NCBI RefSeq assembly: GCF_018138385.1 | Contig: NZ_JAGSIE010000009.1 | Location: 1 to 64,000, forward strand | From: Allobacillus saliphilus | GTDB lineage: Bacteria > Bacillota > Bacilli > Bacillales > Alkalibacillaceae | DNA length: 64,000 nucleotides | Reading direction: 5' to 3' | Part shown: piece after piece, positions 1 through 64,000 of the stretch | Layout of the letters: every line of letters starts with the position of its first letter | Numbering within the stretch: the first letter of the stretch is position 1 | Made by a program: the position numbers and the translations under genes | Notes under the pieces: model-generated | What the model saw: the letters and a program-made list of their open reading frames with translations, nothing else | Databases searched by the model: none | What the model was told of the DNA's origin: nothing

Positions 1-134
1 TAAAAGCGAAGTATATTTCCGAAGCGGGTATTTCCGACACGCTGAATTAGAATGTTCGTATCTGTGTCAACTTTAAAGATTTTGTCCCAACCTCACAAAT
101 CTAGTCCTAACTTAATACAAATACCAAAAATGCT

Positions 135-767
135 TTAACTCATGTTTGAAATTACGAATATGCCACCACAATAAGAAACAGGATGAAAATGAATAGTACA
201 AAGATCCTCTAGTACTTCCTTCAATTCCTCATAAACAAAATAAAATTCATCATGGTCCCATTCATCAAGGTAATGTTGATGACACTTCTCAAGCTTTACC
301 CGAGACCAAAATGCTACATCACCAATCAATAGTTTACCATCATCTCTTAAAAGAGGAAGGAGGCTGGCAATAAATTGAACCTTCTTCTCGTCTGTTAAGT
401 GGTGTAGTGTGTACGTGCTAATAATTGTTTGATAGGTTTTTCCTTGAATTTGTCTGGGTAAACCATCGGTAATATCCCATTCATAGAGTTGGGCATAAGA
501 CATTTTCTCTTGTGCTATCGCAATCATTTCCGATGAAAAATCTATCCCATCAATCTGGTGACCATATTCATAAAGCTTGCTCGTTAATGTTCCTGTGCCA
601 ATGCCGATGTCTAGAACTGAGGATTGCTCCGTTTGCATTGCCTCATTAAAGATAGTATTCAAAATCTCTTTATAGCCGGCAAATGGATAGGAATCATTTT
701 CTTCACTTAGTTGTACGGTTCGATCATAGTAATCAGCCCACAAATTAAAGCCTTGTTTATTTAACAT
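135..767 (-). CDS. Class I SAM-dependent methyltransferase
   Basis: A 210-residue cytoplasmic protein with a Rossmann-type methyltransferase fold. Motif I is VLDIGIGTGTLTSKL near residues 65-79, followed by the acidic strand-2 end (GIDFSSEM) and a motif IV-like stretch (TIISTYTLHHL). By family it transfers a methyl group from S-adenosylmethionine; the substrate cannot be read from the sequence. An upstream in-frame Met exists, but the ATG at 767 has GGAGG seven bases before it, so I chose that start. It lies alone, convergent with nothing visible to the left, and ends 134 bases from the window edge. It could be related to YrrT-like enzymes, but that is not certain. Confidence 0.8.
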   Translation of the reverse strand: MLNKQGFNLWADYYDRTVQLSEENDSYPFAGYKEILNTIFNEAMQTEQSSVLDIGIGTGTLTSKLYEYGHQIDGIDFSSEMIAIAQEKMSYAQLYEWDITDGLPRQIQGKTYQTIISTYTLHHLTDEKKVQFIASLLPLLRDDGKLLIGDVAFWSRVKLEKCHQHYLDEWDHDEFYFVYEELKEVLEDLCTIHFHPVSYCGGIFVISNMS

Positions 768-904
768 GAATGCTCCTCCAATGTGTTCAATTTTAACCGC
801 GAGCATTCAAAAATTACAGAATTACTCGCTAATCCCCTTCATTAAACGAATAAACATGTTCATTTCTAACACAACCTTTCCTAAATGACTCTCTTCACTA
901 TATC

Positions 905-943
905 ATAAAAAAACACCTGAACCGGTTGTCGATTCAAGTGTTT
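905..943 (-). terminator. Rho-independent terminator of lexA
   Basis: On the minus strand AAACACTTGAA pairs with TTCAGGTGTTT around a short loop and is followed by a run of seven T. It lies just after the lexA stop codon. Confidence 0.8.
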
Positions 944-949
944 GGGTTA

Positions 950-1570
950 TTAATGAATATTTCTATATAGTCCGATCACTTTACCCAAAACGGTAACCTG
1001 ATTTAAGATAATCGGTTCCATCGTAGGATTTTCTGGCTCCAAGCGATAATTGTTTTTATCTTTGAAGAAGCGTTTAACGGTTGCTTCGTTTTCTTCTGTC
1101 ATCGCGACAACAATATCGCCGTTATCAGCGGTTGCTTGTTTCCGAACAATCACAAGGTCTTCATTGAAAATACCCGCTTCAATCATACTATCACCTTGAA
1201 CGGTAAGGACGAAGATGTTTTCTTCAGAAGCGGAAATCCCAGCTGGTAGAGGAATATACTCTTCAATATTTTCGACCGCTGTTATTGGCTCACCGGCTGT
1301 TACTTTTCCGACTAAGGGTGCATAGATTGCTTCCCGTTCATGTACTGCATTTTCGTCTACATAGATGATTTCAATAGCGCGTGGCTTTGTCGGGTCGCGA
1401 CGGATAAAACCTTTGTCTTCCAGCCTGGATAGATGTCCATGGACAGTTGAACTGGATGCAAGCCCGACAGCTTTTCCTATTTCACGAACAGAAGGTGGAT
1501 ATCCTTTTGTTTTTACTTCGCTTACTAAAAAGTCGAATATGTCCTTCTGACGTTTGGATAGTTTTTTCAT
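950..1570 (-). CDS. lexA: LexA SOS repressor
   Basis: A 206-residue transcriptional repressor of the SOS regulon. The N-terminal winged helix (residues 1-70; [21 protein letters not shown] is the helix-turn-helix region) binds DNA. The C-terminal S24 domain has the Ala92-Gly93 self-cleavage site in VTAGEP, the nucleophile Ser128 in QGDSM and the general base Lys166 in ATVKRF. These agree with the B. subtilis LexA positions to within one residue. The start at 1570 (MKKLSKRQ) is preceded by GGGGTG; a longer reading adds 22 residues not found in the family. The gene is divergent from ynzC, and the shared 5' region carries a LexA box overlapping the lexA -35 element, so it should be autoregulated. 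Confidence 0.97.
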
Positions 1571-1607
1571 ACTTTCTTTCACCCCTACGTCTTTATTTAC
1601 TATTCGT

Positions 1608-1647
1608 AGTATACCAATAAAGCGACCGGAAAGCAAACGTTCGTTCG
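1608..1647 (-). promoter_or_regulatory. lexA promoter with overlapping LexA (SOS) box
   Basis: On the minus strand TTGCTT (plus 1631-1636) and TATACT (plus 1608-1613) are separated by 17 bases, a good sigma-A promoter. The 14-mer CGAACGAACGTTTG (plus 1634-1647) fits the Bacillus SOS consensus CGAAC-N4-GTTYG and overlaps the -35 element. Binding by LexA there would block lexA. Because ynzC starts about 80 bases away in the other direction, the same box may also control ynzC. Confidence 0.8.
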
Positions 1648-1725
1648 TTTTCAGTTCGGAATTCTTGTTTAAAATTGAAAAACCATTTAAGATACTGATA
1701 AATAGTTGAAAAAGGAGTTTATTTC

Positions 1726-1956
1726 ATGCTTTCTAAAGATAAATTGAACCGCATCAGTGAACTGTCGAAAAAAAGTAAAAACGAAGGATTATCTAAAAGC
1801 GAAAAAGAAGAGCAGCGCGAGCTAAGAGAAGAGTATTTACAGGAATTTCGCGGGGCATTCAAGAATCATTTAAAATCCATTAAAGTAGTTGACCCGGAAG
1901 GTACAGATGTTACACCGGAAAAATTAAAAGAAGAAAAAAGACGGAACGAACACTAG
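1726..1956 (+). CDS. ynzC: YnzC family protein (DUF896)
   Basis: A 76-residue, highly charged helical protein of the DUF896/YnzC family. It opens with two helices (KLNRISELSKKSKNEGLS and the KEEQRELREEYL stretch), and the C-terminal tail is lysine/glutamate-rich. Its molecular function is not established. In B. subtilis it is the third gene of the SOS-induced yneA-yneB-ynzC operon, divergent from lexA. Here it sits directly opposite lexA with no room for yneA or yneB. AAGGAG lies upstream of the ATG. SOS control is inferred from the LexA box in the shared intergenic region. Confidence 0.9.
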   Translation: MLSKDKLNRISELSKKSKNEGLSKSEKEEQRELREEYLQEFRGAFKNHLKSIKVVDPEGTDVTPEKLKEEKRRNEH

Positions 1957-1957
1957 G

Positions 1958-1990
1958 AAGTGTAAATCATTTTGGTTTGCACTTTTTTTA
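1958..1990 (+). terminator. Terminator after ynzC
   Basis: AAGTGTAAATC (1958-1968) pairs with GGTTTGCACTT (1974-1984) with two G-U pairs, followed by a run of T. It separates ynzC from tkt. Confidence 0.75.
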
Positions 1991-2114
1991 ATGGATTGGC
2001 AAATTTGTCGGTTTTCCAAATATATTTGTTTGACTCTTGATATAACTTGTCAAATGGACAAATTAATTATAGCATTGAAAATGGAATAAAGAAGTGAAGG
2101 GAGTCTTCTATAAG

Positions 2115-4124
2115 ATGAGCGAGAATATTGAGTCATTAGCAATAAATACGATTCGAACATTGTCAATCGACGCAGTTGAAAAAGCAAATTCAGGTCACCC
2201 AGGTATGCCTATGGGGGCTGCTCCGATGGCCTATACGTTATGGACAAAGGTAATGAATCAAAACCCAAAGAATTCAAATTGGTTTGACCGTGATCGATTT
2301 GTTCTTTCTGCAGGTCATGGATCTATGTTGTTATATTCCTTATTGCATTTATCCGGTTTTCAAGTAACCCTAGATGATATTAAAAACTTCCGTCAGTGGG
2401 GTTCGAACACACCAGGACATCCGGAATTTGGACATACAGACGGTGTAGAAGCGACAACAGGACCATTAGGGCAAGGGATTGCGATGGCTACTGGTATGGC
2501 AATGGCTGAACGATACATGGCTTCCCAGTATAACCGTGATGATTTTGAAGTCGTTGATCATTACACGTACGCAATTTGCGGTGATGGCGACCTTATGGAA
2601 GGTGTGTCCCAAGAGGCCGCTTCTCTTGCAGGTCACTTAAAGCTAGGAAAGTTAATTGTGATGTATGATTCAAACGATATTTCATTAGACGGCGATTTAG
2701 ACCGGGCATTTTCCGAAAGTGTTGAAGATCGTTATAAAGCTTACGGATGGCAAGTCATTCGCGTGGAAGATGGAAATGACACAGCCGCAATTGAACAAGC
2801 GTTAAAAGACGCGAAGGCTAATAAAGAGCAACCGACAATGATTGAAGTTAAAACGGTTATTGGCTATGGCTCTCCATCGAAATCCGGTAAATCAGATGCG
2901 CACGGAGCACCATTAGGCTCTGATGAAGCGAAAATGACAAAAGAATATTATAAGTGGACATTCGAGGATGATTTTTATATTCCAGAAGAAGTGAAAGAGC
3001 ACTTTGAAAAAACAGTAGCTGAGCGTGGCCAGCAAGCTGAAAACCAGTGGAATGAAATGATGGAAAAGTATAAAGAAGCTTATCCTGAATTAGCGCAAGA
3101 ATTCGAAAACGCATTGGCAGGAAACTTAGCAGAAGGTTGGAATGTTGAGTTACCTAGCTATGACGAAAACACGAAGCCTGTTGCAACAAGAGCTGTTTCT
3201 GGTGAAATCATCAATGAAATTTCATCAAAAATCACAAACTTCATCGGTGGTAGTGCCGACCTTGCTGGTTCGAATAAAACGGCTGTAAAAGAAGAAGATG
3301 ACTTTAAATATCCAACATATAGCGGTCGTAACATTTGGTTTGGTGTCAGAGAGTTTGCGATGGCTTGTGCAATGAATGGTATGGCACTTCATGGCGGTTT
3401 AAGAGTATACGGCGGAACATTCTTCGTATTCAGTGATTACATGCGACCAGCAATTCGTTTATCTGCACTAATGGGTGTACCAGTGACATACGTATTCACG
3501 CATGATTCAATCGCTGTTGGTGAAGATGGTCCAACACACGAACCAATTGAGCAGCTTCCATCCTTGCGTGCGATGCCGAACTTATCATTAATTCGCCCGG
3601 CGGATGCGAATGAAACAAAAGCTGCATGGGAGCAAGCCATTCAAGCAGAAGATCATCCAACGGCTTTAGTATTGACGCGACAAGGACTCCCTGTACTTCC
3701 TGAAACTCAAGAACGTGCAAGTGAAGGGGTAGAAAAGGGCGCCTATGTTCTAAAAGAAGCAGAAAAAGAAACGCCAGATTTATTATTAATGGCATCAGGA
3801 TCAGAAGTTCAACTCGTTTATGAGGCTAGCAAAAAATTAAAAGAAGATGGTATTGATGCACAAGTCGTTAGTATGCCATCTTGGGATCGTTTCGAAAAAC
3901 AATCTACTGAGTATAAAAATAAAGTCATGCCAAAAACAGTCACTAAGCGGATAGCTGTCGAAATGGCCTCGCCATTCGGTTGGGAGCGCTATGTCGGTTT
4001 AGATGGAACTGTGCTCGGCATCGATCAATTCGGCGCATCCGCACCAGGAGATGTCGTCATTGAAAAATACGGATTTACAGTAGAAAATGTTATTCAAAAA
4101 GCAAAAGAGCTTCTATCTAAATAA
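2115..4124 (+). CDS. tkt: Transketolase
   Basis: A 669-residue thiamine-diphosphate enzyme of the non-oxidative pentose phosphate pathway. It moves two-carbon units from ketoses such as xylulose 5-phosphate to aldoses. The N-terminal Pyr/PP half shows [18 protein letters not shown] and the ThDP-Mg motif [18 protein letters not shown]; the middle domain carries [19 protein letters not shown]; the C-terminal transketolase domain follows. I chose the ATG at 2115 ([17 protein letters not shown]), which matches the family N-terminus, over the in-frame GTG at 2094. AAGGGAG lies about 11 bases upstream. Length and position next to ynzC match B. subtilis tkt. Confidence 0.97.
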
Positions 4125-4129
4125 TGATT

Positions 4130-4162
4130 TCAAGTGAGGTTCTTTTATAGAACCTCACTTGA
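4130..4162 (+). terminator. Perfect hairpin after tkt
   Basis: A perfect 14-bp stem (TCAAGTGAGGTTCT and its complement) with a 5-base loop lies directly after the tkt stop. There is no clean T run behind it, so termination would depend on the very stable stem. Confidence 0.6.
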
Positions 4163-4273
4163 TTATGTGAACGATCATAAAATTTGTTATTATTCATATG
4201 AATCTTGCTATTGTTTTTAGTTATTCGTTTTAATATAATGTGTACGAGTCAACAAGAAGGAGGAAGTTGAAGC

Positions 4274-4516
4274 ATGGGCACGATTTGGGTTGTATTAATT
4301 GCTCTTGCAACGTTGGTAATCGGGCTAATTTTAGGTTTCTTCATTGCTAGAAAGACAATGATGAATTACTTGAAGAAAAATCCGCCAATTAATGAGCAAA
4401 TGTTACGTACAATGATGATGCAAATGGGTCAGAAGCCATCTCAAAAGAAAATTAATCAAATGATGCGTGGCATGACACAACAAATGGAAAATCAAGACAA
4501 AAAGAAGAAAAAATAA
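4274..4516 (+). CDS. yneF: YneF, UPF0154 small membrane protein
   Basis: An 80-residue protein with a single N-terminal transmembrane helix ([21 protein letters not shown]) followed by a basic, Met-rich cytoplasmic tail ([20 protein letters not shown]) ending in a lysine run. This is the UPF0154/YneF signature. The biochemical role is unknown. AAGGAGG stands ten bases before the ATG. It lies between tkt and ccdA as in B. subtilis and has its own terminator. Confidence 0.93.
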
Positions 4517-4521
4517 CGATG

Positions 4522-4558
4522 AAGGGTGAGCAGTTGAATCGAATGCTTACCCTTTTTT
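4522..4558 (+). terminator. Terminator after yneF
   Basis: AAGGGTGAGCA (4522-4532) pairs with TGCTTACCCTT (4544-4554), followed by TTTTTT. Confidence 0.85.
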
Positions 4559-4668
4559 GTCTATTTAATCGATCGTCATGAAACTGTCAATCCTTTTATT
4601 CTATATTTGGCGGTCGATCTGTTAATCTGAAAGTGGGTTAAAGTTTAGTTTGATTGGAGCGTGTGAGT

Positions 4669-5376
4669 ATGGTTGCGGACGTGAATATGTTCCTTGCATT
4701 TGGAGCAGGTTTTCTTTCGTTTATTTCACCATGTGTTTTACCGCTATATCCGGTATTCCTTTCCTATATTACTGGAATGAGTCTTGAAGAATTAAAAAAT
4801 GAAAAGGGTATGTTAAGAAAACGAAGTATGCTACATACACTCTTTTTCTTAATCGGTTTTTCATCCATTTTCATTATGCTCGGGTTTTCAGGATATGTAA
4901 TCGGAGATTTTCTCATTCAATATCGTGATTTAATTCGCCAAGTTGGAGCATTACTAATTATCTTTTTCGGATTTGTTATGTTAGGTGTGTTTAACTTTGA
5001 TTTCTTAATGAAAGAACGGAAAGTGACTTTCAAAAATCGTCCAGCAGGCTATTTGGGTTCCATTTTAATTGGTGCAGCTTTTTCAATGAGTTGGACACCG
5101 TGTACAGGACCAATTTTAGCAGCAGTTATTTCTTTGGCTTACACGAATCCTGATTCTGGTGTGCTTTTAATGTCCGCTTATTCATTAGGCTTTGCGATAC
5201 CGTTTTTCATTCTGTCATTCTTTATTGATCGGATGGGTTGGTTGAAACGAAACTCACAGAAAATCATGAGAATCGGTGGATACATCTTGATTTTCCTCGG
5301 AATCGCATTGTTTTTTGATTGGTTACGCATTTTGACAAATTACCTAGCAAACTTCTTTGGTTTCACTGGTTTTTAA
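4669..5376 (+). CDS. ccdA: Cytochrome c biogenesis protein CcdA
   Basis: A 235-residue integral membrane thiol-disulfide transporter of the DsbD/CcdA family with about six transmembrane helices. It passes reducing equivalents from cytosolic thioredoxin to the outside, where they reduce apocytochrome c cysteines through ResA-type thioredoxins. The two redox cysteines are in SFISPCVLPLYP and SMSWTPCTGPIL. An in-frame TTG at 4654 overlaps the ribosome-binding site, so the ATG at 4669 with GGAG nine bases upstream is preferred. It leads a group with the MrpB-like gene and ccdC; the thioredoxin-like gene at 11.2 kb is a possible partner. Confidence 0.93.
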   Translation: MVADVNMFLAFGAGFLSFISPCVLPLYPVFLSYITGMSLEELKNEKGMLRKRSMLHTLFFLIGFSSIFIMLGFSGYVIGDFLIQYRDLIRQVGALLIIFFGFVMLGVFNFDFLMKERKVTFKNRPAGYLGSILIGAAFSMSWTPCTGPILAAVISLAYTNPDSGVLLMSAYSLGFAIPFFILSFFIDRMGWLKRNSQKIMRIGGYILIFLGIALFFDWLRILTNYLANFFGFTGF

Positions 5377-5451
5377 GTCGAATTTGATTCTTATTAAGCA
5401 AGTATATTAAAATAAGATGTAGAACATATCATCTGAGGGAGTATTATACTG

Positions 5452-5907
5452 ATGAAAAATTATAATGATCTAATTTTACGTACAATGACACAGTTAATTG
5501 CCTTCATTTTATTAGGATTTTCTGTGTACTTGTTCTTCGCTGGTCATAATGCGCCGGGTGGCGGATTTATTGGCGGATTAATGACAGCAGCGGCATTCAT
5601 TCTCATGTTTATTACTTATGGATATGAAAACATGTCAAAAGTATTGCCGATTAATTTTCGTGCAATGTTGGCGATTGGCCTGTTAGTTGCGACGTTGTCA
5701 GGTATCGGAGCTTTCATTTTCGGCGAACCGTTTCTAACACAAACGTTTGGCTATTTTAACTTGCCAATAATGGGTAAAACAGAATTAGCAACTGCAATGA
5801 TTTTTGACTTAGGGGTTTACTTAACTGTTGTAGGTGTCACCATGACAATTATTTTAACAATCGCTACGGATCAAAAGGAAGATTCACAAGAACAGGCAGG
5901 GATGTAA
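5452..5907 (+). CDS. Orphan Na+/H+ antiporter subunit B (MnhB/MrpB-like)
   Basis: A 151-residue protein with four predicted membrane helices. The stretch LFFAGHNAPGGGFIGGLMTA is the hallmark of MnhB/MrpB, a membrane subunit of the multi-subunit Mrp sodium/proton antiporter, and the length matches the family. Normally mrpB lies in a six- or seven-gene mrpABCDEFG operon. Here no other mrp gene is in the neighbourhood. It sits 75 bases after ccdA and 4 bases before ccdC, where B. subtilis has the CheY-like yneI. It must therefore be co-transcribed with ccdC. It may serve a distant Mrp complex or have a separate role; the sequence does not decide. Confidence 0.88.
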   Translation: MKNYNDLILRTMTQLIAFILLGFSVYLFFAGHNAPGGGFIGGLMTAAAFILMFITYGYENMSKVLPINFRAMLAIGLLVATLSGIGAFIFGEPFLTQTFGYFNLPIMGKTELATAMIFDLGVYLTVVGVTMTIILTIATDQKEDSQEQAGM

Positions 5908-5911
5908 GGTT

Positions 5912-6388
5912 ATGAAAACGTTTTTTGTCATTGCTGCATCCATTGTTGCTTTTTTCATGGCGATTGGAATGGTTTTTGTTCGTATGAAGGCAGCAAATAG
6001 ACCGACATCAGTGAAACGGATCGTATTGCCTCCATTGTTTATGAGTACAGGAGCATTAATGTTTGTTTTTCCATATTTCAGGGTTGAATGGATTCAAGTA
6101 GCTGAAGCAATAGGTGTTGGGATTATATTTTCGCTATTTCTTATTTTCACATCGAATTTCGAATATAAAGACGGAGATATTTATTTAAAGCCTTCTAAAA
6201 TGTTTCCGATTATTTTAGTAGTACTATTGGTCGTTCGACTTGTTACAAAACAATATATGGGCCAATACATTGAAATAGGTGAGTTAGCGGGGATGTTTTA
6301 CTTGCTTGCATTCGGCATGTTATTCACATGGCGGATGGTCATGCTCATCAAATTTTTAAGCTTTCAAAAACGAATAGTACCAAAATAA
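5912..6388 (+). CDS. ccdC: CcdC family protein (YneJ, DUF1453)
   Basis: A 158-residue membrane protein with about five helices, resembling YneJ/CcdC of B. subtilis (conserved RIVLPPLFMSTGALMFVFP and a cytosolic DGDIYLKPSKMFP loop). In B. subtilis it lies with ccdA in the cytochrome c maturation cluster, although its biochemical role is not clear. The start follows the stop of the MrpB-like gene by four bases, indicating translational coupling. A strong two-way terminator follows. Confidence 0.85.
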   Translation: MKTFFVIAASIVAFFMAIGMVFVRMKAANRPTSVKRIVLPPLFMSTGALMFVFPYFRVEWIQVAEAIGVGIIFSLFLIFTSNFEYKDGDIYLKPSKMFPIILVVLLVVRLVTKQYMGQYIEIGELAGMFYLLAFGMLFTWRMVMLIKFLSFQKRIVPK

Positions 6389-6429
6389 AAGGTAAAGAGT
6401 TGCAAATTGCATGCAGCTCTTTACCTTTT
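6387..6429. terminator. Bidirectional terminator between ccdC and yneK
   Basis: AAAAGGTAAAGAG (6387-6399) pairs with CTCTTTACCTTTT (6417-6429). A-rich and T-rich flanks allow use in both directions; it overlaps both stop codons. Confidence 0.9.
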
Positions 6430-6856
6430 ATATTTCTATTAAATGTTCATATCGGTTAAAATCGATATTTTTTTCTTTAAGCGTTTTCACCAAAAACTTA
6501 TGGTCCCTTTTTGGTGTAGCTTTAATATATCCCTCGATCATAACGTCTAAAGTGATTTTTTCTTTACGTCTTTTTAGCGCTAACTCGGCAATCTTTGCAG
6601 CAATTTTTTGTTTCGCGACGTCTCTGAATAATTGAGGGACAGGCTCTACCAGTTCGTTCAGAAGATTCTTTGCATCGTCATCCCACATATGGAGAGATTC
6701 ATCGATATAGTATTCTTCCCAATCAATAATTGACTTCCCATCTGCTTTAGGCATCTTCTTCAAAAACTTGCGGAACATGAAGAATCCGCCGATTCCCATT
6801 AAAACGACTAACAAAGTTGTCCAACCGATAATAAGCAATGCAATCAATGTATCCAA
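6428..6856 (-). CDS. yneK: YneK, DUF2621 membrane-anchored protein
   Basis: A 142-residue protein with an N-terminal transmembrane helix (IALLIIGWTTLLVVLMGIGG) and a charged cytoplasmic domain containing DWEEYYIDESLHMWDDDAKN. This is the DUF2621/YneK family, of identical length in B. subtilis, where it also lies convergent to ccdC. Function unknown. Confidence 0.9.
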   Translation of the reverse strand: MDTLIALLIIGWTTLLVVLMGIGGFFMFRKFLKKMPKADGKSIIDWEEYYIDESLHMWDDDAKNLLNELVEPVPQLFRDVAKQKIAAKIAELALKRRKEKITLDVMIEGYIKATPKRDHKFLVKTLKEKNIDFNRYEHLIEI

Positions 6857-7085
6857 TATCTTTCACTCTCTTCAATATATCAGTGCATTTCTCTTTTTAT
6901 TATACGACGGAGTTTGACGATTCTCAATCAATTAACCGTTACAAATTCATGAAATACATGAAAACAATATAAAATATTTAGACAATTTACTTGTTTTTGG
7001 CTATTATTATAAACAGGTGTAATAATCTGTTATCTCTCCTCATAATTTGTATTAATGTTTTAACAAGAGGGTTGGTGGAGAATGA

Positions 7086-8138
7086 ATGCTTATTAATAAT
7101 CACAATGAAGAATTGCTACAGCAAGCTTTTGAATGGATTGATGAGCAGATCAGTGATTATTTTTTTCTCTGTGATGAAGAGTTAATCATTCAACATGCGT
7201 CGCATTCAATAGAAAAAGCAGGATTTACAAGAGAACAGGTGATTGGAGAGTCCGCTATCACCTTTGTTGATTCCGTTGATTCCGAGAAATTCCTGCAAGA
7301 GATCAATCAACTGGAAGTTAATGCGATTAAACGTAATGTTTTTCGAGTCATTAATGTAAATAATGAGCTGAGACGTCATGAAGTGTCTATGGGGAAGATG
7401 ATTTACGATAAAACTGGAGATATATTTTATATTTTTTTAGCAAAGGACATTACGAATATTTTGGAAACTGAAAATTTATTAATTCAATCAGAAAAGCTAT
7501 CAAGTGCCGGCCAACTAGCTGCAAGTGTAGCGCATGAGATTCGTAATCCACTCACTTCTTTGAAAGGCTTTTTACAGTTGATGGAAGCAGGAATGGATAA
7601 TAGCGGTACTTACTTAAAAATCATGAAAGAAGAAATCGAAAAGATTGAAGCGATTTCAAAGGAACTATTGTTTATAGCAAAGCCGTCGCCAAATGAATTA
7701 AAACGAGAAAATTTGATCGAACTAGTCGGAGAAGTATGTCTATTAATGAATTCTCAAGCTCGCATGCATGATATCCGGTTAAAAAAGAAATTTGATTGTG
7801 AAGAATTTATGTTAAATTGTGACCGGTCACAATTTAAGCAGGTACTTATCAACTTAATTAAAAATGCAATTGAAGCGATGGAAGAAAACGGTACGATTGA
7901 AATCCACATACATACAAAGGAACAACTTCTCATCGAAGTGATGGATGAAGGTCCAGGCGTGCCGGAAGAGATGAAAGAGAAGTTAGGAGAACCATTTTAT
8001 ACTACAAAACAAAATGGTACAGGCCTTGGTTTGATGGTAACAAAACAAATTTTGAAAAATCATGGAGCAAAGTTGGAAGTGAAAGACAGAGAAATAAAAG
8101 GCAGCAACTTTAGAATTTCGTTCAAAGATTTAGATTGA
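7086..8138 (+). CDS. PAS-domain sensor histidine kinase (sporulation-kinase type)
   Basis: A 350-residue soluble sensor kinase. A PAS domain covers about residues 18-128. The HisKA dimerisation domain has the phospho-acceptor His150 in SVAHEIRNPLTSLKGFLQLM, the form typical of Bacillus KinA-KinE kinases that feed the Spo0F-Spo0A phosphorelay. The catalytic domain shows the N box NLIKNAIEAM, the G1 box DEGPGVP and the G2 box GTGLGL. There is no membrane helix and no adjacent response regulator, as usual for the Kin family. The ATG at 7086 has GGTGGAG six bases upstream. The link to sporulation is inferred from the H-box and from the organism type; the signal is unknown. Confidence 0.85.
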   Translation: MLINNHNEELLQQAFEWIDEQISDYFFLCDEELIIQHASHSIEKAGFTREQVIGESAITFVDSVDSEKFLQEINQLEVNAIKRNVFRVINVNNELRRHEVSMGKMIYDKTGDIFYIFLAKDITNILETENLLIQSEKLSSAGQLAASVAHEIRNPLTSLKGFLQLMEAGMDNSGTYLKIMKEEIEKIEAISKELLFIAKPSPNELKRENLIELVGEVCLLMNSQARMHDIRLKKKFDCEEFMLNCDRSQFKQVLINLIKNAIEAMEENGTIEIHIHTKEQLLIEVMDEGPGVPEEMKEKLGEPFYTTKQNGTGLGLMVTKQILKNHGAKLEVKDREIKGSNFRISFKDLD

Positions 8139-8307
8139 AACGTCGTATAAATCAATGATTTTAACCATTCTGTCATAAATCCTCTTAATTATTTTACTTA
8201 TAATCTATTTTCATATAAAATGTAATACGGCAGAGTCAAAGAGAATTCTGTACCTATATTTTCAAGAAATCTTTTAAACAATCAAACTACATAATAAGGG
8301 GGTAAAA

Positions 8308-11019
8308 ATGATGGTAGACAATAATGCTTTTAATGCCAAGAAACAATTTGAATTGAATGGCAAAACGTACAATTATTATCACATGAAAGCATTGGAAGAA
8401 AAAGGTCTAGGAAAGATCTCTGAATTACCTTTTTCAATCCGTGTCCTACTTGAATCTGTATTGAGACAGTATGATGGACACGTCATCAAGGATGAGCATG
8501 TTGAAAAATTAGCTCAGTGGGTGAAAGGTGAAAAAGTGGATGTTCCATTTAAACCTTCACGTGTCATTTTACAAGACTTTACAGGTGTTCCAGCTGTAGT
8601 AGATTTGGCTTCTTTGCGTAAAGCAATGGTAGATATGGGTGGAAGTCCTGACCAAATTAATCCAGAAGTACCTGTAGATCTAGTAATTGACCACTCCGTA
8701 CAAGTAGATGCTTACGGTACACCTGATGCACTTCGCGTTAACATGGAAATGGAATTTGACCGTAACATGGAGCGTTATGAATTCTTGCATTGGGCTCAGA
8801 AAGCTTTTGACAACTACCGCGCTGTTCCACCAGCAACAGGTATTGTTCACCAAGTAAACTTAGAGTACCTAGCAAACGTCGTTCATGAAATCGAAAAAGA
8901 TGACGGTACGTATGACGCATTCCCTGACACTTTATTCGGTACTGACTCACATACAACGATGATCAACGGTCTAGGTGTACTAGGCTGGGGTGTCGGTGGT
9001 ATTGAAGCTGAAGCAGGAATGTTAGGTCAGCCTTCATATTTCCCAGCACCTGAAGTAATCGGTGTTAAACTAACAGGTGAATTCCCAGAAGGTGCAACTG
9101 CAACTGACTTAGCACTAAAAGTTACACAAGTGCTACGTGAGAAAAACGTTGTTGGTAAATTCGTAGAATACTTCGGAGATGGCTTAACGTCTATGCCACT
9201 TGCTGACCGTGCAACGATCTCCAACATGGCACCTGAATATGGTGCGACATGTGGTTTCTTCCCAGTTGATGAAGAAGCACTTAAATATTTACGTTTGACA
9301 GGTCGTTCAGAAGAGCATATCGCTCTTGTAAAAGAATATTTACAGAAAAACGATCTATTCTATACACCGAATCAAGAAGATCCTAAATTCACAGACTTAG
9401 TTGAAATCGATCTTTCTGAAATTGAGCCAAATTTATCTGGACCAAAACGTCCTCAAGATTTGATCAGACTTTCAGATATGAAACAATCATTCAACAAATC
9501 TCTAACTGCTCCACAAGGTAACCAAGGGTTCGGATTGAGTGATGAAGAGGTTGCTAAAGAAGCTGTCGTTAAATTTAACGATGGTACTGAAGCAACAATG
9601 AAAACTGGTGCATTGGCGATCGCAGCAATTACATCTTGTACAAACACGTCTAACCCACATGTTATGTTAGGTGCTGGTTTACTTGCGAAGAATGCTGTTG
9701 AAAAAGGATTAAATGTTCCTGCGTATGTAAAAACTTCATTGGCGCCAGGTTCAAAAGTTGTAACAAACTACCTTGAAAATTCTGGTTTGATGGAATACTT
9801 AAACCAGTTAGGATTTAACTTGGTTGGTTACGGATGTACAACTTGTATCGGAAACTCTGGTCCATTATTGCCAGAAATTGAAAAAGCAATTGCTGATTCT
9901 GACTTAACTGTTGCTTCTGTTCTTTCTGGTAACCGTAACTTTGAAGGACGTATCCACCCACTTGTGCGTGCGAACTACTTGGCTTCACCACCATTAGTTG
10001 TTGCATATGCACTTGCTGGTACAGTTGATATTGATTTGATGAATGAACCATTAGGTCAAGATCGCGAAGGAAACGATGTATTCTTTAAAGATATCTGGCC
10101 AGCATCTGATGAAATTCAGAAACAAATTGATGCAGTTGTCACACCGGAAATCTTCCGTAAAGAATATGAATCGGTTTTCAATTCCAACGAAAAGTGGAAT
10201 CAAATTGAAACAACGGATCAGCCGTTATATGATTTTGATGAGAATTCAACGTATATTCAAAATCCACCATTTTTCGAAAACATGGCGAAAGATCCAGAAA
10301 GTATTAGACCACTTAGTGGACTACGCGTCATCGGTAAGTTTGGTGACTCTGTAACAACAGACCACATCTCACCAGCTGGTGCTATTCCAAAAGATATGCC
10401 AGCGGGTCAGTATTTGATGGAAAAAGATGTTTCACCACGTAACTTTAACTCTTACGGTTCTCGTCGTGGTAACCATGAAATCATGATGAGAGGTACATTC
10501 GGAAATATCCGTATTCGTAACGAGATTGCCAACGGAAAAGAAGGCGGTTATACAACGTACTGGCCAACTGGTGAAGTTATGCCTATTTATGATGCAGCTA
10601 TGCGTTACCAAGAAGATGGTACAGGCTTAGTTGTCATCGCAGGTAGTGACTACGGAATGGGAAGTTCACGTGACTGGGCTGCCAAAGGTACAGATCTACT
10701 AGGTATTAAAACGGTCATTGCTGAAAGCTTTGAAAGAATTCACCGTTCTAACCTAGTAATGATGGGCGTATTGCCACTTCAGTTCCAAAAAGGTGATACA
10801 GTAGAATCTCTTGGCCTAACTGGTAAAGAAACAATTGATGTCGACGTTCGCGAAGACGTTAAACCAGGAAGCCTTGTAAAAGTAACAGCTACTGATGAAG
10901 ACGGCAAGAAGACTGAATTCGAAGTCGTTGCACGTTTCGATAGTGACGTTGAGTTAGATTATTACCGTCATGGTGGTATCCTACAACTCGTGTTACGTAA
11001 AAAACTAGAAACAGTGTAA
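8308..11019 (+). CDS. acnA: Aconitate hydratase
   Basis: A 903-residue [4Fe-4S] aconitase of the AcnA/IRP1 type (citB in B. subtilis). It interconverts citrate and isocitrate in the TCA cycle; apo-forms in this family can bind RNA. The cluster ligands are Cys444 ([12 protein letters not shown]), Cys510 and Cys513 ([12 protein letters not shown]). [22 protein letters not shown] and the C-terminal swivel domain with [16 protein letters not shown] complete the active site. AAGGGGG stands before the ATG. It is a single gene with its own terminator and uses somewhat more optimal codons than its neighbours, as expected for a highly expressed protein. Confidence 0.98.
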
Positions 11020-11034
11020 AGATAACTATAAAAC

Positions 11035-11072
11035 AAACCCGAAAGTCACATTGATGACTTTCGGGTTTTATT
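11035..11072 (+). terminator. Terminator after acnA
   Basis: AAACCCGAAAGTCA (11035-11048) pairs perfectly with TGACTTTCGGGTTT (11055-11068), then a T-rich stretch. Confidence 0.92.
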
Positions 11073-11203
11073 TTGCGTTAGAAAATCGTTAGAAACTACA
11101 TACTTCACAGTTTTGTTGTCTTCCAAGTTACTGATAAACCATTTCTTTTGATATGATGGAATAAAATGATTGATATTCGTTTACATGAGGAGGAAGCCCC
11201 TAG

Positions 11204-11782
11204 ATGTTGGTCAAAAGACTAATCGCACTTAGCGTCATCATTACACTGAGCGGAGTAATTATATTTAATATTCTCGAAGATAACAAGAGTAATCAAAACG
11301 ATCCTGAAGATGGAATGATGTACATTCAGCCAGAAGGAATGGACGTGGACACAACGGATATTGAAGTCGGTGATGTACCGCCGAATTTCCAGCTAAAAAC
11401 GCTGGATGGACAAACAAAACAATTGCAGGATTTTAAAGGTAAAAAGGTTTTCGTGAATTTCTGGGCAACATGGTGTCCACCTTGCCGTAAAGAAATGCCT
11501 CATATGCAAGAAATTCAAGACAAGTATGAAAATGTAGAGATCGTTGCGGTGAATGCATTGCACTCCGAGTCGTCAGTTGATCAAGTACGTGAATTCGTTG
11601 AGGAAAGAGATCTTACCTTTCCAATTTTATTAGACGAATCTGGAGAAGTAACGTTGCGTTATCAGGCGATGAGTATGCCCGTCACTTATTTTGTGAATTC
11701 TGAAGGTGTCATTCAACTTCCTAAAAAAATTGGTCCGATGACTTATGAAGAGATGGAAGAAAAAATAAAACAACTAGATTAA
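11204..11782 (+). CDS. yneN: Membrane-anchored thiol-disulfide oxidoreductase (ResA/YneN type)
   Basis: A 192-residue protein with an N-terminal signal anchor (LIALSVIITLSGVIIFNIL) and a TlpA/ResA-like thioredoxin fold outside the membrane. The redox motif is CPPC within FVNFWATWCPPCRKEMP, and the cis-proline loop is SMPVTYFV. Proteins of this group reduce exported disulfides and take electrons from CcdA; ResA acts on apocytochrome c. Position after aconitase matches B. subtilis yneN, hence the symbol; the exact substrate is not shown by the sequence. Confidence 0.85.
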   Translation: MLVKRLIALSVIITLSGVIIFNILEDNKSNQNDPEDGMMYIQPEGMDVDTTDIEVGDVPPNFQLKTLDGQTKQLQDFKGKKVFVNFWATWCPPCRKEMPHMQEIQDKYENVEIVAVNALHSESSVDQVREFVEERDLTFPILLDESGEVTLRYQAMSMPVTYFVNSEGVIQLPKKIGPMTYEEMEEKIKQLD

Positions 11783-11860
11783 GTATAAATAATCAATAAT
11801 TGGACAATTCTACATAGTAGATGCAAATCGAAAATCTATGTAGAAAGGAAGTTATGATGG

Positions 11861-12007
11861 ATGCGAAGAAATAACCAATTATCTTTCCAAACATTGATCC
11901 AACAAGAAAAGGATCGGATTATGAAAGATCCGAAAGAAATTGATAAAATTTATGACAGGTTGGATAAAAAATTTGAAGTGATCAAACAACCAAGCCCTAA
12001 TGCATAA
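11861..12007 (+). CDS. FbpB-like small basic protein
   Basis: A 48-codon gene starting MRRNNQLSFQTLIQQEKDR, with AAGGAAG nine bases before the ATG. The pattern of a basic start, a LSFxxLIxxxK segment and a charged helix (IDKIYDRLDKKFEVI) fits the Fur-regulated basic protein B family. In B. subtilis FbpB works with the small RNA FsrA in iron-sparing control. I see no convincing Fur box upstream, so the regulation is open. It lies between the thioredoxin-like gene and tlp. Confidence 0.6.
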   Translation: MRRNNQLSFQTLIQQEKDRIMKDPKEIDKIYDRLDKKFEVIKQPSPNA

Positions 12008-12064
12008 AAATTACCTATTCTGACAAACCTACTCAATGAAATAAAAATTAAGGAGAGTGGTTTC

Positions 12065-12298
12065 GTGTCAGATAGACATTCAAATCCAGATGATCGTTCA
12101 GATAATGTAGAGAGATTACAGGAAAATATACAGCATACAATTCAAAACTTTAGAGAAGCAGAGGCATCTATGGAAACAGCTACTGACGAAGAGAAGGAAC
12201 AAATTAGGCTAAAGAACGAACGAAGAAAAGAGTCCATTGAAGCTATGAGAGAAGAAGTGCGAGAAGAACATGCGTATCAACAACGGTTAGAAGATTAA
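12065..12298 (+). CDS. tlp: Small acid-soluble spore protein Tlp
   Basis: A 77-residue hydrophilic protein with the family start NPDDRSDNVERLQENIQHTI and the helix EKEQIRLKNERRKESIEAM, clearly the Tlp family of minor spore proteins made in the forespore. It begins with GTG, preceded by AAGGAGAGTGG. Presence of tlp shows that the organism makes endospores. It has its own GC-rich terminator. Confidence 0.93.
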   Translation: MSDRHSNPDDRSDNVERLQENIQHTIQNFREAEASMETATDEEKEQIRLKNERRKESIEAMREEVREEHAYQQRLED

Positions 12299-12308
12299 AC
12301 TGATGTTT

Positions 12309-12350
12309 TACCCCGGGCAGAGAAACTACTTTCTGTGTCCGGGGTATTTT
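12309..12350 (+). terminator. Terminator after tlp
   Basis: ACCCCGG (12310-12316) and an inner AGAAA pair with TTTCT and CCGGGGT (12339-12345), followed by ATTTT. Confidence 0.85.
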
Positions 12351-12509
12351 CTACAGACAAAGGTTAAATCTACTTAATTTACATAACGTTTATTACGTAA
12401 ACTAGTTTGTGTTATGTCTCTTAATCAGAGAACTAATCTTTCATCGATGCCGATTTACCAAAAAATATGATACGATAAGATAAGAGAGAAATGGAAGGGA
12501 GAAACAGCG

Positions 12510-12929
12510 ATGATCATCAATCAAACAGATGTTACCGTACGTTATCAAGAAACAGACCAAATGGGTGTTGTTTATCATTCAAATTATTTTGTTTGGTTTG
12601 AAATCGGACGAACCCGACTAATCGAACAATTGGGGTTTGATTATATAGCGATGGAAGAAGAAGGTATTCTAGCACCAGTCATCGACATCCAAGCCTCTTA
12701 TAAAACGCCTGTGAGATACGGCCAAACAGCTAGAGTCAAAACAAAAATTTCGGAATACAACGGGTTTCGTGTAACTTATTCATATGAAATCTATACAGAA
12801 GATAATCAGTTGTCTGTTACTGGTACATCGACCCATGTGTGCGTGAAAAAATCGAATTTTAGACCAATCTCAATCAAAAAGCATTTCCCTGAATTACATA
12901 AAACTTATTTAAATGCGATGGAGTCATAA
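12510..12929 (+). CDS. yneP: Acyl-CoA thioesterase, YbgC/FadM type (YneP)
   Basis: A 139-residue hot-dog-fold 4HBT thioesterase. YQETDQMGVVYHSNYFVWFE contains the catalytic Asp of the 4-hydroxybenzoyl-CoA thioesterase family (D in TDQMGVVYH). It hydrolyses acyl-CoA thioesters; the chain preference is unknown. GAAGGGAG precedes the ATG. It is followed four bases later by yneQ, forming a two-gene operon as in B. subtilis. Confidence 0.9.
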   Translation: MIINQTDVTVRYQETDQMGVVYHSNYFVWFEIGRTRLIEQLGFDYIAMEEEGILAPVIDIQASYKTPVRYGQTARVKTKISEYNGFRVTYSYEIYTEDNQLSVTGTSTHVCVKKSNFRPISIKKHFPELHKTYLNAMES

Positions 12930-12932
12930 CAG

Positions 12933-13229
12933 ATGGCATTCGGAATAAAGAGAGATGAGCTTGTTCAGTGGAAAAAAGACGTAGAAAACGGCAAAATTGC
13001 ATTTCTAACACATTATTGGGTGGATGAACGGTTTCCTACAATGAAAACAGTTACGAAGGTTGGTTGCTGTGATGTAGAAAAGCTAGTGGCATGGGGAAAG
13101 AAACATGGGTTGAAGCGAGAGTGGATTGATTTTCATGAAAAATATCCTCACTTTGATCTCATCGGAAGTTTTCAAAAAGATATCTTGAAAGCAGAAGGTA
13201 TGCTTGAACAATTACATCGATTTAAATAA
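12933..13229 (+). CDS. yneQ: YneQ family protein
   Basis: A 98-residue soluble protein almost certainly orthologous to B. subtilis YneQ, also 98 residues (start MAFGIKRDEL, then AFLTHYWVDERFPTMKTVTKVGC). No catalytic motif is recognisable and its function is unknown. It is coupled to yneP with only three bases between stop and start. Confidence 0.88.
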   Translation: MAFGIKRDELVQWKKDVENGKIAFLTHYWVDERFPTMKTVTKVGCCDVEKLVAWGKKHGLKREWIDFHEKYPHFDLIGSFQKDILKAEGMLEQLHRFK

Positions 13230-13233
13230 TAAA

Positions 13234-13279
13234 AAGCTGTTCCTTTCATCTTAATGGTAGGTGAAAAGAACAGCTTATT
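13234..13279. terminator. Terminator between yneQ and yidD
   Basis: AAGCTGTTC (13234-13242) pairs with GAACAGCTT (13268-13276), extended inside by TTTCA/TGAAA. A and T flanks allow both directions. Confidence 0.8.
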
Positions 13280-13309
13280 TCATTTGCATTTACGCTGGAA
13301 TACGACAAT

Positions 13310-13552
13310 TTATGAATGATTCGATTTTTCCTGTTTCTTCAAATCTGGTACAGGATCGAAACCACCAGGATGAAAAGGATGACATTTTAAAATCCGCTTT
13401 ATACTTAAATAAAGGCCTTTAAATGCTCCAAAACGTTGAATCGCCGTTAAGCTAAATTCAGAACATGTAGGTTGAAACCTACAAGATGGTCCTAGAAGTG
13501 GGGAAATCCACTTCCGATACAATTTGACAAGACTAATCAATAGATGCTTCAT
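13310..13552 (-). CDS. yidD: Membrane protein insertion efficiency factor YidD
   Basis: An 80-residue amphipathic membrane-associated protein of the YidD/UPF0161 family. [24 protein letters not shown] and the [13 protein letters not shown] motif are diagnostic. It assists YidC/Oxa1-dependent membrane protein insertion. The ATG at 13552 has AGAAGG ten bases upstream; an in-frame TTG at 13561 is too close to that site. It follows folE2 in the same direction. Confidence 0.95.
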
Positions 13553-13573
13553 GCATAACAAACCTTCTCATCA

Positions 13574-14494
13574 TTATTTCTTACGTTTATCATAAGTGAT
13601 TGAAGCGACTGCATCATGTAAATGGATGGATTCTTCATTGACACATTTAACGTAGAACTTCTCGATCATATTAAGTTCATAAAGATCCGCAGCTACGAGG
13701 CGAACCATATCTTCCACGAACCGTGGATTTTCATAAGCTTGCTCAGTTACCATTTTTTCATCTGGTCGTTTCAAAACTGGATGAATTCTAGCGCTAGCAT
13801 TTGATTCTGCAGCTTCAAGCAATAGAACTTTCCAGTCTGCTTGGCTTTCATCAAAATCTTCTGCAAGTTCAACTTCCATTTTCATGTTCCCTCGTTGGTT
13901 GTGTGCACTATATTCACTGATTTCCTTCGAACAAGGGCATAAGGTAGTTACTTTACCAGAGAGTCCAACTGTGACTTGATGATGATCTCGCTCATCATAA
14001 CGAACGTGAATCCATGCATCTGCGTGGTTCATTCCAGCCATATCTGTGTACGGCGCTTTACGTTCAAAGAACCAAGGAAATTCAACTTTTACTTCTGCAT
14101 CTTTTTGCTCAAGTCGATCTTTTAAGTCACGTGTGAATTGCTTTAAAGATTCAATGCTTAAGGTGAACCCTTCACTGTGATAATGATGCAATTGTTCAGT
14201 AAACCGACTCATGTTTGTGCCCTTTGAATCTTGTGAAATAGAAGAGGCAAAGTAAAACGTTCCAATGGTCGTTTGTGTCTCAGGTGTCATTGAACTAGCA
14301 ATTTTGATTGGATGTTTAACATTCGAAATACCAACTGCATCTAATTCGAATAAGAAATTTTGCTTTGTATTTTGTAAATCTTTCATTTTTTCTTTTTCAT
14401 GAGGTTTTGTTCGAGGTCCTGGTGGTACAGAACCAAATAATTTATGTCTTTCTTCTTTAGTAGGAAGTTGTTTTAGATTGTATGAATTGTCCAT
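13574..14494 (-). CDS. folE2: GTP cyclohydrolase IB
   Basis: A 306-residue COG1469/DUF198 enzyme that converts GTP to 7,8-dihydroneopterin triphosphate, the first step of folate (and queuosine) synthesis. It needs no obligatory zinc, unlike FolE. The metal-binding cysteine is in TTLCPCSKEISEYSAHNQRG, and the family start LPTKEERHKLFGSVPPGPRTKP is clear. The ATG at 14494 is preceded by AAAGGGG; a longer in-frame reading adds 15 unlikely residues. In B. subtilis folE2 is induced under zinc limitation by Zur; I see no obvious Zur operator here. Confidence 0.95.
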   Translation of the reverse strand: MDNSYNLKQLPTKEERHKLFGSVPPGPRTKPHEKEKMKDLQNTKQNFLFELDAVGISNVKHPIKIASSMTPETQTTIGTFYFASSISQDSKGTNMSRFTEQLHHYHSEGFTLSIESLKQFTRDLKDRLEQKDAEVKVEFPWFFERKAPYTDMAGMNHADAWIHVRYDERDHHQVTVGLSGKVTTLCPCSKEISEYSAHNQRGNMKMEVELAEDFDESQADWKVLLLEAAESNASARIHPVLKRPDEKMVTEQAYENPRFVEDMVRLVAADLYELNMIEKFYVKCVNEESIHLHDAVASITYDKRKK

Positions 14495-14575
14495 ATCTAG
14501 ATCCCCTTTCTGGTCCAAGCAATCATGCTGTAACCACAACCTCTAGTATACATGAATGGAAAGGATCGTTTCAAT

Positions 14576-15769
14576 TTATTGAACCGTTTCAAAACCTGAC
14601 GGAAAGTCAACTTGATCAGTGAATGATTGTAAATGATTGATGGTATCTTTGTAAATTTGATCTGAATTTTGTAAGCCATATTGACCAGCTTCTGACAGGG
14701 GGACAATTTTGAAGTCCCGATTGTTTTCTGAGTAATTATACGTAGGAATCATTTGAGCATCAGACACTTGATAGTTCATTTCATTGTTTAACCTTTTCTT
14801 TGTGAGTTTAATTTGTGAAATCACACCAATGTTTCGTTCGAGACCTGTTTGATTGGATAAAAAGTTACCTAGCGAATACATAACGAATCGGTCATGACCA
14901 TCTTGGCTAGAAATCCAATCTACAGGTTGCAACACGTGGGGGTGATGGCCGATAATAACATCTGCTCCATTACTTGTGAGTAGGTCAGTTAAATAAATTT
15001 GTTCATCATTAGGCAGTGGTTCGTATTGTGCGCCAAAATGCATACTGACGACGATGAAATCTGTCTTATCTTGTAATTTTTCTATATCTGTTAGTATTTT
15101 TTCTTGATCAATATAATTAACTAAGTAATCCTTACCGTCCGGAACAGGAATCCCATTCGTCCCATATGTGTAAGAAAGAAAGCCGACTGATATATCCTTT
15201 TTTGTTAGGATGCGGGGTGTGTTTCGGTCCTCTTCATTGCGATAAGAGCCTACATATTCTATACCGATTTCATTCAAATAGTTTGTCGCATTCATGATCG
15301 CTTGCTCACCACGGTCTAACGTATGATTATTTGCCATGGATACGATATCTACACCGACATATTGGAGTGCATCCGCTACTTCATACGGTGAATTAAATGA
15401 AGGATATGACGAGAGTCCGAGTTCAGTACCACCTAAAATCGTTTCTTGATTAGCAATCGTTATATCTGCATTTTCAATCAAAGATTTTACCGGTTCGAAC
15501 ATCGGCTTGAAATTATATCCATCTGCTGTTTTAGCATCATCATAAACCGGTTGATGAACGAGTATATCACCGATTGCGTTTAAAGTGATGGATGTTTCAT
15601 AGTTTGGTTTGTTCTTTGATGAAAGGTTCGAATAACGAACTTCTTCATGTGTTTCAGGTTCGAAGGATGATTCTGCATCCTGATCGGATAACGTAGGCAA
15701 GAACAATAAAATGAGAACAACTGCTATGAGAATACCAACCATCAAACGATATGCTTGATTTTTCTTCAC
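14576..15769 (-). CDS. CapA-family (poly-gamma-glutamate synthesis type) metallophosphatase-like protein
   Basis: A 397-residue protein with an N-terminal membrane anchor (LMVGILIAVVLILLFLPTL) and an extracytoplasmic PGA_cap domain. Motifs include NAIGDILVHQPV, ITIANQETILGG, MANNHTLDRGEQA and the metal-ligand histidines in VSMHFGAQYEP and IIGHHPHVLQP. This domain has a calcineurin-like phosphoesterase fold and is found in CapA/PgsA/YwtB. No capBC genes lie nearby, so a poly-glutamate capsule role is not supported by context. It starts with GTG, seven bases after AGAGGTGA. Confidence 0.85.
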   Translation of the reverse strand: MKKNQAYRLMVGILIAVVLILLFLPTLSDQDAESSFEPETHEEVRYSNLSSKNKPNYETSITLNAIGDILVHQPVYDDAKTADGYNFKPMFEPVKSLIENADITIANQETILGGTELGLSSYPSFNSPYEVADALQYVGVDIVSMANNHTLDRGEQAIMNATNYLNEIGIEYVGSYRNEEDRNTPRILTKKDISVGFLSYTYGTNGIPVPDGKDYLVNYIDQEKILTDIEKLQDKTDFIVVSMHFGAQYEPLPNDEQIYLTDLLTSNGADVIIGHHPHVLQPVDWISSQDGHDRFVMYSLGNFLSNQTGLERNIGVISQIKLTKKRLNNEMNYQVSDAQMIPTYNYSENNRDFKIVPLSEAGQYGLQNSDQIYKDTINHLQSFTDQVDFPSGFETVQ

Positions 15770-15815
15770 TATATATTCACCTCTTATTGTCCTTTATTCC
15801 CATTCCTTACGAACA

Positions 15816-16397
15816 TTAAAGCCATGTAATTTTCGGTTCCGTTTTATTCTTGATTCGTTTGATGTTATCTGTGTGCCGATAGATGACAAAGATTGTCAAT
15901 AACATCGTGACAATGATCAAACCAATATGTTTCATAAAAAGCGCAACAATAACGGCGACTACCCCTGTGAGCATGGATGACAGGGAAACGTATTTGGATA
16001 GCTTCAAGAAGATGAAAAATGAAACAAAAATAATAGCAAACAATAATGGGCTAACTCCGAGAAGCACGCCACCAGAAGTGGCTACAGCCTTGCCGCCTTT
16101 AAACTTCGCAAATAACGGGAATGAGTGTCCGATCACCGCAAACGCACCAACAATTAATGGTTCCAACTGTTCGGCGAAAAGATAAACAAGCACAACAGCA
16201 GCTGTTCCCTTTAATATATCCAAAACTGTTACAGCCAAACCAGCTTTCCATCCGAGTACACGAAACGTATTGGTGCCCCCTAGATTACCACTGCCATGTT
16301 CACGAATGTCCGTTTGATAAAAGGTTTTACCGATTACTAAACTGAACGGAATTGACCCTAAAAAATATGCAATAATAGAAAATATAACATAGTCCAT
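15816..16397 (-). CDS. plsY: Glycerol-3-phosphate acyltransferase PlsY
   Basis: A 193-residue membrane enzyme with about five helices that transfers acyl groups from acyl phosphate to glycerol 3-phosphate, the first step of phospholipid synthesis in Firmicutes. The cytosolic motifs [19 protein letters not shown] and [19 protein letters not shown] are the substrate and acyl-phosphate sites. It is yneS of B. subtilis, divergent from yneT here as there. Confidence 0.96.
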
Positions 16398-16605
16398 TGA
16401 AACTCTCCCTTTACCAATAAATTTGGTACATGTATCTTGTTAGGTAGTAAATAGCATTACTATCTGTCTTTAAGACCTAGTATTATTTTATCAGAATTAG
16501 CGACAATAAAGAAGATGCAATTAAGGATGTCACTATCTGATTAGTTGAGAATAATCTCGAAAAAAGCTATTCTAATAGGTAAGAAGCACAAAGGAGTGAA
16601 CGGAT

Positions 16606-17022
16606 ATGCGCAACCCTTCAAATGAAACGTTAAAAGATATTTTACAGAATTCCAAAACCATCGCTGTCGTCGGTCTATCTGACAAGCCAGAAAGAACGTC
16701 GTATCAAATAGCGAAAATTATGCAGGAAAATGGATATCGAATCATTCCTGTGAATCCTACAGTCGATGAAGTGCTCGGTGAAAAAAGTTATCCGACACTA
16801 GCTGAAGTACCAGAGTCAATTGATATCATCAATGTATTCAGACGATCTGAATTTCTTCCAGATATCGCTAAAGACGCAATCAAAACCAATTGCAAAATCT
16901 TCTGGGCTCAATTAGGTGTAGAAAATGAAGAAGCTTATGATATATTGAAAGAACATGATTTTACCGTCATAATGGACCTATGCATTAAAGTTGTACATGC
17001 TGTGCAAATCGGAAATTCTTAA
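16606..17022 (+). CDS. yneT: CoA-binding domain protein (YneT/YccU family)
   Basis: A 138-residue single-domain Rossmann protein of the CoA_binding_2 family. It shows TIAVVGLSDKPERTSYQIAK, GYRIIPVNPTVDEVLGEKSY and the C-terminal VIMDLCIKVVH. It probably binds CoA or a nucleotide; no reaction is known. It lies between plsY and parE, as in B. subtilis. Confidence 0.92.
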   Translation: MRNPSNETLKDILQNSKTIAVVGLSDKPERTSYQIAKIMQENGYRIIPVNPTVDEVLGEKSYPTLAEVPESIDIINVFRRSEFLPDIAKDAIKTNCKIFWAQLGVENEEAYDILKEHDFTVIMDLCIKVVHAVQIGNS

Positions 17023-17033
17023 CCTTTTGGTTG

Positions 17034-17062
17034 AAATCTCTGCTCTCTTGCAGGGATTTTCT
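17034..17062 (+). terminator. Terminator after yneT
   Basis: AAATCTCTGC (17034-17043) pairs with GCAGGGATTT (17050-17059) with one G-U pair, followed by a short T run. Confidence 0.7.
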
Positions 17063-17139
17063 GTTTCTATCGTGAAATGTACAGAGAACAATTAGTGAAA
17101 ATAAGAATAGATGAGTTGTTTTGGAAGGGAGTTATTTGA

Positions 17140-19092
<1,953 letters not shown>

Positions 19093-19103
19093 GAGTGAAC
19101 AAA

Positions 19104-21551
19104 GTGGCCGAAGAAGCGAATTTAATGGATTTACCTTTAGAAGAAGTGATAGGCGACCGGTTTGGACGCTATAGTAAATATATTATTCAAGAGCGAGCCC
19201 TTCCTGATGTACGGGATGGGCTAAAGCCTGTACAGCGAAGAATATTATATGCTATGTACGAGGAAGGAAATACACATGATAAAGCTTTCCGAAAATCGGC
19301 TAAAACAGTAGGTACTGTGATCGGTAACTACCACCCACACGGTGATAGCTCTGTATATGAAGCCTTAGTACGGATGAGTCAGAAGTGGAAACTGCGTCAA
19401 GAACTTGTAGAAATGCACGGGAATAACGGCAGTGTGGATGGGGATCCACCAGCAGCCATGCGTTACACAGAAGCACGTCTTTCTGGGATTGCATCTGAAT
19501 TATTAAGGGACATTGGTAAAGATACCGTCGAATTTATCGAAAACTTTGACGACACATCTTATGAACCAGTCGTACTGCCTGCCAAATTTCCAAATCTATT
19601 AGTCAATGGATCTACAGGAATTTCTTCCGGTTATGCAACCGATATACCACCACATAATTTAGGTGAAGTCATCGATGCCGTCATTTACAAAATCGACCAT
19701 CCCGGTGCCTCATTGGATAAATTAATGGAAAAAATACCCGCACCTGACTTTCCTACCGGTGGCATCATTCAAGGTAAAGAAGGAATTAAAAAAGCTTATG
19801 AAACCGGAAGAGGAAGAGTTGTCGTTCGAGGTTTGGCTGAAATTGAACAGCTTAGAGGTGGCCGAGAACAAATTGTCATTACAGAGATTCCTTATGAAGT
19901 AAACAAGGCGAACTTAGTTAAACGAATGGATGAACTTCGCATCGATCGAAAAGTCGAAGGAATCAACGAGATTCGTGATGAAACGGATCGAACAGGGCTA
20001 CGAATTGTTATTGAGCTAAGGAAAGATGCAGATAGTCAAGGGGTTTTAAATTACCTTTATAAAAACACAGACCTTCAAGTAAATTACAATTTCAATATGA
20101 TAGCCATATCTGATCGCACACCGACACTTATGAGCTTACCGGGTTTATTAGATGCTTATATCAATCACCAGAGAGACGTTGTTATACGTCAGTCCGAGTA
20201 TGATTTGAATAAAGCTCAAGCAAGAGCTCATATCGTCGAAGGGTTAATTTACGCAATTTCAATTCTAGACGATGTCATTGCAACCATCCGTGCATCACAA
20301 AACAAAAAAGATGCAAAAGAACGGTTGATTTCAGCTTATAACTTTACAGAAAAACAAGCTGAAGCGATCGTCATGCTTCAACTTTATCGATTGACAAATA
20401 CAGATGTGTCCGACTTGGAAGAAGAGGCAAGTAAGTTGCGTGAAACGATTGCACGCTTACAAGAGATTCTCGGTAATGAAGAAGTGCTGAAGAAAGTCAT
20501 CAAAGATGAACTTCGACTAGTCAAGAAAAATCATAATGACGAGCGTCGTACTCGCATTGAAGATGAAATTGAAGACATTACGATCAATTTAGAAGTGTTG
20601 GTTCCTTCAGAAGATGTCGTTGTCTCACTGACGCGCGATGGTTATATCAAACGGACAAGTCCTCGTTCTTTTGGTGCTTCAAGTGTTAAAGACCTGCAAC
20701 GCAAAGAAGGCGATGAACTGATTCAACTAATGGAGATCAATACAACCGATACGTTACTCGTCTTTACGAACAAAGGAAATTACTTATACATTCCTGTTCA
20801 TGAACTTCCAGAAATCAGATGGAAGGAAATGGGGCAACATGTTGCGAACATTATTTCGATTCCTAGCGATGAACGCGTGATTAAAGCGATTCCAGTCCGT
20901 GAGTTTACAGATAAGCACTATATCTTATCCATCACGAAAAACGGAATGATTAAAAAGACTTCTTTAGACTTATACAAAGTTCAAAGATATTCACGTCCGA
21001 TTAATGGAATGAATTTGAAAAAAGATGATGAAGTGATTAATGTACACATGACAGATGGAAATCAAGAACTATTTATTGCGAATAATAAAGGTTACGGTCT
21101 TTGGTTCCATGAATCTGAAGTAAACTCCATTGGAATTAAAGCAGCTGGTGTAAAATCGATGCAGCTCAAGAAAGATGAATACATTATCAACGGTGACACA
21201 TTTGATGACTTAAGTAATCCTTCTCTATTCGTTGTGACACATCGCGGTGCATGTAAGCGGATGAACCTGTCTCAATTCGAGCAAGGAACTCGAGCAAAAC
21301 GTGGCTTGGCGATGTTGAGAGAGCTCAAACGAAATGCGCATCGACTTGTCGGTTTCCATTTAGTTAGCGAAGACACAACCGTACAGCTTCGAACAGAAAA
21401 TGGCACAATTGAAACAGTCATGCCATTAAACCTTAAAACAGCAGATCGGTATAGTAACGGATCTTTTGTGGTAGATACAGACCAAACGGGTCAAGTAATT
21501 GATTCACAAGTTGAGGCTCGATACCGGAAGTATTTTTCCACAAATGAGTAA
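19104..21551 (+). CDS. parC: DNA topoisomerase IV subunit A
   Basis: An 815-residue DNA-cleaving subunit of topoisomerase IV. The active-site tyrosine is Tyr121 in [10 protein letters not shown], and the quinolone-determining stretch [16 protein letters not shown] has the usual serine and glutamate. The C-terminal beta-pinwheel covers roughly residues 500-810. I chose GTG at 19104 ([20 protein letters not shown]), eight bases after AGGAG, over GTG at 19095, which overlaps that site. It lies 11 bases after parE. Confidence 0.98.
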
Positions 21552-21594
21552 TCTTGATCATGTTGGAGAAAATTTTAATGAAAAAATAATACAG

Positions 21595-21625
21595 TGTCCG
21601 TGATATTCATCTTCACGGGCATTTG
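21595..21625 (+). terminator. Terminator after parC
   Basis: TGTCCGTGA (21595-21603) pairs with TCACGGGCA (21613-21621), followed by TTTG. The T run is short. Confidence 0.6.
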
Positions 21626-21721
21626 TAGTGAGGTTAAAAATGAATCTGCTCACATATTTTAGAGCTCGACGATATTACCCCTAGATCAGTCAAAATATAG
21701 AACAATAAAGAAGGTATATCA

Positions 21722-23977
21722 ATGAAGAACAGCTTGAAAATTTACTCGCGAGATTTAAAAAACATATCACGTAACTGGGTGGCGGCTATTTTAATAGGCG
21801 GGCTAATTTTATTACCCTCTTTATATGCATGGTTTAATATAGAGGCTTCTTGGGATCCATATGGCCAAACAGACCAAATACCAATCGGTGTAGTGAATGA
21901 GGATACAGGTGGCGAAGTTAGAGGTAACCAAATTAACGTCGGGGAAGATCTAGTTAAAACCCTGGAAAACAATAAGTCGATGGATTGGCATTTCACGGAC
22001 CGAGAAAACGCAATGGAAGATCTGAAATACGGTGACTATTTTGCGGTAATCGTTATTCCTGAAAACTTCTCTAGCAATTTATCGTCGGTTATCTCTGGTG
22101 AACCTGTAAAGAGTGAGATGGAATATTACGTAAATGAAAAGATTAACGCCATTTCACCAAAAATTACGGATAAAGGTGCAAGTACGATTGTGCAACAGGT
22201 TAGCAGCAATTTTATTTCTGCTGTAAATGGTGTTATTTTTGAAATGTTTGATGATATTGGTGTAGAACTGAACGATAAATCACCTGATATCGAGCAATTT
22301 GAAAATTATATATTTGAGATGGAAAAACAGTTGCCAAAAATTCATGAGCTAGTATCAAGCGGACTTGAAGACACAAAGAATGCCCAATCTATAATTAATA
22401 AAGCGAAAAATAAACTTCCACAGGCTGAACAGACAACGAATGATGGTATGCAAATAGTAAATGAAACTGCTAATTTGATGTCAAAAGCCGAAGACCGTCT
22501 AAATGAAATGGCTCCGCAAATCGAAGAAGATTTGAAAAAGGCACAAAACACTGCTCAAGATATTAATCAACTACTGCAAGATGCTCGCGATGTAAATATT
22601 GATTTCAGCGAAGGTAAAGAGCTACAACAAAATATTGATCGCTCATTAGACGAAGCAACTACCCGTTTAAATGAAATCGAAGCTAAATTAGAGCAGCTAA
22701 AAGAGATGAATCAAGAGCAACAGAATAATACCAGCGAAGAAGAAAATAATCAGAACGAGGACGGCTCAACAGACCAAGAAAATAATGAGCAGAACAATAA
22801 TCAAAATAATAGTAATGATACAAATCAGGTCATCGATGAAGCATTGGAACAAATAAGCACATTACGTGAAGCGCTTGTGGAAATGCAGGAAAATGGACAA
22901 AATATTACTGTGTTTATTGAAGATCGAAGACAAAAAGTCGACTCTATTTTCACTGATTTAGAACAATTATCCGCTAACACAGCAAATAATATAGGAAATT
23001 TTTTAGAAGATTATAAAGAGAACATTGAACCAGTCGTGAAACAAAAAATTAGCGATTCTCAACAAACACTAGCAAGTGCGAATCAAATTTTAGCAGATAT
23101 AAAATCGACCATTCCAGAAGTGAAAAATGTATTGAATAATACTGAAACCCACATTGGCGAAGGGCAAGGTGTATTGAATGCATTTCTCGGTGAATATCCA
23201 TATATAAATAGTAAAATTAACGAACTGGCGGATCGAATTAGAGAAATTCAGGGCGAAACAGACATTAATGAAATTATCGAATTGTTACGAAATGACCCTG
23301 AAGCCGAAAGAAATTTCTTTGAAGAACCGGTCAAGTTGGTCAAAAATGAGCTTTTTCCGATACCAAACTACGGTTCAGGAATGACACCATTTTATACTGT
23401 TTTGGCGATATGGGTCGGTGGCTTACTGTTGATTTCATTACTGGCCGTTGAAGTACATGATAGAGAAGATCTAACTGGCCGGGAACGTTATTTTGGTAAG
23501 ATGTTTACTTTCCTTACAATCGGATTATTGCAAACACTTGTTGTAACCTTAGGTGATTGGTTGTTTATTGGTTCGTACATGGCACATCCGGTTTGGTTTG
23601 TCCTATTCGGGTTGTTAATTAGTATAGTATTTATGACAATGATCTATACACTAGTATCGGTATTTGGCGATGTTGGAAAGGCAATGGTTATTGTTCTTCT
23701 TGTTTTGCAAATTGCTGGCGCAGGAGGAACGTATCCAGTTATTTTATTACCGGAATTGTTTCAGACAATTAGTCCGTTTCTTCCATTTACCTATGCGATT
23801 GATCTAATGCGCGAGGCAGTCGGAGGTATTATTTGGAAAGCCGCCATATACGATATAATTATTCTAAGTCTGTTCTGGCTTGGTGCCTTATTATTCGGAA
23901 CGTTATTTAAAAACATAATCAATAAACAAACAGATAAATTGATGAAAAAATCTAAGGATGCCGGTTTATTTCATTAA
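21722..23977 (+). CDS. YhgE/Pip family membrane protein
   Basis: A 751-residue membrane protein of the YhgE/Pip family. One N-terminal helix (WVAAILIGGLILLPSLYAWF) is followed by a conserved extracytoplasmic head (GVVNEDTGGEVRGNQINVGE and YFAVIVIPENFS). A long coiled-coil stalk follows, then about five C-terminal helices of the ABC-2 permease type. Relatives include phage-infection protein Pip of Lactococcus and the EsaA-like secretion group. The stalk contains an Asn/Gln/Glu-rich low-complexity stretch near residues 335-370. Function in this organism is unknown. The stand-alone gene has its own terminator, and tetR follows. Confidence 0.85.
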   Translation: MKNSLKIYSRDLKNISRNWVAAILIGGLILLPSLYAWFNIEASWDPYGQTDQIPIGVVNEDTGGEVRGNQINVGEDLVKTLENNKSMDWHFTDRENAMEDLKYGDYFAVIVIPENFSSNLSSVISGEPVKSEMEYYVNEKINAISPKITDKGASTIVQQVSSNFISAVNGVIFEMFDDIGVELNDKSPDIEQFENYIFEMEKQLPKIHELVSSGLEDTKNAQSIINKAKNKLPQAEQTTNDGMQIVNETANLMSKAEDRLNEMAPQIEEDLKKAQNTAQDINQLLQDARDVNIDFSEGKELQQNIDRSLDEATTRLNEIEAKLEQLKEMNQEQQNNTSEEENNQNEDGSTDQENNEQNNNQNNSNDTNQVIDEALEQISTLREALVEMQENGQNITVFIEDRRQKVDSIFTDLEQLSANTANNIGNFLEDYKENIEPVVKQKISDSQQTLASANQILADIKSTIPEVKNVLNNTETHIGEGQGVLNAFLGEYPYINSKINELADRIREIQGETDINEIIELLRNDPEAERNFFEEPVKLVKNELFPIPNYGSGMTPFYTVLAIWVGGLLLISLLAVEVHDREDLTGRERYFGKMFTFLTIGLLQTLVVTLGDWLFIGSYMAHPVWFVLFGLLISIVFMTMIYTLVSVFGDVGKAMVIVLLVLQIAGAGGTYPVILLPELFQTISPFLPFTYAIDLMREAVGGIIWKAAIYDIIILSLFWLGALLFGTLFKNIINKQTDKLMKKSKDAGLFH

Positions 23978-24021
23978 AGTTTTACGGTAAATTAAACTCG
24001 ATTAAAAAATCGAATGATAGA

Positions 24022-24066
24022 AGAGGCTGAGATGACAATGATGTTATCTCAGTCTCTTTGTATTTT
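24022..24066 (+). terminator. Terminator after the YhgE-like gene
   Basis: A 16-bp stem (AGAGGCTGAGATGACA with TGTTATCTCAGTCTCT, two G-U pairs) and a 4-base loop span 24022-24057, followed by TTGTATTTT. Confidence 0.88.
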
Positions 24067-24081
24067 AAAAAAATAAATGAA

Positions 24082-24111
24082 TTGTTTCACTTTTTCAATA
24101 AATATGATAAT
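24082..24111 (+). promoter_or_regulatory. Possible sigma-A promoter of tetR
   Basis: TTGTTT (24082-24087) and GATAAT (24106-24111) are separated by 18 bases, about 24 bases before the tetR start. TATGAT at 24103 is an alternative -10. No copy of the downstream palindrome is seen here. Confidence 0.4.
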
Positions 24112-24134
24112 ATGATAAAAAAGGTGGGAAGGGT

Positions 24135-24755
24135 ATGGATTTACGTGAGAAAATCATCGCATCGTCGCTAAGATTATTTTCAGAAAAAGGTTTTCACGGT
24201 GTAAGCGTTCAAGATTTAGTAAATGATTCAATGACATCAAAAGGTGGATTTTATCATCATTTTTCTTCAAAAGATGAACTTTTATATGTTATCCACGATA
24301 AATTTATTTCATATGTTCTAAGTGAAGCACACTCGGCAAAAGAAAAATATGACCGTCCAATGAAACAGTTACATGAAATTTTAAAGGCATCTGTTCATGT
24401 GTTTGACTTGTACAATGAACATATTACCGTTTTTTATCAAGAAAATAAGTATCTAAAACAAGAATATGAAGAAATCATCAAGCAAAAACGTAATGAGTTC
24501 AAACGAATCATCTACGAAGTGATTAATGATGGTCAGCAATCAGGAGATTTCAGAGAAAGTTTACCTCCAACGATCACAACGATGTCAATTTTAGGAATGG
24601 TGAACTGGACGTATAAATGGTATCAACGAGACGGAGATAAAAATATTGAACAAGTATCTTCTGTTTATATAGACCTTTTAATGCATGGACTGTTGACAGA
24701 TGAAGCTCTAAAAGATTATGAAAGATCTTCACTTTATGCCGAATTAAATTTTTAA
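24135..24755 (+). CDS. TetR/AcrR family transcriptional regulator
   Basis: A 206-residue dimeric repressor-type regulator. The N-terminal DNA-binding domain (residues 1-60) has the TetR pattern KIIASSLRLFSEKGFHGVSV, then a SKGGFYHHFSSKDEL recognition region. The C-terminal helical domain would bind a ligand. It lies just upstream of the acyl-CoA catabolic operon in the same direction, with an 18-bp palindrome between them, so it most likely controls that operon in response to an acyl-CoA. That role is inferred; comparable TetR regulators of fatty acid or branched-chain acid catabolism are known in bacilli and proteobacteria. Confidence 0.88.
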   Translation: MDLREKIIASSLRLFSEKGFHGVSVQDLVNDSMTSKGGFYHHFSSKDELLYVIHDKFISYVLSEAHSAKEKYDRPMKQLHEILKASVHVFDLYNEHITVFYQENKYLKQEYEEIIKQKRNEFKRIIYEVINDGQQSGDFRESLPPTITTMSILGMVNWTYKWYQRDGDKNIEQVSSVYIDLLMHGLLTDEALKDYERSSLYAELNF

Positions 24756-24768
24756 GGTAGCTAACAAT

Positions 24769-24793
24769 CGCTTATATTAAAGCGTTTTTATTT
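24769..24793 (+). terminator. Weak terminator after tetR
   Basis: CGCTT (24769-24773) pairs with AAGCG (24780-24784), followed by TTTTTATTT. The stem is only five pairs, so partial read-through into the operon is possible. Confidence 0.5.
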
Positions 24794-24803
24794 AAACGCG
24801 TAC

Positions 24804-24821
24804 AGACCAACCAGTCGGTCT
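24804..24821. promoter_or_regulatory. Putative TetR-type operator
   Basis: AGACCAACCAGTCGGTCT is an 18-bp near-perfect palindrome; 14 of 18 positions are symmetric, and the rest are transitions. It lies 47 bases before the acyl-CoA dehydrogenase start and downstream of tetR. The length and the GACC...GGTC arms are typical of TetR-family operators, so the adjacent regulator is the natural candidate to bind it. Confidence 0.65.
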
Positions 24822-24867
24822 TAGTGAAACTGTAGTTTAATGTTCAATCATAAAAGGAGGAAAGTAC

Positions 24868-26010
24868 ATGAATTTCGAATTGACGAAAGAACAAGAAATG
24901 ACAAGAAAGATGGTTCGGGATTTTGCAGAAGACAAAATCAAGCCTAGGGCCATTGATATTGACACAAAGGCAGAATTTCCCGAAGATCTTTTCAAGGAAA
25001 TGGGAGAACTAGGCTTGCTGGGAATTCCATTTCCTGAAGAAGAAGGTGGCTCTGGAGGCGACACGATTACGTATGCACTAGCCGTTGAAGAAATCGGCCG
25101 TGTATGTGGTAGTACAGGACTAAGTTATGCAGCGGCTGTTTCACTTGGTTCAAGTCCGATTTATATGTTTGGTACTGATGAACAAAGAAAGAAATTTTTG
25201 AAACCGCTTGCAGAAGGAAAAGCTCTTGGTTCTTTCGGATTGACAGAGCCTAATGCAGGATCTGATGCGGGAGGAACGAAAACAACAGCCAAATTAGAAG
25301 GTGACGAGTACGTCATCAATGGGGAAAAGTGCTTTATTACAAACGCTTCCTATGCTAAGCAAATTATCGTAACGGCCGTTACCGGGAAAGATTCTCTCGG
25401 AAAGAATATTATTTCGGCATTAATTGTGCCGACTGATACTCCAGGCTTAAAAATTTCTGATAATTACGATAAGATGGGTGTCAGAGGTTCCAATACAGCT
25501 GAAATTGTATTAGAAGATGTAAGAGTTCCAAAAGAAAATCTATTAGGTGATCCTGAAGCAGGATTTAAGCAATTTTTACGCACGCTGGATGGTGGAAGAA
25601 TTTCGATTGCTGCCTTAGGTGTCGGAATTGCGCAAGCTTCATTGGATCGCGCACTAGCTTATGCAAAAGAAAGAAAACAGTTTGGTAAACCGATTTCTTC
25701 ATTCCAAGCGATTCAATTTAAATTGGCTGATATGGCGATGGAAGTTGAATTGGCTCGCAACATGGTTTTGAAAGCAGCATGGTTGAAAGATAATGGGAAA
25801 CCATTTACAAAAGAGGCCGCTTACGCAAAGTTGTTTGCAACAGAGACAGCAACGCGTTCTGCCAACCAAGCGATTCAAATACTTGGCGGTTATGGTTACA
25901 TGAGAGAATACGAAGTTGAAAGATTTTTACGTGATGCTAAACTGCTAGAAATCGGTGAAGGCACCTCTGAAATTCAACGGTTGGTGATTGCTCGGCAATT
26001 AGGATGCTAG
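24868..26010 (+). CDS. Acyl-CoA dehydrogenase (YngJ type, probably branched or short chain)
   Basis: A 380-residue FAD flavoenzyme that introduces the alpha-beta double bond into an acyl-CoA. It shows the signature GLTEPNAGSDAGGTKTTA, the FITNASYA loop, ALGVGIAQASLDRALAYAKE, and the C-terminal ILGGYGYMREYEVERFLRDA. The end reads EIGEGTSEIQRL: the classical catalytic glutamate is present at the position where typical isovaleryl-CoA dehydrogenases have alanine. Context (HMG-CoA lyase, carboxylase, hydratase) argues for isovaleryl-CoA as substrate, but the sequence alone allows other short or branched acyl-CoAs. First gene of the operon, with AAAGGAGG upstream. Confidence 0.93.
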   Translation: MNFELTKEQEMTRKMVRDFAEDKIKPRAIDIDTKAEFPEDLFKEMGELGLLGIPFPEEEGGSGGDTITYALAVEEIGRVCGSTGLSYAAAVSLGSSPIYMFGTDEQRKKFLKPLAEGKALGSFGLTEPNAGSDAGGTKTTAKLEGDEYVINGEKCFITNASYAKQIIVTAVTGKDSLGKNIISALIVPTDTPGLKISDNYDKMGVRGSNTAEIVLEDVRVPKENLLGDPEAGFKQFLRTLDGGRISIAALGVGIAQASLDRALAYAKERKQFGKPISSFQAIQFKLADMAMEVELARNMVLKAAWLKDNGKPFTKEAAYAKLFATETATRSANQAIQILGGYGYMREYEVERFLRDAKLLEIGEGTSEIQRLVIARQLGC

Positions 26011-26029
26011 ATTAAAAGGAGGAATCCAT

Positions 26030-27667
26030 ATGAGTCTACTAACGTCAACCATTGGCGAATTGCTGGAAGAGAAAGTGAATGAGAGACCGAACCATGAAGC
26101 TGTCGTTTATCCAGAAAGGAATATTCGTTGGACGTACAAAGAGTTTGACGACAAAGTAAATGAGACGGCAAAAGCACTCATGGCTCTTGGCATTGAAAAA
26201 GGTGAGCATATCGCAATTTGGGCTGACAATAAACCGGAATGGGTTTTGACTCAGTTTGCTACAGGAAAAATGGGCGCCGTATTAGTGACGGTGAACACAA
26301 GTTATCAAGCAGCTGAGTTGGAATATTTGTTGAATCAATCAGATGCAACAACATTAATTCTGGCAGAGAGTTTTAAAGGTACTTCCTATGTAGACATCAT
26401 TAATGAAGTAGCTCCTGAACTGAAAAACAGTAATTCGGGACAATTGAGCAGCGATAAAGTCCCGAAATTAAAACGGGTCATTGTTTTAGGAGAAAGACAA
26501 ATTGCAGGATGTTACACATGGGATCAGTTACTGCAAAAAGCAGCTGATGTTTCCGATGAAGATCTACAAAAAAGAAAAGAATCACTTCATCATGATGACA
26601 TTATTAACATGCAATACACTTCAGGTACAACCGGATTTCCAAAAGGCGTTATGTTGACTCACTATAACATCGTCAATAACGGAAAGCAGGTAGCAGAAGG
26701 AATGAATTTCACAAGTGAAGATCGCTTATGTGTTCCAGTGCCACTCTTTCACTGCTTTGGTTGCGTGATGAGTACACTGGCAACAGTCTCCAAAGGCGGG
26801 ACGATGGTGATGATCGAACAATACAACCCCGAAGTTGTTTTACAGGCTGTCCAAGATGAGAAATGTACAGCATTGCATGGTGTTCCGACAATGTTTATTG
26901 GTGAATTGAATCACCCTGATTTTGAAAAATTTGATCTTTCGTCACTTCGAACGGGAGTCATGGCTGGTTCCAATTGTCCGAAAGAAGTCATGAATGATGT
27001 GATTTATAAGATGGGTGCGCCTGAAGTAACAATCTGTTACGGACAAACGGAAACGTCGCCTGTCTTTACGCAGACTCGTCCGACCGATTCAATCGAAATT
27101 CGAACGACATCCGTTGGAAAAGTTCATCCGAACGTTGAAGCGAAAATCGTTGAACCAGGTACAAATCAAACGCTTCCTCCAAATGAACCTGGTGAAATTG
27201 TGACTCGCGGATATCATGTCATGGCGGGTTATTACAAAAATAAGGAAGAAACGAATGCAACGATTGATGAGGATGGCTGGTTACACACGGGTGATATCGG
27301 AATGATGGATGAGAATGGATATTTTCAAGTGACGGGAAGAATGAAAGATATGGTCATCCGTGGTGGAGAGAATATTTATCCACGTGAAATTGAAGAATTC
27401 ATTATCACACATCCGGATGTGCTGGACGTTCAAGTCGTCGGTGTACCGGATCCCAAATACGGTGAAGAGTTGATGGCCTGGATTATTCCAAAAGAGGGTG
27501 CACGTTTAACAGAAGAAAACATCAAATCTTTCTGTAAAGGAAAAATCTCGCATCATAAAATTCCGAAGTACATGGAGTTGACGGAAGAATACCCAATGAC
27601 AGCTAGTGGGAAAGTTCAAAAATACCGATTAAGAGAGCGAGCAAAAGATTTGATTCAAATTGACTAG
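26030..27667 (+). CDS. AMP-forming acyl-CoA synthetase (YngI type)
   Basis: A 545-residue adenylate-forming ligase that activates a free carboxylic acid to its CoA thioester using ATP. The P-loop-like motif is YTSGTTGFPKGVMLTH; then CYGQTETSPVF, GWLHTGDIG and GRMKDMVIRGGENIYPREIE; the catalytic lysine is in TASGKVQKYRLRE near the C-terminus. In this operon it would make the acyl-CoA fed to the dehydrogenase, plausibly a short branched acid such as isovalerate. AAAGGAGG precedes the ATG; 19 bases separate it from the upstream gene. Confidence 0.92.
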   Translation: MSLLTSTIGELLEEKVNERPNHEAVVYPERNIRWTYKEFDDKVNETAKALMALGIEKGEHIAIWADNKPEWVLTQFATGKMGAVLVTVNTSYQAAELEYLLNQSDATTLILAESFKGTSYVDIINEVAPELKNSNSGQLSSDKVPKLKRVIVLGERQIAGCYTWDQLLQKAADVSDEDLQKRKESLHHDDIINMQYTSGTTGFPKGVMLTHYNIVNNGKQVAEGMNFTSEDRLCVPVPLFHCFGCVMSTLATVSKGGTMVMIEQYNPEVVLQAVQDEKCTALHGVPTMFIGELNHPDFEKFDLSSLRTGVMAGSNCPKEVMNDVIYKMGAPEVTICYGQTETSPVFTQTRPTDSIEIRTTSVGKVHPNVEAKIVEPGTNQTLPPNEPGEIVTRGYHVMAGYYKNKEETNATIDEDGWLHTGDIGMMDENGYFQVTGRMKDMVIRGGENIYPREIEEFIITHPDVLDVQVVGVPDPKYGEELMAWIIPKEGARLTEENIKSFCKGKISHHKIPKYMELTEEYPMTASGKVQKYRLRERAKDLIQID

Positions 27668-27690
27668 GGCACAATTATAGGAGGGTTATC

Positions 27691-29034
27691 ATGTTTCAAT
27701 CCATTTTAATCGCAAACAGAGGAGAAATCGCTTCACGTATTATTCAAACGTGTAAGCTATTAAACATTAAATCCGTAGCGGTATATTCCGAACCTGATGA
27801 AGATTCACCATATGTCGAAGAGGCTGATGTTGCTTATCCGCTTGGAGGTTCACGTGTCAATGAAAGCTATCTAAATATGGATAAAATCTTTGAAATAGCT
27901 AAAGAAGCAGAAGTAGAAGCAATTCACCCGGGGTATGGATTATTAAGTGAAAATGCGTCATTTGCTAGACGTTGCGAAGAAGAAGGAATTACCTTTATTG
28001 GCCCGACGCCAGAAGTGATTGAAAAGATGGGTAGTAAATTATCTGCAAGAACTGCGATGGAAGAAGCAGGAGTACCTATTATTCCCGGTACAAACACCCC
28101 TGTGGAAACAGCAGCAGCGGCAAAAGAGATTGCGAATGAAATTGGCTACCCAGTCATGGTCAAAGCATCGTATGGCGGTGGCGGTATTGGAATGGAAATT
28201 GTACAAAGCGAATCAGACTTGGAGAAAGCAATTGAATCCAATGCACACCGTGCAGAACAATTTTTCGGCAACGGAACATTATTCATTGAAAAAGTCATTG
28301 AAGATGCGCACCATGTTGAAATTCAAGTACTAGGTGATCATCACGGTAACGCCGTTCATTTATTTGATCGTGAGTGCTCTATTCAACGTCGACATCAGAA
28401 GGTCATTGAAGAAGCACCGTCACCACTTTTAACCGAGGAAACAAGGAAAGAGATGGGTGAAAAAGCGGTTCAAGCTGTCAAATCTCTAGGCTATCGGAAT
28501 GCTGGAACACTTGAGTTTCTAGTTGATGAAAACCAAAACTACTATTTCCTTGAAATGAATACAAGACTTCAAGTGGAACATCCAGTTACCGAAGAAATTA
28601 CGGGTATTGATCTTGTAGAACAGCAAATCCGAATTGCGAGTGGTGAAGAACTCGCAATTAATCAAGAGCTCGTTCAGATTCAAGGTCATGCAATTGAAGT
28701 AAGGATTTACGCAGAAGATCCAAAAACATTTTTTCCGTCTCCGGGTACAATCGAAGACTTAATCATTCCAAAAGAGCAATTCATTCGGAATGACCAATCC
28801 ATTAAGAAAGGGTTCAAAATCACTCCTTTTTACGACCCAATGGTTGCGAAATTGATCGTTAAAGGAAAAGATCGAGCTGAGGCTATTAGTCGATTAGAGA
28901 CAGCCCTTTCGATGTACAAAATCGAAGGAATTAAGACGAATATTCCACTACTTTTAAAAATAGCAGCAAATGAAGCATTTCAAAATGGAAATACTCAAAC
29001 ATCGTTTATCCAAGAACATATTACAAACAAATAG
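27691..29034 (+). CDS. Biotin carboxylase subunit of an acyl-CoA carboxylase (YngH type)
   Basis: A 447-residue ATP-grasp biotin carboxylase that carboxylates biotin on the carrier protein encoded by the next gene. N-terminal SILIANRGEIASRIIQTCK; ATP-grasp motif VKASYGGGGIGMEIV (the usual GGGGRGM arginine is isoleucine here); HHVEIQVLGD, RDCSIQRRHQK-like sequence (RECSIQRRHQK) and FLEMNTRLQVEHPVTE. With the carboxyltransferase at 31.0 kb it should form a methylcrotonyl-CoA carboxylase. It is a second-type carboxylase, probably not the housekeeping AccC. Confidence 0.93.
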   Translation: MFQSILIANRGEIASRIIQTCKLLNIKSVAVYSEPDEDSPYVEEADVAYPLGGSRVNESYLNMDKIFEIAKEAEVEAIHPGYGLLSENASFARRCEEEGITFIGPTPEVIEKMGSKLSARTAMEEAGVPIIPGTNTPVETAAAAKEIANEIGYPVMVKASYGGGGIGMEIVQSESDLEKAIESNAHRAEQFFGNGTLFIEKVIEDAHHVEIQVLGDHHGNAVHLFDRECSIQRRHQKVIEEAPSPLLTEETRKEMGEKAVQAVKSLGYRNAGTLEFLVDENQNYYFLEMNTRLQVEHPVTEEITGIDLVEQQIRIASGEELAINQELVQIQGHAIEVRIYAEDPKTFFPSPGTIEDLIIPKEQFIRNDQSIKKGFKITPFYDPMVAKLIVKGKDRAEAISRLETALSMYKIEGIKTNIPLLLKIAANEAFQNGNTQTSFIQEHITNK

Positions 29035-29046
29035 GAGGAATTTATA

Positions 29047-29256
29047 ATGGAATTAAAATCATCAATGGCAGGAAACGTTTGGAAAATTGTATTAAACGAA
29101 GGTGACCAAGTCGAAGAGGATCAAGACGTAGTCATTTTAGAATCTATGAAAATGGAAATTCCTATCCCGGCGGAATCAGCTGGGACAATTAAAGAATTGA
29201 AAGTGTCGGAAGGTGACTTTGTAAACGAAGGAGATGTTCTCGCTGTCATTGAATAA
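29047..29256 (+). CDS. Biotin/lipoyl carrier protein of the acyl-CoA carboxylase
   Basis: A 69-residue single biotinyl domain. The biotin acceptor is Lys35 in the motif ESMKMEIP, with the hairpin partner EGDVLAVIE at the end. It equals the stand-alone carrier (yngHB type) of B. subtilis. It sits 12 bases after the biotin carboxylase gene with GGAGG upstream and must accept carboxylate there and deliver it to the carboxyltransferase. Confidence 0.95.
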   Translation: MELKSSMAGNVWKIVLNEGDQVEEDQDVVILESMKMEIPIPAESAGTIKELKVSEGDFVNEGDVLAVIE

Positions 29257-29278
29257 GCTAGGGAGGCACAGGACATTT

Positions 29279-30178
29279 ATGGACTTACCAGATCAAATCA
29301 CGATTAAAGAAGTCGGTCCGCGCGACGGCTTGCAAAATGAAAAGAAAGAAATATCTACCGAAGATAAAATTGAATGGATTAATCAACTCTCTGAATCAGG
29401 TTTGTCTTACATTGAGATCACTTCGTTCGTACATCCGAAGTGGATACCGCAATTAAAAGATGCCGTAGAGGTTGCCAAGTCCATCAATCGCAAAGAAGGC
29501 GTTACTTATGCAGCTCTAGTCCCAAATATGAAAGGGCTAGAGCGAGCATTAGAAGCTGATGTAGATGAAGTTTCAATTTTCATGTCAGCTAGTGAGACGC
29601 ATAATAAGAAAAACATTAATAAATCAATTGAAGAAACATATCCGGTCTTAAAAGAAGTTGTCACTGGTGCTAAAGAAGCTAAAAAAACAGTCAGAGGATA
29701 TGTATCAACGGTTTTTGGCTGTCCTTATGAAGGGCCTGTAGATGAAAATCAAGTTGTCGATGTTTGCGAGCGTCTTTTTGATATGGGAATTGATGAACTC
29801 TCACTTGGTGACACGATAGGCGTAGCTAATCCGCGTCAAGTGCATGAGTTCTTGTGCAAAATGGAACATGTTCTTTTAAAAGATCAAATTGCATTGCATT
29901 TTCATGACACGAGGGGTATGGCGTTAGCAAACACAGCAACTGCTTTGCAGTTAGGCTACCATACCTTTGACGGTTCTTTAGGCGGCCTAGGAGGGTGTCC
30001 ATATGCTAAAGGAGCTACTGGGAATCTAGCAACGGATGACCTTGTCCATATGATTCATGAAATGGGTATTGATACAGGCATTCATCTAGATCGACTGACC
30101 GACGCAGGCTTCTTTATTCAAGATAAAATTGGGAAACCATTACCAAGTAAGCAAATGCAAGTAAGAGCAAAAGAATAA
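29279..30178 (+). CDS. Hydroxymethylglutaryl-CoA lyase
   Basis: A 299-residue TIM-barrel lyase of the HMGL/DRE family that splits 3-hydroxy-3-methylglutaryl-CoA into acetoacetate and acetyl-CoA, the last step of leucine breakdown. Signatures are IKEVGPRDGLQNE (metal and substrate), SLGDTIGVANP, LHFHDTRGMALAN and the catalytic cysteine loop GGLGGCPYAKGATGN. I chose the ATG at 29279 (MDLPDQITIKEV); an upstream in-frame ATG lies inside the carrier gene. YngG of B. subtilis is the equivalent. Confidence 0.95.
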   Translation: MDLPDQITIKEVGPRDGLQNEKKEISTEDKIEWINQLSESGLSYIEITSFVHPKWIPQLKDAVEVAKSINRKEGVTYAALVPNMKGLERALEADVDEVSIFMSASETHNKKNINKSIEETYPVLKEVVTGAKEAKKTVRGYVSTVFGCPYEGPVDENQVVDVCERLFDMGIDELSLGDTIGVANPRQVHEFLCKMEHVLLKDQIALHFHDTRGMALANTATALQLGYHTFDGSLGGLGGCPYAKGATGNLATDDLVHMIHEMGIDTGIHLDRLTDAGFFIQDKIGKPLPSKQMQVRAKE

Positions 30179-30192
30179 AGGTGTGAGAAACA

Positions 30193-30972
30193 ATGGATAC
30201 AATTGATTTCCAAATCGTCGATGAAACAATAGGAATTTTAAAGTTGAATCGGCCAAACGCCGCAAATGCTTTTTCATTGAAGCTGATGGACGATTTTAAT
30301 GAGCAATTAGATGAAATTGAGCATAATGATCAACTGCGTGTATTAATTATTACTGCTGCTGGTGAAAAGGTGTTTTGTGCAGGGGCTGATTTAAAAGAAC
30401 GAGCATCGATGGATGAAAAAGAGGTTGTCAAAACTGTAGGTAAAATTGGCGATCTTGTCTCTCGGGTTGAGCAGCTGGAAATACCAACGATTGCAGCCAT
30501 TAATGGTGCTGCTTTCGGTGGTGGATTAGAGTTAGCGCTCGCTTGCGATATTCGCATAGCGAGCAGCTCAGCAAAAATGGGATTAACGGAGACATCGTTA
30601 GCTATTATCCCAGGAGCAGGTGGAACACAACGTCTATCAAGACTCATTGGTATAGCGAATGCTAAATATTATATTTTAACAGCGAAACGTTTTGAAAGTG
30701 ATGAGGCTAAACAAATCGGTTTGGTTCAAGAAATTTTTGAACCGACGGAATTGGAAGGACAATCATTATTGATGGCCAAACAGATTGCCGGCAATGGACC
30801 AATCGGTGTCAAAATGGCCAAAAAAGCAATCGATGAAGGCTATGAGTTACCTAAAAGCGAAGGATTACAAGTCGAACGAGCGTGTTATTTAGAAACAATC
30901 CCGACGGAAGATCGATTAGAAGGCTTACAAGCATTTAAAGAAAAGCGAAAACCACAGTATGAAGGAAAATAG
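30193..30972 (+). CDS. Enoyl-CoA hydratase (methylglutaconyl-CoA hydratase type)
   Basis: A 259-residue crotonase-fold enzyme. The oxyanion-hole segments are FCAGADLKERA and AAFGGGLELALACDIRIAS, and the second catalytic glutamate region is IIPGAGGTQRLSRLIG. Placed between HMG-CoA lyase and the carboxyltransferase, it is best read as the hydratase that makes HMG-CoA from 3-methylglutaconyl-CoA (YngF type). General enoyl-CoA hydratase activity is possible. Confidence 0.9.
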   Translation: MDTIDFQIVDETIGILKLNRPNAANAFSLKLMDDFNEQLDEIEHNDQLRVLIITAAGEKVFCAGADLKERASMDEKEVVKTVGKIGDLVSRVEQLEIPTIAAINGAAFGGGLELALACDIRIASSSAKMGLTETSLAIIPGAGGTQRLSRLIGIANAKYYILTAKRFESDEAKQIGLVQEIFEPTELEGQSLLMAKQIAGNGPIGVKMAKKAIDEGYELPKSEGLQVERACYLETIPTEDRLEGLQAFKEKRKPQYEGK

Positions 30973-31002
30973 GTTCTAAAGAGACAGAAAGGGTGTAATG
31001 GC

Positions 31003-32529
31003 ATGACGATACAAAATCATGAAGAATTGCGTCAAAAAATTGAGTCCGGTGGTGCGGAAAAATATCATGAGAAAAATAAAGAAAAAGGAAAAATGTTTGT
31101 CCGTGACCGATTGAAAGAATTGCTCGATGACGATCTCGATGTCGAAGATGCCTTTTTTGCCAATTGCATGGACGGTTCACTTCCAGCAGATGGTGTTGTT
31201 ACTGGTATCGGAAAAGTTAATGGACAACGTGTGTGTATTATGGCCAATGATTCGACGGTAAAAGCAGGTTCTTGGGGAAAACGCACAGTAGAAAAAATTC
31301 TTAGAATCCAAGAAACCGCAATGAAATTAGAGCTCCCTATGCTTTACTTAGTCGATTCTGCCGGTGCGCGAATTACTGATCAAATTGATATGTTTCCAAA
31401 TAGAAGGGGAGCAGGACGAATCTTTTACAATCAAGTGAAGCTCTCTGGAAGAGTACCACAAGTTTGTTTATTATTTGGTCCCTCTGCCGCAGGTGGCGCC
31501 TACATACCAGCATTCTGTGATGTTGTTATTATGGTTGATGGCAATGCTTCTATGTATCTCGGTTCACCAAGAATGGCAGAAAAGGTTATCGGTGAAAAGG
31601 TTAGCCTTGAAGAAATGGGCGGAGCTAAAATGCACACATCTGTTTCTGGTGTAGGTGATGTGTTAGTGAAAGATGAATCTGAAGCGATCGCATATACTCA
31701 AAAATATTTAACGTATTTTCCAGCGAACTTTAGAAGCAAACCACCTGTTGTAGAGACGAAATCACCAGCTTCATTTGAAAAGACAATTAGTGAATTAATA
31801 CCAGAAAATCAAAATGCTCCATTTGATATGTACCAATTAATCAATCGTTTGATTGATGCGGATAGCTTCTGTGAAATTAAGAAAAGATTTGCGAAAGAGT
31901 TAATTACCGGGCTTGCAAGAATCGATGGGAAATCCGTGGGGATTATCGCCAACCAACCACGAATGAAAGGTGGCGTATTATTTCATGATTCCGCCGATAA
32001 AGCAGCGAAGTTCATTCAATTATGTGATGCATTTAATATACCGCTAGTGTTCTTAGCTGATATTCCAGGGTTTATGATCGGAACACGCGTTGAACAAGCT
32101 GGGATTATTCGCCATGGCGCAAAAATGATTTCTGCAATGAGTGAAGCAACTGTGCCAAAAATTTCAGTCATTGTACGTAAAGCATATGGTGCAGGGTTGT
32201 ATGCTATGGCCGGACCTGCATTTGAACCTGATGTCACCATTGCTTTACCAACGGCTCAAATTGCTGTCATGGGACCAGAGGCTGCAGTGAATGCTGTTTA
32301 TGCGAATAAGATTGCAGAACTTCCAGAAGAAGAGCGACCAGCATTCATTCAAGAAAAGCATAAGGAATATCAAGAGAATATTGATATTTATCGATTGGCT
32401 TCGGAGATGGTCATCGATGATATTGTCGAACCGGACAATCTAAGAAAAGCGTTAGAACTTCGGTTAGATGCCTATCAATCTAAAAATCTTCACTTTACTG
32501 AAAGAAAACATGGTGTTTATCCAGTTTAA
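31003..32529 (+). CDS. Acyl-CoA carboxylase carboxyltransferase (methylcrotonyl-CoA carboxylase type)
   Basis: A 508-residue carboxyltransferase with two crotonase-like halves. The N-half carries LYLVDSAGARITDQIDMFP and FGPSAAGGAYIPAFCD; the C-half carries PLVFLADIPGFMIGTRVEQAG, and RKAYGAGLYAMAGPAFEPD is near the acyl-CoA site. It transfers the carboxyl group from biotin to an acyl-CoA. Neighbours indicate 3-methylcrotonyl-CoA as substrate (YngE type); propionyl-CoA is the alternative. It is the last gene of the operon, followed by a strong terminator. Confidence 0.92.
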   Translation: MTIQNHEELRQKIESGGAEKYHEKNKEKGKMFVRDRLKELLDDDLDVEDAFFANCMDGSLPADGVVTGIGKVNGQRVCIMANDSTVKAGSWGKRTVEKILRIQETAMKLELPMLYLVDSAGARITDQIDMFPNRRGAGRIFYNQVKLSGRVPQVCLLFGPSAAGGAYIPAFCDVVIMVDGNASMYLGSPRMAEKVIGEKVSLEEMGGAKMHTSVSGVGDVLVKDESEAIAYTQKYLTYFPANFRSKPPVVETKSPASFEKTISELIPENQNAPFDMYQLINRLIDADSFCEIKKRFAKELITGLARIDGKSVGIIANQPRMKGGVLFHDSADKAAKFIQLCDAFNIPLVFLADIPGFMIGTRVEQAGIIRHGAKMISAMSEATVPKISVIVRKAYGAGLYAMAGPAFEPDVTIALPTAQIAVMGPEAAVNAVYANKIAELPEEERPAFIQEKHKEYQENIDIYRLASEMVIDDIVEPDNLRKALELRLDAYQSKNLHFTERKHGVYPV

Positions 32530-32545
32530 TATTTCATAATTATAG

Positions 32546-32580
32546 AACCAGCAGCTAATGAAAAATAGCTGCTGGTTTTT
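32546..32580 (+). terminator. Terminator of the acyl-CoA catabolic operon
   Basis: AACCAGCAGCT (32546-32556) pairs perfectly with AGCTGCTGGTT (32567-32577), followed by TTTTT (32576-32580). It closes the seven-gene operon. Confidence 0.93.
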
Positions 32581-32599
32581 CAATGAGGAGGAGATTCAC

Positions 32600-34246
32600 A
32601 TGAAGTTTGATGCCATTGTAATTGGTGCAGGACTGTCGGGTTTAGTAGCAACGGCTGAGATTGCCGACAGGGGAAAGAAAGTGTTGTTATTAGACCAAGA
32701 GCCGGAAAGTTCATTCGGTGGCCAGGCTTGGTGGTCATTTGGTGGACTATTCTTAATTGATTCACCTGAACAGAGAAGAATGGGAATTAACGATTCGTAT
32801 GAATTGGCTAGGCAGGATTGGTTCGGCTCAGCAAACTTTGACAGGGAGGATGAAGATTATTGGGGAAAGAAGTGGGCAGATGCTTATTTGAAGTTTGCTG
32901 CAGATGAAAAACGTACTTGGTTACGAAAAATGGGTATCAAATTCTTTCCAGTTATCGGCTGGGCTGAACGAGGTGGTGGCTTAGCCGATGGACACGGAAA
33001 TTCAGTTCCTCGCTTTCATATTACATGGGGAACAGGACCTGGAATCGTTGCACCATTTAAGAAACGTATCCGAGAACATATTCAAAAAGGAAACGTTACA
33101 TACAAGCCACGTCACCGGGTTGATGATTTAATTGTTCAAAATAATGAGGTTACTGGTGTAGTTGGTACCATTTTAATAGATGATCCCGTCGAAAGAGGCA
33201 AGAAAAGTTCGAGAGATAAGGCAGGCGAGTTTCAATATCAAGGCGAAACAGTAGTCGTTGCAAGTGGGGGAGTAGGAGCAAACTTTGATTTGATTCGTCG
33301 AAATTGGCCAAAGCGATTGGGGAATCCACCGAAGAGAATGCTTTCAGGCGTTCCTGATTACGTCGATGGCAGAATGATCGAAATTACGGAAAAAGCAGGT
33401 GCACGAATCGTTAACCGTGATCGTATGTGGCATTATACAGAAGGGATAAAAAATTGGAATCCCGTTTGGTCAGATCATGGGATACGAATATTACCAGGCC
33501 CCTCATCTATTTGGTTAGATGCTAAAGGTAATCGATTCCACGCTCCGAATTATCCAGGTTTTGATACATTAAGCACACTTGAAGCTATTATGAAAACAGG
33601 CTATGATTATTCTTGGTTTATTTTAACGCAAAAAATGATTGAAAAAGAATTTGCTTTATCCGGCTCCGAACAAAATCCAGATTTAACCGGTAAAAGTATT
33701 AAGCAATTGTTGAAACGCTTGACATCTGGCGCACCAGAACCCGTAGAAGCGTTCAAGAAACACGGAGAAGACTTTATTGTCGAAAATGACTTGGAAACCT
33801 TAGTAGATCGAATGAATGCATTAAGTGGAGAGAACTTACTTGATTACAATAAAATAAAGAACCAATTGGAAGCAAGAGATCGACAAATTGATCATAAATT
33901 TACGAAAGATCTTCAAGTGGCTGCTCTTAGAGGTTCTCGTTTTTTTCGTGGAGACCGGATCATCCGTACAGCAAAACCGCATAAACTGTTAGATGTTAAA
34001 AACGGACCTTTGATTGCTGTAAGGTTAAATATATTAAGTCGTAAAACACTAGGTGGACTGCAAACCGATCTGTCAGGACGCGTTTTGGATGCTGCTGGAA
34101 ATCCACTGAAAGGTTTGTTCGCTGCTGGAGAAGCAAGCGGGTTTGGTGGAGGTGGAATCCACGGTTACCGAGCACTCGAAGGAACCTTTCTAGGTGGTTG
34201 TTTATTCACCGGAAAAGTTGTAGGAAGTACAATAGGAGATGCGTAA
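32600..34246 (+). CDS. FAD-dependent dehydrogenase (KstD/flavocytochrome c-like)
   Basis: A 548-residue flavoprotein. The N-terminal dinucleotide motif is AIVIGAGLSGLVATAEIADR; the C-terminal FAD segment is GLFAAGEASGFGGGGIHGYR, followed by LEGTFLGGCLFTGKV. It belongs to the FAD-binding dehydrogenase group (COG3573), whose members resemble 3-ketosteroid dehydrogenases and fumarate reductases; the substrate is unknown. The ATG at 32600 follows GAGGAGG; a longer reading would start inside the preceding terminator. It is co-directional with the leucine operon but behind its terminator, so co-regulation is doubtful. Confidence 0.85.
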   Translation: MKFDAIVIGAGLSGLVATAEIADRGKKVLLLDQEPESSFGGQAWWSFGGLFLIDSPEQRRMGINDSYELARQDWFGSANFDREDEDYWGKKWADAYLKFAADEKRTWLRKMGIKFFPVIGWAERGGGLADGHGNSVPRFHITWGTGPGIVAPFKKRIREHIQKGNVTYKPRHRVDDLIVQNNEVTGVVGTILIDDPVERGKKSSRDKAGEFQYQGETVVVASGGVGANFDLIRRNWPKRLGNPPKRMLSGVPDYVDGRMIEITEKAGARIVNRDRMWHYTEGIKNWNPVWSDHGIRILPGPSSIWLDAKGNRFHAPNYPGFDTLSTLEAIMKTGYDYSWFILTQKMIEKEFALSGSEQNPDLTGKSIKQLLKRLTSGAPEPVEAFKKHGEDFIVENDLETLVDRMNALSGENLLDYNKIKNQLEARDRQIDHKFTKDLQVAALRGSRFFRGDRIIRTAKPHKLLDVKNGPLIAVRLNILSRKTLGGLQTDLSGRVLDAAGNPLKGLFAAGEASGFGGGGIHGYRALEGTFLGGCLFTGKVVGSTIGDA

Positions 34247-34266
34247 CAATAGGTGACTATAAACTT

Positions 34267-34345
34267 ATTATGTAAAATATTTAGTTGATTATATTAAAGT
34301 TATGTAAACTAAATAGATTCCTTCAATATTGTTATGTAAACTAAA
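34267..34345 (+). repeat. Cluster of TTATGTAAACTAAA motifs
   Basis: Two exact copies of TTATGTAAACTAAA lie at 34300-34313 and 34332-34345, and a weaker TTATGTAAAAT stands near 34267. A third exact copy is at 39889-39902, and an inverted, related pair lies near 12378-12404. All are intergenic. Their role is unknown; they could be protein-binding sites or remains of an interspersed repeat. Promoter elements for the HAD gene may also lie here. Confidence 0.5.
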
Positions 34346-34422
34346 ACTGCATGAATTTGCGTTTTTAGTATTCCTCGATATAATGGAGCTAGCATTTTGA
34401 TAAATAGAAAAGAGTGACTGAC

Positions 34423-35202
34423 ATGAACAATCAAAAGGTTATTTTTATTGATATCGACGGAACGATCTTGAATTCGGATAAAGAGATACCTAAATCTACA
34501 ATAGAAGCAATTCAAGAGGCTAAACGTAAAGGTCATCAGGTTATTATAGCGACAGGCCGTGCACCTTTTATGTTTGCAGATTTGCGAAAAGAGCTTGAAA
34601 TAGATTCTTACGTTAGCTATAACGGTCAATTTGTAGTTTTGAACGAAGAAGTTATTTTCACGAATCCATTAAATATAGACTCATTAATTGAGTTAACAGA
34701 TGATGCACTTCACCATAATCATCCGGTTGTATTTATGGATCATGAAGATATGAAAGCAAATGTTCCTGAGCATCCTTTCATTGAGGAAAGTATACGGACA
34801 TTAAAAATTGATTACTTTCCGTCTCATGATCCGTACTATTATAAAGACCGGGATTTATATCAAACCTTACTATTTTGTGAAGAAGGAGAAGAAGCAAGAT
34901 ACGAAGAAAAATATACTGATTTTGATTTTATCCGTTGGCATCCACTGTCTGTCGATGTTTTGCCAAAAGGCGCTTCGAAATCGGTTGGTATTCAAAAAAT
35001 GTTAACCCATCTAGACGTATCGAGCGAAAATATATATGCATTTGGTGATGGTTTGAATGATATCGAAATGTTAACAGACGTAGAACATGGTGTGGCTATG
35101 GGAAATGCATTAACGGAGGTTAAAGCCGCCGCGCGACATGTAACACGCTCTGTCGATGATGATGGAATTTATCATGGCATGAAAAAATTAGGTATTATTT
35201 AA
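34423..35202 (+). CDS. HAD-superfamily phosphatase (Cof type)
   Basis: A 259-residue HAD hydrolase of the Cof/YidA subfamily with a C2B cap. Motif I is FIDIDGTILNSD (nucleophile and acid/base aspartates), motif II ATGR, motif III lysine in LPKGASKSVGIQKM, motif IV FGDGLNDIEML. Such enzymes dephosphorylate sugar phosphates, FMN or pyridoxal phosphate; the substrate is unknown. I prefer the ATG at 34423 over GTG at 34414. It has its own terminator. Confidence 0.9.
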   Translation: MNNQKVIFIDIDGTILNSDKEIPKSTIEAIQEAKRKGHQVIIATGRAPFMFADLRKELEIDSYVSYNGQFVVLNEEVIFTNPLNIDSLIELTDDALHHNHPVVFMDHEDMKANVPEHPFIEESIRTLKIDYFPSHDPYYYKDRDLYQTLLFCEEGEEARYEEKYTDFDFIRWHPLSVDVLPKGASKSVGIQKMLTHLDVSSENIYAFGDGLNDIEMLTDVEHGVAMGNALTEVKAAARHVTRSVDDDGIYHGMKKLGII

Positions 35203-35205
35203 CCG

Positions 35206-35236
35206 AAAGCTTGGTGGGATTCCATCAAGCTTTTTT
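35206..35236 (+). terminator. Terminator after the HAD gene
   Basis: AAGCTTG (35207-35213) pairs with CAAGCTT (35226-35232) and TGG with CCA inside, followed by TTTTTT. Confidence 0.88.
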
Positions 35237-35336
35237 GATGATTGGTTTATAACTTAAATAGCGAGTTGCTGAGGAATATCTACTTACAGAAAGGGGAAGT
35301 GAATAAATAGAACATAGAAACGTGACGGATTCACAT

Positions 35337-36178
35337 ATGAAATGGCGAGGAAGGAAGCAAAGTAGCAATGTAGAAGATCGTCGCGGTCGAAGTGTGTCCC
35401 GTAAAGGTATTGCTGGTTTAGGTGGAGCAGGTCTTATAATTATGGTGGTATTTGCTCTAATTACAGGAAATCCAACGATGATATTAGAGCAATTGTTAGG
35501 TATCCAAGGGGAGCAACAATCTACATCCGTACCATATACAGAATCGGAAGAAGATCAAGAACTCGCAGGTTTTGTTTCGGTTGTGTTAAATGATACAGAA
35601 GCAGTCTGGTCTGAACGATTCGAAGAAAATGGCATGACATATAAGGAACCGACTTTAGTTTTATATACAGATGCAGTTCAAACAGCCTGTGGATTTTCGA
35701 GCTCTGCAGTAGGCCCGTTTTATTGTCCAGGCGATCAAAAGCTATATATTGATTTAAGTTTCTATAACCAGTTGAAAACTGAATTCAATGCATCGGGTGA
35801 TTTCGCGATGGCATATGTTATTGCGCATGAGGTTGGTCACCATGTACAAACATTGCTCGGTAAAAGTCAGCAATTAAATCAATTGCGTCAGGAACTAAGC
35901 CAAAATGAATTCAACGAGTATTCCGTTCGGTTTGAACTGCAAGCGGATTATTACGCAGGTGTTTTGAAGATTTAGGCTATTTGGAACAGGGTGATATTCA
36001 AGAGGCATTGAACGCAGCTACTGCTGTTGGAGATGACACCATTCAAAAAAGGACCCAAGGGTATGTCGTCCCCGATAGTTTTACACATGTAACCGCCGAA
36101 CAACGACGTACATGGTTTCAAGAAGGGTACGAAAAAGGAACCATCGAGGGCGGACAATCACTGGATTTAGATCAATAA
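35337..36178 (+). pseudogene. Frameshifted YpfJ-type neutral zinc metallopeptidase
   Basis: The first frame encodes MKWRGRKQSSNVEDRRG, one membrane helix, and a peptidase domain with the zinc motif AHEVGHH and ELQADYYAGV, then stops at 35975. The following frame continues from about 35965 with DLGYLEQGDIQEALNAATAV and the usual family C-terminus to 36178. Between GV and EDLGYLEQGD the family normally has a short WAHY-like stretch that is missing here. A small deletion whose length is not a multiple of three explains both facts. The strong AAAGGGG site lies far upstream (about 35290) and out of frame with the start, so the 5' end may also be damaged. HExxH is intact, and a sequencing error cannot be excluded. 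Confidence 0.8.
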
Positions 36179-36189
36179 ACGGTCTTTCA

Positions 36190-37248
36190 TTATAAGTTCA
36201 TTCCATATTTATTTAAGAGATCAATGATTCCATAACGTGTGTTCCCGTCTCTGCCTGTCACCGTGTTAGCTGTCACTAATGAATTTAAAATAGCCTCTTC
36301 AGTAGCTTCACCAGCAGCTCGAAAAGCATCTTCAAGTAATTCTTCGTGTATAAAGGAAAAGGCTAACGGCTCAGAATCCGATGAATGCGGAATTTTTGTT
36401 GCAGTTGAAAAACCAATTGCAATATCACCACTTCCGTGACCGATGATTGAACCAGTTCTAGAAAGGCCCGTAACTGTTCGCTTCAGAATTCGCTTCAGCT
36501 GTCGATCTAGTACGGGAAGGTCTGTTGCTAGAACAATCATAATTGAGCCTTTATCGGCTGATTTTGAATCATTTAAATGTTTATTTAGTTCAATACCGAT
36601 TGACCGACCATCAATCGTCAAATCACTTAGATTGCCGAAATTGGATAAAACTAAGACCCCTAATGTATATTGGTTTTCACCGAAGGTCATCTGTCTTGAC
36701 GCCGAGCCAATACCGCCTTTTAGGGAATAACAAACCATTCCTCTACCAGCGCCGACCGCACCTTCTTCAACGTGATTATTTGCGTTTTCGATTGCAGCTA
36801 AAACGTTTTGTTTTGATATAGCATTCTTTCGAATATCATTCAAGATCATGTCATTACATTCACCTACAATAGGGTTGATCGTACCTGTGGTGCGGCCAAT
36901 TTCAGGATTAAATTCAAGCATATAATCGATTAAATGGTTTGCAGTTATTCCGGCACTTAATGTGTTTGTAAGTAAGATCGGTGTTTCGATTGTGCCTAGT
37001 TCATCCAACTGGGGAAGTCCTATTGTTTTTCCGAATCCATTGATTACATGAGAAGCACCAATGACTTTTTCTTTAAACAGATTTCCAGTATGGGGAAGGA
37101 TGGAGGTCACCCCTGTTTGAATAGCTCCTTCTCCGATTGTCGAATGACCTATTTGTACGCCTTTCACATCTGTGATCGCATTCTTTTTTCCTGGTTGCAT
37201 CTTTCCAATCGTAACCCCGTAGTCTCTTAATCGCTTCTGTTTATTCAT
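36190..37248 (-). CDS. P1 family peptidase (DmpA-like L-aminopeptidase/D-esterase)
   Basis: A 352-residue Ntn-hydrolase-like protein of peptidase family S58 (DmpA). It begins RLRDYGVTIGKMQPGKKNAITDVKGVQIGHST, typical for the family, and has GRTTGTINPIVGECND, VGAGRGMVCYSLKGGIGSASR and VLVLSNFGNLSDL near the expected autoprocessing region. Family members cleave themselves to expose an N-terminal serine and release N-terminal amino acids. I cannot point with certainty to the cleavage bond in this protein. It is convergent with the broken metallopeptidase gene. Confidence 0.88.
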   Translation of the reverse strand: MNKQKRLRDYGVTIGKMQPGKKNAITDVKGVQIGHSTIGEGAIQTGVTSILPHTGNLFKEKVIGASHVINGFGKTIGLPQLDELGTIETPILLTNTLSAGITANHLIDYMLEFNPEIGRTTGTINPIVGECNDMILNDIRKNAISKQNVLAAIENANNHVEEGAVGAGRGMVCYSLKGGIGSASRQMTFGENQYTLGVLVLSNFGNLSDLTIDGRSIGIELNKHLNDSKSADKGSIMIVLATDLPVLDRQLKRILKRTVTGLSRTGSIIGHGSGDIAIGFSTATKIPHSSDSEPLAFSFIHEELLEDAFRAAGEATEEAILNSLVTANTVTGRDGNTRYGIIDLLNKYGMNL

Positions 37249-37268
37249 TCTTTATCACCTACACTGGA

Positions 37269-37291
37269 AAAGCCCACTTCATGTGGGCTTT
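37269..37291 (-). terminator. Terminator after the acyl-CoA synthetase-like gene
   Basis: On the minus strand AAAGCCCAC and GTGGGCTTT form a 9-bp perfect stem with a 5-base loop followed by TT, just after the stop at 37297. Confidence 0.75.
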
Positions 37292-37296
37292 GATTA

Positions 37297-39240
37297 TTAT
37301 TTTACTGTATTTAAGCTTCGTATTTGATTAACTGATTCGGGATTTTCCAAAGCAGATAAGTCACCGGCATCTTCACCAAGATATGCGGTTCGAATCGCTC
37401 GACGCATCACTTTCGCATTGCGTGTTTTTGGTAAATCCTCAACGATATATACTTCACGTGGTGCTATCGCTTTACCTAACCGATTAATGGCGTGGTTTGT
37501 CAGCTCTTCAATTAATTCACTTTCAGGTTTGCTTTGGTCTTTTATAACGACAAAGGCAACAGGAGATTCACCTTTCACCTCATGTGGTACGCCAATTACA
37601 CCAGCTTCGACAACAGCTTCATGTTCGACATAAATGGACTCCAGTTCGGCTGGACCAATCCGTTTACCCGCTACATTTAACGTATCATCCGACCGGCCAG
37701 TGATTGTATAAAAGCCTTCTTGATCGTAAATAACCCAATCGCCATGACACCATGTATCAGGGTAACGGTTCCAATAAGTATTTTCATAGCGTTCATTATC
37801 TTGATAAAAACCTTTCGTCATACCTACCCACGGTTGTTTAATGACCAATTCTCCGACTTCATCTTTTACCGATTGGCCATTTTCATCATAAATATCTACG
37901 TCCATGCCAGGAACAGCAGCATTAAAAGCTATCGGAGCGATTGGTTTTACGAGTACATTTGTCAAGATACCTCCGGAAATTTCCGTACCACCTGAGTAGT
38001 TGATAATCGGCACTTTACGTTTTAGAACCTTTTCAAATAGCCACATCCATGGCTCGTCATTCCAAGGTTCACCAGTAGATCCGACCATCTTTAACGTTGA
38101 TAAATCATGCTTTGTCGCATACGATTCGTCCATTGTCATTAACGTACGAATTAAAGTAGGAGAGATTCCTAAATGAGTCACTTGATGCTTTTCAACTAAT
38201 TCCCAAATCCGACTAGGTTCTGGATAAGTAGGCGTACCTTCGAAAACAGTGATGGTTGCTCCATTCATTAGACCACCATAGACTAAGAAAGGACCCATCA
38301 TCCAGCCCATATCCGTATACCAGAAAATATTATCTTGTTCAGTGACATCCATCATGACACCCGCATCAAATGCTGCCTTAACTGGAAATCCGTGATGTGT
38401 ATGCAATGTTCCTTTTGGCTTACCCGTTGTACCGGAAGTGAAAATGATCATATAAGGATCATCACCATTTGTATGAACACTTTCGAAATGAGTATCTAAC
38501 GTTTTTAATTGTTCCCAATCAACATCTCTATCCGCATCCCACGAAACTTCTTGGTTTGTTCGTTGTACGACAAAGACCTTCTCAATGGAAGGGGAGTCGG
38601 CTACTGCTTGATCAGCTTCATCTTTTAAGTTGATTTGTTTACCGCCACGATGAAAACCGTCGGCAGTGATTAAATATCTTGCCTGAGCTGCATCGATTCT
38701 TGTAGCAATTGCTTCAGACTTATAGCCGGAAAATGCAGGGCAAAAGATAGCGCCAATTTTAGAAATAGCAAGCATTGCAATGATTGTTTCCGGAATCATT
38801 GGCATAAATATCGTAAATCGATCTCCAGATTGAGCGCCTTGAGCGACCAATCCGTTGGCAACTTGATTCACTTGGTCTTGAAGATCTTTATAAGTATACG
38901 TGATCATTTCTCCGTTATCGCCTTCCCAAATAATCGCTTGATTGTTTTGCTTTTCTACATCATTTGCAAAACGGTCAAGGGCGTTATAAGCAACATTCAT
39001 TTTACCGCCGTCGAACCATTTAGGGTATTTGGTACCGTTTTCAAGATTCAAGACACTTTGATAAGGCTCAAACCATTGTAAGTTTAATTCGAGGTCAACT
39101 TCACCCCAAAATCGTCCGATGTCTTGTATGCTTTCACGAAAGAATTCATCATAATTTTCATGATCAAACCGCTGCATAAAACGGTAAAGACGTGTGTTTT
39201 TTACATAATCTGAACTTGGATTCCAAACTGCTTTTGTCAC
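37297..39240 (-). CDS. Acetyl-CoA/acetoacetyl-CoA synthetase-like AMP-forming ligase
   Basis: A 647-residue adenylate-forming enzyme of the acetyl-CoA synthetase branch. It has the N-terminal ACAS domain (FWGEVDLELNLQWFEPYQSVL), the ATP motif IIFTSGTTGKPKGTLHTH, INYSGGTEISGGI, GRSDDTLNVAGKRIGPAELE and the catalytic lysine in TRNAKVMRRAIR. It makes acyl-CoA from a short acid plus ATP and CoA. Length and N-terminus resemble the longer acetate/acetoacetate ligases more than the shorter AcsA of B. subtilis; the substrate is not fixed by sequence. Preceded by GGAGG. Confidence 0.9.
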   Translation of the reverse strand: MTKAVWNPSSDYVKNTRLYRFMQRFDHENYDEFFRESIQDIGRFWGEVDLELNLQWFEPYQSVLNLENGTKYPKWFDGGKMNVAYNALDRFANDVEKQNNQAIIWEGDNGEMITYTYKDLQDQVNQVANGLVAQGAQSGDRFTIFMPMIPETIIAMLAISKIGAIFCPAFSGYKSEAIATRIDAAQARYLITADGFHRGGKQINLKDEADQAVADSPSIEKVFVVQRTNQEVSWDADRDVDWEQLKTLDTHFESVHTNGDDPYMIIFTSGTTGKPKGTLHTHHGFPVKAAFDAGVMMDVTEQDNIFWYTDMGWMMGPFLVYGGLMNGATITVFEGTPTYPEPSRIWELVEKHQVTHLGISPTLIRTLMTMDESYATKHDLSTLKMVGSTGEPWNDEPWMWLFEKVLKRKVPIINYSGGTEISGGILTNVLVKPIAPIAFNAAVPGMDVDIYDENGQSVKDEVGELVIKQPWVGMTKGFYQDNERYENTYWNRYPDTWCHGDWVIYDQEGFYTITGRSDDTLNVAGKRIGPAELESIYVEHEAVVEAGVIGVPHEVKGESPVAFVVIKDQSKPESELIEELTNHAINRLGKAIAPREVYIVEDLPKTRNAKVMRRAIRTAYLGEDAGDLSALENPESVNQIRSLNTVK

Positions 39241-39336
39241 AAAATCCCTCCTGAATTACAGTGTTGAAAATTCTGAATATAAAATTATTATAACTTAGAT
39301 GTACTTTATTGAGAAGGAAAGACTGATGGGGAGGGA

Positions 39337-39543
39337 TCATCCATAGAAACCAATTGATTTTAATAAGTAAACTCCTGTGAAAACAATCAGCAAAGATGTT
39401 AACATAATAAGCGAAGTCGTTTTCTTTTCTTTTGTATCGAACCAAACGATCAAACCAATGATTAGCGTAAATACGAGACCGAAAATAATAGATGCAAACG
39501 GTGTTGTCGGTGTGATAAAGTCAAACCAATTAATCGTCAGCAT
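39337..39543 (-). CDS. Small membrane protein with two helices
   Basis: A 68-residue protein with two hydrophobic segments (ASIIFGLVFTLIIGLIVWF and LIMLTSLLIVFTGVYLL) separated by DTKEKKTT. GAGGTGG lies just before the ATG, supporting translation. I do not recognise a family. It is transcribed towards the acyl-CoA ligase gene, which begins about 100 bases further on. Confidence 0.7.
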   Translation of the reverse strand: MLTINWFDFITPTTPFASIIFGLVFTLIIGLIVWFDTKEKKTTSLIMLTSLLIVFTGVYLLKSIGFYG

Positions 39544-39644
39544 AAAACCACCTCAATTATCTGAATTTTATTACTTATATCTTTGCTGATTAATGAATAT
39601 TTGTCAAATGTGTCTGCATATGAATTTAATATTGAAAAAAACAA

Positions 39645-39770
39645 AATTAATGTTGAAGCTGACTGAATGAACGTTGAAGAAATAGGAATTAACCCTGAAG
39701 CCGAGCGAATAAACACTGAAGAAATCGAAATTAACGCTGAAGCCGAATGAATTAACCCTGAAGAAAAAGT
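39645..39770 (+). repeat. Six degenerate 21-bp tandem repeats
   Basis: Six units of exactly 21 bases follow one another (39645, 39666, 39687, 39708, 39729, 39750), each with a core like AATTAACCCTGAAG; a seventh, weaker unit with a one-base shift precedes them. In one plus frame each unit reads as a heptad of the form I-N-x-E-A/E-E-x, but TGA stops interrupt the frame after unit 1 and unit 5. The array sits in a 545-base region without a clear gene and looks like a decayed coding repeat or a repeat family member. Confidence 0.85.
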
Positions 39771-39870
39771 AATCCAACGACATAACAGATTAAGAAACTT
39801 AAAAACTGTATATAAATGATCAAAGACTTAGAAAAACTCAGACAACCGACTAAATTATTCATTTTACTTA

Positions 39871-39904
<34 letters not shown>

Positions 39905-39915
39905 TGAAAGTTATT

Positions 39916-39944
39916 AAGGACAGCGAACTAAACTGTCCTTTTAT
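39916..39944 (+). terminator. Orphan plus-strand terminator hairpin
   Basis: AAGGACAG (39916-39923) pairs with CTGTCCTT (39933-39940), followed by TTTTATC. No plus-strand gene precedes it within 3.7 kb except decayed repeat sequence, so it may mark the end of a lost gene or of a small RNA. On the minus strand it follows the 39-codon ORF. Confidence 0.6.
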
Positions 39945-39979
39945 CGTCGTTAAGTTATTATCATGCTGTTTCTCAAGAT

Positions 39980-40099
39980 CTATCTCATTAAAACTTTCTG
40001 ACTCATACCTTCCTTTTGCGCATTAACTAACATCGCAACATCTTCATATAAGGATCTCCAATCTTGCAAATCCGGTAATATTAAAAGATTAATATTCAT
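39980..40099 (-). CDS. Possible 39-codon ORF or gene remnant
   Basis: On the minus strand an ATG at 40099, inside the last codons of the upstream gene, opens 39 codons (MNINLLILPDLQDW..., then LYEDVAMLVNAQKEGMSQKV). Composition is protein-like rather than random. No strong ribosome-binding site is visible, but an 11-base overlap with the preceding stop would allow coupling. I do not recognise it; it may be the fragment of a decayed gene. Confidence 0.35.
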   Translation of the reverse strand: MNINLLILPDLQDWRSLYEDVAMLVNAQKEGMSQKVLMR

Positions 40100-41033
40100 C
40101 ATATTTATTTACTAACTCATATAACTCTCTAAATTCTTTCTTTCGTTCTTCATCAGATAAACGCTCCGAATCTTCATGAAACGGCATTGCCTCTCTCACT
40201 AACCCTTTCAAATATACTCGAATCTGTTCGCCAGTCGATGAGAAGAAATGCACCCCATATCGAGCGATGTGGTTGCCTATCTCTATCTGTGTTTCATAAT
40301 CAGCACCGATACCTCTATCAACATCCTTTTTCGCTTGTGCGATAAAATCATCAATTGAATCATACTCGGAATCGCTCATCATTTTACTTGAAGTTGAATC
40401 AATATAAAGCATAAATTCATCAGCATTCAAAAATGATTTTCCTTTTCCTTTTTCCATCGGTGGATTCGCATAAGCACTAATATATGCCTGCTCTTCGTGT
40501 TCACTTAATCTCCCATGAGCTTTTCCTACTTTTCCACCTTGTAACTCCCATATCGTATTATGATGTTCAACTACGTTTGAAAAATCTCCCTGTTTCCATT
40601 CCTCTAAAATCTCTCTATAAGTATCTTCATGTTCTAAACCTTTATATTCGATTTTTTCCAACAACGTATTGATTTTTTCATCAGTCATGAGGATAAAACC
40701 TCTTTTCTCATCCGCCTTCACTTTTTGATGGCTCATACGATGAATAAGTGTTTGAACTGTTTCATCATCCCACTCATAAATATTCGAGAACGGTTTGTCA
40801 TCTTTTTTCATATCATCATTCTGTTTAATCGATTCCTCTTTTAAAATTTCAACTTCTTCATCTTTTTCCTTTACACGATTGGAGACCTCCGAATCTTCTT
40901 GCGAATCAGCAGAAACACTTCCTGTCGGTTCTTCCTGTGAATCTATCCATAAAAACGCACCAAAAACCAATCCCCCTGCTATGGCTATGACTGATAAAAA
41001 AACAGCGACGAACCTTGCTAATCCCTTAAACAT
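40089..41033 (-). CDS. Membrane-anchored hypothetical protein (DUF6241-like)
   Basis: A 314-residue protein with one N-terminal membrane helix (FVAVFLSVIAIAGGLVFGAFLWI), a very acidic/serine-rich linker (residues 35-80) and a predicted helical outer domain. The stretch LIHRMSHQKVKADEKRGFILMTDEKI resembles the DUF6241 family of bacilli as I remember it; this is a moderate-confidence recognition. No catalytic motif is seen. A 37-codon membrane ORF lies 21 bases upstream in the same direction, suggesting a two-gene unit. Confidence 0.65.
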   Translation of the reverse strand: MFKGLARFVAVFLSVIAIAGGLVFGAFLWIDSQEEPTGSVSADSQEDSEVSNRVKEKDEEVEILKEESIKQNDDMKKDDKPFSNIYEWDDETVQTLIHRMSHQKVKADEKRGFILMTDEKINTLLEKIEYKGLEHEDTYREILEEWKQGDFSNVVEHHNTIWELQGGKVGKAHGRLSEHEEQAYISAYANPPMEKGKGKSFLNADEFMLYIDSTSSKMMSDSEYDSIDDFIAQAKKDVDRGIGADYETQIEIGNHIARYGVHFFSSTGEQIRVYLKGLVREAMPFHEDSERLSDEERKKEFRELYELVNKYDEY

Positions 41034-41054
41034 TTAATACCTCCCCTGCGATGA

Positions 41055-41168
41055 TTAAAATGTATGGTACTCGAACTCCAATATAAATAAAATCCCTAGT
41101 ATAAGTGCAACAATGAATCCAATAGAAGATATAACCAAAACAACCCCCATAAGAATCTTTTTAACCAT
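41055..41168 (-). CDS. 37-residue single-helix membrane peptide
   Basis: The ORF starts with ATG at 41168 behind a strong GGGGGG site and reads MVKKILMGVVLVISSIGFIV, then a second half of the helix and the tail EFEYHTF. It is one long hydrophobic helix with a basic start. It lies 21 bases before the DUF6241-like gene and probably shares its transcript. Function unknown; it could be a leader-like or partner peptide of that protein. Confidence 0.6.
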   Translation of the reverse strand: MVKKILMGVVLVISSIGFIVALILGILFILEFEYHTF

Positions 41169-41235
41169 ATAGTCCCCCCAAAAAAAATGATTTGTATTTT
41201 TTATTCTATCTTATATGGTAAATATTAACAAACAC

Positions 41236-41274
41236 AAAAAAGAGAGCAAAAATTAAAATCCCCGCTCTCTTTTT
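41236..41274 (-). terminator. Terminator between tatA and the small membrane ORF
   Basis: AAAAAGAGAGC pairs with GCTCTCTTTTT around a 16-base loop; the flanks are A- and T-rich on both strands. On the minus strand it ends the tatA transcript. Confidence 0.75.
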
Positions 41275-41337
41275 GCAATAATGGTAAAATTGTAATTAGG
41301 TAGCCTATATACTCGCTTTGTATGATCAAAGTCTATT

Positions 41338-41571
41338 TTATGAATGGTTGTCTGTTTTTTGTTCGACATTCTTAGTGGACTGTTCTTCTTCCGTTTCACC
41401 TTTTTCATCTTTATCATGTTCACTCATTAAATCATTCGTGGACTTCTTGAATTCTTTCAACGTTTGACCGGCCGCTTTGCCGAATTCAGGTAACTTTTTC
41501 GGTCCAAATATAACTAATAATAAAATGACAATCAAAATTAATCCTGGTATACCAATTTGACTAAATCCCAT
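41338..41571 (-). CDS. tatA: Twin-arginine translocase subunit TatA
   Basis: A 77-residue Tat pore-forming subunit. It has the short N-terminal helix [21 protein letters not shown] followed by the hinge and amphipathic helix [19 protein letters not shown] and an acidic tail. TatA forms the transport channel for folded proteins together with TatC. No tatC adjoins it here; the tatC piece at the right edge belongs to another locus. Confidence 0.95.
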
Positions 41572-41687
41572 TTTGTTACACCTACCTTGCTGAAATGACG
41601 TATATTTGTCCTAACTTCTTTTATCATAACATCAAATAAAATCTGGCAAAAGTATTTCTTGTCTCATTCGCTATTTTTAATAAGATA

Positions 41688-41713
41688 GGACTCCTATTTA
41701 TTTATAGGAGTCC
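41688..41713 (-). terminator. Hairpin after the DUF2188 gene
   Basis: GGACTCCTAT and ATAGGAGTCC form a perfect 10-bp stem with a 6-base loop downstream of the minus-strand DUF2188 gene; the T run behind it is poor. Confidence 0.6.
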
Positions 41714-41750
41714 ATGTGCTTGTCATTTATTAGGCTGGATAATCTTGTTA

Positions 41751-41975
41751 CTACCCTCTAGGTGGAAATGGATCGTTTCCATAGCTGTTTGAATCGCTAA
41801 TTTCACCATTACGATTATGAATGACGTGTTCAGTCTCATCTTTTCGGGCTTTCTCACGTCCTGCGTCAACTGCTAACCCTTTTGTATCATAAAGATCTAT
41901 CGTCTTTCCGTTCTGAACGTTCTTCCACTCACTTCCATTTGGCACTGTATGAACAGTTGGATTGTTATTTGCCAT
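41751..41975 (-). CDS. DUF2188 domain protein
   Basis: A 74-residue hydrophilic protein with the DUF2188 pattern: VHTVPNGSEWKNVQNGK, then AVDAGREKARKDETEHVIHNRNG. In other bacteria such proteins are stress-associated and small; no molecular role is known. GAGGTGAAGG precedes the ATG. Confidence 0.85.
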   Translation of the reverse strand: MANNNPTVHTVPNGSEWKNVQNGKTIDLYDTKGLAVDAGREKARKDETEHVIHNRNGEISDSNSYGNDPFPPRG

Positions 41976-42139
41976 AATCCTTCACCTCATTTATGTGATG
42001 TTACTTCTAATTTTCCCGTTCAGAATTAGAAATAACGATTTAGGATATTAAGTTATTATGACAAAATCGTTATTATTTTTAACGACCTATAACCGTTTAA
42101 CGAGATGTACTAACCGATTAAAACCCATGCCTTCTCCAC

Positions 42140-43387
42140 TCACCAATTTTTCCGCCAAGGACGATGATCTTTATACGTTTCGATAACGATTGGGGTTTGT
42201 TCTTGCTTAATTGTTCTTTTCTTTTTAAATCGTATAAAAAACAAACTAGCAATGATCAGAATGCTGCTAAAGAGTAAAGTGTACATAATGATTCGCAATA
42301 ATCCGGGACCGTCAGAATCATTTGGATTCGGGTTGGCCTTCCCTCCTGCTGTTGAACCGTAAACTGGTTTATCATCAGTTGTGATTTCCTCTGTTGGAAA
42401 TTGATATTCAAAAATGGATTCATCAGCTTCATTTCTAATTGATAAAAGCCCGTCTGTCGCAATCTCGGTTGTCCAATCTTGTCCCTTTTTTACGGTAAAA
42501 GTGAGTGCTTCATCTAAAACGTACTGCTCACCTTCTTCATCTGTGAATTCCTCACCGGATGAAATTGTTTCTGTTTCATATTGATATCCATATTCAATTA
42601 ATCGCTCGGTATCCATATAAGCGTGTCTAGGATGTTCCGCATTAAGTGTGACTATGACTAACTCAATTCCATCATCCTCAGCGGTTGTTGACAGAGTAAA
42701 TCCAGCATCATCTGTGTACCCGTTTTTCACACCTGTTACATCGTCACGTTGTAAAACGAGTTGGTGATGATTTCGTAGTGTTGTATCCCAACTTTCACCT
42801 ACCCACTTTAATTCCTTGGTTCCAACAATTTCCCGGAATGTTTGATTCTCCATTGCATAAGCAGTAATTAATGCCATATCATAAGCTGTTGTTACATGGT
42901 CAGGGTCTGGTAGTCCATGAGGGTTTTTGAACGTAGTATTGGTAACTCCTACTTCATTTCGAACAAAATCAGTCATTCGTTTAGCAAAAGCTTCCTCTGA
43001 TCCATCGAGATGTTCAGCGATAGCAATTCCAGCATCATTTCCAGAATTAATGAGCAATCCTTGGACAAGCTTTTTTAATGTTACCTCTTCCCCTTCCTCT
43101 AAATAAACACGTGTCCCTTCTGTTTCTCGTGCATTTTGACTGACGGTGACGATGTCGTCTAAATTGCCTTCTTTAATCGCCAGTAATCCACTAATGATTT
43201 TGGTAATGCTCGCCGGGTACATTTCTTTATCTTTTTGCTTTTCATAAAGAATAACACCAGAGTTGGCATCCATTAAAATCGCTGATTCACTATATAATTC
43301 AACCTCATCTTCGTCTGCATAAATAGGACTACTATAAAATAACAAGGAAGTGATCATGAATAATAAGATGTTTTTCAGTATATTCAT
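42140..43387 (-). CDS. D-alanyl-D-alanine carboxypeptidase (class C low-molecular-mass PBP)
   Basis: A 415-residue DD-peptidase of family S11 that trims the terminal D-Ala from peptidoglycan pentapeptides. It has an N-terminal signal peptide (NILLFMITSLLFYSSPIYA), active-site Ser60-Ile-Thr-Lys63 in YPASITK, SGN in LLINSGNDAG, and a third motif that reads KNG (TGVKNGYTDDAGF) instead of the usual KTG. A C-terminal membrane helix (IIMYTLLFSSILIIASLFFI) and a basic tail anchor it. I chose the ATG at 43387 with GGAG upstream; the Met six codons earlier lies before that site. Confidence 0.9.
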   Translation of the reverse strand: MNILKNILLFMITSLLFYSSPIYADEDEVELYSESAILMDANSGVILYEKQKDKEMYPASITKIISGLLAIKEGNLDDIVTVSQNARETEGTRVYLEEGEEVTLKKLVQGLLINSGNDAGIAIAEHLDGSEEAFAKRMTDFVRNEVGVTNTTFKNPHGLPDPDHVTTAYDMALITAYAMENQTFREIVGTKELKWVGESWDTTLRNHHQLVLQRDDVTGVKNGYTDDAGFTLSTTAEDDGIELVIVTLNAEHPRHAYMDTERLIEYGYQYETETISSGEEFTDEEGEQYVLDEALTFTVKKGQDWTTEIATDGLLSIRNEADESIFEYQFPTEEITTDDKPVYGSTAGGKANPNPNDSDGPGLLRIIMYTLLFSSILIIASLFFIRFKKKRTIKQEQTPIVIETYKDHRPWRKNW

Positions 43388-43567
43388 CAAAAAGCTCCTA
43401 AACATTATCGATTTTTGTCGTTTTCATTTTACTAAAAGTATAAGGAATCAAAACATATTGTGCAATTGCTTAATAAGAAAATTAAGATTATTACTATCTA
43501 ATTCAATTGGTATAAGATGCGCTTGTACATCCAAAATATATACAAGAATAGAAAAGTAGGTGGTTGA

Positions 43568-44161
43568 ATGGTTGTTGTTTGGGAATCGCTTCTGATGGTT
43601 GTTGCAGGATTATTTTTGTTGCGTTTTGCCGGCAGAAAATCCATATCACAAATGTCACTCGCTCAAACAGTTGTTATGATTTCAATTGGTTCAATCATCA
43701 TTCAACCTATTGTTGAATCAAGTGTTTGGCGTACATTATTGGCAGCATCAATGTTTATATTGGCGTTAATCATTATGGAGTATTTACAAGTTAAATTTAA
43801 TTTTATGGAAAGTTTCATAACAGGTAAATCAAAAATTGTAATTGAGCAAGGTGAATTAAAAACGAAAAATATGAAAAAATTACGTTTTACTGTTGATCAA
43901 TTGGAAATGCGATTGCGTCAACAAGGAATCAACCGGCTTAGTGATGTGAAAACAGCGACACTTGAACCGAATGGACAGCTCGGCTATGAATTGTATCCGG
44001 ATGCAAGACCATTGACTGTAGGAGAATTTAAGGAATTAATGAGTCTATATACAGGTTTGCAAGTTCAACAAAATCGAAATAACCTTCAACAAACGTCAAA
44101 TATATTTGATGAAATGAAACAAAATACCGATACACCGCAATCTCCTGATCAACTAAAGTAA
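43568..44161 (+). CDS. YetF/DUF421 membrane protein
   Basis: A 197-residue protein with about three N-terminal helices and the DUF421/YetF cytosolic domain. LRFAGRKSISQMSLAQTVVMISIGSIIIQP and VIEQGELKTKNMKKLRFTVDQLEMRLRQQG-type segments are diagnostic. The family is common in bacilli in several copies; YetF-type proteins include spore germination-linked members, but the role here is unknown. AGGTGG stands close to the ATG. Confidence 0.88.
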   Translation: MVVVWESLLMVVAGLFLLRFAGRKSISQMSLAQTVVMISIGSIIIQPIVESSVWRTLLAASMFILALIIMEYLQVKFNFMESFITGKSKIVIEQGELKTKNMKKLRFTVDQLEMRLRQQGINRLSDVKTATLEPNGQLGYELYPDARPLTVGEFKELMSLYTGLQVQQNRNNLQQTSNIFDEMKQNTDTPQSPDQLK

Positions 44162-44242
44162 CTTCTAATCAAACATCTGGAAAGAATAACTTCTCTTAAA
44201 TTTCAAAAGCTATAGGTAAATCATTGAAAAGAGGTTAGCTAC

Positions 44243-44680
44243 ATGAGTCATTTTAGTTTAATTCTAAGTAAATTTGTTGCGATGTTAGTTTTACTATATA
44301 TCATTCTTAACGTCATTTTCGGCGTGAATTTCATGAATGTAGTCTGGGTCACATTAATTCTTTCCATTGCCTCTTACTTAATTGGTGATTTGGTTATATT
44401 GCCTCGGACGAATAATATTGTTGCATCGGTTGTTGACTTTGTAATGAGCTTTGGATTGGTTTACTTTTTAGTGGATGCATTCGCGTTTGACGGTAACTTA
44501 TTTACGGCAAGTTTACTATCTGCGATTGGAGTTACTTTGTTTGAAGCGTTCTTTCACAGTTCGGTTCAAACACAAATAGAAGAAGAAAACAACGTAAATC
44601 CTGGGCGATACAATTTACAAACAGAGGTATCAGAAGAAATTGACCCACTCATTGACGATGAGGATCGGGATAATAAATAA
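44243..44680 (+). CDS. YndM-like DUF2512 membrane protein
   Basis: A 145-residue protein with four helices, of the YndM/DUF2512 family (LPRTNNIVASVVDFVMSFGLVY is the core motif), and an acidic soluble tail. Function unknown. It follows the YetF-type gene by 81 bases in the same direction and may share its promoter. Confidence 0.85.
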   Translation: MSHFSLILSKFVAMLVLLYIILNVIFGVNFMNVVWVTLILSIASYLIGDLVILPRTNNIVASVVDFVMSFGLVYFLVDAFAFDGNLFTASLLSAIGVTLFEAFFHSSVQTQIEEENNVNPGRYNLQTEVSEEIDPLIDDEDRDNK

Positions 44681-44687
44681 TTATGGG

Positions 44688-44730
44688 CAATCGCTCCTGT
44701 TCCTACATAATAGGAGTGATTGTTCTCCTA
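44688..44730 (+). terminator. Terminator after the YndM-like gene
   Basis: CAATCGCTCCT (44688-44698) pairs with AGGAGTGATTG (44712-44722), then TTCTCC. The T run is weak. Confidence 0.6.
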
Positions 44731-44788
44731 ATAACCATTTACCTATGTCATACATACAATAAGACGATGACATAAGGAGGTATGAATT

Positions 44789-45763
44789 ATGGATGAACGC
44801 AACTCGCTTTATCGATATGTAGAAGATATGGAAAAGTGGCTCGAACAATTTCAGCATACAATGCATGAGTTGGATAAAAATCCGAGTATCGTTTTCGATA
44901 ACGAAACTCTCCCAACCATTCAGAAGCAGCTTAACAAGCTAATGACTGATGTGAATTATTATAAAAACACCCCACAAGCACTGTACAAAGATTTAATGAA
45001 TGACCTACAGAAAGAAGCATCTGCTCTATATAATGGATATCGATCAATCCTGCATTCAAATTCCAAGAAAAATGAACAGAAATCTAAGGTGGAAAAGAAA
45101 TCGAATTCAAAGAAATCTTCGGAAGAAACGTCAGAGATCGTACCTATAGGAGAGCATAAACTTCCTCCCCTCCCCTATCCTTACGATGCATTGGAACCAT
45201 ATATCGATAGTGAAATCATGAAACTACATCATCAAAAGCATCATCAAAGCTATGTAGATGGGTTGAATAAAGCTGAACAAGAGATGGAGAAAGCGAGAAG
45301 GAAAAATGATTATGATCTGATTAAGCACTGGGAACGAGAAGCAGCATTTCATGGAGCTGGTCATTATTTGCATACAATTTTTTGGAACATTATGAATCCG
45401 AAAGGTGGTGGAAAGCCTAAAGGAGAATTAATGAAGTGTATTAAAGAATCTTTCCATAGTTTTGAATCATTTATTAAACACTTTTCTGAAGCGGCTAAAA
45501 ATGTGGAGGGTGTTGGTTGGGCCATTCTCGTTTGGTCTCCTCGCTCGCATCGCTTAGAGATCTTACAATCAGAAAAACATCAAGTCCTAACACAGTGGGA
45601 TGTCATCCCGCTACTTGTATTGGATGTATGGGAACATGCTTATTATTTACAATACAAAAATAAACGTGATGCGTATATAGACAACTGGTGGAATGTTGTT
45701 TGTTGGGATTCTGTTTCTAAACGATTTAACCAGGCGAGGAAAGTGAAATGGCAACCCTATTAA
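44789..45763 (+). CDS. sodF: Fe/Mn superoxide dismutase with N-terminal extension (SodF-like)
   Basis: A 324-residue protein. The C-terminal 200 residues are an iron/manganese superoxide dismutase: LPPLPYPYDALEPYID, the metal-ligand His in MKLHHQKHHQSYV, the second in GHYLHTIFWNIMNP, and Asp/His in LLVLDVWEHAYYLQYKN. About 125 N-terminal residues form a charged helical extension, with a lysine/serine-rich linker near 95-115. B. subtilis SodF also has an extended N-terminus, hence the symbol. It converts superoxide to peroxide and oxygen. AAGGAGGT stands eight bases before the ATG. Confidence 0.88.
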   Translation: MDERNSLYRYVEDMEKWLEQFQHTMHELDKNPSIVFDNETLPTIQKQLNKLMTDVNYYKNTPQALYKDLMNDLQKEASALYNGYRSILHSNSKKNEQKSKVEKKSNSKKSSEETSEIVPIGEHKLPPLPYPYDALEPYIDSEIMKLHHQKHHQSYVDGLNKAEQEMEKARRKNDYDLIKHWEREAAFHGAGHYLHTIFWNIMNPKGGGKPKGELMKCIKESFHSFESFIKHFSEAAKNVEGVGWAILVWSPRSHRLEILQSEKHQVLTQWDVIPLLVLDVWEHAYYLQYKNKRDAYIDNWWNVVCWDSVSKRFNQARKVKWQPY

Positions 45764-45796
45764 AGAACATTCATTTTCATTATATTGTAACTAAAA

Positions 45797-45844
45797 AAAC
45801 CGTCCACTGCCCTATTGGGCCATATGGACGGTTTCGCTAGTTTA
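45797..45844. terminator. Bidirectional terminator after sodF
   Basis: AAACCGTCCA (45797-45806) pairs with TGGACGGTTT (45835-45844), with an inner CC/GG pairing; it overlaps the stop codon of the convergent gene. Confidence 0.85.
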
Positions 45845-47107
45845 TAATGTTGGTGGTTCATCTTTGGAACCAGGTTGATTTTTGTGTGTTTCCTTATTGA
45901 TTTTCTTTTCAGCTTTACTTAATTGGTTTTTGGCAAACTCTCTACCGCCAATACCAAATGAAATTGCAAATGCCGTCATTAGGCCACCTAGGATTAATAA
46001 AAAGCCTAGATTAACGATTGAAGTCGCGAATTGTAACTGGTCAAGTGTCATAAATACTGCAAATACAATAATCACATACTTAATGATAGTTGCAGATGCT
46101 TTGCTTCCAGTGTATTGACGAATCCATTTGTCTAGAAGGTTTGCGATAAAGAAGCCAATACCCAAGATTAGTAATGCACTTACTAATAATGGTAGGTATT
46201 CAAGAACAGCACTACCAATGTTATTCAATACTTCTAATTGTAGGACGTTCAATGCCTCAACGGTAAAGAATAAGACAATGATAAATTTAACTATATTTGT
46301 GAGTACTCTCGATAAATCGAAGGAAGGCTCTTGAGTTTCACTTACTCCAACAGCTTGATAAATTCTGTCGATGCCTGCCCCTTTGAGTACACTAAATAAT
46401 AGGTTTCCAACGAATTTTGCAATGTAATAGCCTAATACGACTAGCACAATTGCTACAAAGATATTCGGAATCATACTTAGAACGGTATTTAAAACCTCTG
46501 TTACTGGTTCTGTAATGGATTTAATATTTAAAGCATCTAATGCCATTGTAATGACTGGAATCAACACAAGAACATATACGACATTTGCCAATACATTTGA
46601 TAAAGCATATTGATTAGGTGCCTCACCTGCTGAATCAGGATTTAACTTTTGATACCAACCATCGATGTGTAAGCTTTGAAGGAATTTGAATATCAAATCT
46701 TTAATAAGTCTGGCAATAAATACACCTAATACGAGAATGATTGCTGCTGCAATCAAGTTCGGAATAAAGGTTAGCATCCGATCCATCATGTTCGTTATCG
46801 GTTTGGCTACAGAATCCATCCCTAATGCATTAAGAATAGATGGTAAGAATAGGATGAATATGAGGTAGTAAACGATGTTACCGATAATCTTGAGGATATC
46901 TTCTCCTTGCTCTTTGTTTTGTACAATTGGAGCTTTACTAATTGCTTTGTGAAAGCCCATTTTAACAAAGACTTTTGTAATGAGGGCTTTTACACCTTTA
47001 GCGATAATCCAAGCTAACAATAGAAGTAATAGTGCATAGATGACGTTCGGAATTGCTTGGATTAATTTGTCTAACATTGATTCTAATGAATCTGTAATGT
47101 TACCCAT
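45842..47107 (-). CDS. Conserved TM-helix (CmpX/MscS-related) membrane protein
   Basis: A 421-residue membrane protein built from repeated conserved TM helix units (PF05552 type). The repeated motif is seen in NVIYALLLLLLAWIIAKGVK, NLIAAAIILVLGVFIARLIK, NIFVAIVLVVLGYYIAKFVG and the fourth copy SALLILGIGFFIANLLDKW. The C-terminus (GGLMTAFAISFGIGGREFAKN) resembles the pore-lining end of MscS-type channels. A mechanosensitive or ion-channel role is inferred from the family. Confidence 0.8.
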   Translation of the reverse strand: MGNITDSLESMLDKLIQAIPNVIYALLLLLLAWIIAKGVKALITKVFVKMGFHKAISKAPIVQNKEQGEDILKIIGNIVYYLIFILFLPSILNALGMDSVAKPITNMMDRMLTFIPNLIAAAIILVLGVFIARLIKDLIFKFLQSLHIDGWYQKLNPDSAGEAPNQYALSNVLANVVYVLVLIPVITMALDALNIKSITEPVTEVLNTVLSMIPNIFVAIVLVVLGYYIAKFVGNLLFSVLKGAGIDRIYQAVGVSETQEPSFDLSRVLTNIVKFIIVLFFTVEALNVLQLEVLNNIGSAVLEYLPLLVSALLILGIGFFIANLLDKWIRQYTGSKASATIIKYVIIVFAVFMTLDQLQFATSIVNLGFLLILGGLMTAFAISFGIGGREFAKNQLSKAEKKINKETHKNQPGSKDEPPTL

Positions 47108-47245
47108 TTTCCACTCTCCTTTATATTAAAATAATGTCTCGTTTAACATATTACCTGCCAGAGGGCTGACTAAACATGATAAGTGTTTCATCAACATTGT
47201 TCGACAATAGCAAACTAATAAATGCTTTTTAAGGAGGACATCAAG

Positions 47246-48163
47246 TTGGAAAAAGATAAGCGCAATCCATATAAAACATTAAGTATATTACTATTGATTT
47301 TAGGTGCAATTTACATACTCTTAAATATCCTACCAATTCATCACGTCAATGCTCACCCTTTTTTTGAAAATGGGGACAAGCCATTAGTTATTGCACATCA
47401 AGGTGGAGAGCATTTAAGACCTTCTAATACGATGATCGCCTTTGAATATGCAACAGAACTCGGAGCAGATGTACTTGAAACGGATATACATATATCTAAA
47501 GACGGGTATTTAATTGCAATCCATGATCCGACAGTCGACCGGACGACAGACGGGATTGGTCGAGTTGCGGATTATACGTTAAAGGAATTGAAGCAATTGG
47601 ATGCTGGTTATTATTTTGAGAAGAACGGAAAACATCTGTACCGTGGCCAGGGGATCCAGCTGATAACAATCGAAGAATTATTTCAACGGTTTCCTAATAT
47701 GCATTTTGTATTAGAAATTAAAGATACAAATCCGGACAATCAAATAGATTCTATTATTAAGCGATTAGTTCACTTAATTAATACATATGAAATGCGGGAA
47801 CAAGTACTTATCGGATCATTTGATCAAGAAGTAGTCGATCGATTTCGAACTCAAGCAGGTCCTGGTGTTGTAACGTCAGGTGGCAGAGACGAAGTAAAGA
47901 AGTTTGTGATTTTCAACAAGTTTTTTCTTAAAAACTTTTATCGCCCACAAGTAGAGGCCTTACAAATTCCTCAAGCAGAAAGTGGTTTTGATTTAACGAC
48001 AGAATCTATTTTTACAGGAGCAAAGCGAATAGGAATGAACCTTCACTATTGGACGGTTAATGATCCGAAAGATATGCGGCGATTAATTGAAAAGGGTGCT
48101 GATGGCATAACGACTGATCGACCTGATTTACTAATTCAAGTATTAAATGAATTAGGTTACTAA
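47246..48163 (+). CDS. GDPD-family protein (divergent subgroup)
   Basis: A 305-residue protein with one N-terminal membrane helix (ILLLILGAIYILLNIL) and a glycerophosphodiester phosphodiesterase TIM barrel outside. It shows VIAHQGGEHLRPSNTMIAFE, GADVLETDIHISKDG, IHDPTVDRTTDG and the C-terminal GADGITTDRPDLL. The usual HRG and ENT are HQG and SNT here, a variant I believe is shared by a subgroup. The start is TTG at 47246, eight bases after AAGGAGG; an in-frame ATG at 47222 lies before that site. Confidence 0.85.
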   Translation: MEKDKRNPYKTLSILLLILGAIYILLNILPIHHVNAHPFFENGDKPLVIAHQGGEHLRPSNTMIAFEYATELGADVLETDIHISKDGYLIAIHDPTVDRTTDGIGRVADYTLKELKQLDAGYYFEKNGKHLYRGQGIQLITIEELFQRFPNMHFVLEIKDTNPDNQIDSIIKRLVHLINTYEMREQVLIGSFDQEVVDRFRTQAGPGVVTSGGRDEVKKFVIFNKFFLKNFYRPQVEALQIPQAESGFDLTTESIFTGAKRIGMNLHYWTVNDPKDMRRLIEKGADGITTDRPDLLIQVLNELGY

Positions 48164-48168
48164 ACACC

Positions 48169-48208
48169 AAAAGACTGTAAGGAAGCTATCGCCTCCTTAC
48201 AGTCTTTT
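48169..48208. terminator. Bidirectional terminator between the GDPD and PBP genes
   Basis: A 15-bp perfect stem (AAAAGACTGTAAGGA with its complement, 48169-48183 and 48194-48208) with A/T flanks on both sides. Confidence 0.93.
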
Positions 48209-48213
48209 GTAAT

Positions 48214-50256
48214 TTACTGACTCATTTTTTCATAAAACATTTTTGCTTTCTCAACGGCATACCCGCTTCCGCCTTTATCTTGCACGCCTTCCAAGAGTAT
48301 TCCTAAAACGAAATCAGGTTTATTTTGATCATACGAAATGAATAGACCATTTTGCTCATCATTTTCATCTTCATGGCTAGCTTTTAACTCAGCTGTTCCT
48401 GTTTTCCCAGCAATCTCTCTACCGTTGATCTCGGCAGCTTTTGCTGTTCCTTCCGTCACAACTTTTCTCAATAATCCTTGTAGTCGCTCGACGTTTTCAC
48501 TAGTAGTGATTTCACTGAGCCATACTTCTGGAGATTCTGCTTTGAGCAACAGAGGCTTTTGGACATCTCCTTCATTTGCAATTCCACCATAAATGGATGA
48601 TAAATGAACAATATTAATCAAAACTTCTCCTTGACCGTAGGCAGAATCAGCTAATTGCCCTTCAGAGCTAAACTCTCCGCTATTGGATATTTGTGATGTT
48701 GCCATTGGATAAGCAAATGGAATGGATTCTGCAAACCCTAATGCTTCCAGTTCTTTACGGAAAGTTTCGCCACCCATTTTTAATCCTTGCATAGCAAAGT
48801 ATATATTGTCAGAATGTTTAAACCCTGTTTCCAGGTCGACATTGGTATGATTTGTGCTGACACGAGTTACTTTAAAATCACCCCAAGAATCGTCTTTTTG
48901 CCAACGCTTTCCTTCTATTTTCAATGCTTCGTTCGGATCAAGTGTTCCTGCATTTAATCCCGCAATCGTCGTTAAAAGTTTCATGGTTGAACCAGGTGAA
49001 TAAGTAGAAGAGAAACGATTAATGAGTGGCTGATTAGTGTCTTCGGATAACATGTTGTATTCCTCATCGGTAATTCCGTGAACGAATCGGTTTGGATCAA
49101 AGCTAGGCAAACTCACTAAACTCGTTACTTCTCCTGTCTTTGGATCGATTGTTGTTGCCGTACCTTTCTCTTCTTTCAAAACGGAATATAATTTTGATTG
49201 AAGTTCAGCATCAATGGTGACCGTTATATCTTCCCCATCTTTTGCTTCCTGTGCAGCTATTGGTGTCTTGGAACCATCCGGTTTCTCGATATAGAGCTCA
49301 ACGCCATTAATACCACGTAGCTGGTCTTCATATAATTGTTCCAATCCTCTTTTCCCAACAATATCACTTGATGAATAGCCTTTTCCTTCAAGCTCTTCCA
49401 AATCTTCAGCGGTTACTTGTCCAATGTATCCCGTTAAGTGTCCTAGTACGTCTTTATATGGATAGATGCGGTCAACGACAACACGAGATGATACACCCGT
49501 AATCGCAACAGCATTTTCTACAATATCTTCATCGTCTAACATAAATTTCTTTACGGGTACAAAATGGTCTTCATCAACCCAACTTTGTGTATATTTCTCT
49601 TTAATGGACGAAGATGATACATTCAAGATGTTCGCTAATTCTGAAAGAGAATTTTCATTGAAATCCATAGGTGTTACGCCGACTTCATACACTTCACCAT
49701 TCGCAGCAATGAGATTGCCATTTCGGTCCAATATTTCTCCGCGAGATGCCGGTGTCGTTTGGTATCGGACCTCGTCTTCTGCCTGCATGCCAGGCATGAT
49801 GAATGAAGGATCCCATTCAACAAACCAACGATCCTCTTCACTTTTTTCATCTTCTTCGTCTTCATTCAACGGGCGTGTCAACTGTAATGTATTTTCATAT
49901 TGAATTTGTCCCGCTAACGTGTTGAACGAAATTTGAATAGGTACTTCATATTCCGTCATCGTTTTAAGCTCTTCATTTGGCAACTCTTCTACTGGTTCTG
50001 TGCGTTCAATAGTAACTTGATCAACAGAAAGAGCATCGTATAAGTGGTTATATCGCTCTACGAAATCTTCATGAGAAAAAGCTGTCTTAGTATTCTCACT
50101 TAAATAGCTTTTGTATAATCCTTCGAAGTCATTTTGCATCCACTTTTCGATATACTCATCAGCTGTATCGTTTGGATTTGGATATTGTGTTTCTTCTTCT
50201 GAACACGCTGCCAAAAATAATATTATTGTCAAAAATAAAACAATCGTTCTTTTCAT
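48214..50256 (-). CDS. Class B penicillin-binding protein, lipoprotein (PBP3/PbpC type)
   Basis: A 680-residue transpeptidase that cross-links peptidoglycan outside the membrane. The N-terminus is a lipoprotein signal (FLTIILFLAAC, lipidated Cys18). A MecA_N/NTF2-like domain spans about residues 25-150, a dimerisation domain (SRGEILDRNGNLIAANG) follows, and then the transpeptidase domain with STMK (TYSPGSTMKLLTT), SDN (FKHSDNIYFAM) and KTG (IAGKTGTAELK). This is the architecture of B. subtilis PBP3 and of PBP2a-like proteins. Low beta-lactam affinity is possible for this class but not shown. Confidence 0.93.
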   Translation of the reverse strand: MKRTIVLFLTIILFLAACSEEETQYPNPNDTADEYIEKWMQNDFEGLYKSYLSENTKTAFSHEDFVERYNHLYDALSVDQVTIERTEPVEELPNEELKTMTEYEVPIQISFNTLAGQIQYENTLQLTRPLNEDEEDEKSEEDRWFVEWDPSFIMPGMQAEDEVRYQTTPASRGEILDRNGNLIAANGEVYEVGVTPMDFNENSLSELANILNVSSSSIKEKYTQSWVDEDHFVPVKKFMLDDEDIVENAVAITGVSSRVVVDRIYPYKDVLGHLTGYIGQVTAEDLEELEGKGYSSSDIVGKRGLEQLYEDQLRGINGVELYIEKPDGSKTPIAAQEAKDGEDITVTIDAELQSKLYSVLKEEKGTATTIDPKTGEVTSLVSLPSFDPNRFVHGITDEEYNMLSEDTNQPLINRFSSTYSPGSTMKLLTTIAGLNAGTLDPNEALKIEGKRWQKDDSWGDFKVTRVSTNHTNVDLETGFKHSDNIYFAMQGLKMGGETFRKELEALGFAESIPFAYPMATSQISNSGEFSSEGQLADSAYGQGEVLINIVHLSSIYGGIANEGDVQKPLLLKAESPEVWLSEITTSENVERLQGLLRKVVTEGTAKAAEINGREIAGKTGTAELKASHEDENDEQNGLFISYDQNKPDFVLGILLEGVQDKGGSGYAVEKAKMFYEKMSQ

Positions 50257-50292
50257 TATTGACCTCCTTACTTCTTGAACCGCTCTAAATCG

Positions 50293-50610
50293 TTAGCGGT
50301 AATTGTTCAGCACATTTTGTAGTTTTAATGCAAGACCAATATTTCCATCTACTTTAATTTTCCCCATCATGAAAGCTGATGTGGCATTCAGTTGCCCATC
50401 GAGTAACTTATGTAAATTTTCTTCTTTCAGTCGCAAGCTACATTTTGCCTTGTCGGTAGCTTCTTCACTCAGTTCTACGCCACGCTCAAAAAATTCAACA
50501 GAATACGCTTCGCCTTCACTTAAGATAAAATTATAGGTAGCGGACAAATGATCTAACCTACTTGGATCTTCATTCATTTTCTTAACTAATGCTTGTAATT
50601 TTTCTTTCAT
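50293..50610 (-). CDS. SCP2 sterol-binding domain protein
   Basis: A 105-residue single SCP2-like domain protein. YSVEFFERGVEL and the C-terminal SAFMMGKIKVDGNIGLALKLQNVL are typical; the domain has a hydrophobic tunnel for lipids or acyl chains. The ligand in bacilli is not known. It lies 37 bases upstream of the PBP gene in the same direction. Confidence 0.88.
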   Translation of the reverse strand: MKEKLQALVKKMNEDPSRLDHLSATYNFILSEGEAYSVEFFERGVELSEEATDKAKCSLRLKEENLHKLLDGQLNATSAFMMGKIKVDGNIGLALKLQNVLNNYR

Positions 50611-50741
50611 CTCATCATCCCCTGTTTTTGCTCGCTTATTTCATTATAACAAATATTAAATTTTTCGATAGGACTGAAGTTTTAATAAGGTGTCTCTAGG
50701 GTACTTTATTAATAAACACAAAGAATGATGAGGTGAAGAAA

Positions 50742-50888
50742 ATGCTTTGGTGGATTGTAGGAATTATACTTGCGATCTGGTTAATCGGTTTTGTACTAGA
50801 TATCGCTGGAGGTCTTATTCATTTATTATTAATTGTCGCAGGAATTGTTTTTGTCTTTCAATTGATTACAGGAAAAAGGAAGTTATGA
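50742..50888 (+). CDS. lmo0937-family small membrane protein
   Basis: A 48-residue peptide, MLWWIVGIILAIWLIGFVLD followed by IAGGLIHLLLIVAGIVFVF and a basic tail. The pattern (MLW..., DIAGGLIHLLL) matches the lmo0937 family of two-helix stress-associated membrane peptides. GAGGTGAAG precedes the ATG, and a terminator follows. Function unknown. Confidence 0.85.
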   Translation: MLWWIVGIILAIWLIGFVLDIAGGLIHLLLIVAGIVFVFQLITGKRKL

Positions 50889-50897
50889 CGAAGGAGT

Positions 50898-50929
50898 CTT
50901 GGGTGTACATCAACACTCAAGGCTTTTTT
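50898..50929 (+). terminator. Terminator after the lmo0937-family gene
   Basis: CTTGGGTGT (50898-50906) pairs with ACACTCAAG (50913-50921) with one G-U pair, followed by GCTTTTTTA. Confidence 0.8.
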
Positions 50930-50988
50930 ATTTTGCGAATACCTTTCAACTGCTATAATTTAATATGTTATGAAAGGAGTGCTATGCG

Positions 50989-51516
50989 ATGGATGAACAT
51001 AAAGAAAAAGCCGTATTCGCCGGTGGATGTTTTTGGTGTATGGTAAAACCATTTGATCAATGGGATGGTGTTTACTCCGTCACCTCTGGTTATACGGGTG
51101 GACATATAGAAAAGCCTACATATGAGCAAGTGAAAGAAGGAAATTCAGGTCATTATGAAGAGGTGGAAATTGTGTTTGATTCAAGTAAGATTTCATATGA
51201 ATTGATTCTGGATCTTTATTGGAAACAAATTGATCCAACCGATTCAGGCGGCCAGTTTCATGATCGCGGCCCTCAATATCGGACAGCGATATTTTATCAG
51301 AACGAAGAGCAAAAACGGGTGGCCGAACAATCGAAGCGTGAGTTGGAACAATCCGGTCGATTTAAACAACCGATTGTCACAGAAATTTTGAAAGCTTCTA
51401 CTTTTTATCCTGCAGAAGAAGAACATCAATACTTTTATAAAAAGAATGAGGAGCACTACTTAAAAGATCGTGCACAATCCGGTCGAGATGAATTTATTAA
51501 TCAGAACTGGAATTAA
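50989..51516 (+). CDS. msrA: Peptide-methionine (S)-S-oxide reductase MsrA
   Basis: A 175-residue repair enzyme that reduces methionine-S-sulfoxide in proteins. The catalytic Cys14 is in AGGCFWCM; the conserved SGYTGGHIEKPTYEQV, GHYEEVEIVFD and YWKQIDPTDSGGQFHDRG follow. Reducing power comes from thioredoxin via additional cysteines. A fused MsrA-MsrB at 60.7 kb gives the genome a second MsrA. AAAGGAG lies nine bases before the ATG. Confidence 0.96.
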   Translation: MDEHKEKAVFAGGCFWCMVKPFDQWDGVYSVTSGYTGGHIEKPTYEQVKEGNSGHYEEVEIVFDSSKISYELILDLYWKQIDPTDSGGQFHDRGPQYRTAIFYQNEEQKRVAEQSKRELEQSGRFKQPIVTEILKASTFYPAEEEHQYFYKKNEEHYLKDRAQSGRDEFINQNWN

Positions 51517-51517
51517 A

Positions 51518-51556
51518 AAAAGCAGCATTCTCGAAATGGTCGGGAATGCTGCTTTT
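51518..51556. terminator. Bidirectional terminator after msrA
   Basis: AAAAGCAGCATTC (51518-51530) pairs perfectly with GAATGCTGCTTTT (51544-51556). Confidence 0.92.
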
Positions 51557-51563
51557 GTATTAC

Positions 51564-53552
51564 TTATTGTAAATGTTCATCAAACCAACCGACAATATGA
51601 TTCAATCTTTCTATACGTAGGTTTGGTTTCCCTGTTCGCGATAAATTATGATCAGCTTCAGGAAAACGAACGAATTTTGTTTTTTGCTGACGATATTTTA
51701 AAGCAATAAACAATTGTTCCGCTTGCTCGATTGGACAGCGAAAATCATTTTCATTATGAATAATCAATAAAGGAGTTTCCATTTGGTCGACATAAGCGAT
51801 TGGTGAGTGTTTCCATAACTTTTCTACATCCGAAAATTCTGCTTGAATTTGCCAGTCGCTGAAATAGTAACCGATATCACTGACGCCGCGGAAACTAATC
51901 CAGTTGGAAATACTCCGCTGCGTAACGGCTGCTTTAAAGCGATCTGTGTGACCAACAATCCAATTTGTCATGAAGCCACCATAACTGCCTCCAGTTACAC
52001 CTAATCGATCTTGATCAATCCAATCATATTGATTGGTAATATAATCGACACCATTCATAATATCTTCATAATCACCATTTCCATAGTCACCTCGTACCGC
52101 ATCGACGAAAGTTTGACTATAGCTATGGCTTCCACGAGGATTCACATATAGGACTGCGTAGCCCTTTGCAGCCAATAATTGCATTTCATGAAAAAATGTA
52201 TTGGCGTAAAAAGCGTGTGGCCCACCATGAATATTGACAATCATCGGGTATTTTTTACCTTCTTCATAGTCGGCCGGTTTCATAAACCATCCGTGAATAG
52301 TCCAATCATCTTTACTTGTATAGGTAATGGCTTCTGGTTCAACTACCTTCGTTTTCTCCAAAAATGAATCGTGAAAGTGAGTGAGTTGATCTAACTTACC
52401 CGTTGGAATATCCAAAGAATAAAGCTCGCTTGGACTTGTAGGGGTGCTAATCGTCAACAATGCCTGTTGGTTTTCTCCATTCACATCAAACCCATAAATA
52501 TGAAAGTCATCTTGTAAAGCTGGATACAACTCTCCATCTACATTGCCGTAATAGAGAACGATATTTCCTTGTGTTGAGACAGGAAAATAAAAATCGCGAT
52601 CGCTAGCCCATACAATTAGCTGCAAAACAGGTTGCTGTTGAATATCAGCCACGACAAAATCTCCAACAGGTGCATCTAGCCCTTCTGTCAAGCAAGTTTT
52701 AATCTCTGTTTCTAGGTCATAATGATATAATTCGGTATGAGTCGCATTTTCATAGGTTCGACCCATCTCCACAAATAATAATTGTTTTCCATCTGGGGAA
52801 ACACGTAAACCAGCGACATATCCATCCTCTGTTTCGATTAAAGTGGATTGCTTACTGTCTATGTCATAACGATAGAGATTCATATTAAAGTTAAAATCTT
52901 GATCTGTCTCTTCATCCGTTACATAGAAAAAAGACTGACCATCAGGCATCCATTCCATGACACTAAAGTTTTGATGGCCACTTAATAACGTATCAACTTC
53001 TTCGCTTTCAATATCAAGTAATTTTACTTGCTGATAACTCTCTTCTAACAATCCAACTCCGTCTGCTTTGTATTTCATTCTTTCAATAACTTTAGGTTTT
53101 GGAAAATCTTTTTCTTCTTTTTCATCTTTCTTTTCTTCATCATTCTGCTCGTCTTCTTTGTTTGCAGACACATGGTAAATTACTTTTTGTCCGTCAGGTG
53201 AAAAGATTGCACTATTTACACCTTTCTCTTCGTCGGTAATCTGCTTTGCTTCGCCTCCATTTTTGGACATCAAAAACACTTGATTCTTTTCATTTCGTGT
53301 TGATAAAAATAGAAACTGTTCTCCGTTAGGTCCCCACTGGATGCCGGAGACTCTATCTTTACCATGAGTCCAAGCCTTTACTTTGTTTGTTGCTCGATCC
53401 CAGTGATATAAGTTTGAGACATAGGTATTTTTCTCTTGATCCATCTCTGTTCGGACGAAAAGTGCTTCGTTTCCGTCTGGTGAGAATTGTGGATCGGAAA
53501 CGGACGAAATATGGAACAAATCGTCTGCTTGAATAAAGCTTTGCTTAGCCAT
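51564..53552 (-). CDS. S9 family prolyl oligopeptidase/acylaminoacyl peptidase (YuxL type)
   Basis: A 662-residue two-domain serine peptidase. The N-terminal half is a WD40-like beta-propeller with TolB-type repeats (SDPQFSPDGNEALFV, VNSAIFSPDGQKVIY). The C-terminal alpha/beta hydrolase has the catalytic Ser in GVTGGSYGGFMTNW, Asp in IIHNENDFRCPIEQ and His in EADHNLSRTGKP. It should cleave short peptides in the cytoplasm; no signal peptide is present. An acidic Glu/Asp/Lys insert near residues 140-155 interrupts the propeller. Confidence 0.93.
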   Translation of the reverse strand: MAKQSFIQADDLFHISSVSDPQFSPDGNEALFVRTEMDQEKNTYVSNLYHWDRATNKVKAWTHGKDRVSGIQWGPNGEQFLFLSTRNEKNQVFLMSKNGGEAKQITDEEKGVNSAIFSPDGQKVIYHVSANKEDEQNDEEKKDEKEEKDFPKPKVIERMKYKADGVGLLEESYQQVKLLDIESEEVDTLLSGHQNFSVMEWMPDGQSFFYVTDEETDQDFNFNMNLYRYDIDSKQSTLIETEDGYVAGLRVSPDGKQLLFVEMGRTYENATHTELYHYDLETEIKTCLTEGLDAPVGDFVVADIQQQPVLQLIVWASDRDFYFPVSTQGNIVLYYGNVDGELYPALQDDFHIYGFDVNGENQQALLTISTPTSPSELYSLDIPTGKLDQLTHFHDSFLEKTKVVEPEAITYTSKDDWTIHGWFMKPADYEEGKKYPMIVNIHGGPHAFYANTFFHEMQLLAAKGYAVLYVNPRGSHSYSQTFVDAVRGDYGNGDYEDIMNGVDYITNQYDWIDQDRLGVTGGSYGGFMTNWIVGHTDRFKAAVTQRSISNWISFRGVSDIGYYFSDWQIQAEFSDVEKLWKHSPIAYVDQMETPLLIIHNENDFRCPIEQAEQLFIALKYRQQKTKFVRFPEADHNLSRTGKPNLRIERLNHIVGWFDEHLQ

Positions 53553-53573
53553 ATGTACCCCCCTAGAATATGA

Positions 53574-53603
53574 AAAGCTAGTAGATAAAATTCTACTAGC
53601 TTT
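53574..53603 (-). terminator. Hairpin between dynA and the S9 peptidase gene
   Basis: AAAGCTAGTAGA and TCTACTAGCTTT form a perfect 12-bp stem with a 6-base loop, 50 bases after the dynA stop. Confidence 0.75.
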
Positions 53604-53653
53604 GATAGATTAAGATTATTATAAATTAAAAGATAATTTTTGTCGATTACAAA

Positions 53654-56600
53654 TTATACGGATCGATGCGCAGCTAGAACTTCATTTAGATTGGTTTGTA
53701 GCTGTTCGAGTGATGAGATGACTTCCTGACTTTCAAAGATTAATTGTTTATGTTTCCGTTCTAAATCAATGTTTTCCAACGTTTCATCCATTAATTGCTT
53801 TTTCGTTGCATGTAACTTCTTCACGAATGAAATGTGTAATGCATCATCAAATTGCTGAATGACTTCTGTTTTCTTATTACCGATCCACCGGGTGATTTCT
53901 TCAAATAATTCACTTCGGCTACCATGTTCAAAAAAGTCTTTTTTGTTTTTAAAGTATTTTAAGAAAGATTTCTTTTCATCATCCGTCATTTGAAATGAAA
54001 ATGTCGGTAATTCTGTACCTGTATAATTTTCCGTTTCAAAGAATAACTTCTCTTGCGGAAAGCTTTCTTCAATGAATTCATTGAATTCATCAATCAACTG
54101 ATTTTTAATCCGATTCATTTGGTCATCCAGTAAAATGTCGATTTCATACCATTCTTTCGTTAATTTTTGTCGAATGAATTGAACGGTTTGTTGCAAAGCA
54201 CTGGCTAGCTCTTCTTTTCCTTTTTTTCCATTTGATTGAATCACTGCTGGATTGATCGTTGCCTTTAACCATTCAATCGACTGGATATCAATCCGCTCCG
54301 CTAAATAGTGCGTTAGCTCAGTGGCTTCTTGAGTAAGCTGATTTTCTAATACGCCAACATCAAAACTAGCTAGCTTCGACTCGAGTTCATTTCTTTCTTC
54401 TAACCCTCTGGACAGTGTTTTTTGCTTTTCAGATTCAGTCAAGCTTGCTTCCCGAATCGTTTGTGCAATAAATTGTTGTAAATGAGTTAGTTCACCAATA
54501 AGGTTTTGAAAGACAATTCCTTTCGCACCCAAATCCATAAACTGATAAAAAACTGTTTGAAGTTGATCTAGTTGTTGAACAGCAAATTCGGCTGGTTGTT
54601 CTGTCAAAAGCTCTTTACTGGAGATTGGGAATATTGCTGGTTGTCCAATTCCGTATTGTTTTAGCTGGGATTTCAAATAGTTTTTAACGTCATTTAATTC
54701 TTGTTCTGAATCCGCTAAATCGGCTGCATTTAAAACGAAAAACATTTTTCCAGCAGTTATTGTCTGACTTAGTCTACCTAGTTGTCTCAAAAATTCACGG
54801 TCAGCACGCGAAAAGGCATGGTTGTAATAATTGACATACAAAATAACATCAGCTTGTCTAATATATTGAAGCGAAACATTCGTATGTCTTGCATGGATGG
54901 AGTCCGCTCCAGGTGTATCCACAAGAGTGATTCCTTCTTGTGTTAGTGCACAATCATAGAAGATCTCTACTTCTTGGACGAAACAAGATATATGTTCTTT
55001 TGTCACATAGTCTGAAAATGTATTTAACGTTTCCTCTTTTGTTTGACTGAGCCATGTTTTTGCTTGTTGGATTCCTTTTAAATAGGCATCAATAAAGGAA
55101 GCTTCCGTTCGTTCGAAGTACGTTCTTAATGTATCCCATTCCTTCTTTAAATACTTTGTAATCTCGGGAATACTAGTGAACTTCTTTCGGGTATATGGCT
55201 CAAGAATTTGTTGCAATTGTTCCTGAAGCATTTCATCGGATTTAAAACGTACGATAACTTTTCCGTGCTCATGATCATTTGATACAGGTCTGATTTTATT
55301 GATAGCAGCAGTTGTCGGGTTTGGCGAAACAGGTAATAATGAATTACCGAGCATAACATTGGCAAACGACGACTTACCCGCACTGAAAGCTCCGAATAAT
55401 GCGACGGTATACTCTTTTTCTTGGACCTGTTTAAAACGAGCTTTTAACTTCGTTGTCAATTGATCGATAATCGGTAATTGCTCGGCTTGGTGGATGATTG
55501 CCTTCGTATCAGATTCAATTTGTGTGTAATCCAATGATTGATTGGATATTTCTTGCATGAATGGTTCTGTTGGTGTAATTGTTTCATCCAATTGATGATC
55601 ATCTGCTGCCTGAACGAGTTTTTCAAGACTTTTCTTCTTCCGGTGACTCACCTTTTCTTGCCACGCCTTGTTTGTTTCCTCATTAGCCTGTTGAGTATCA
55701 TTCGGTTCAAACAACTGACTCCGTAATTGAGTGACCACTTGTTTGATTTCTTTAACAAAATCTTGATTGGTCTCTGCACGGATCGAATTCTGTTCCTGAA
55801 CAAGTTCGTCTAGTTGACGATGGAATTCAGATGACTTCTTTTCACTAATCGATTCGATCAATGGAAGAAACTTTTGAATCGATTGTTGTTGAATCGATTG
55901 GTGTAACGCTTTCGTATAAATCAATACGTAATCACCCGTAACTTGGGCAGACGGGTTTACGTTACTTTCAATTAACTCTTGGTCTGCTTGAAACGAAATT
56001 TCTTGAACTTGCTGTAAAAGTTCCTTTTCATTCGTAAGCTCACGCACGTTCTTTTCTAAGTGGGAACGAACAGCCCAAACCATTTCAGATTGAATGCGAT
56101 TATTTAATTGATGTAAGAATTGATCCGTTCTTTCTCGTTTTTCTGCTTCGGTCTTTTTCTTTGCAAAAAGTCCACCGACTTTAAAGTTCTGTTGCTGGGA
56201 ATATAAGTATTCCTTTGCTAACTCTCGTGTTTCAAAGGTCATTAAATAAGCATTGGATAAAATGGCATCCAACTCTTTCTGAAGCGACTGTTTAACAGTA
56301 TTCATTTTGTGTTGAATATTTTCTTTCTGTTCTTCAATCAACTCTAAACGGTTCAACAATTGTTCTTGCCCTGTGTTTCCTGAATGGTCGCTTTCCCATT
56401 GTTCGATGATTAAGTCTAATTCTCGTTTGATTTTTGAATCTAACTGATTCGGTAATTCCACCATTCGCTGTTGTAACGTATCTTTAAATACATAAAATTG
56501 ATTCAATGGAGATTCTGTATCCTTCAATGAAGTAAAAAACATAGCTTCTGGATACAAGCTCCATTCTTCATAGCTGACTCTTAATCGTTGTTTATATGAA

Positions 56601-57235
56601 TCAAACAGCAACTCTTTCTCACGATGTTTATCGATTTGGTTAATCACAATCATATAAGGAACTTCTCGACGTTCCAACTCTTTTAAAAATCGAAAATTCA
56701 CTTCAGACAGCACATGATTGTAATCCATTACATAAATGAATAAATCAATTAAATGAATTTGATTTAACGTACGGTCGAATTCAGCGTCGTCCGAAGAGTC
56801 AATCCCTGGAGTGTCCATAATCGTTACTTGGTCGCGCAAAAAATCATTTTGTTTATAAATTTGAACGGACTGTACGATGTCGCCATTTTTAGATAGCTGT
56901 TTAATTCGTTGCTCATTAACATGGTCATCTTCAGTATATGTACCATCATTCAATTGATAAACAGCCTTATCTTCTCCTGCCCTAATCTCTACAATATTCG
57001 CACTCGTTGGGATCGGGCTGGAAGGTAAGATTGTTTCACCTAATAGAGCGTTAACCATCGATGATTTACCAGCGGAAAAATGGCCAGTAAATCCAATAGT
57101 CACTTCTTTCTTCTGCCACTTTTCATACAAGTCAATTACCTTATCGCTCAGTTCATGGTGTTTATTCTCTGACAATATTTTCAATAATGGATCGAAATTA
57201 ATCGTATTTGATTTGTTCATTACTTGATTACCCAT
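53654..57235 (-). CDS. dynA: Two-headed bacterial dynamin DynA
   Basis: An 1193-residue protein, the same length as B. subtilis DynA (YpbR), made of two fused dynamin-like GTPase modules. The first P-loop is GHFSAGKSS at residues 51-59, with DTPGIDSS as G3 and NQIDK as G4. The second P-loop, GAFSAGKSSFANVML, lies near residue 617, with LVDTPGADS and NAADLAD. Coiled-coil stalks follow each head. DynA tethers and fuses membranes and helps the cell survive membrane damage and phage lysis. ATG at 57235 follows GGGAG by nine bases. The intact double module speaks against decay. Confidence 0.95.
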   Translation of the reverse strand: MGNQVMNKSNTINFDPLLKILSENKHHELSDKVIDLYEKWQKKEVTIGFTGHFSAGKSSMVNALLGETILPSSPIPTSANIVEIRAGEDKAVYQLNDGTYTEDDHVNEQRIKQLSKNGDIVQSVQIYKQNDFLRDQVTIMDTPGIDSSDDAEFDRTLNQIHLIDLFIYVMDYNHVLSEVNFRFLKELERREVPYMIVINQIDKHREKELLFDSYKQRLRVSYEEWSLYPEAMFFTSLKDTESPLNQFYVFKDTLQQRMVELPNQLDSKIKRELDLIIEQWESDHSGNTGQEQLLNRLELIEEQKENIQHKMNTVKQSLQKELDAILSNAYLMTFETRELAKEYLYSQQQNFKVGGLFAKKKTEAEKRERTDQFLHQLNNRIQSEMVWAVRSHLEKNVRELTNEKELLQQVQEISFQADQELIESNVNPSAQVTGDYVLIYTKALHQSIQQQSIQKFLPLIESISEKKSSEFHRQLDELVQEQNSIRAETNQDFVKEIKQVVTQLRSQLFEPNDTQQANEETNKAWQEKVSHRKKKSLEKLVQAADDHQLDETITPTEPFMQEISNQSLDYTQIESDTKAIIHQAEQLPIIDQLTTKLKARFKQVQEKEYTVALFGAFSAGKSSFANVMLGNSLLPVSPNPTTAAINKIRPVSNDHEHGKVIVRFKSDEMLQEQLQQILEPYTRKKFTSIPEITKYLKKEWDTLRTYFERTEASFIDAYLKGIQQAKTWLSQTKEETLNTFSDYVTKEHISCFVQEVEIFYDCALTQEGITLVDTPGADSIHARHTNVSLQYIRQADVILYVNYYNHAFSRADREFLRQLGRLSQTITAGKMFFVLNAADLADSEQELNDVKNYLKSQLKQYGIGQPAIFPISSKELLTEQPAEFAVQQLDQLQTVFYQFMDLGAKGIVFQNLIGELTHLQQFIAQTIREASLTESEKQKTLSRGLEERNELESKLASFDVGVLENQLTQEATELTHYLAERIDIQSIEWLKATINPAVIQSNGKKGKEELASALQQTVQFIRQKLTKEWYEIDILLDDQMNRIKNQLIDEFNEFIEESFPQEKLFFETENYTGTELPTFSFQMTDDEKKSFLKYFKNKKDFFEHGSRSELFEEITRWIGNKKTEVIQQFDDALHISFVKKLHATKKQLMDETLENIDLERKHKQLIFESQEVISSLEQLQTNLNEVLAAHRSV

Positions 57236-57282
57236 GTTCTCGATCTCCCTAGTCTTGTCGTTTTTCTAGATTGTTTCAGCTT

Positions 57283-58320
57283 TTAATCATGCACAATTTG
57301 GTTCTTACCTTTTTGCTTAGCAAGTCGCAAATGGTTCGTTGCTCGGTTTAACAGGTCTTCTTTCGTATCGTCTTTCTCATTGATTGCGATACCGTAGCTG
57401 AGTGTAACCTGTTCACCTTCAAGTTCTTTTATCGATTCGAGGTTCGTGTTAAAGTCATTATTCCAGAATGTGATGGCTTTTTGGATTTCTTGTAAATCCG
57501 TTGAAAAAGCTAGAACAGCAAAATCCTCGCCACCGTAACGGAAGCAGTAGCCGTCATTGCGTGAAATGGAATGTCTAAGTGTATGACCAAATGCAGTTAA
57601 AATGTGGTCACCAATAATGTAACCATATTTCTGATTAAGATGATCAAATTCATCTATATCAATTAAAATAAGTGAAAACGTCCATTCGTTTTGTATAAGT
57701 TTTTCCGTCGTATTGTGAAAAGAACGGTGATTATACAAACCAGTTAGAGGATCTTTAACGACCGCATCATCAAAATAATGAATTTCACGTGGTTCTGGTT
57801 TCCGTTGCTTTGTGACGATGAATAATGAAATTCCTACTAACGCTAGAAAAATCATATGAAAACCGTATACCCATAAGTGCCATCCGTCCGTATATTGCTC
57901 TTGAAAGATCCAGATACCGGTAAATCCGATGAAGATTAATCCAAAAATGAAAAGAAACCCAATGAGGCGCCAGTATATGAGTCCATGAATAATTACAAGC
58001 AGTAAAAAAGGCGAAAATAGACTATTTACGCCACCAGTAATTAAAACTAACCACAAAATGGCGAGTAAATCCATGCCGACTGAAACGACAGCAAATACGC
58101 GATGGAACTTGTGGAATAATGGCTTAATCCACAAAATGACTTGGATGACTAATGTATAAACGAAAGCGAATCCAATGAAGTATAAAAATAAATCCTCTTG
58201 TGATTTGAGGTAATCTAAATACGTTGAATAGTAAACAAGAAAAGTTACTCCGATAAATATAAGCCACCGGACAATTGAAAAATATTGTTCTGATTTTCGG
58301 AAGTTATCTGTATAAATCAT
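57283..58320 (-). CDS. Membrane GGDEF-like domain protein, probably degenerate
   Basis: A 345-residue protein with about six N-terminal membrane helices (residues 10-175) and a C-terminal GGDEF-type domain beginning DPLTGLYNHRSFH. The signature is YGGEDF rather than GGDEF or GGEEF. The metal/substrate strand reads LIDIDEFDHLNQKYG where active enzymes have DxDxFKxxND. Diguanylate cyclase activity is therefore uncertain; it may only bind nucleotide. The ATG at 58320 with AGGGGA upstream is preferred to an earlier in-frame Met. It lies between ferredoxin and dynA, all on the minus strand. Confidence 0.85.
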   Translation of the reverse strand: MIYTDNFRKSEQYFSIVRWLIFIGVTFLVYYSTYLDYLKSQEDLFLYFIGFAFVYTLVIQVILWIKPLFHKFHRVFAVVSVGMDLLAILWLVLITGGVNSLFSPFLLLVIIHGLIYWRLIGFLFIFGLIFIGFTGIWIFQEQYTDGWHLWVYGFHMIFLALVGISLFIVTKQRKPEPREIHYFDDAVVKDPLTGLYNHRSFHNTTEKLIQNEWTFSLILIDIDEFDHLNQKYGYIIGDHILTAFGHTLRHSISRNDGYCFRYGGEDFAVLAFSTDLQEIQKAITFWNNDFNTNLESIKELEGEQVTLSYGIAINEKDDTKEDLLNRATNHLRLAKQKGKNQIVHD

Positions 58321-58375
58321 ATGGATTCCCCTATGTATGTTTTTAATGAAATATTTCTTGCTGAATTTATACACT

Positions 58376-58406
58376 AAAAAGAGGCTGAATAAACATCCAG
58401 CCTCTT
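58376..58406 (-). terminator. Terminator after the ferredoxin gene
   Basis: On the minus strand GAGGCTG and CAGCCTC (58381-58387 and 58398-58404) pair, followed by TTTTT. It separates ferredoxin from the GGDEF-like gene. Confidence 0.85.
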
Positions 58407-58425
58407 GCTTTGTTTCGATGGCTTA

Positions 58426-58662
58426 CTACTCTTGGAAGAACCTTCTGTTTAGCTCGATGTATTCAGTTTCTTCCTCAGGTACTTCATCCTCATGATAAAT
58501 GGCTTCAACTGGACAAACAGCTTCGCAAGCGCCACAGTCGATACAAATATCCGGATCTATATAGAACATGTCCTTACCTTCTTCGATACAGTCAACAGGA
58601 CATACTTCGACACATTCACCCGCTCTTTCATCTTTACACGGTGATGTAATGACAAATGCCAC
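58426..58662 (-). CDS. fer: Ferredoxin, two-cluster bacterial type
   Basis: A 78-residue electron carrier. The first cluster motif is spread (Cys9, then CVEVCPVDC), and the second is the classic CIDCGACEAVCPVEA. This arrangement fits the 7Fe/8Fe Bacillus ferredoxins. The rest is highly acidic. It would feed electrons to enzymes such as cytochromes P450 or desaturases; no partner gene is adjacent. AAGGAGG lies before the ATG. Confidence 0.95.
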   Translation of the reverse strand: MAFVITSPCKDERAGECVEVCPVDCIEEGKDMFYIDPDICIDCGACEAVCPVEAIYHEDEVPEEETEYIELNRRFFQE

Positions 58663-58889
58663 AATAATTCCTCCTTATTCATATATATCTTTATCCTACC
58701 ACTATTTTAAACAACCACCAAACAGAAATAAACCCTCTCCATGAAAATTATATGTACTTTTCGTTAAAGTTGCAACAGTCCTCCATCGGTCGCATATTCT
58801 ATATCAGTTCATTGGGCTTTTTTATAGGTTGGCTTATTATTTACCCGTTCAATCACCCAAGGATTGATCATACATTTGGAGGGATATTT

Positions 58890-60077
58890 TTGGAAATTAT
58901 TGTTCAACCTGAAATGACGTTTTATCGTCTTTCACAAGCGTTTGGTATTTCAGTGGATTTACTAGTGAAATCCAATCGTTTTTTAGAACCTGATCGGTTG
59001 ATTCCGGGTCAAGTTGTGAAAATACCTGGTTATGAAGCAACTACTCATGTGATTCAATCAGGGGATACGCTTTACCGAATAGGTATAGAGTACGATGTAC
59101 CCCTTGAGCAGTTATTGATTAGTAACCAGGTTGATCCGATGAGACTTGCAATCGGTCAAACAGTACGCATTCCCGAATTATCAGAACAACGAATTACAGA
59201 TGTGCACACATCATATACATCTGACCGTGTTGAAGATGAATTGATGTTGCTAATCTCACGTTATCCTTTTATGGAACTTCGAACAATTGGCGAATCTGTT
59301 TTAGGAAAGCCAATTTATGAGCTGCAAATCGGAACAGGAAATAAACTTGTTCATATCAATGGGTCCTTTCATGCCAATGAGTCGATTACAACAAATGTAC
59401 TTATGGCATTCATAGAAGATTATGCTTATTCAATGGTTAATCAAGAACCACTTCGGGGTATTGATATGAATGCATTTTTTAGAGATGTGCGACTTTCAAT
59501 TGTTCCATTAGTCAATCCGGATGGTGTCGATTTAGTAAATGGACAATTACCGAGCGATCAAGAAATTCGTGATCAAGTAATTGAAATAAATAACGGAAGC
59601 AACGATTTCCGTTCATGGAAGGCCAATATTAGAGGAGTTGATTTGAACAATCAATACCCGGCAGGTTGGATGATTGAGCAACAACGAAAGCCTAAATCTC
59701 CTCAACCACGAAATTTTCCCGGCTATGGTCCATTAACTGAACCAGAAGCATTAGCTTTATATAATCTCGCGCTTGAAGAACAATTTGATCGAGTGCTGGC
59801 GCTTCATACTCAAGGCGAAGTGATTTTTTGGGGATATGAAGGTTTTGAGCCACCTGAAGCGGAACAGATTGTATTAGAGTATCAACGAGTTAGTTCGTAC
59901 ACACCGATTCGATATGTTGATAGCCATGCAGGCTATAAAGATTGGTTTATTCAAGATTTTCAAAGACCAGGTTACACCATTGAATTAGGTAAAGGTGTCA
60001 ATCCTCTACCCATCAGTCAATTTGATAATATTTATGAGGATGTATTAGGGATTTTCTTGGCTAATTATTATATATAA
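58890..60077 (+). CDS. LysM-M14 carboxypeptidase (gamma-D-glutamyl-diamino acid endopeptidase I type)
   Basis: A 395-residue peptidoglycan peptidase. Two N-terminal LysM domains (MTFYRLSQAFGISVDLLVKS, and HVIQSGDTLYRIGIEYDVPL) bind the glycan. The M14 zinc peptidase follows, with HxxE in INGSFHANESITTN, the third ligand in LALHTQGEVIFWG and the catalytic Glu in YTIELGKG. It resembles endopeptidase I of Lysinibacillus sphaericus and YqgT, which cut gamma-D-Glu-diaminopimelate bonds. Start chosen as TTG at 58890, seven bases after GGAGG; an upstream ATG (58752) has no ribosome-binding site. This start leaves no signal peptide, as in YqgT-like enzymes. Confidence 0.9.
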   Translation: MEIIVQPEMTFYRLSQAFGISVDLLVKSNRFLEPDRLIPGQVVKIPGYEATTHVIQSGDTLYRIGIEYDVPLEQLLISNQVDPMRLAIGQTVRIPELSEQRITDVHTSYTSDRVEDELMLLISRYPFMELRTIGESVLGKPIYELQIGTGNKLVHINGSFHANESITTNVLMAFIEDYAYSMVNQEPLRGIDMNAFFRDVRLSIVPLVNPDGVDLVNGQLPSDQEIRDQVIEINNGSNDFRSWKANIRGVDLNNQYPAGWMIEQQRKPKSPQPRNFPGYGPLTEPEALALYNLALEEQFDRVLALHTQGEVIFWGYEGFEPPEAEQIVLEYQRVSSYTPIRYVDSHAGYKDWFIQDFQRPGYTIELGKGVNPLPISQFDNIYEDVLGIFLANYYI

Positions 60078-60140
60078 TCATTAGTCTCTGTTAAGATTTA
60101 GTGTTGATTTTCGAATGATGTACACTGAGTTGTTGAATTG

Positions 60141-60335
60141 TGAGAAGCGAAGGTGGCGAGTCCTGCGGGAACAGCACGAGTCTCGAGACCCCGCAGGAAG
60201 TGCCTTTCTTCCGAGGAGGCTCGATCCGTGCCCGCGGTATAGAAGACACTGCGAAGAATCGCAGATGTCGCCTTATGCCCTGTGGGTAAAAGCTTCCACC
60301 GGTAGCGGATCACAATATCAACAACGGATTTTAAC
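60141..60335. repeat. GC-rich interspersed Bacillaceae repeat
   Basis: About 195 bases, far richer in GC than their surroundings, lie between two genes. They contain TCCTGCGGG (60161-60169) facing CCCGCAGGA (60190-60198), a GAGGAGGCTCGATCCGTGC stretch, and an end like GCGGATCACAATATCAACAACG. This is the pattern of the widespread Bacillaceae intergenic repeat with inverted CCTGCGGG/CCCGCAGG arms. Reading frames across it are accidental. Nothing else is seen in the gap between 60078 and 60433 except the terminator. Confidence 0.8.
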
Positions 60336-60347
60336 AAAGCCAATCAT

Positions 60348-60421
60348 AAAAAAAGAGAGTACACCTCCCTGTTGTTCATTCACAAAGAATGACTACAGTA
60401 GTTTGTGTAACTCTCTTTTTT
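60348..60421. terminator. Long-loop bidirectional terminator
   Basis: AAAAAAGAGAGT (60348-60360 region) pairs with ACTCTCTTTTTT (60410-60421) over a 49-base loop. It lies between the convergent M14 peptidase and DUF6501 genes. Confidence 0.65.
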
Positions 60422-60433
60422 ATGCTGAACAGT

Positions 60434-60634
60434 TTATTCTTCAAAATAGTTTTTGTAGAATCCGCCCATTTTACCTGTATCATCGATCACAAAATAAAAT
60501 TCTTCCGTTTCATTTTTGACTTGATACGTCTTTCCTACAGTAAGACATTCAGTAACGGTAAACTTTTCCGCGTCTGTATTAACACATGTAATTTCTTTTA
60601 GTGTTTGATGATCATTCCATGTTTTGTGAATCAT
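60434..60634 (-). CDS. DUF6501 family protein
   Basis: A 66-residue soluble protein, MIHKTWNDHQTLKEITCVNT, then LTVGKTYQVKNETEEFYFVI and GGFYKNYFEE. It fits the small DUF6501 family of bacilli. Function unknown. It lies 48 bases after msrAB in the same direction. Confidence 0.8.
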   Translation of the reverse strand: MIHKTWNDHQTLKEITCVNTDAEKFTVTECLTVGKTYQVKNETEEFYFVIDDTGKMGGFYKNYFEE

Positions 60635-60682
60635 CGTCTTTTCTACCTCTTTTCAATCAAACGTTTGATTAGATTTTAGAGC

Positions 60683-61633
60683 TTAGTTAAATAACTGTTT
60701 ATACCTTCCATATCCTTCTTTTTCTAAATCTTCTTTTGGAATAAATCGTAATGCTGCAGAATTAATGCAGTATCGCATTCCGCCTTCTTCCTGAGGTCCG
60801 TCATTAAACACATGACCAAGGTGTGAGTCAGCATGTCCACTTCGCACTTCCACTCTGCGCATACCAAATGAAGTATCTAACTCTTCATTCAATGGCGCGA
60901 TCGGTTTAGTAAAGCTTGGCCAACCACAATTAGCATCATACTTATCTGTTGAAGAAAATAGTGGTTCGCCACTTACGATATCTACATAAATTCCATCTTC
61001 TTCATGATCCCAAAATTCGTTTTTATAAGGTGGTTCTGTACCGTCTTCTTGTGTTACAGTATATTGCATTTCATTCAGACGGTTACGAAGCTCTTCCTTA
61101 TCTTTGTTTTTCCAGTTGGACTCGATGAATTGCTTTCTTCCTGACCCTTTTTTATAAAGTTGATAATGAAATGAATTTTTCTTGTAATAATCTTGATGTT
61201 CTTCTTCAGCTTCGTAAAATGTTTCTGCTGGACGAATTTCAACGACGATTGGTTGGTCGAATTTATTGCTCTCTTCGATTTTTTGTTTTGATTGCTCGGC
61301 TAATTGCCTTTGTTCATCATCATGATAAAAAATAGCAGGTTTGTAAGACTCTCCTCGATCTGCAAACTGACCTTCTGCATCAGTTGGATCAATTTGTTGC
61401 CAGTAAATCTCCAACAACTCATCGTAAGGAAAAATGTTTGGATTGTATGTGATTTGAACGGCTTCTAGGTGTCCAGTCGTTTCCGAAGAGACTTCTTGAT
61501 AAGTTGGGTTCTCGACAGATCCACCTGTGTAACCAGAAACGATTTTTTCTATTCCAGGTCTCCGATCAAATGGTTCGACCATACACCAGAAGCATCCTCC
61601 TGCAAATGTTGCTTTTTTAAATTGTTGTTCCAT
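60683..61633 (-). CDS. msrAB: Fused methionine sulfoxide reductase MsrA-MsrB
   Basis: A 316-residue bifunctional enzyme. MsrA (residues 1-170) has catalytic Cys14 in AGGCFWCM and reduces the S-epimer. MsrB (about 175-315) reduces the R-epimer; it has [30 protein letters not shown] and the catalytic cysteine in [12 protein letters not shown]. The MsrB part lacks the zinc-binding cysteine pairs ([13 protein letters not shown] instead of a CxxC), so it is the non-zinc form. AAAGGAG precedes the ATG. Confidence 0.97.
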
Positions 61634-61654
61634 AATTGACTCCTTTCTGAATAG

Positions 61655-62098
61655 CTAAATATATAGTTTAGGTCCTGGAATTCCGTCAATCTCTTTTTTA
61701 GGTTCGTTTATATTTGGTTGTTTTTGTTGTGGCTGTTCATCAGATTCAGCTGATTGAATAACATCTTCATCTTGATTCTCTTCAGCTTCAGAATCTTCTA
61801 ATTCATCATCTAACTCTTCCGTTAACATGATCTTAGCCATATCAATTAACATCGGTGCGTTTTTAATTAGTGGTGCATATTGTTTCCAAATAGGCAGAAC
61901 CTGCTGAACAATTTGTAAACCTTTATGAACTTTTGTAATTGAATTTACAAGACTACCTGTTTGCGCATACGGGCCTATGTTTTGAGCCATTGCGTATGGT
62001 GGTGCTTCCTGTGTCTTAATAGGCAAGTAATTGAGCGCTTGTTGCAAAAATGGCGGTTTCTGTGCCGGCGGCTGTTGATAAAAACCAAAAGGATACAT
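61655..62098 (-). CDS. VrrA/YqfQ-like protein
   Basis: A 147-residue protein: Pro/Gln-rich start (MYPFGFYQQPPAQKPPFLQQ), a central helical segment (KGLQIVQQVLPIWKQYAPLIKNAP), a very acidic linker (ELDDELEDSEAEENQDED), and the end PGPKLYI. The central segment and the PKLYI end are like VrrA/YqfQ proteins of bacilli, which are spore-coat-like in composition, but I am not certain. It precedes msrAB on the minus strand with 21 bases between. Confidence 0.6.
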   Translation of the reverse strand: MYPFGFYQQPPAQKPPFLQQALNYLPIKTQEAPPYAMAQNIGPYAQTGSLVNSITKVHKGLQIVQQVLPIWKQYAPLIKNAPMLIDMAKIMLTEELDDELEDSEAEENQDEDVIQSAESDEQPQQKQPNINEPKKEIDGIPGPKLYI

Positions 62099-62166
62099 AA
62101 AGAAAACCTCCTCATAAACTACTACTTATAGTCTACGAATGGGACAGCTATCACGTATGGGCGATT

Positions 62167-62832
62167 TTATGATAATCGCCAATCAATTGGATTTTTATTC
62201 TTCTCAATTAAGTATTGATTCGTTTTAGAGAACGGTTTGCTTCCAAAGAAACCTCTATATGCGGATAAAGGACTTGGATGTGCAGAATGGATTACAAGAT
62301 GTTTGAATGGATTAATGGTTTGTCCTTTTTTTAATGCATGTTTTCCCCAAAGAATAAAAACAACATTTTCTTTATGCATACTAATTTCCTCGATAACATG
62401 GTCTGTAAACTGTTCCCAACCTAAATGTCGGTGTGAGAACGCCTCTCCATTTCTTACGGTTAGAACCGAATTCAGCAAGAGAACGCCTTGATTTGCCCAA
62501 CTCGTTAAGTCACCGTGAGTTGGTTCTGCAATTTGCATGTCGTCACTCAATTCTTTAAAAATGTTTCGTAATGATGGTGGGATCGGTTGTCCTTTTGCTA
62601 CAGAGAAACTTAATCCGTTTGCTTGATTAACACCGTGGTAAGGATCTTGCCCGATGATGACCACTTTTGTTTGTTCAAACGATGTTTCATTGAATGCTCG
62701 GAATAAATCCTCTTTCGCTGGGAAAACGGATTCTTTCTCATAGGCATGCTGTACTTCTTGTATTAATTGTTGGAAATACGACTTGTTAAACTCATGAGCT
62801 AAGTGCTCATTCCAATCGGTGGTGATGTGCAT
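62167..62832 (-). CDS. ung: Uracil-DNA glycosylase
   Basis: A 221-residue family 1 glycosylase that removes uracil from DNA, starting base excision repair. The catalytic Asp63 is in the water-activating loop GQDPYHG; GVLLLNSVLTVR follows, and the minor-groove loop HSAHPSPLSAYRGFFG holds His185. Full length with AAGGGG before the ATG. Confidence 0.97.
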   Translation of the reverse strand: MHITTDWNEHLAHEFNKSYFQQLIQEVQHAYEKESVFPAKEDLFRAFNETSFEQTKVVIIGQDPYHGVNQANGLSFSVAKGQPIPPSLRNIFKELSDDMQIAEPTHGDLTSWANQGVLLLNSVLTVRNGEAFSHRHLGWEQFTDHVIEEISMHKENVVFILWGKHALKKGQTINPFKHLVIHSAHPSPLSAYRGFFGSKPFSKTNQYLIEKNKNPIDWRLS

Positions 62833-62908
62833 ACTATTTCCCCTTATTATTTCCTGGGAAACCGCAGGAAACTCATACTTTCGACATGATTATGAAAGGA
62901 TTCTGTCA

Positions 62909-63157
62909 TTAATTGACGCTATACAATGAAATTAATTGATATTGGCAAATGGTCAGTCCTTTAGAAAAGGATAATTTGACAACTTTTGCAGTGCCAATCT
63001 GGTCTGAATCAATAGAACGTTGAATATCAATCGGCTCTTCCATTGGAAATATTTGATATCCATCAAAGGTTATTTCAAATAAGTCGTTTTCTTCAGAGAT
63101 TCGTTGTTCTTGACCACCTGTAATGATTTTCCATTGCATGACAAACTGATTGGACAT
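62909..63157 (-). CDS. DUF2584 family protein
   Basis: An 82-residue protein that reads MQWKIITGGQEQRISEEND, then ITFDGYQIFPMEEPIDIQR and the end CQYQLISLYSVN. This fits the DUF2584 family of bacilli, a small beta-rich domain of unknown function. AGAGGTG lies just upstream of the ATG. Confidence 0.75.
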   Translation of the reverse strand: MSNQFVMQWKIITGGQEQRISEENDLFEITFDGYQIFPMEEPIDIQRSIDSDQIGTAKVVKLSFSKGLTICQYQLISLYSVN

Positions 63158-63256
63158 CCCTTCACCTCTTCTCTATTCCTTACTATTATCCTAGACGATA
63201 GTCGGGTGGTGTTTCAAGATATTTGTCAGACGCATTTGTAATTGTTTCTAAATGAA

Positions 63257-63304
63257 AAGCTGCACTCAGCTAGTCAAAACTCATGACTTGAGTACAGCTT
63301 TTAG
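63257..63304 (-). terminator. Terminator after yozE
   Basis: AAAAGCTGCACTCA pairs with TGAGTACAGCTTTT (one mismatch) around a loop containing a small inner stem, immediately after the yozE stop codon on the minus strand. Confidence 0.8.
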
Positions 63305-63529
63305 TTAGTTAACCTCATAATTTAAGTATTCCGACCACATTTCATCGAAAACGGATAGTGCTTCCGGAAAAGGGCTATTGAATTCAAGATAATCTGTCAG
63401 CTCTGCGTAACTGGTTGTTTGCTTTGGAAAATCATGTTCGTGAAACATCCAGTCAGCCAGTAGTTTTTGATGATCATGTCGATTCCGGATCCCTCGATAG
63501 CCCATGGCAAAATGATAGAAACTTCTCAA
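63305..63529 (-). CDS. yozE: YozE family protein (UPF0346)
   Basis: A 74-residue SAM-like helical protein of the YozE/UPF0346 family, matching B. subtilis YozE in length. It shows RSFYHFAMGYRG, then HDFPKQTTSYAELTDYLEFN and ALSVFDEMWSEYL. Function unknown. The start is TTG at 63529, seven bases after TAGGTGAG. It follows tatC by 15 bases, so the two are probably co-transcribed. Confidence 0.9.
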   Translation of the reverse strand: MRSFYHFAMGYRGIRNRHDHQKLLADWMFHEHDFPKQTTSYAELTDYLEFNSPFPEALSVFDEMWSEYLNYEVN

Positions 63530-63544
63530 TTAAACTCACCTACG

Positions 63545-64000
63545 TTATTCATCAGTATCTGTATAAAGTGCTTTCAAATGTTTCATTCTTCTTCGATAAA
63601 CGATACCGGACATGAATATCGCAATCTCATATAACAAAATTAGCGGCCCAGCAACAAGTAACTGTAACACGAAATCTGGGGGAGATAACATTGCCCCTAG
63701 AATAACAAGAATTAAATAAGCATACTTCCTTGTCTTTTTCATTACTTGTGGATCTAAAATACCTAAACTCGTCAAAAACATAGCGATTAAAGGTACTTCA
63801 AAGAAGAGTGCAAAAGGAATAGTTGTTTGCATAATGAATTTAAAGTAGTTTTTAGCTGTGTACATCTCTTGTACGACGCCTTCACTTAAATCCAAAAGAA
63901 AATGCAAGATTAGATCTTTAATAAAAAAGAACCCAAAAGCTAGACCTAATACGAATAACAGGAACATTGCCGGAATATACATCAAGCTCACTTTTCGTTC
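63545..64000 (-). CDS. tatC: Twin-arginine translocase subunit TatC, 3' part
   Basis: The C-terminal 151 residues of TatC; the frame is open to the window edge, so the 5' part lies beyond it. The visible part has the last helices (FLLFVLGLAFGFFFIKDLIL, ALFFEVPLIAMFLTSLG, LVILGAMLSPPDFVLQLLVA) and the conserved FFEVP and LSPPD motifs. TatC recognises twin-arginine signal peptides and works with TatA. The tatA gene at 41.3 kb is 22 kb away, so this tatC probably has another TatA beside it outside the window. Confidence 0.95.
   Translation of the reverse strand, partial: ERKVSLMYIPAMFLLFVLGLAFGFFFIKDLILHFLLDLSEGVVQEMYTAKNYFKFIMQTTIPFALFFEVPLIAMFLTSLGILDPQVMKKTRKYAYLILVILGAMLSPPDFVLQLLVAGPLILLYEIAIFMSGIVYRRRMKHLKALYTDTDE

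Follow-up and report, generated by a model that had tools for sequence, protein, structure and literature searches.

Why should the gene for one subunit of the Mrp antiporter, mrpB, stand between ccdA and ccdC? The question is raised by a stretch of 64,000 nt from Allobacillus saliphilus (contig NZ_JAGSIE010000009.1, positions 1 to 64,000), which we call the window. According to the account in PMC7419157, Mrp is usually described as encoded by a single operon. An earlier note on the window, made from the sequence only, had taken the gene for an orphan inside a cytochrome c maturation operon, and had proposed either that it supplements a distant Mrp complex or that a lone MrpB fold has been recruited for cytochrome c maturation. 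In our reading the gene is very probably a relocated mrpB, the only one available to a Group-1-like Mrp cation/H+ antiporter whose distant complex it serves in trans.

Genome samples and comparisons

Four collections were considered: a family sample of 22 genomes, an order sample of 120 genomes taken evenly, a class sample of 200 genomes and, among the loci of named nearest relatives, the best 80 of 234. We considered as ccd-type any genome or locus in which mrpB lies at the ccd locus, and as operon-type any in which it lies in the mrp operon. As controls we used 20 ccdC loci from genomes not of the ccd type, precisely 15 operon-type genomes, 4 without Mrp and the genome G125 described below. 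On the operon side, 20 of the 65 operon-type genomes of the order sample were compared at the level of the locus. In all the locus comparisons the gene edges are the edges of tblastn matches and not those of curated genes. The neighbour genes read here carry the presumed labels YqeG, YqeH, SigK, MtnN, GreA, YneI and Tkt. The neighbour-gene tree was built from CcdA, CcdC and DUF2621 with 31 ccd-type and 20 control rows, leaving out two ccd-type genomes without CcdC (G078 and G112).

Identity of the gene and its surroundings

The reading frame starts with an ATG and its product matches the Pfam model MnhB (PF04039) with 131.2 bits against a cut-off of 22.5, covering model positions 1-127 of 127, and the NCBIfam model PRK12573.1 with 178.1 bits against a cut-off of 152; hence the full-length MrpB with its hallmark, as first read from the letters, is borne out. 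An AlphaFold model of the product (pLDDT 79) aligned with the solved chain 7qru_B with Z 15.8 and 3.6 A over 137 residues (51% identity) and with 6z16_B with Z 14.8, and structural matches outside the Mrp/MBH/MBS families had Z values of at most 6.1. As modelled, the fold is that of the solved MrpB chains.

In B. pseudofirmus MrpB, P37 is assigned to the stability of the complex and F41 to a putative Na+ exit tunnel, in the accounts of PMC5703873 and PMC9568556. The corresponding P35 is kept in 93 of 95 ccd-type MrpB rows (a set that includes some genomes twice), and F39 and the acidic D119 in all 95; in the operon-type rows the same three positions are kept in 40/40, 40/40 and 35/40, respectively. 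The mrpB gene is under purifying selection, with dN/dS values of 0-0.07 in 7 of 9 pairs, the remaining two pairs being one identical and one saturated. Low values were also obtained where ccdA is lacking at the locus (0.017 in Salimicrobium; 0.043 in Thalassobacillus, with dS > 1). The matched parts of mrpB, ccdA and ccdC are identical to those of Allobacillus salarius SKP4-8.

Table 1. Features of the mrpB locus in the window and, in the last row, at related loci
Feature	Position	Strand	Basis and remarks
yneF, conserved upstream flank	4274..4516	+	family search
ccdA (DsbD_TM family, PF02683), upstream neighbour	4654..5376	+	domain match; the ATG at 4669 is also a possible start
Putative ribosome-binding site GAGGGAG of mrpB	5435..5441	+	read from the sequence
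mrpB, sole MnhB-domain gene found in the genome	5452..5907	+	151 aa; Pfam, NCBIfam, model fold
P35-GGG-F39 of the MnhB/MrpB hallmark	5554..5568	+	alignment to 7qru_B; P35/F39 correspond to P37/F41 of B. pseudofirmus MrpB
D119, acidic residue of the last helix	5806..5808	+	aligned with D121 of 7qru_B
ccdC (PF07301 'CcdC protein'), downstream neighbour	5912..6388	+	Pfam, 180.7 bits
Intrinsic-terminator-like hairpin behind ccdC, 20 pairs	6385..6431	+	consensus match only
DUF2621 gene, conserved convergent flank	6428..6856	-	family search
Second CcdA-like gene	L030:7711-8400, L034:7727-8416, L044:7742-8254, L059:7692-8405		

The distances of 75 nt from ccdA to mrpB and of 4 nt from mrpB to ccdC were confirmed. 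The label of cytochrome c maturation operon did not hold, in that ccdA and ccdC form here a small locus and not a full operon of that kind; ResB lies about 134 kb away on the same contig (C53), which also carries a transketolase gene. The window scan returned no terminator-like site between ccdA and mrpB, and the hairpin behind ccdC, judged from its sequence, is the likely end of a ccdA-mrpB-ccdC transcription unit, which together suggest a single transcript. Ahead of mrpB there is one promoter-like site (5384-5413), but the scan that returned it performed at chance level (13 sites versus 11.1 expected), so that an independent expression of mrpB is neither shown nor excluded by it.

The mrp operon of the same genome

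In the draft genome (80 contigs, 98% complete), a whole-genome search for MnhB gave a single match, the mrpB of the window. Searches for the proton-antiporter domain and for MnhE gave one mrp locus, with all the matches on another contig (C69), in agreement with the earlier remark that no other mrp gene is near. There the order is mrpA-C-D-E-F-G, with mrpC, mrpF and mrpG named by their place and by similarity among loci and not by family search, and mrpB is cleanly missing: mrpC begins 1 nt after the mrpA stop, which leaves no room for mrpB. The MrpA of this genome has 781 aa and no MnhB match. All seven Mrp subunits are therefore encoded, A and B as separate proteins, in two places and not in one seven-gene cluster.

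With the sole MnhB in the window and an operon lacking exactly this gene, the apparent orphan is the missing piece of the operon. The earlier idea of a supplement to a distant Mrp complex pointed the right way but said too little: the gene is no supplement, as no other MrpB was found in the genome to serve the operon that lacks mrpB. Likewise, the search then advised for a complete mrpA-G operon with its own mrpB yielded mrpACDEFG and no second mrpB.

Distribution of the split arrangement

Every genome of the family sample has exactly one MnhB, located at the ccd locus (22/22 for both). Among the best 80 of the 234 named loci, 63 are ccd-type and belong to Allobacillus, Alkalibacillus, Filobacillus, Aquisalibacillus, Piscibacillus, Tenuibacillus, Halobacillus, Thalassobacillus, Salimicrobium, Gracilibacillus, Ornithinibacillus, Oceanobacillus, Virgibacillus, Salirhabdus, Pseudalkalibacillus and others; the 17 that lie in an mrp operon comprise 14 of Paenibacillus and one each of Halalkalibacter, Halalkalibacterium and Bacillus sp. 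As a separate observation, Paenibacillus fonticola (L101:3544-6411) has mrpA and mrpB as one frame of 956 aa, a Group-2-like fusion, while in the other Paenibacillus considered here they are separate genes.

MnhB and MnhE were both present or both absent in 120 of the 120 order-sample genomes, and occurred in the same 99 with 113 matches each. Precisely, there are 79 MnhB-MnhE pairs at a distance of 1.6-2.5 kb, and the remaining 34 MnhB and 34 MnhE matches are unpaired, single copies in the same 34 genomes. Mrp is thus split in 34 of the 99 Mrp-bearing genomes, and in 33 of these mrpB lies at the ccd locus, over 13 family codes. These counts provide the survey of ccd neighbourhoods that had been proposed; none of the 20 control loci contains mrpB. 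In all 33 ccd-type genomes, window included, the mrpA stop is separated from mrpC by -1 to 7 nt.

In the class sample 114 matches are paired and the split is confined to the genome of the window, G033 and G078, all of the order. All the 74 class-sample genomes outside the order that have both domains have every MnhB and MnhE match paired, and on this ground we took the operon as the older state, the trees being unrooted. Elsewhere in this sample, the genome G170 carries an MnhB remnant with an inner stop (C1:665053-665316) and no MnhE, and looks like a lost Mrp system.

MnhE was present in all the ccd-type genomes examined (33/33 in the order sample and 17/17 of the named ones). A second MnhE was found in 3 of the 17 named genomes (Oceanobacillus sp., Gracilibacillus timonensis and Virgibacillus sp.), each of which combines a split operon with a second one that has all seven genes, mrpB included. 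This fits the two mrp clusters that PMC5703873 reports for O. iheyensis, and it shows that in these three genomes mrpB at the ccd locus has survived beside a complete second operon.

The one split genome of the order sample with mrpB away from the ccd locus, G125 (family f35; L137:3541-4020, L170), is an independent second split: its mrpACDEFG lacks mrpB and leaves 69 nt between mrpA and mrpC. Its MrpB (160 aa, 30% identity) is divergent, with a degenerate hallmark and E replacing the conserved D, and its gene, on visual inspection, is flanked by a peptidase-like gene and a GTPase-like one.

The site presumably left by mrpB

The split operons of the order sample, that of G125 among them, all lie beside two genes that we take to be yqeG and yqeH (34/34: the window's own genome, 24 of the other 33 within the first stretches and 9 within wider ones), and so do those of the 17 named genomes. 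In the latter the spacing from mrpA to mrpC is -1 to 2 nt in 16 cases and 18 nt, at a match edge, in one. The same place is occupied by a complete mrpABCDEFG in 5 of the 20 operon-type loci compared in the order sample and in one of the 17 named ones, that of Halalkalibacter hemicellulosilyticus; operons with mrpB and operons lacking it can thus be compared at one address. Four of the five fall within the Halalkalibacter group of the MrpACDEFG tree and one, G094, outside it. For the remaining operon-type loci no yqeG/yqeH was seen within flanks that are in some cases short.

The mrpB stop and the mrpC start share one base in 18 of 20 operon-type loci; a relocation would therefore have exchanged a coupling of mrpB with mrpC for one of mrpA with mrpC. 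We saw no excision footprint at the MrpA C-terminus in 12 split and 11 operon rows. The difference of about 20 residues in length between split and operon MrpA is internal, near residues 320 and 496 (L005 numbering); in the alignment, MrpA of the split lineage lacks about 13 and about 6 columns that most operon-type MrpA have, a mark of the lineage.

The site presumably entered by mrpB

At the control loci the reading is ccdA-yneI-ccdC in 13 of 20; of the other seven, three contain both ccd genes and gave no yneI match, in one ccdA is some 2 kb away, and in three no ccdA was seen in the stretch. The CheY-like gene that we take to be yneI is present in 13 of 33 ccd-type loci, always behind mrpB, and was not found in 20, the window among them. 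As mrpB comes after ccdA and before any surviving yneI, it appears to have been inserted between the two. The claim that mrpB stands in place of yneI must consequently be corrected: there was no replacement, and yneI was lost later in Allobacillus.

The link with the ccd genes is close. Both ccdA and ccdC are at the mrpB locus, on its two sides, in 29 of 33 order-sample loci, ccdA adjoins mrpB in 31, and the gap between ccdA and mrpB is 18-91 nt in 30 of these 31 (244 nt in one). It is not obligatory, however. Beside mrpB, ccdA was not found at 9 of 63 named and 2 of 33 order-sample loci (Salimicrobium, some Thalassobacillus, Gracilibacillus halophilus and family f37), nor was ccdC at 2 of 63 and 2 of 33, the latter being the genomes G078 and G112, where CcdC gave no match genome-wide; Gracilibacillus halophilus (L067) has neither of the two at its mrpB locus. 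A DsbD_TM protein and ResB were found somewhere in 17 of 17 genomes checked, hence cytochrome c maturation itself is retained, and the cases above argue against a dependence of mrpB on its neighbours and not for a loss of cytochrome c.

Two side observations concern the same region. In Filobacillus, Aquisalibacillus and Piscibacillus, another CcdA-like gene, with 39-43% identity, lies downstream of ccdC (Table 1). In Piscibacillus salipiscarius JCM 13188 (L044), the matches of ccdA (5235-5927) and DUF2621 (10870-11254) are in several pieces, owing to sequencing errors or to decay.

Trees and evolutionary distances

The 33 ccd-type MrpB form one clade (100/96), the outcome that the earlier note had asked a tree to decide, and MrpACDEFG of the same 33 genomes form one clade as well (SH-aLRT 100). 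The two trees differ in where this clade joins the rest. An acquisition of MrpB from a Paenibacillus-like lineage, towards which the MrpB tree leans, was considered and set aside, as the placement given by MrpACDEFG was not rejected (AU p 0.206).

In the tree of CcdA, CcdC and DUF2621, which contains one very long row (G033), the ccd-type genomes are not one clade; four changes are needed, at least two of them forced by the starred branches. Strict vertical descent by host is contradicted by this tree, and later transfers or replacements must be added to a single relocation. Family f3 falls among operon-type Bacillus-like lineages, and f2, f25 and f35 fall among ccd-type families. Since the mrp operon of f3 keeps the yqeG/yqeH address, it seems likelier that whole operons later replaced split systems than that two unlinked loci were transferred.

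Mirror-tree correlations of the MrpB distances over 27 genomes, given as coefficients without p-value, were 0.80 with MrpD, 0.77 with MrpA, 0.72 with both MrpF and CcdA and 0.70 with MrpE, and lower with MrpC (0.61), DUF2621 (0.58), MrpG (0.57) and CcdC (0.54). With MrpA/C/D held, the value drops to 0.12 for CcdA and to -0.02 for CcdC; with CcdA held, it stays at 0.51 for MrpD and 0.42 for MrpA. The unconditioned value of CcdA, as well as its place beside mrpB in nearly all the loci, would also be predicted by a ccd-linked role.

Weighing of the explanations

One ancient relocation is the best reading of these data. In one ancestor of many Bacillales families, mrpB would have left an mrpABCDEFG operon beside yqeG/yqeH and entered the ccd locus between ccdA and yneI, and the mrp operon would have closed up, with mrpC again abutting mrpA. 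MrpB would since be translated from the ccd transcript, insert as a four-helix protein and join MrpACDEFG in trans, with the contacts of the solved complexes and, presumably, in an active antiporter. In those complexes, as described in PMC9568556 and PMC7419157, MrpB lines the C-terminal domain of MrpA as well as MrpC, MrpF and MrpG, and touches MrpE of the other protomer. The key residues, the dN/dS values, the distance correlations and the persistence of mrpB without ccdA or ccdC all lead us to read MrpB as a normal subunit.

A further explanation keeps MrpB in Mrp and adds that its place on the ccd transcript is selected, tying Mrp assembly to the biogenesis of the respiratory chain. The linkage has outlived a divergence that spans 13 family codes in the order sample, and the terminator-like site of the window lies behind ccdC and not between ccdA and mrpB; furthermore, PMC5703873 places MrpB of B. 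pseudofirmus in an MrpABCD subcomplex, so that its dose could gate assembly. However, operon inertia accounts for the same pattern, and in several genera ccdA is gone upstream with mrpB left in place. We consider such a coupling possible but doubtful. Its stronger form, which we regard as unlikely and offer tentatively, makes MrpB a limiting, separately regulated subunit whose supply from the ccd transcript licenses a stored MrpACDEFG core while the respiratory chain is built; if true, cation/H+ antiport capacity would track the supply of proton-motive force in these Bacillales.

Recruitment of a lone MrpB fold for cytochrome c maturation, for instance to provide CcdA/CcdC with ions or protons instead of working in an antiporter, would agree with the position between the two genes and with the short spacing behind ccdA. 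Against it, this is the only MrpB found where the mrp operon is otherwise complete; mrpB persists at loci without ccdA or ccdC and, among the ccd-type genomes examined, never without MnhE; and its distances follow those of MrpA and MrpD, not of CcdC. This second proposal of the earlier note is therefore very improbable. A recent, surplus or decaying duplicate, for which nothing speaks beyond the odd place of the gene, is refuted by the sequence data: the copy is the sole one found, evolves under constraint within an old clade over 13 family codes and has no inner stop in the MnhB matches of the family and order samples, and of the 17 named genomes only three have a second MnhE, where a complete operon brings its own mrpB.

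Implications

The Mrp genes of a large group of Bacillus relatives appear to be shared between two distant loci, and the arrangement with mrpB apart, opposite to the usual one, has lasted in at least 13 families. The split genera include names that speak of salt or alkali, where Mrp should matter. They offer a natural experiment on the extent to which a large membrane complex depends on operon order for its assembly. In practice, annotation may take mrpACDEFG as incomplete or as a fused Group 2 system, and cloning the operon alone from a split species would provide six subunits. A split Mrp would also escape shotgun antiporter screens in E. coli KNabc, as no single insert carries it. One species used in a screen of the KNabc type according to PMC5379678, Halobacillus andaensis, has a split Mrp (L073 = L134, L167).

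Comparison with known Mrp systems

In the open-licence literature searched we found no description of an mrpB at the ccd locus or of a split mrp. As PMC5703873 defines the three Mrp groups, none of them covers the case in which a single subunit gene stands far from the cluster at a conserved place. Group 1, with seven mrp genes in one cluster, is described there for many Bacillus spp.; Allobacillus resembles it in that all seven subunits are encoded, MrpA is unfused and MrpB is close to that of B. pseudofirmus (51% identity to 7qru_B over 137 residues), and differs from it in that mrpB is in another locus and the operon reads mrpACDEFG. With Group 2 (mrpA'CDEFG with an A-B fusion, as in Pseudomonas, Vibrio and the Dietzia complex 7d3u) it shares the six-gene order A-C-D-E-F-G and is easily confused, but its MrpA of 781 aa has no MnhB and its MrpB is a separate protein. 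Group 3 clusters have an irregular order, such as mrpCDCDEFGBB of cyanobacteria (PMC5703873), and the Allobacillus order likewise departs from mrpABCDEFG; in Group 3, however, each subunit gene is in the cluster, whereas here one lies at a distant, conserved site.

As for the site itself, it resembles the ccdA-yneI-ccdC locus of Bacillales in its flanks ccdA, ccdC, DUF2621 and often yneF, and differs from it in having mrpB behind ccdA and, in 20 of 33 ccd-type loci, no yneI found. The parts are ordinary, and the genetic architecture that joins them is unusual and conserved.
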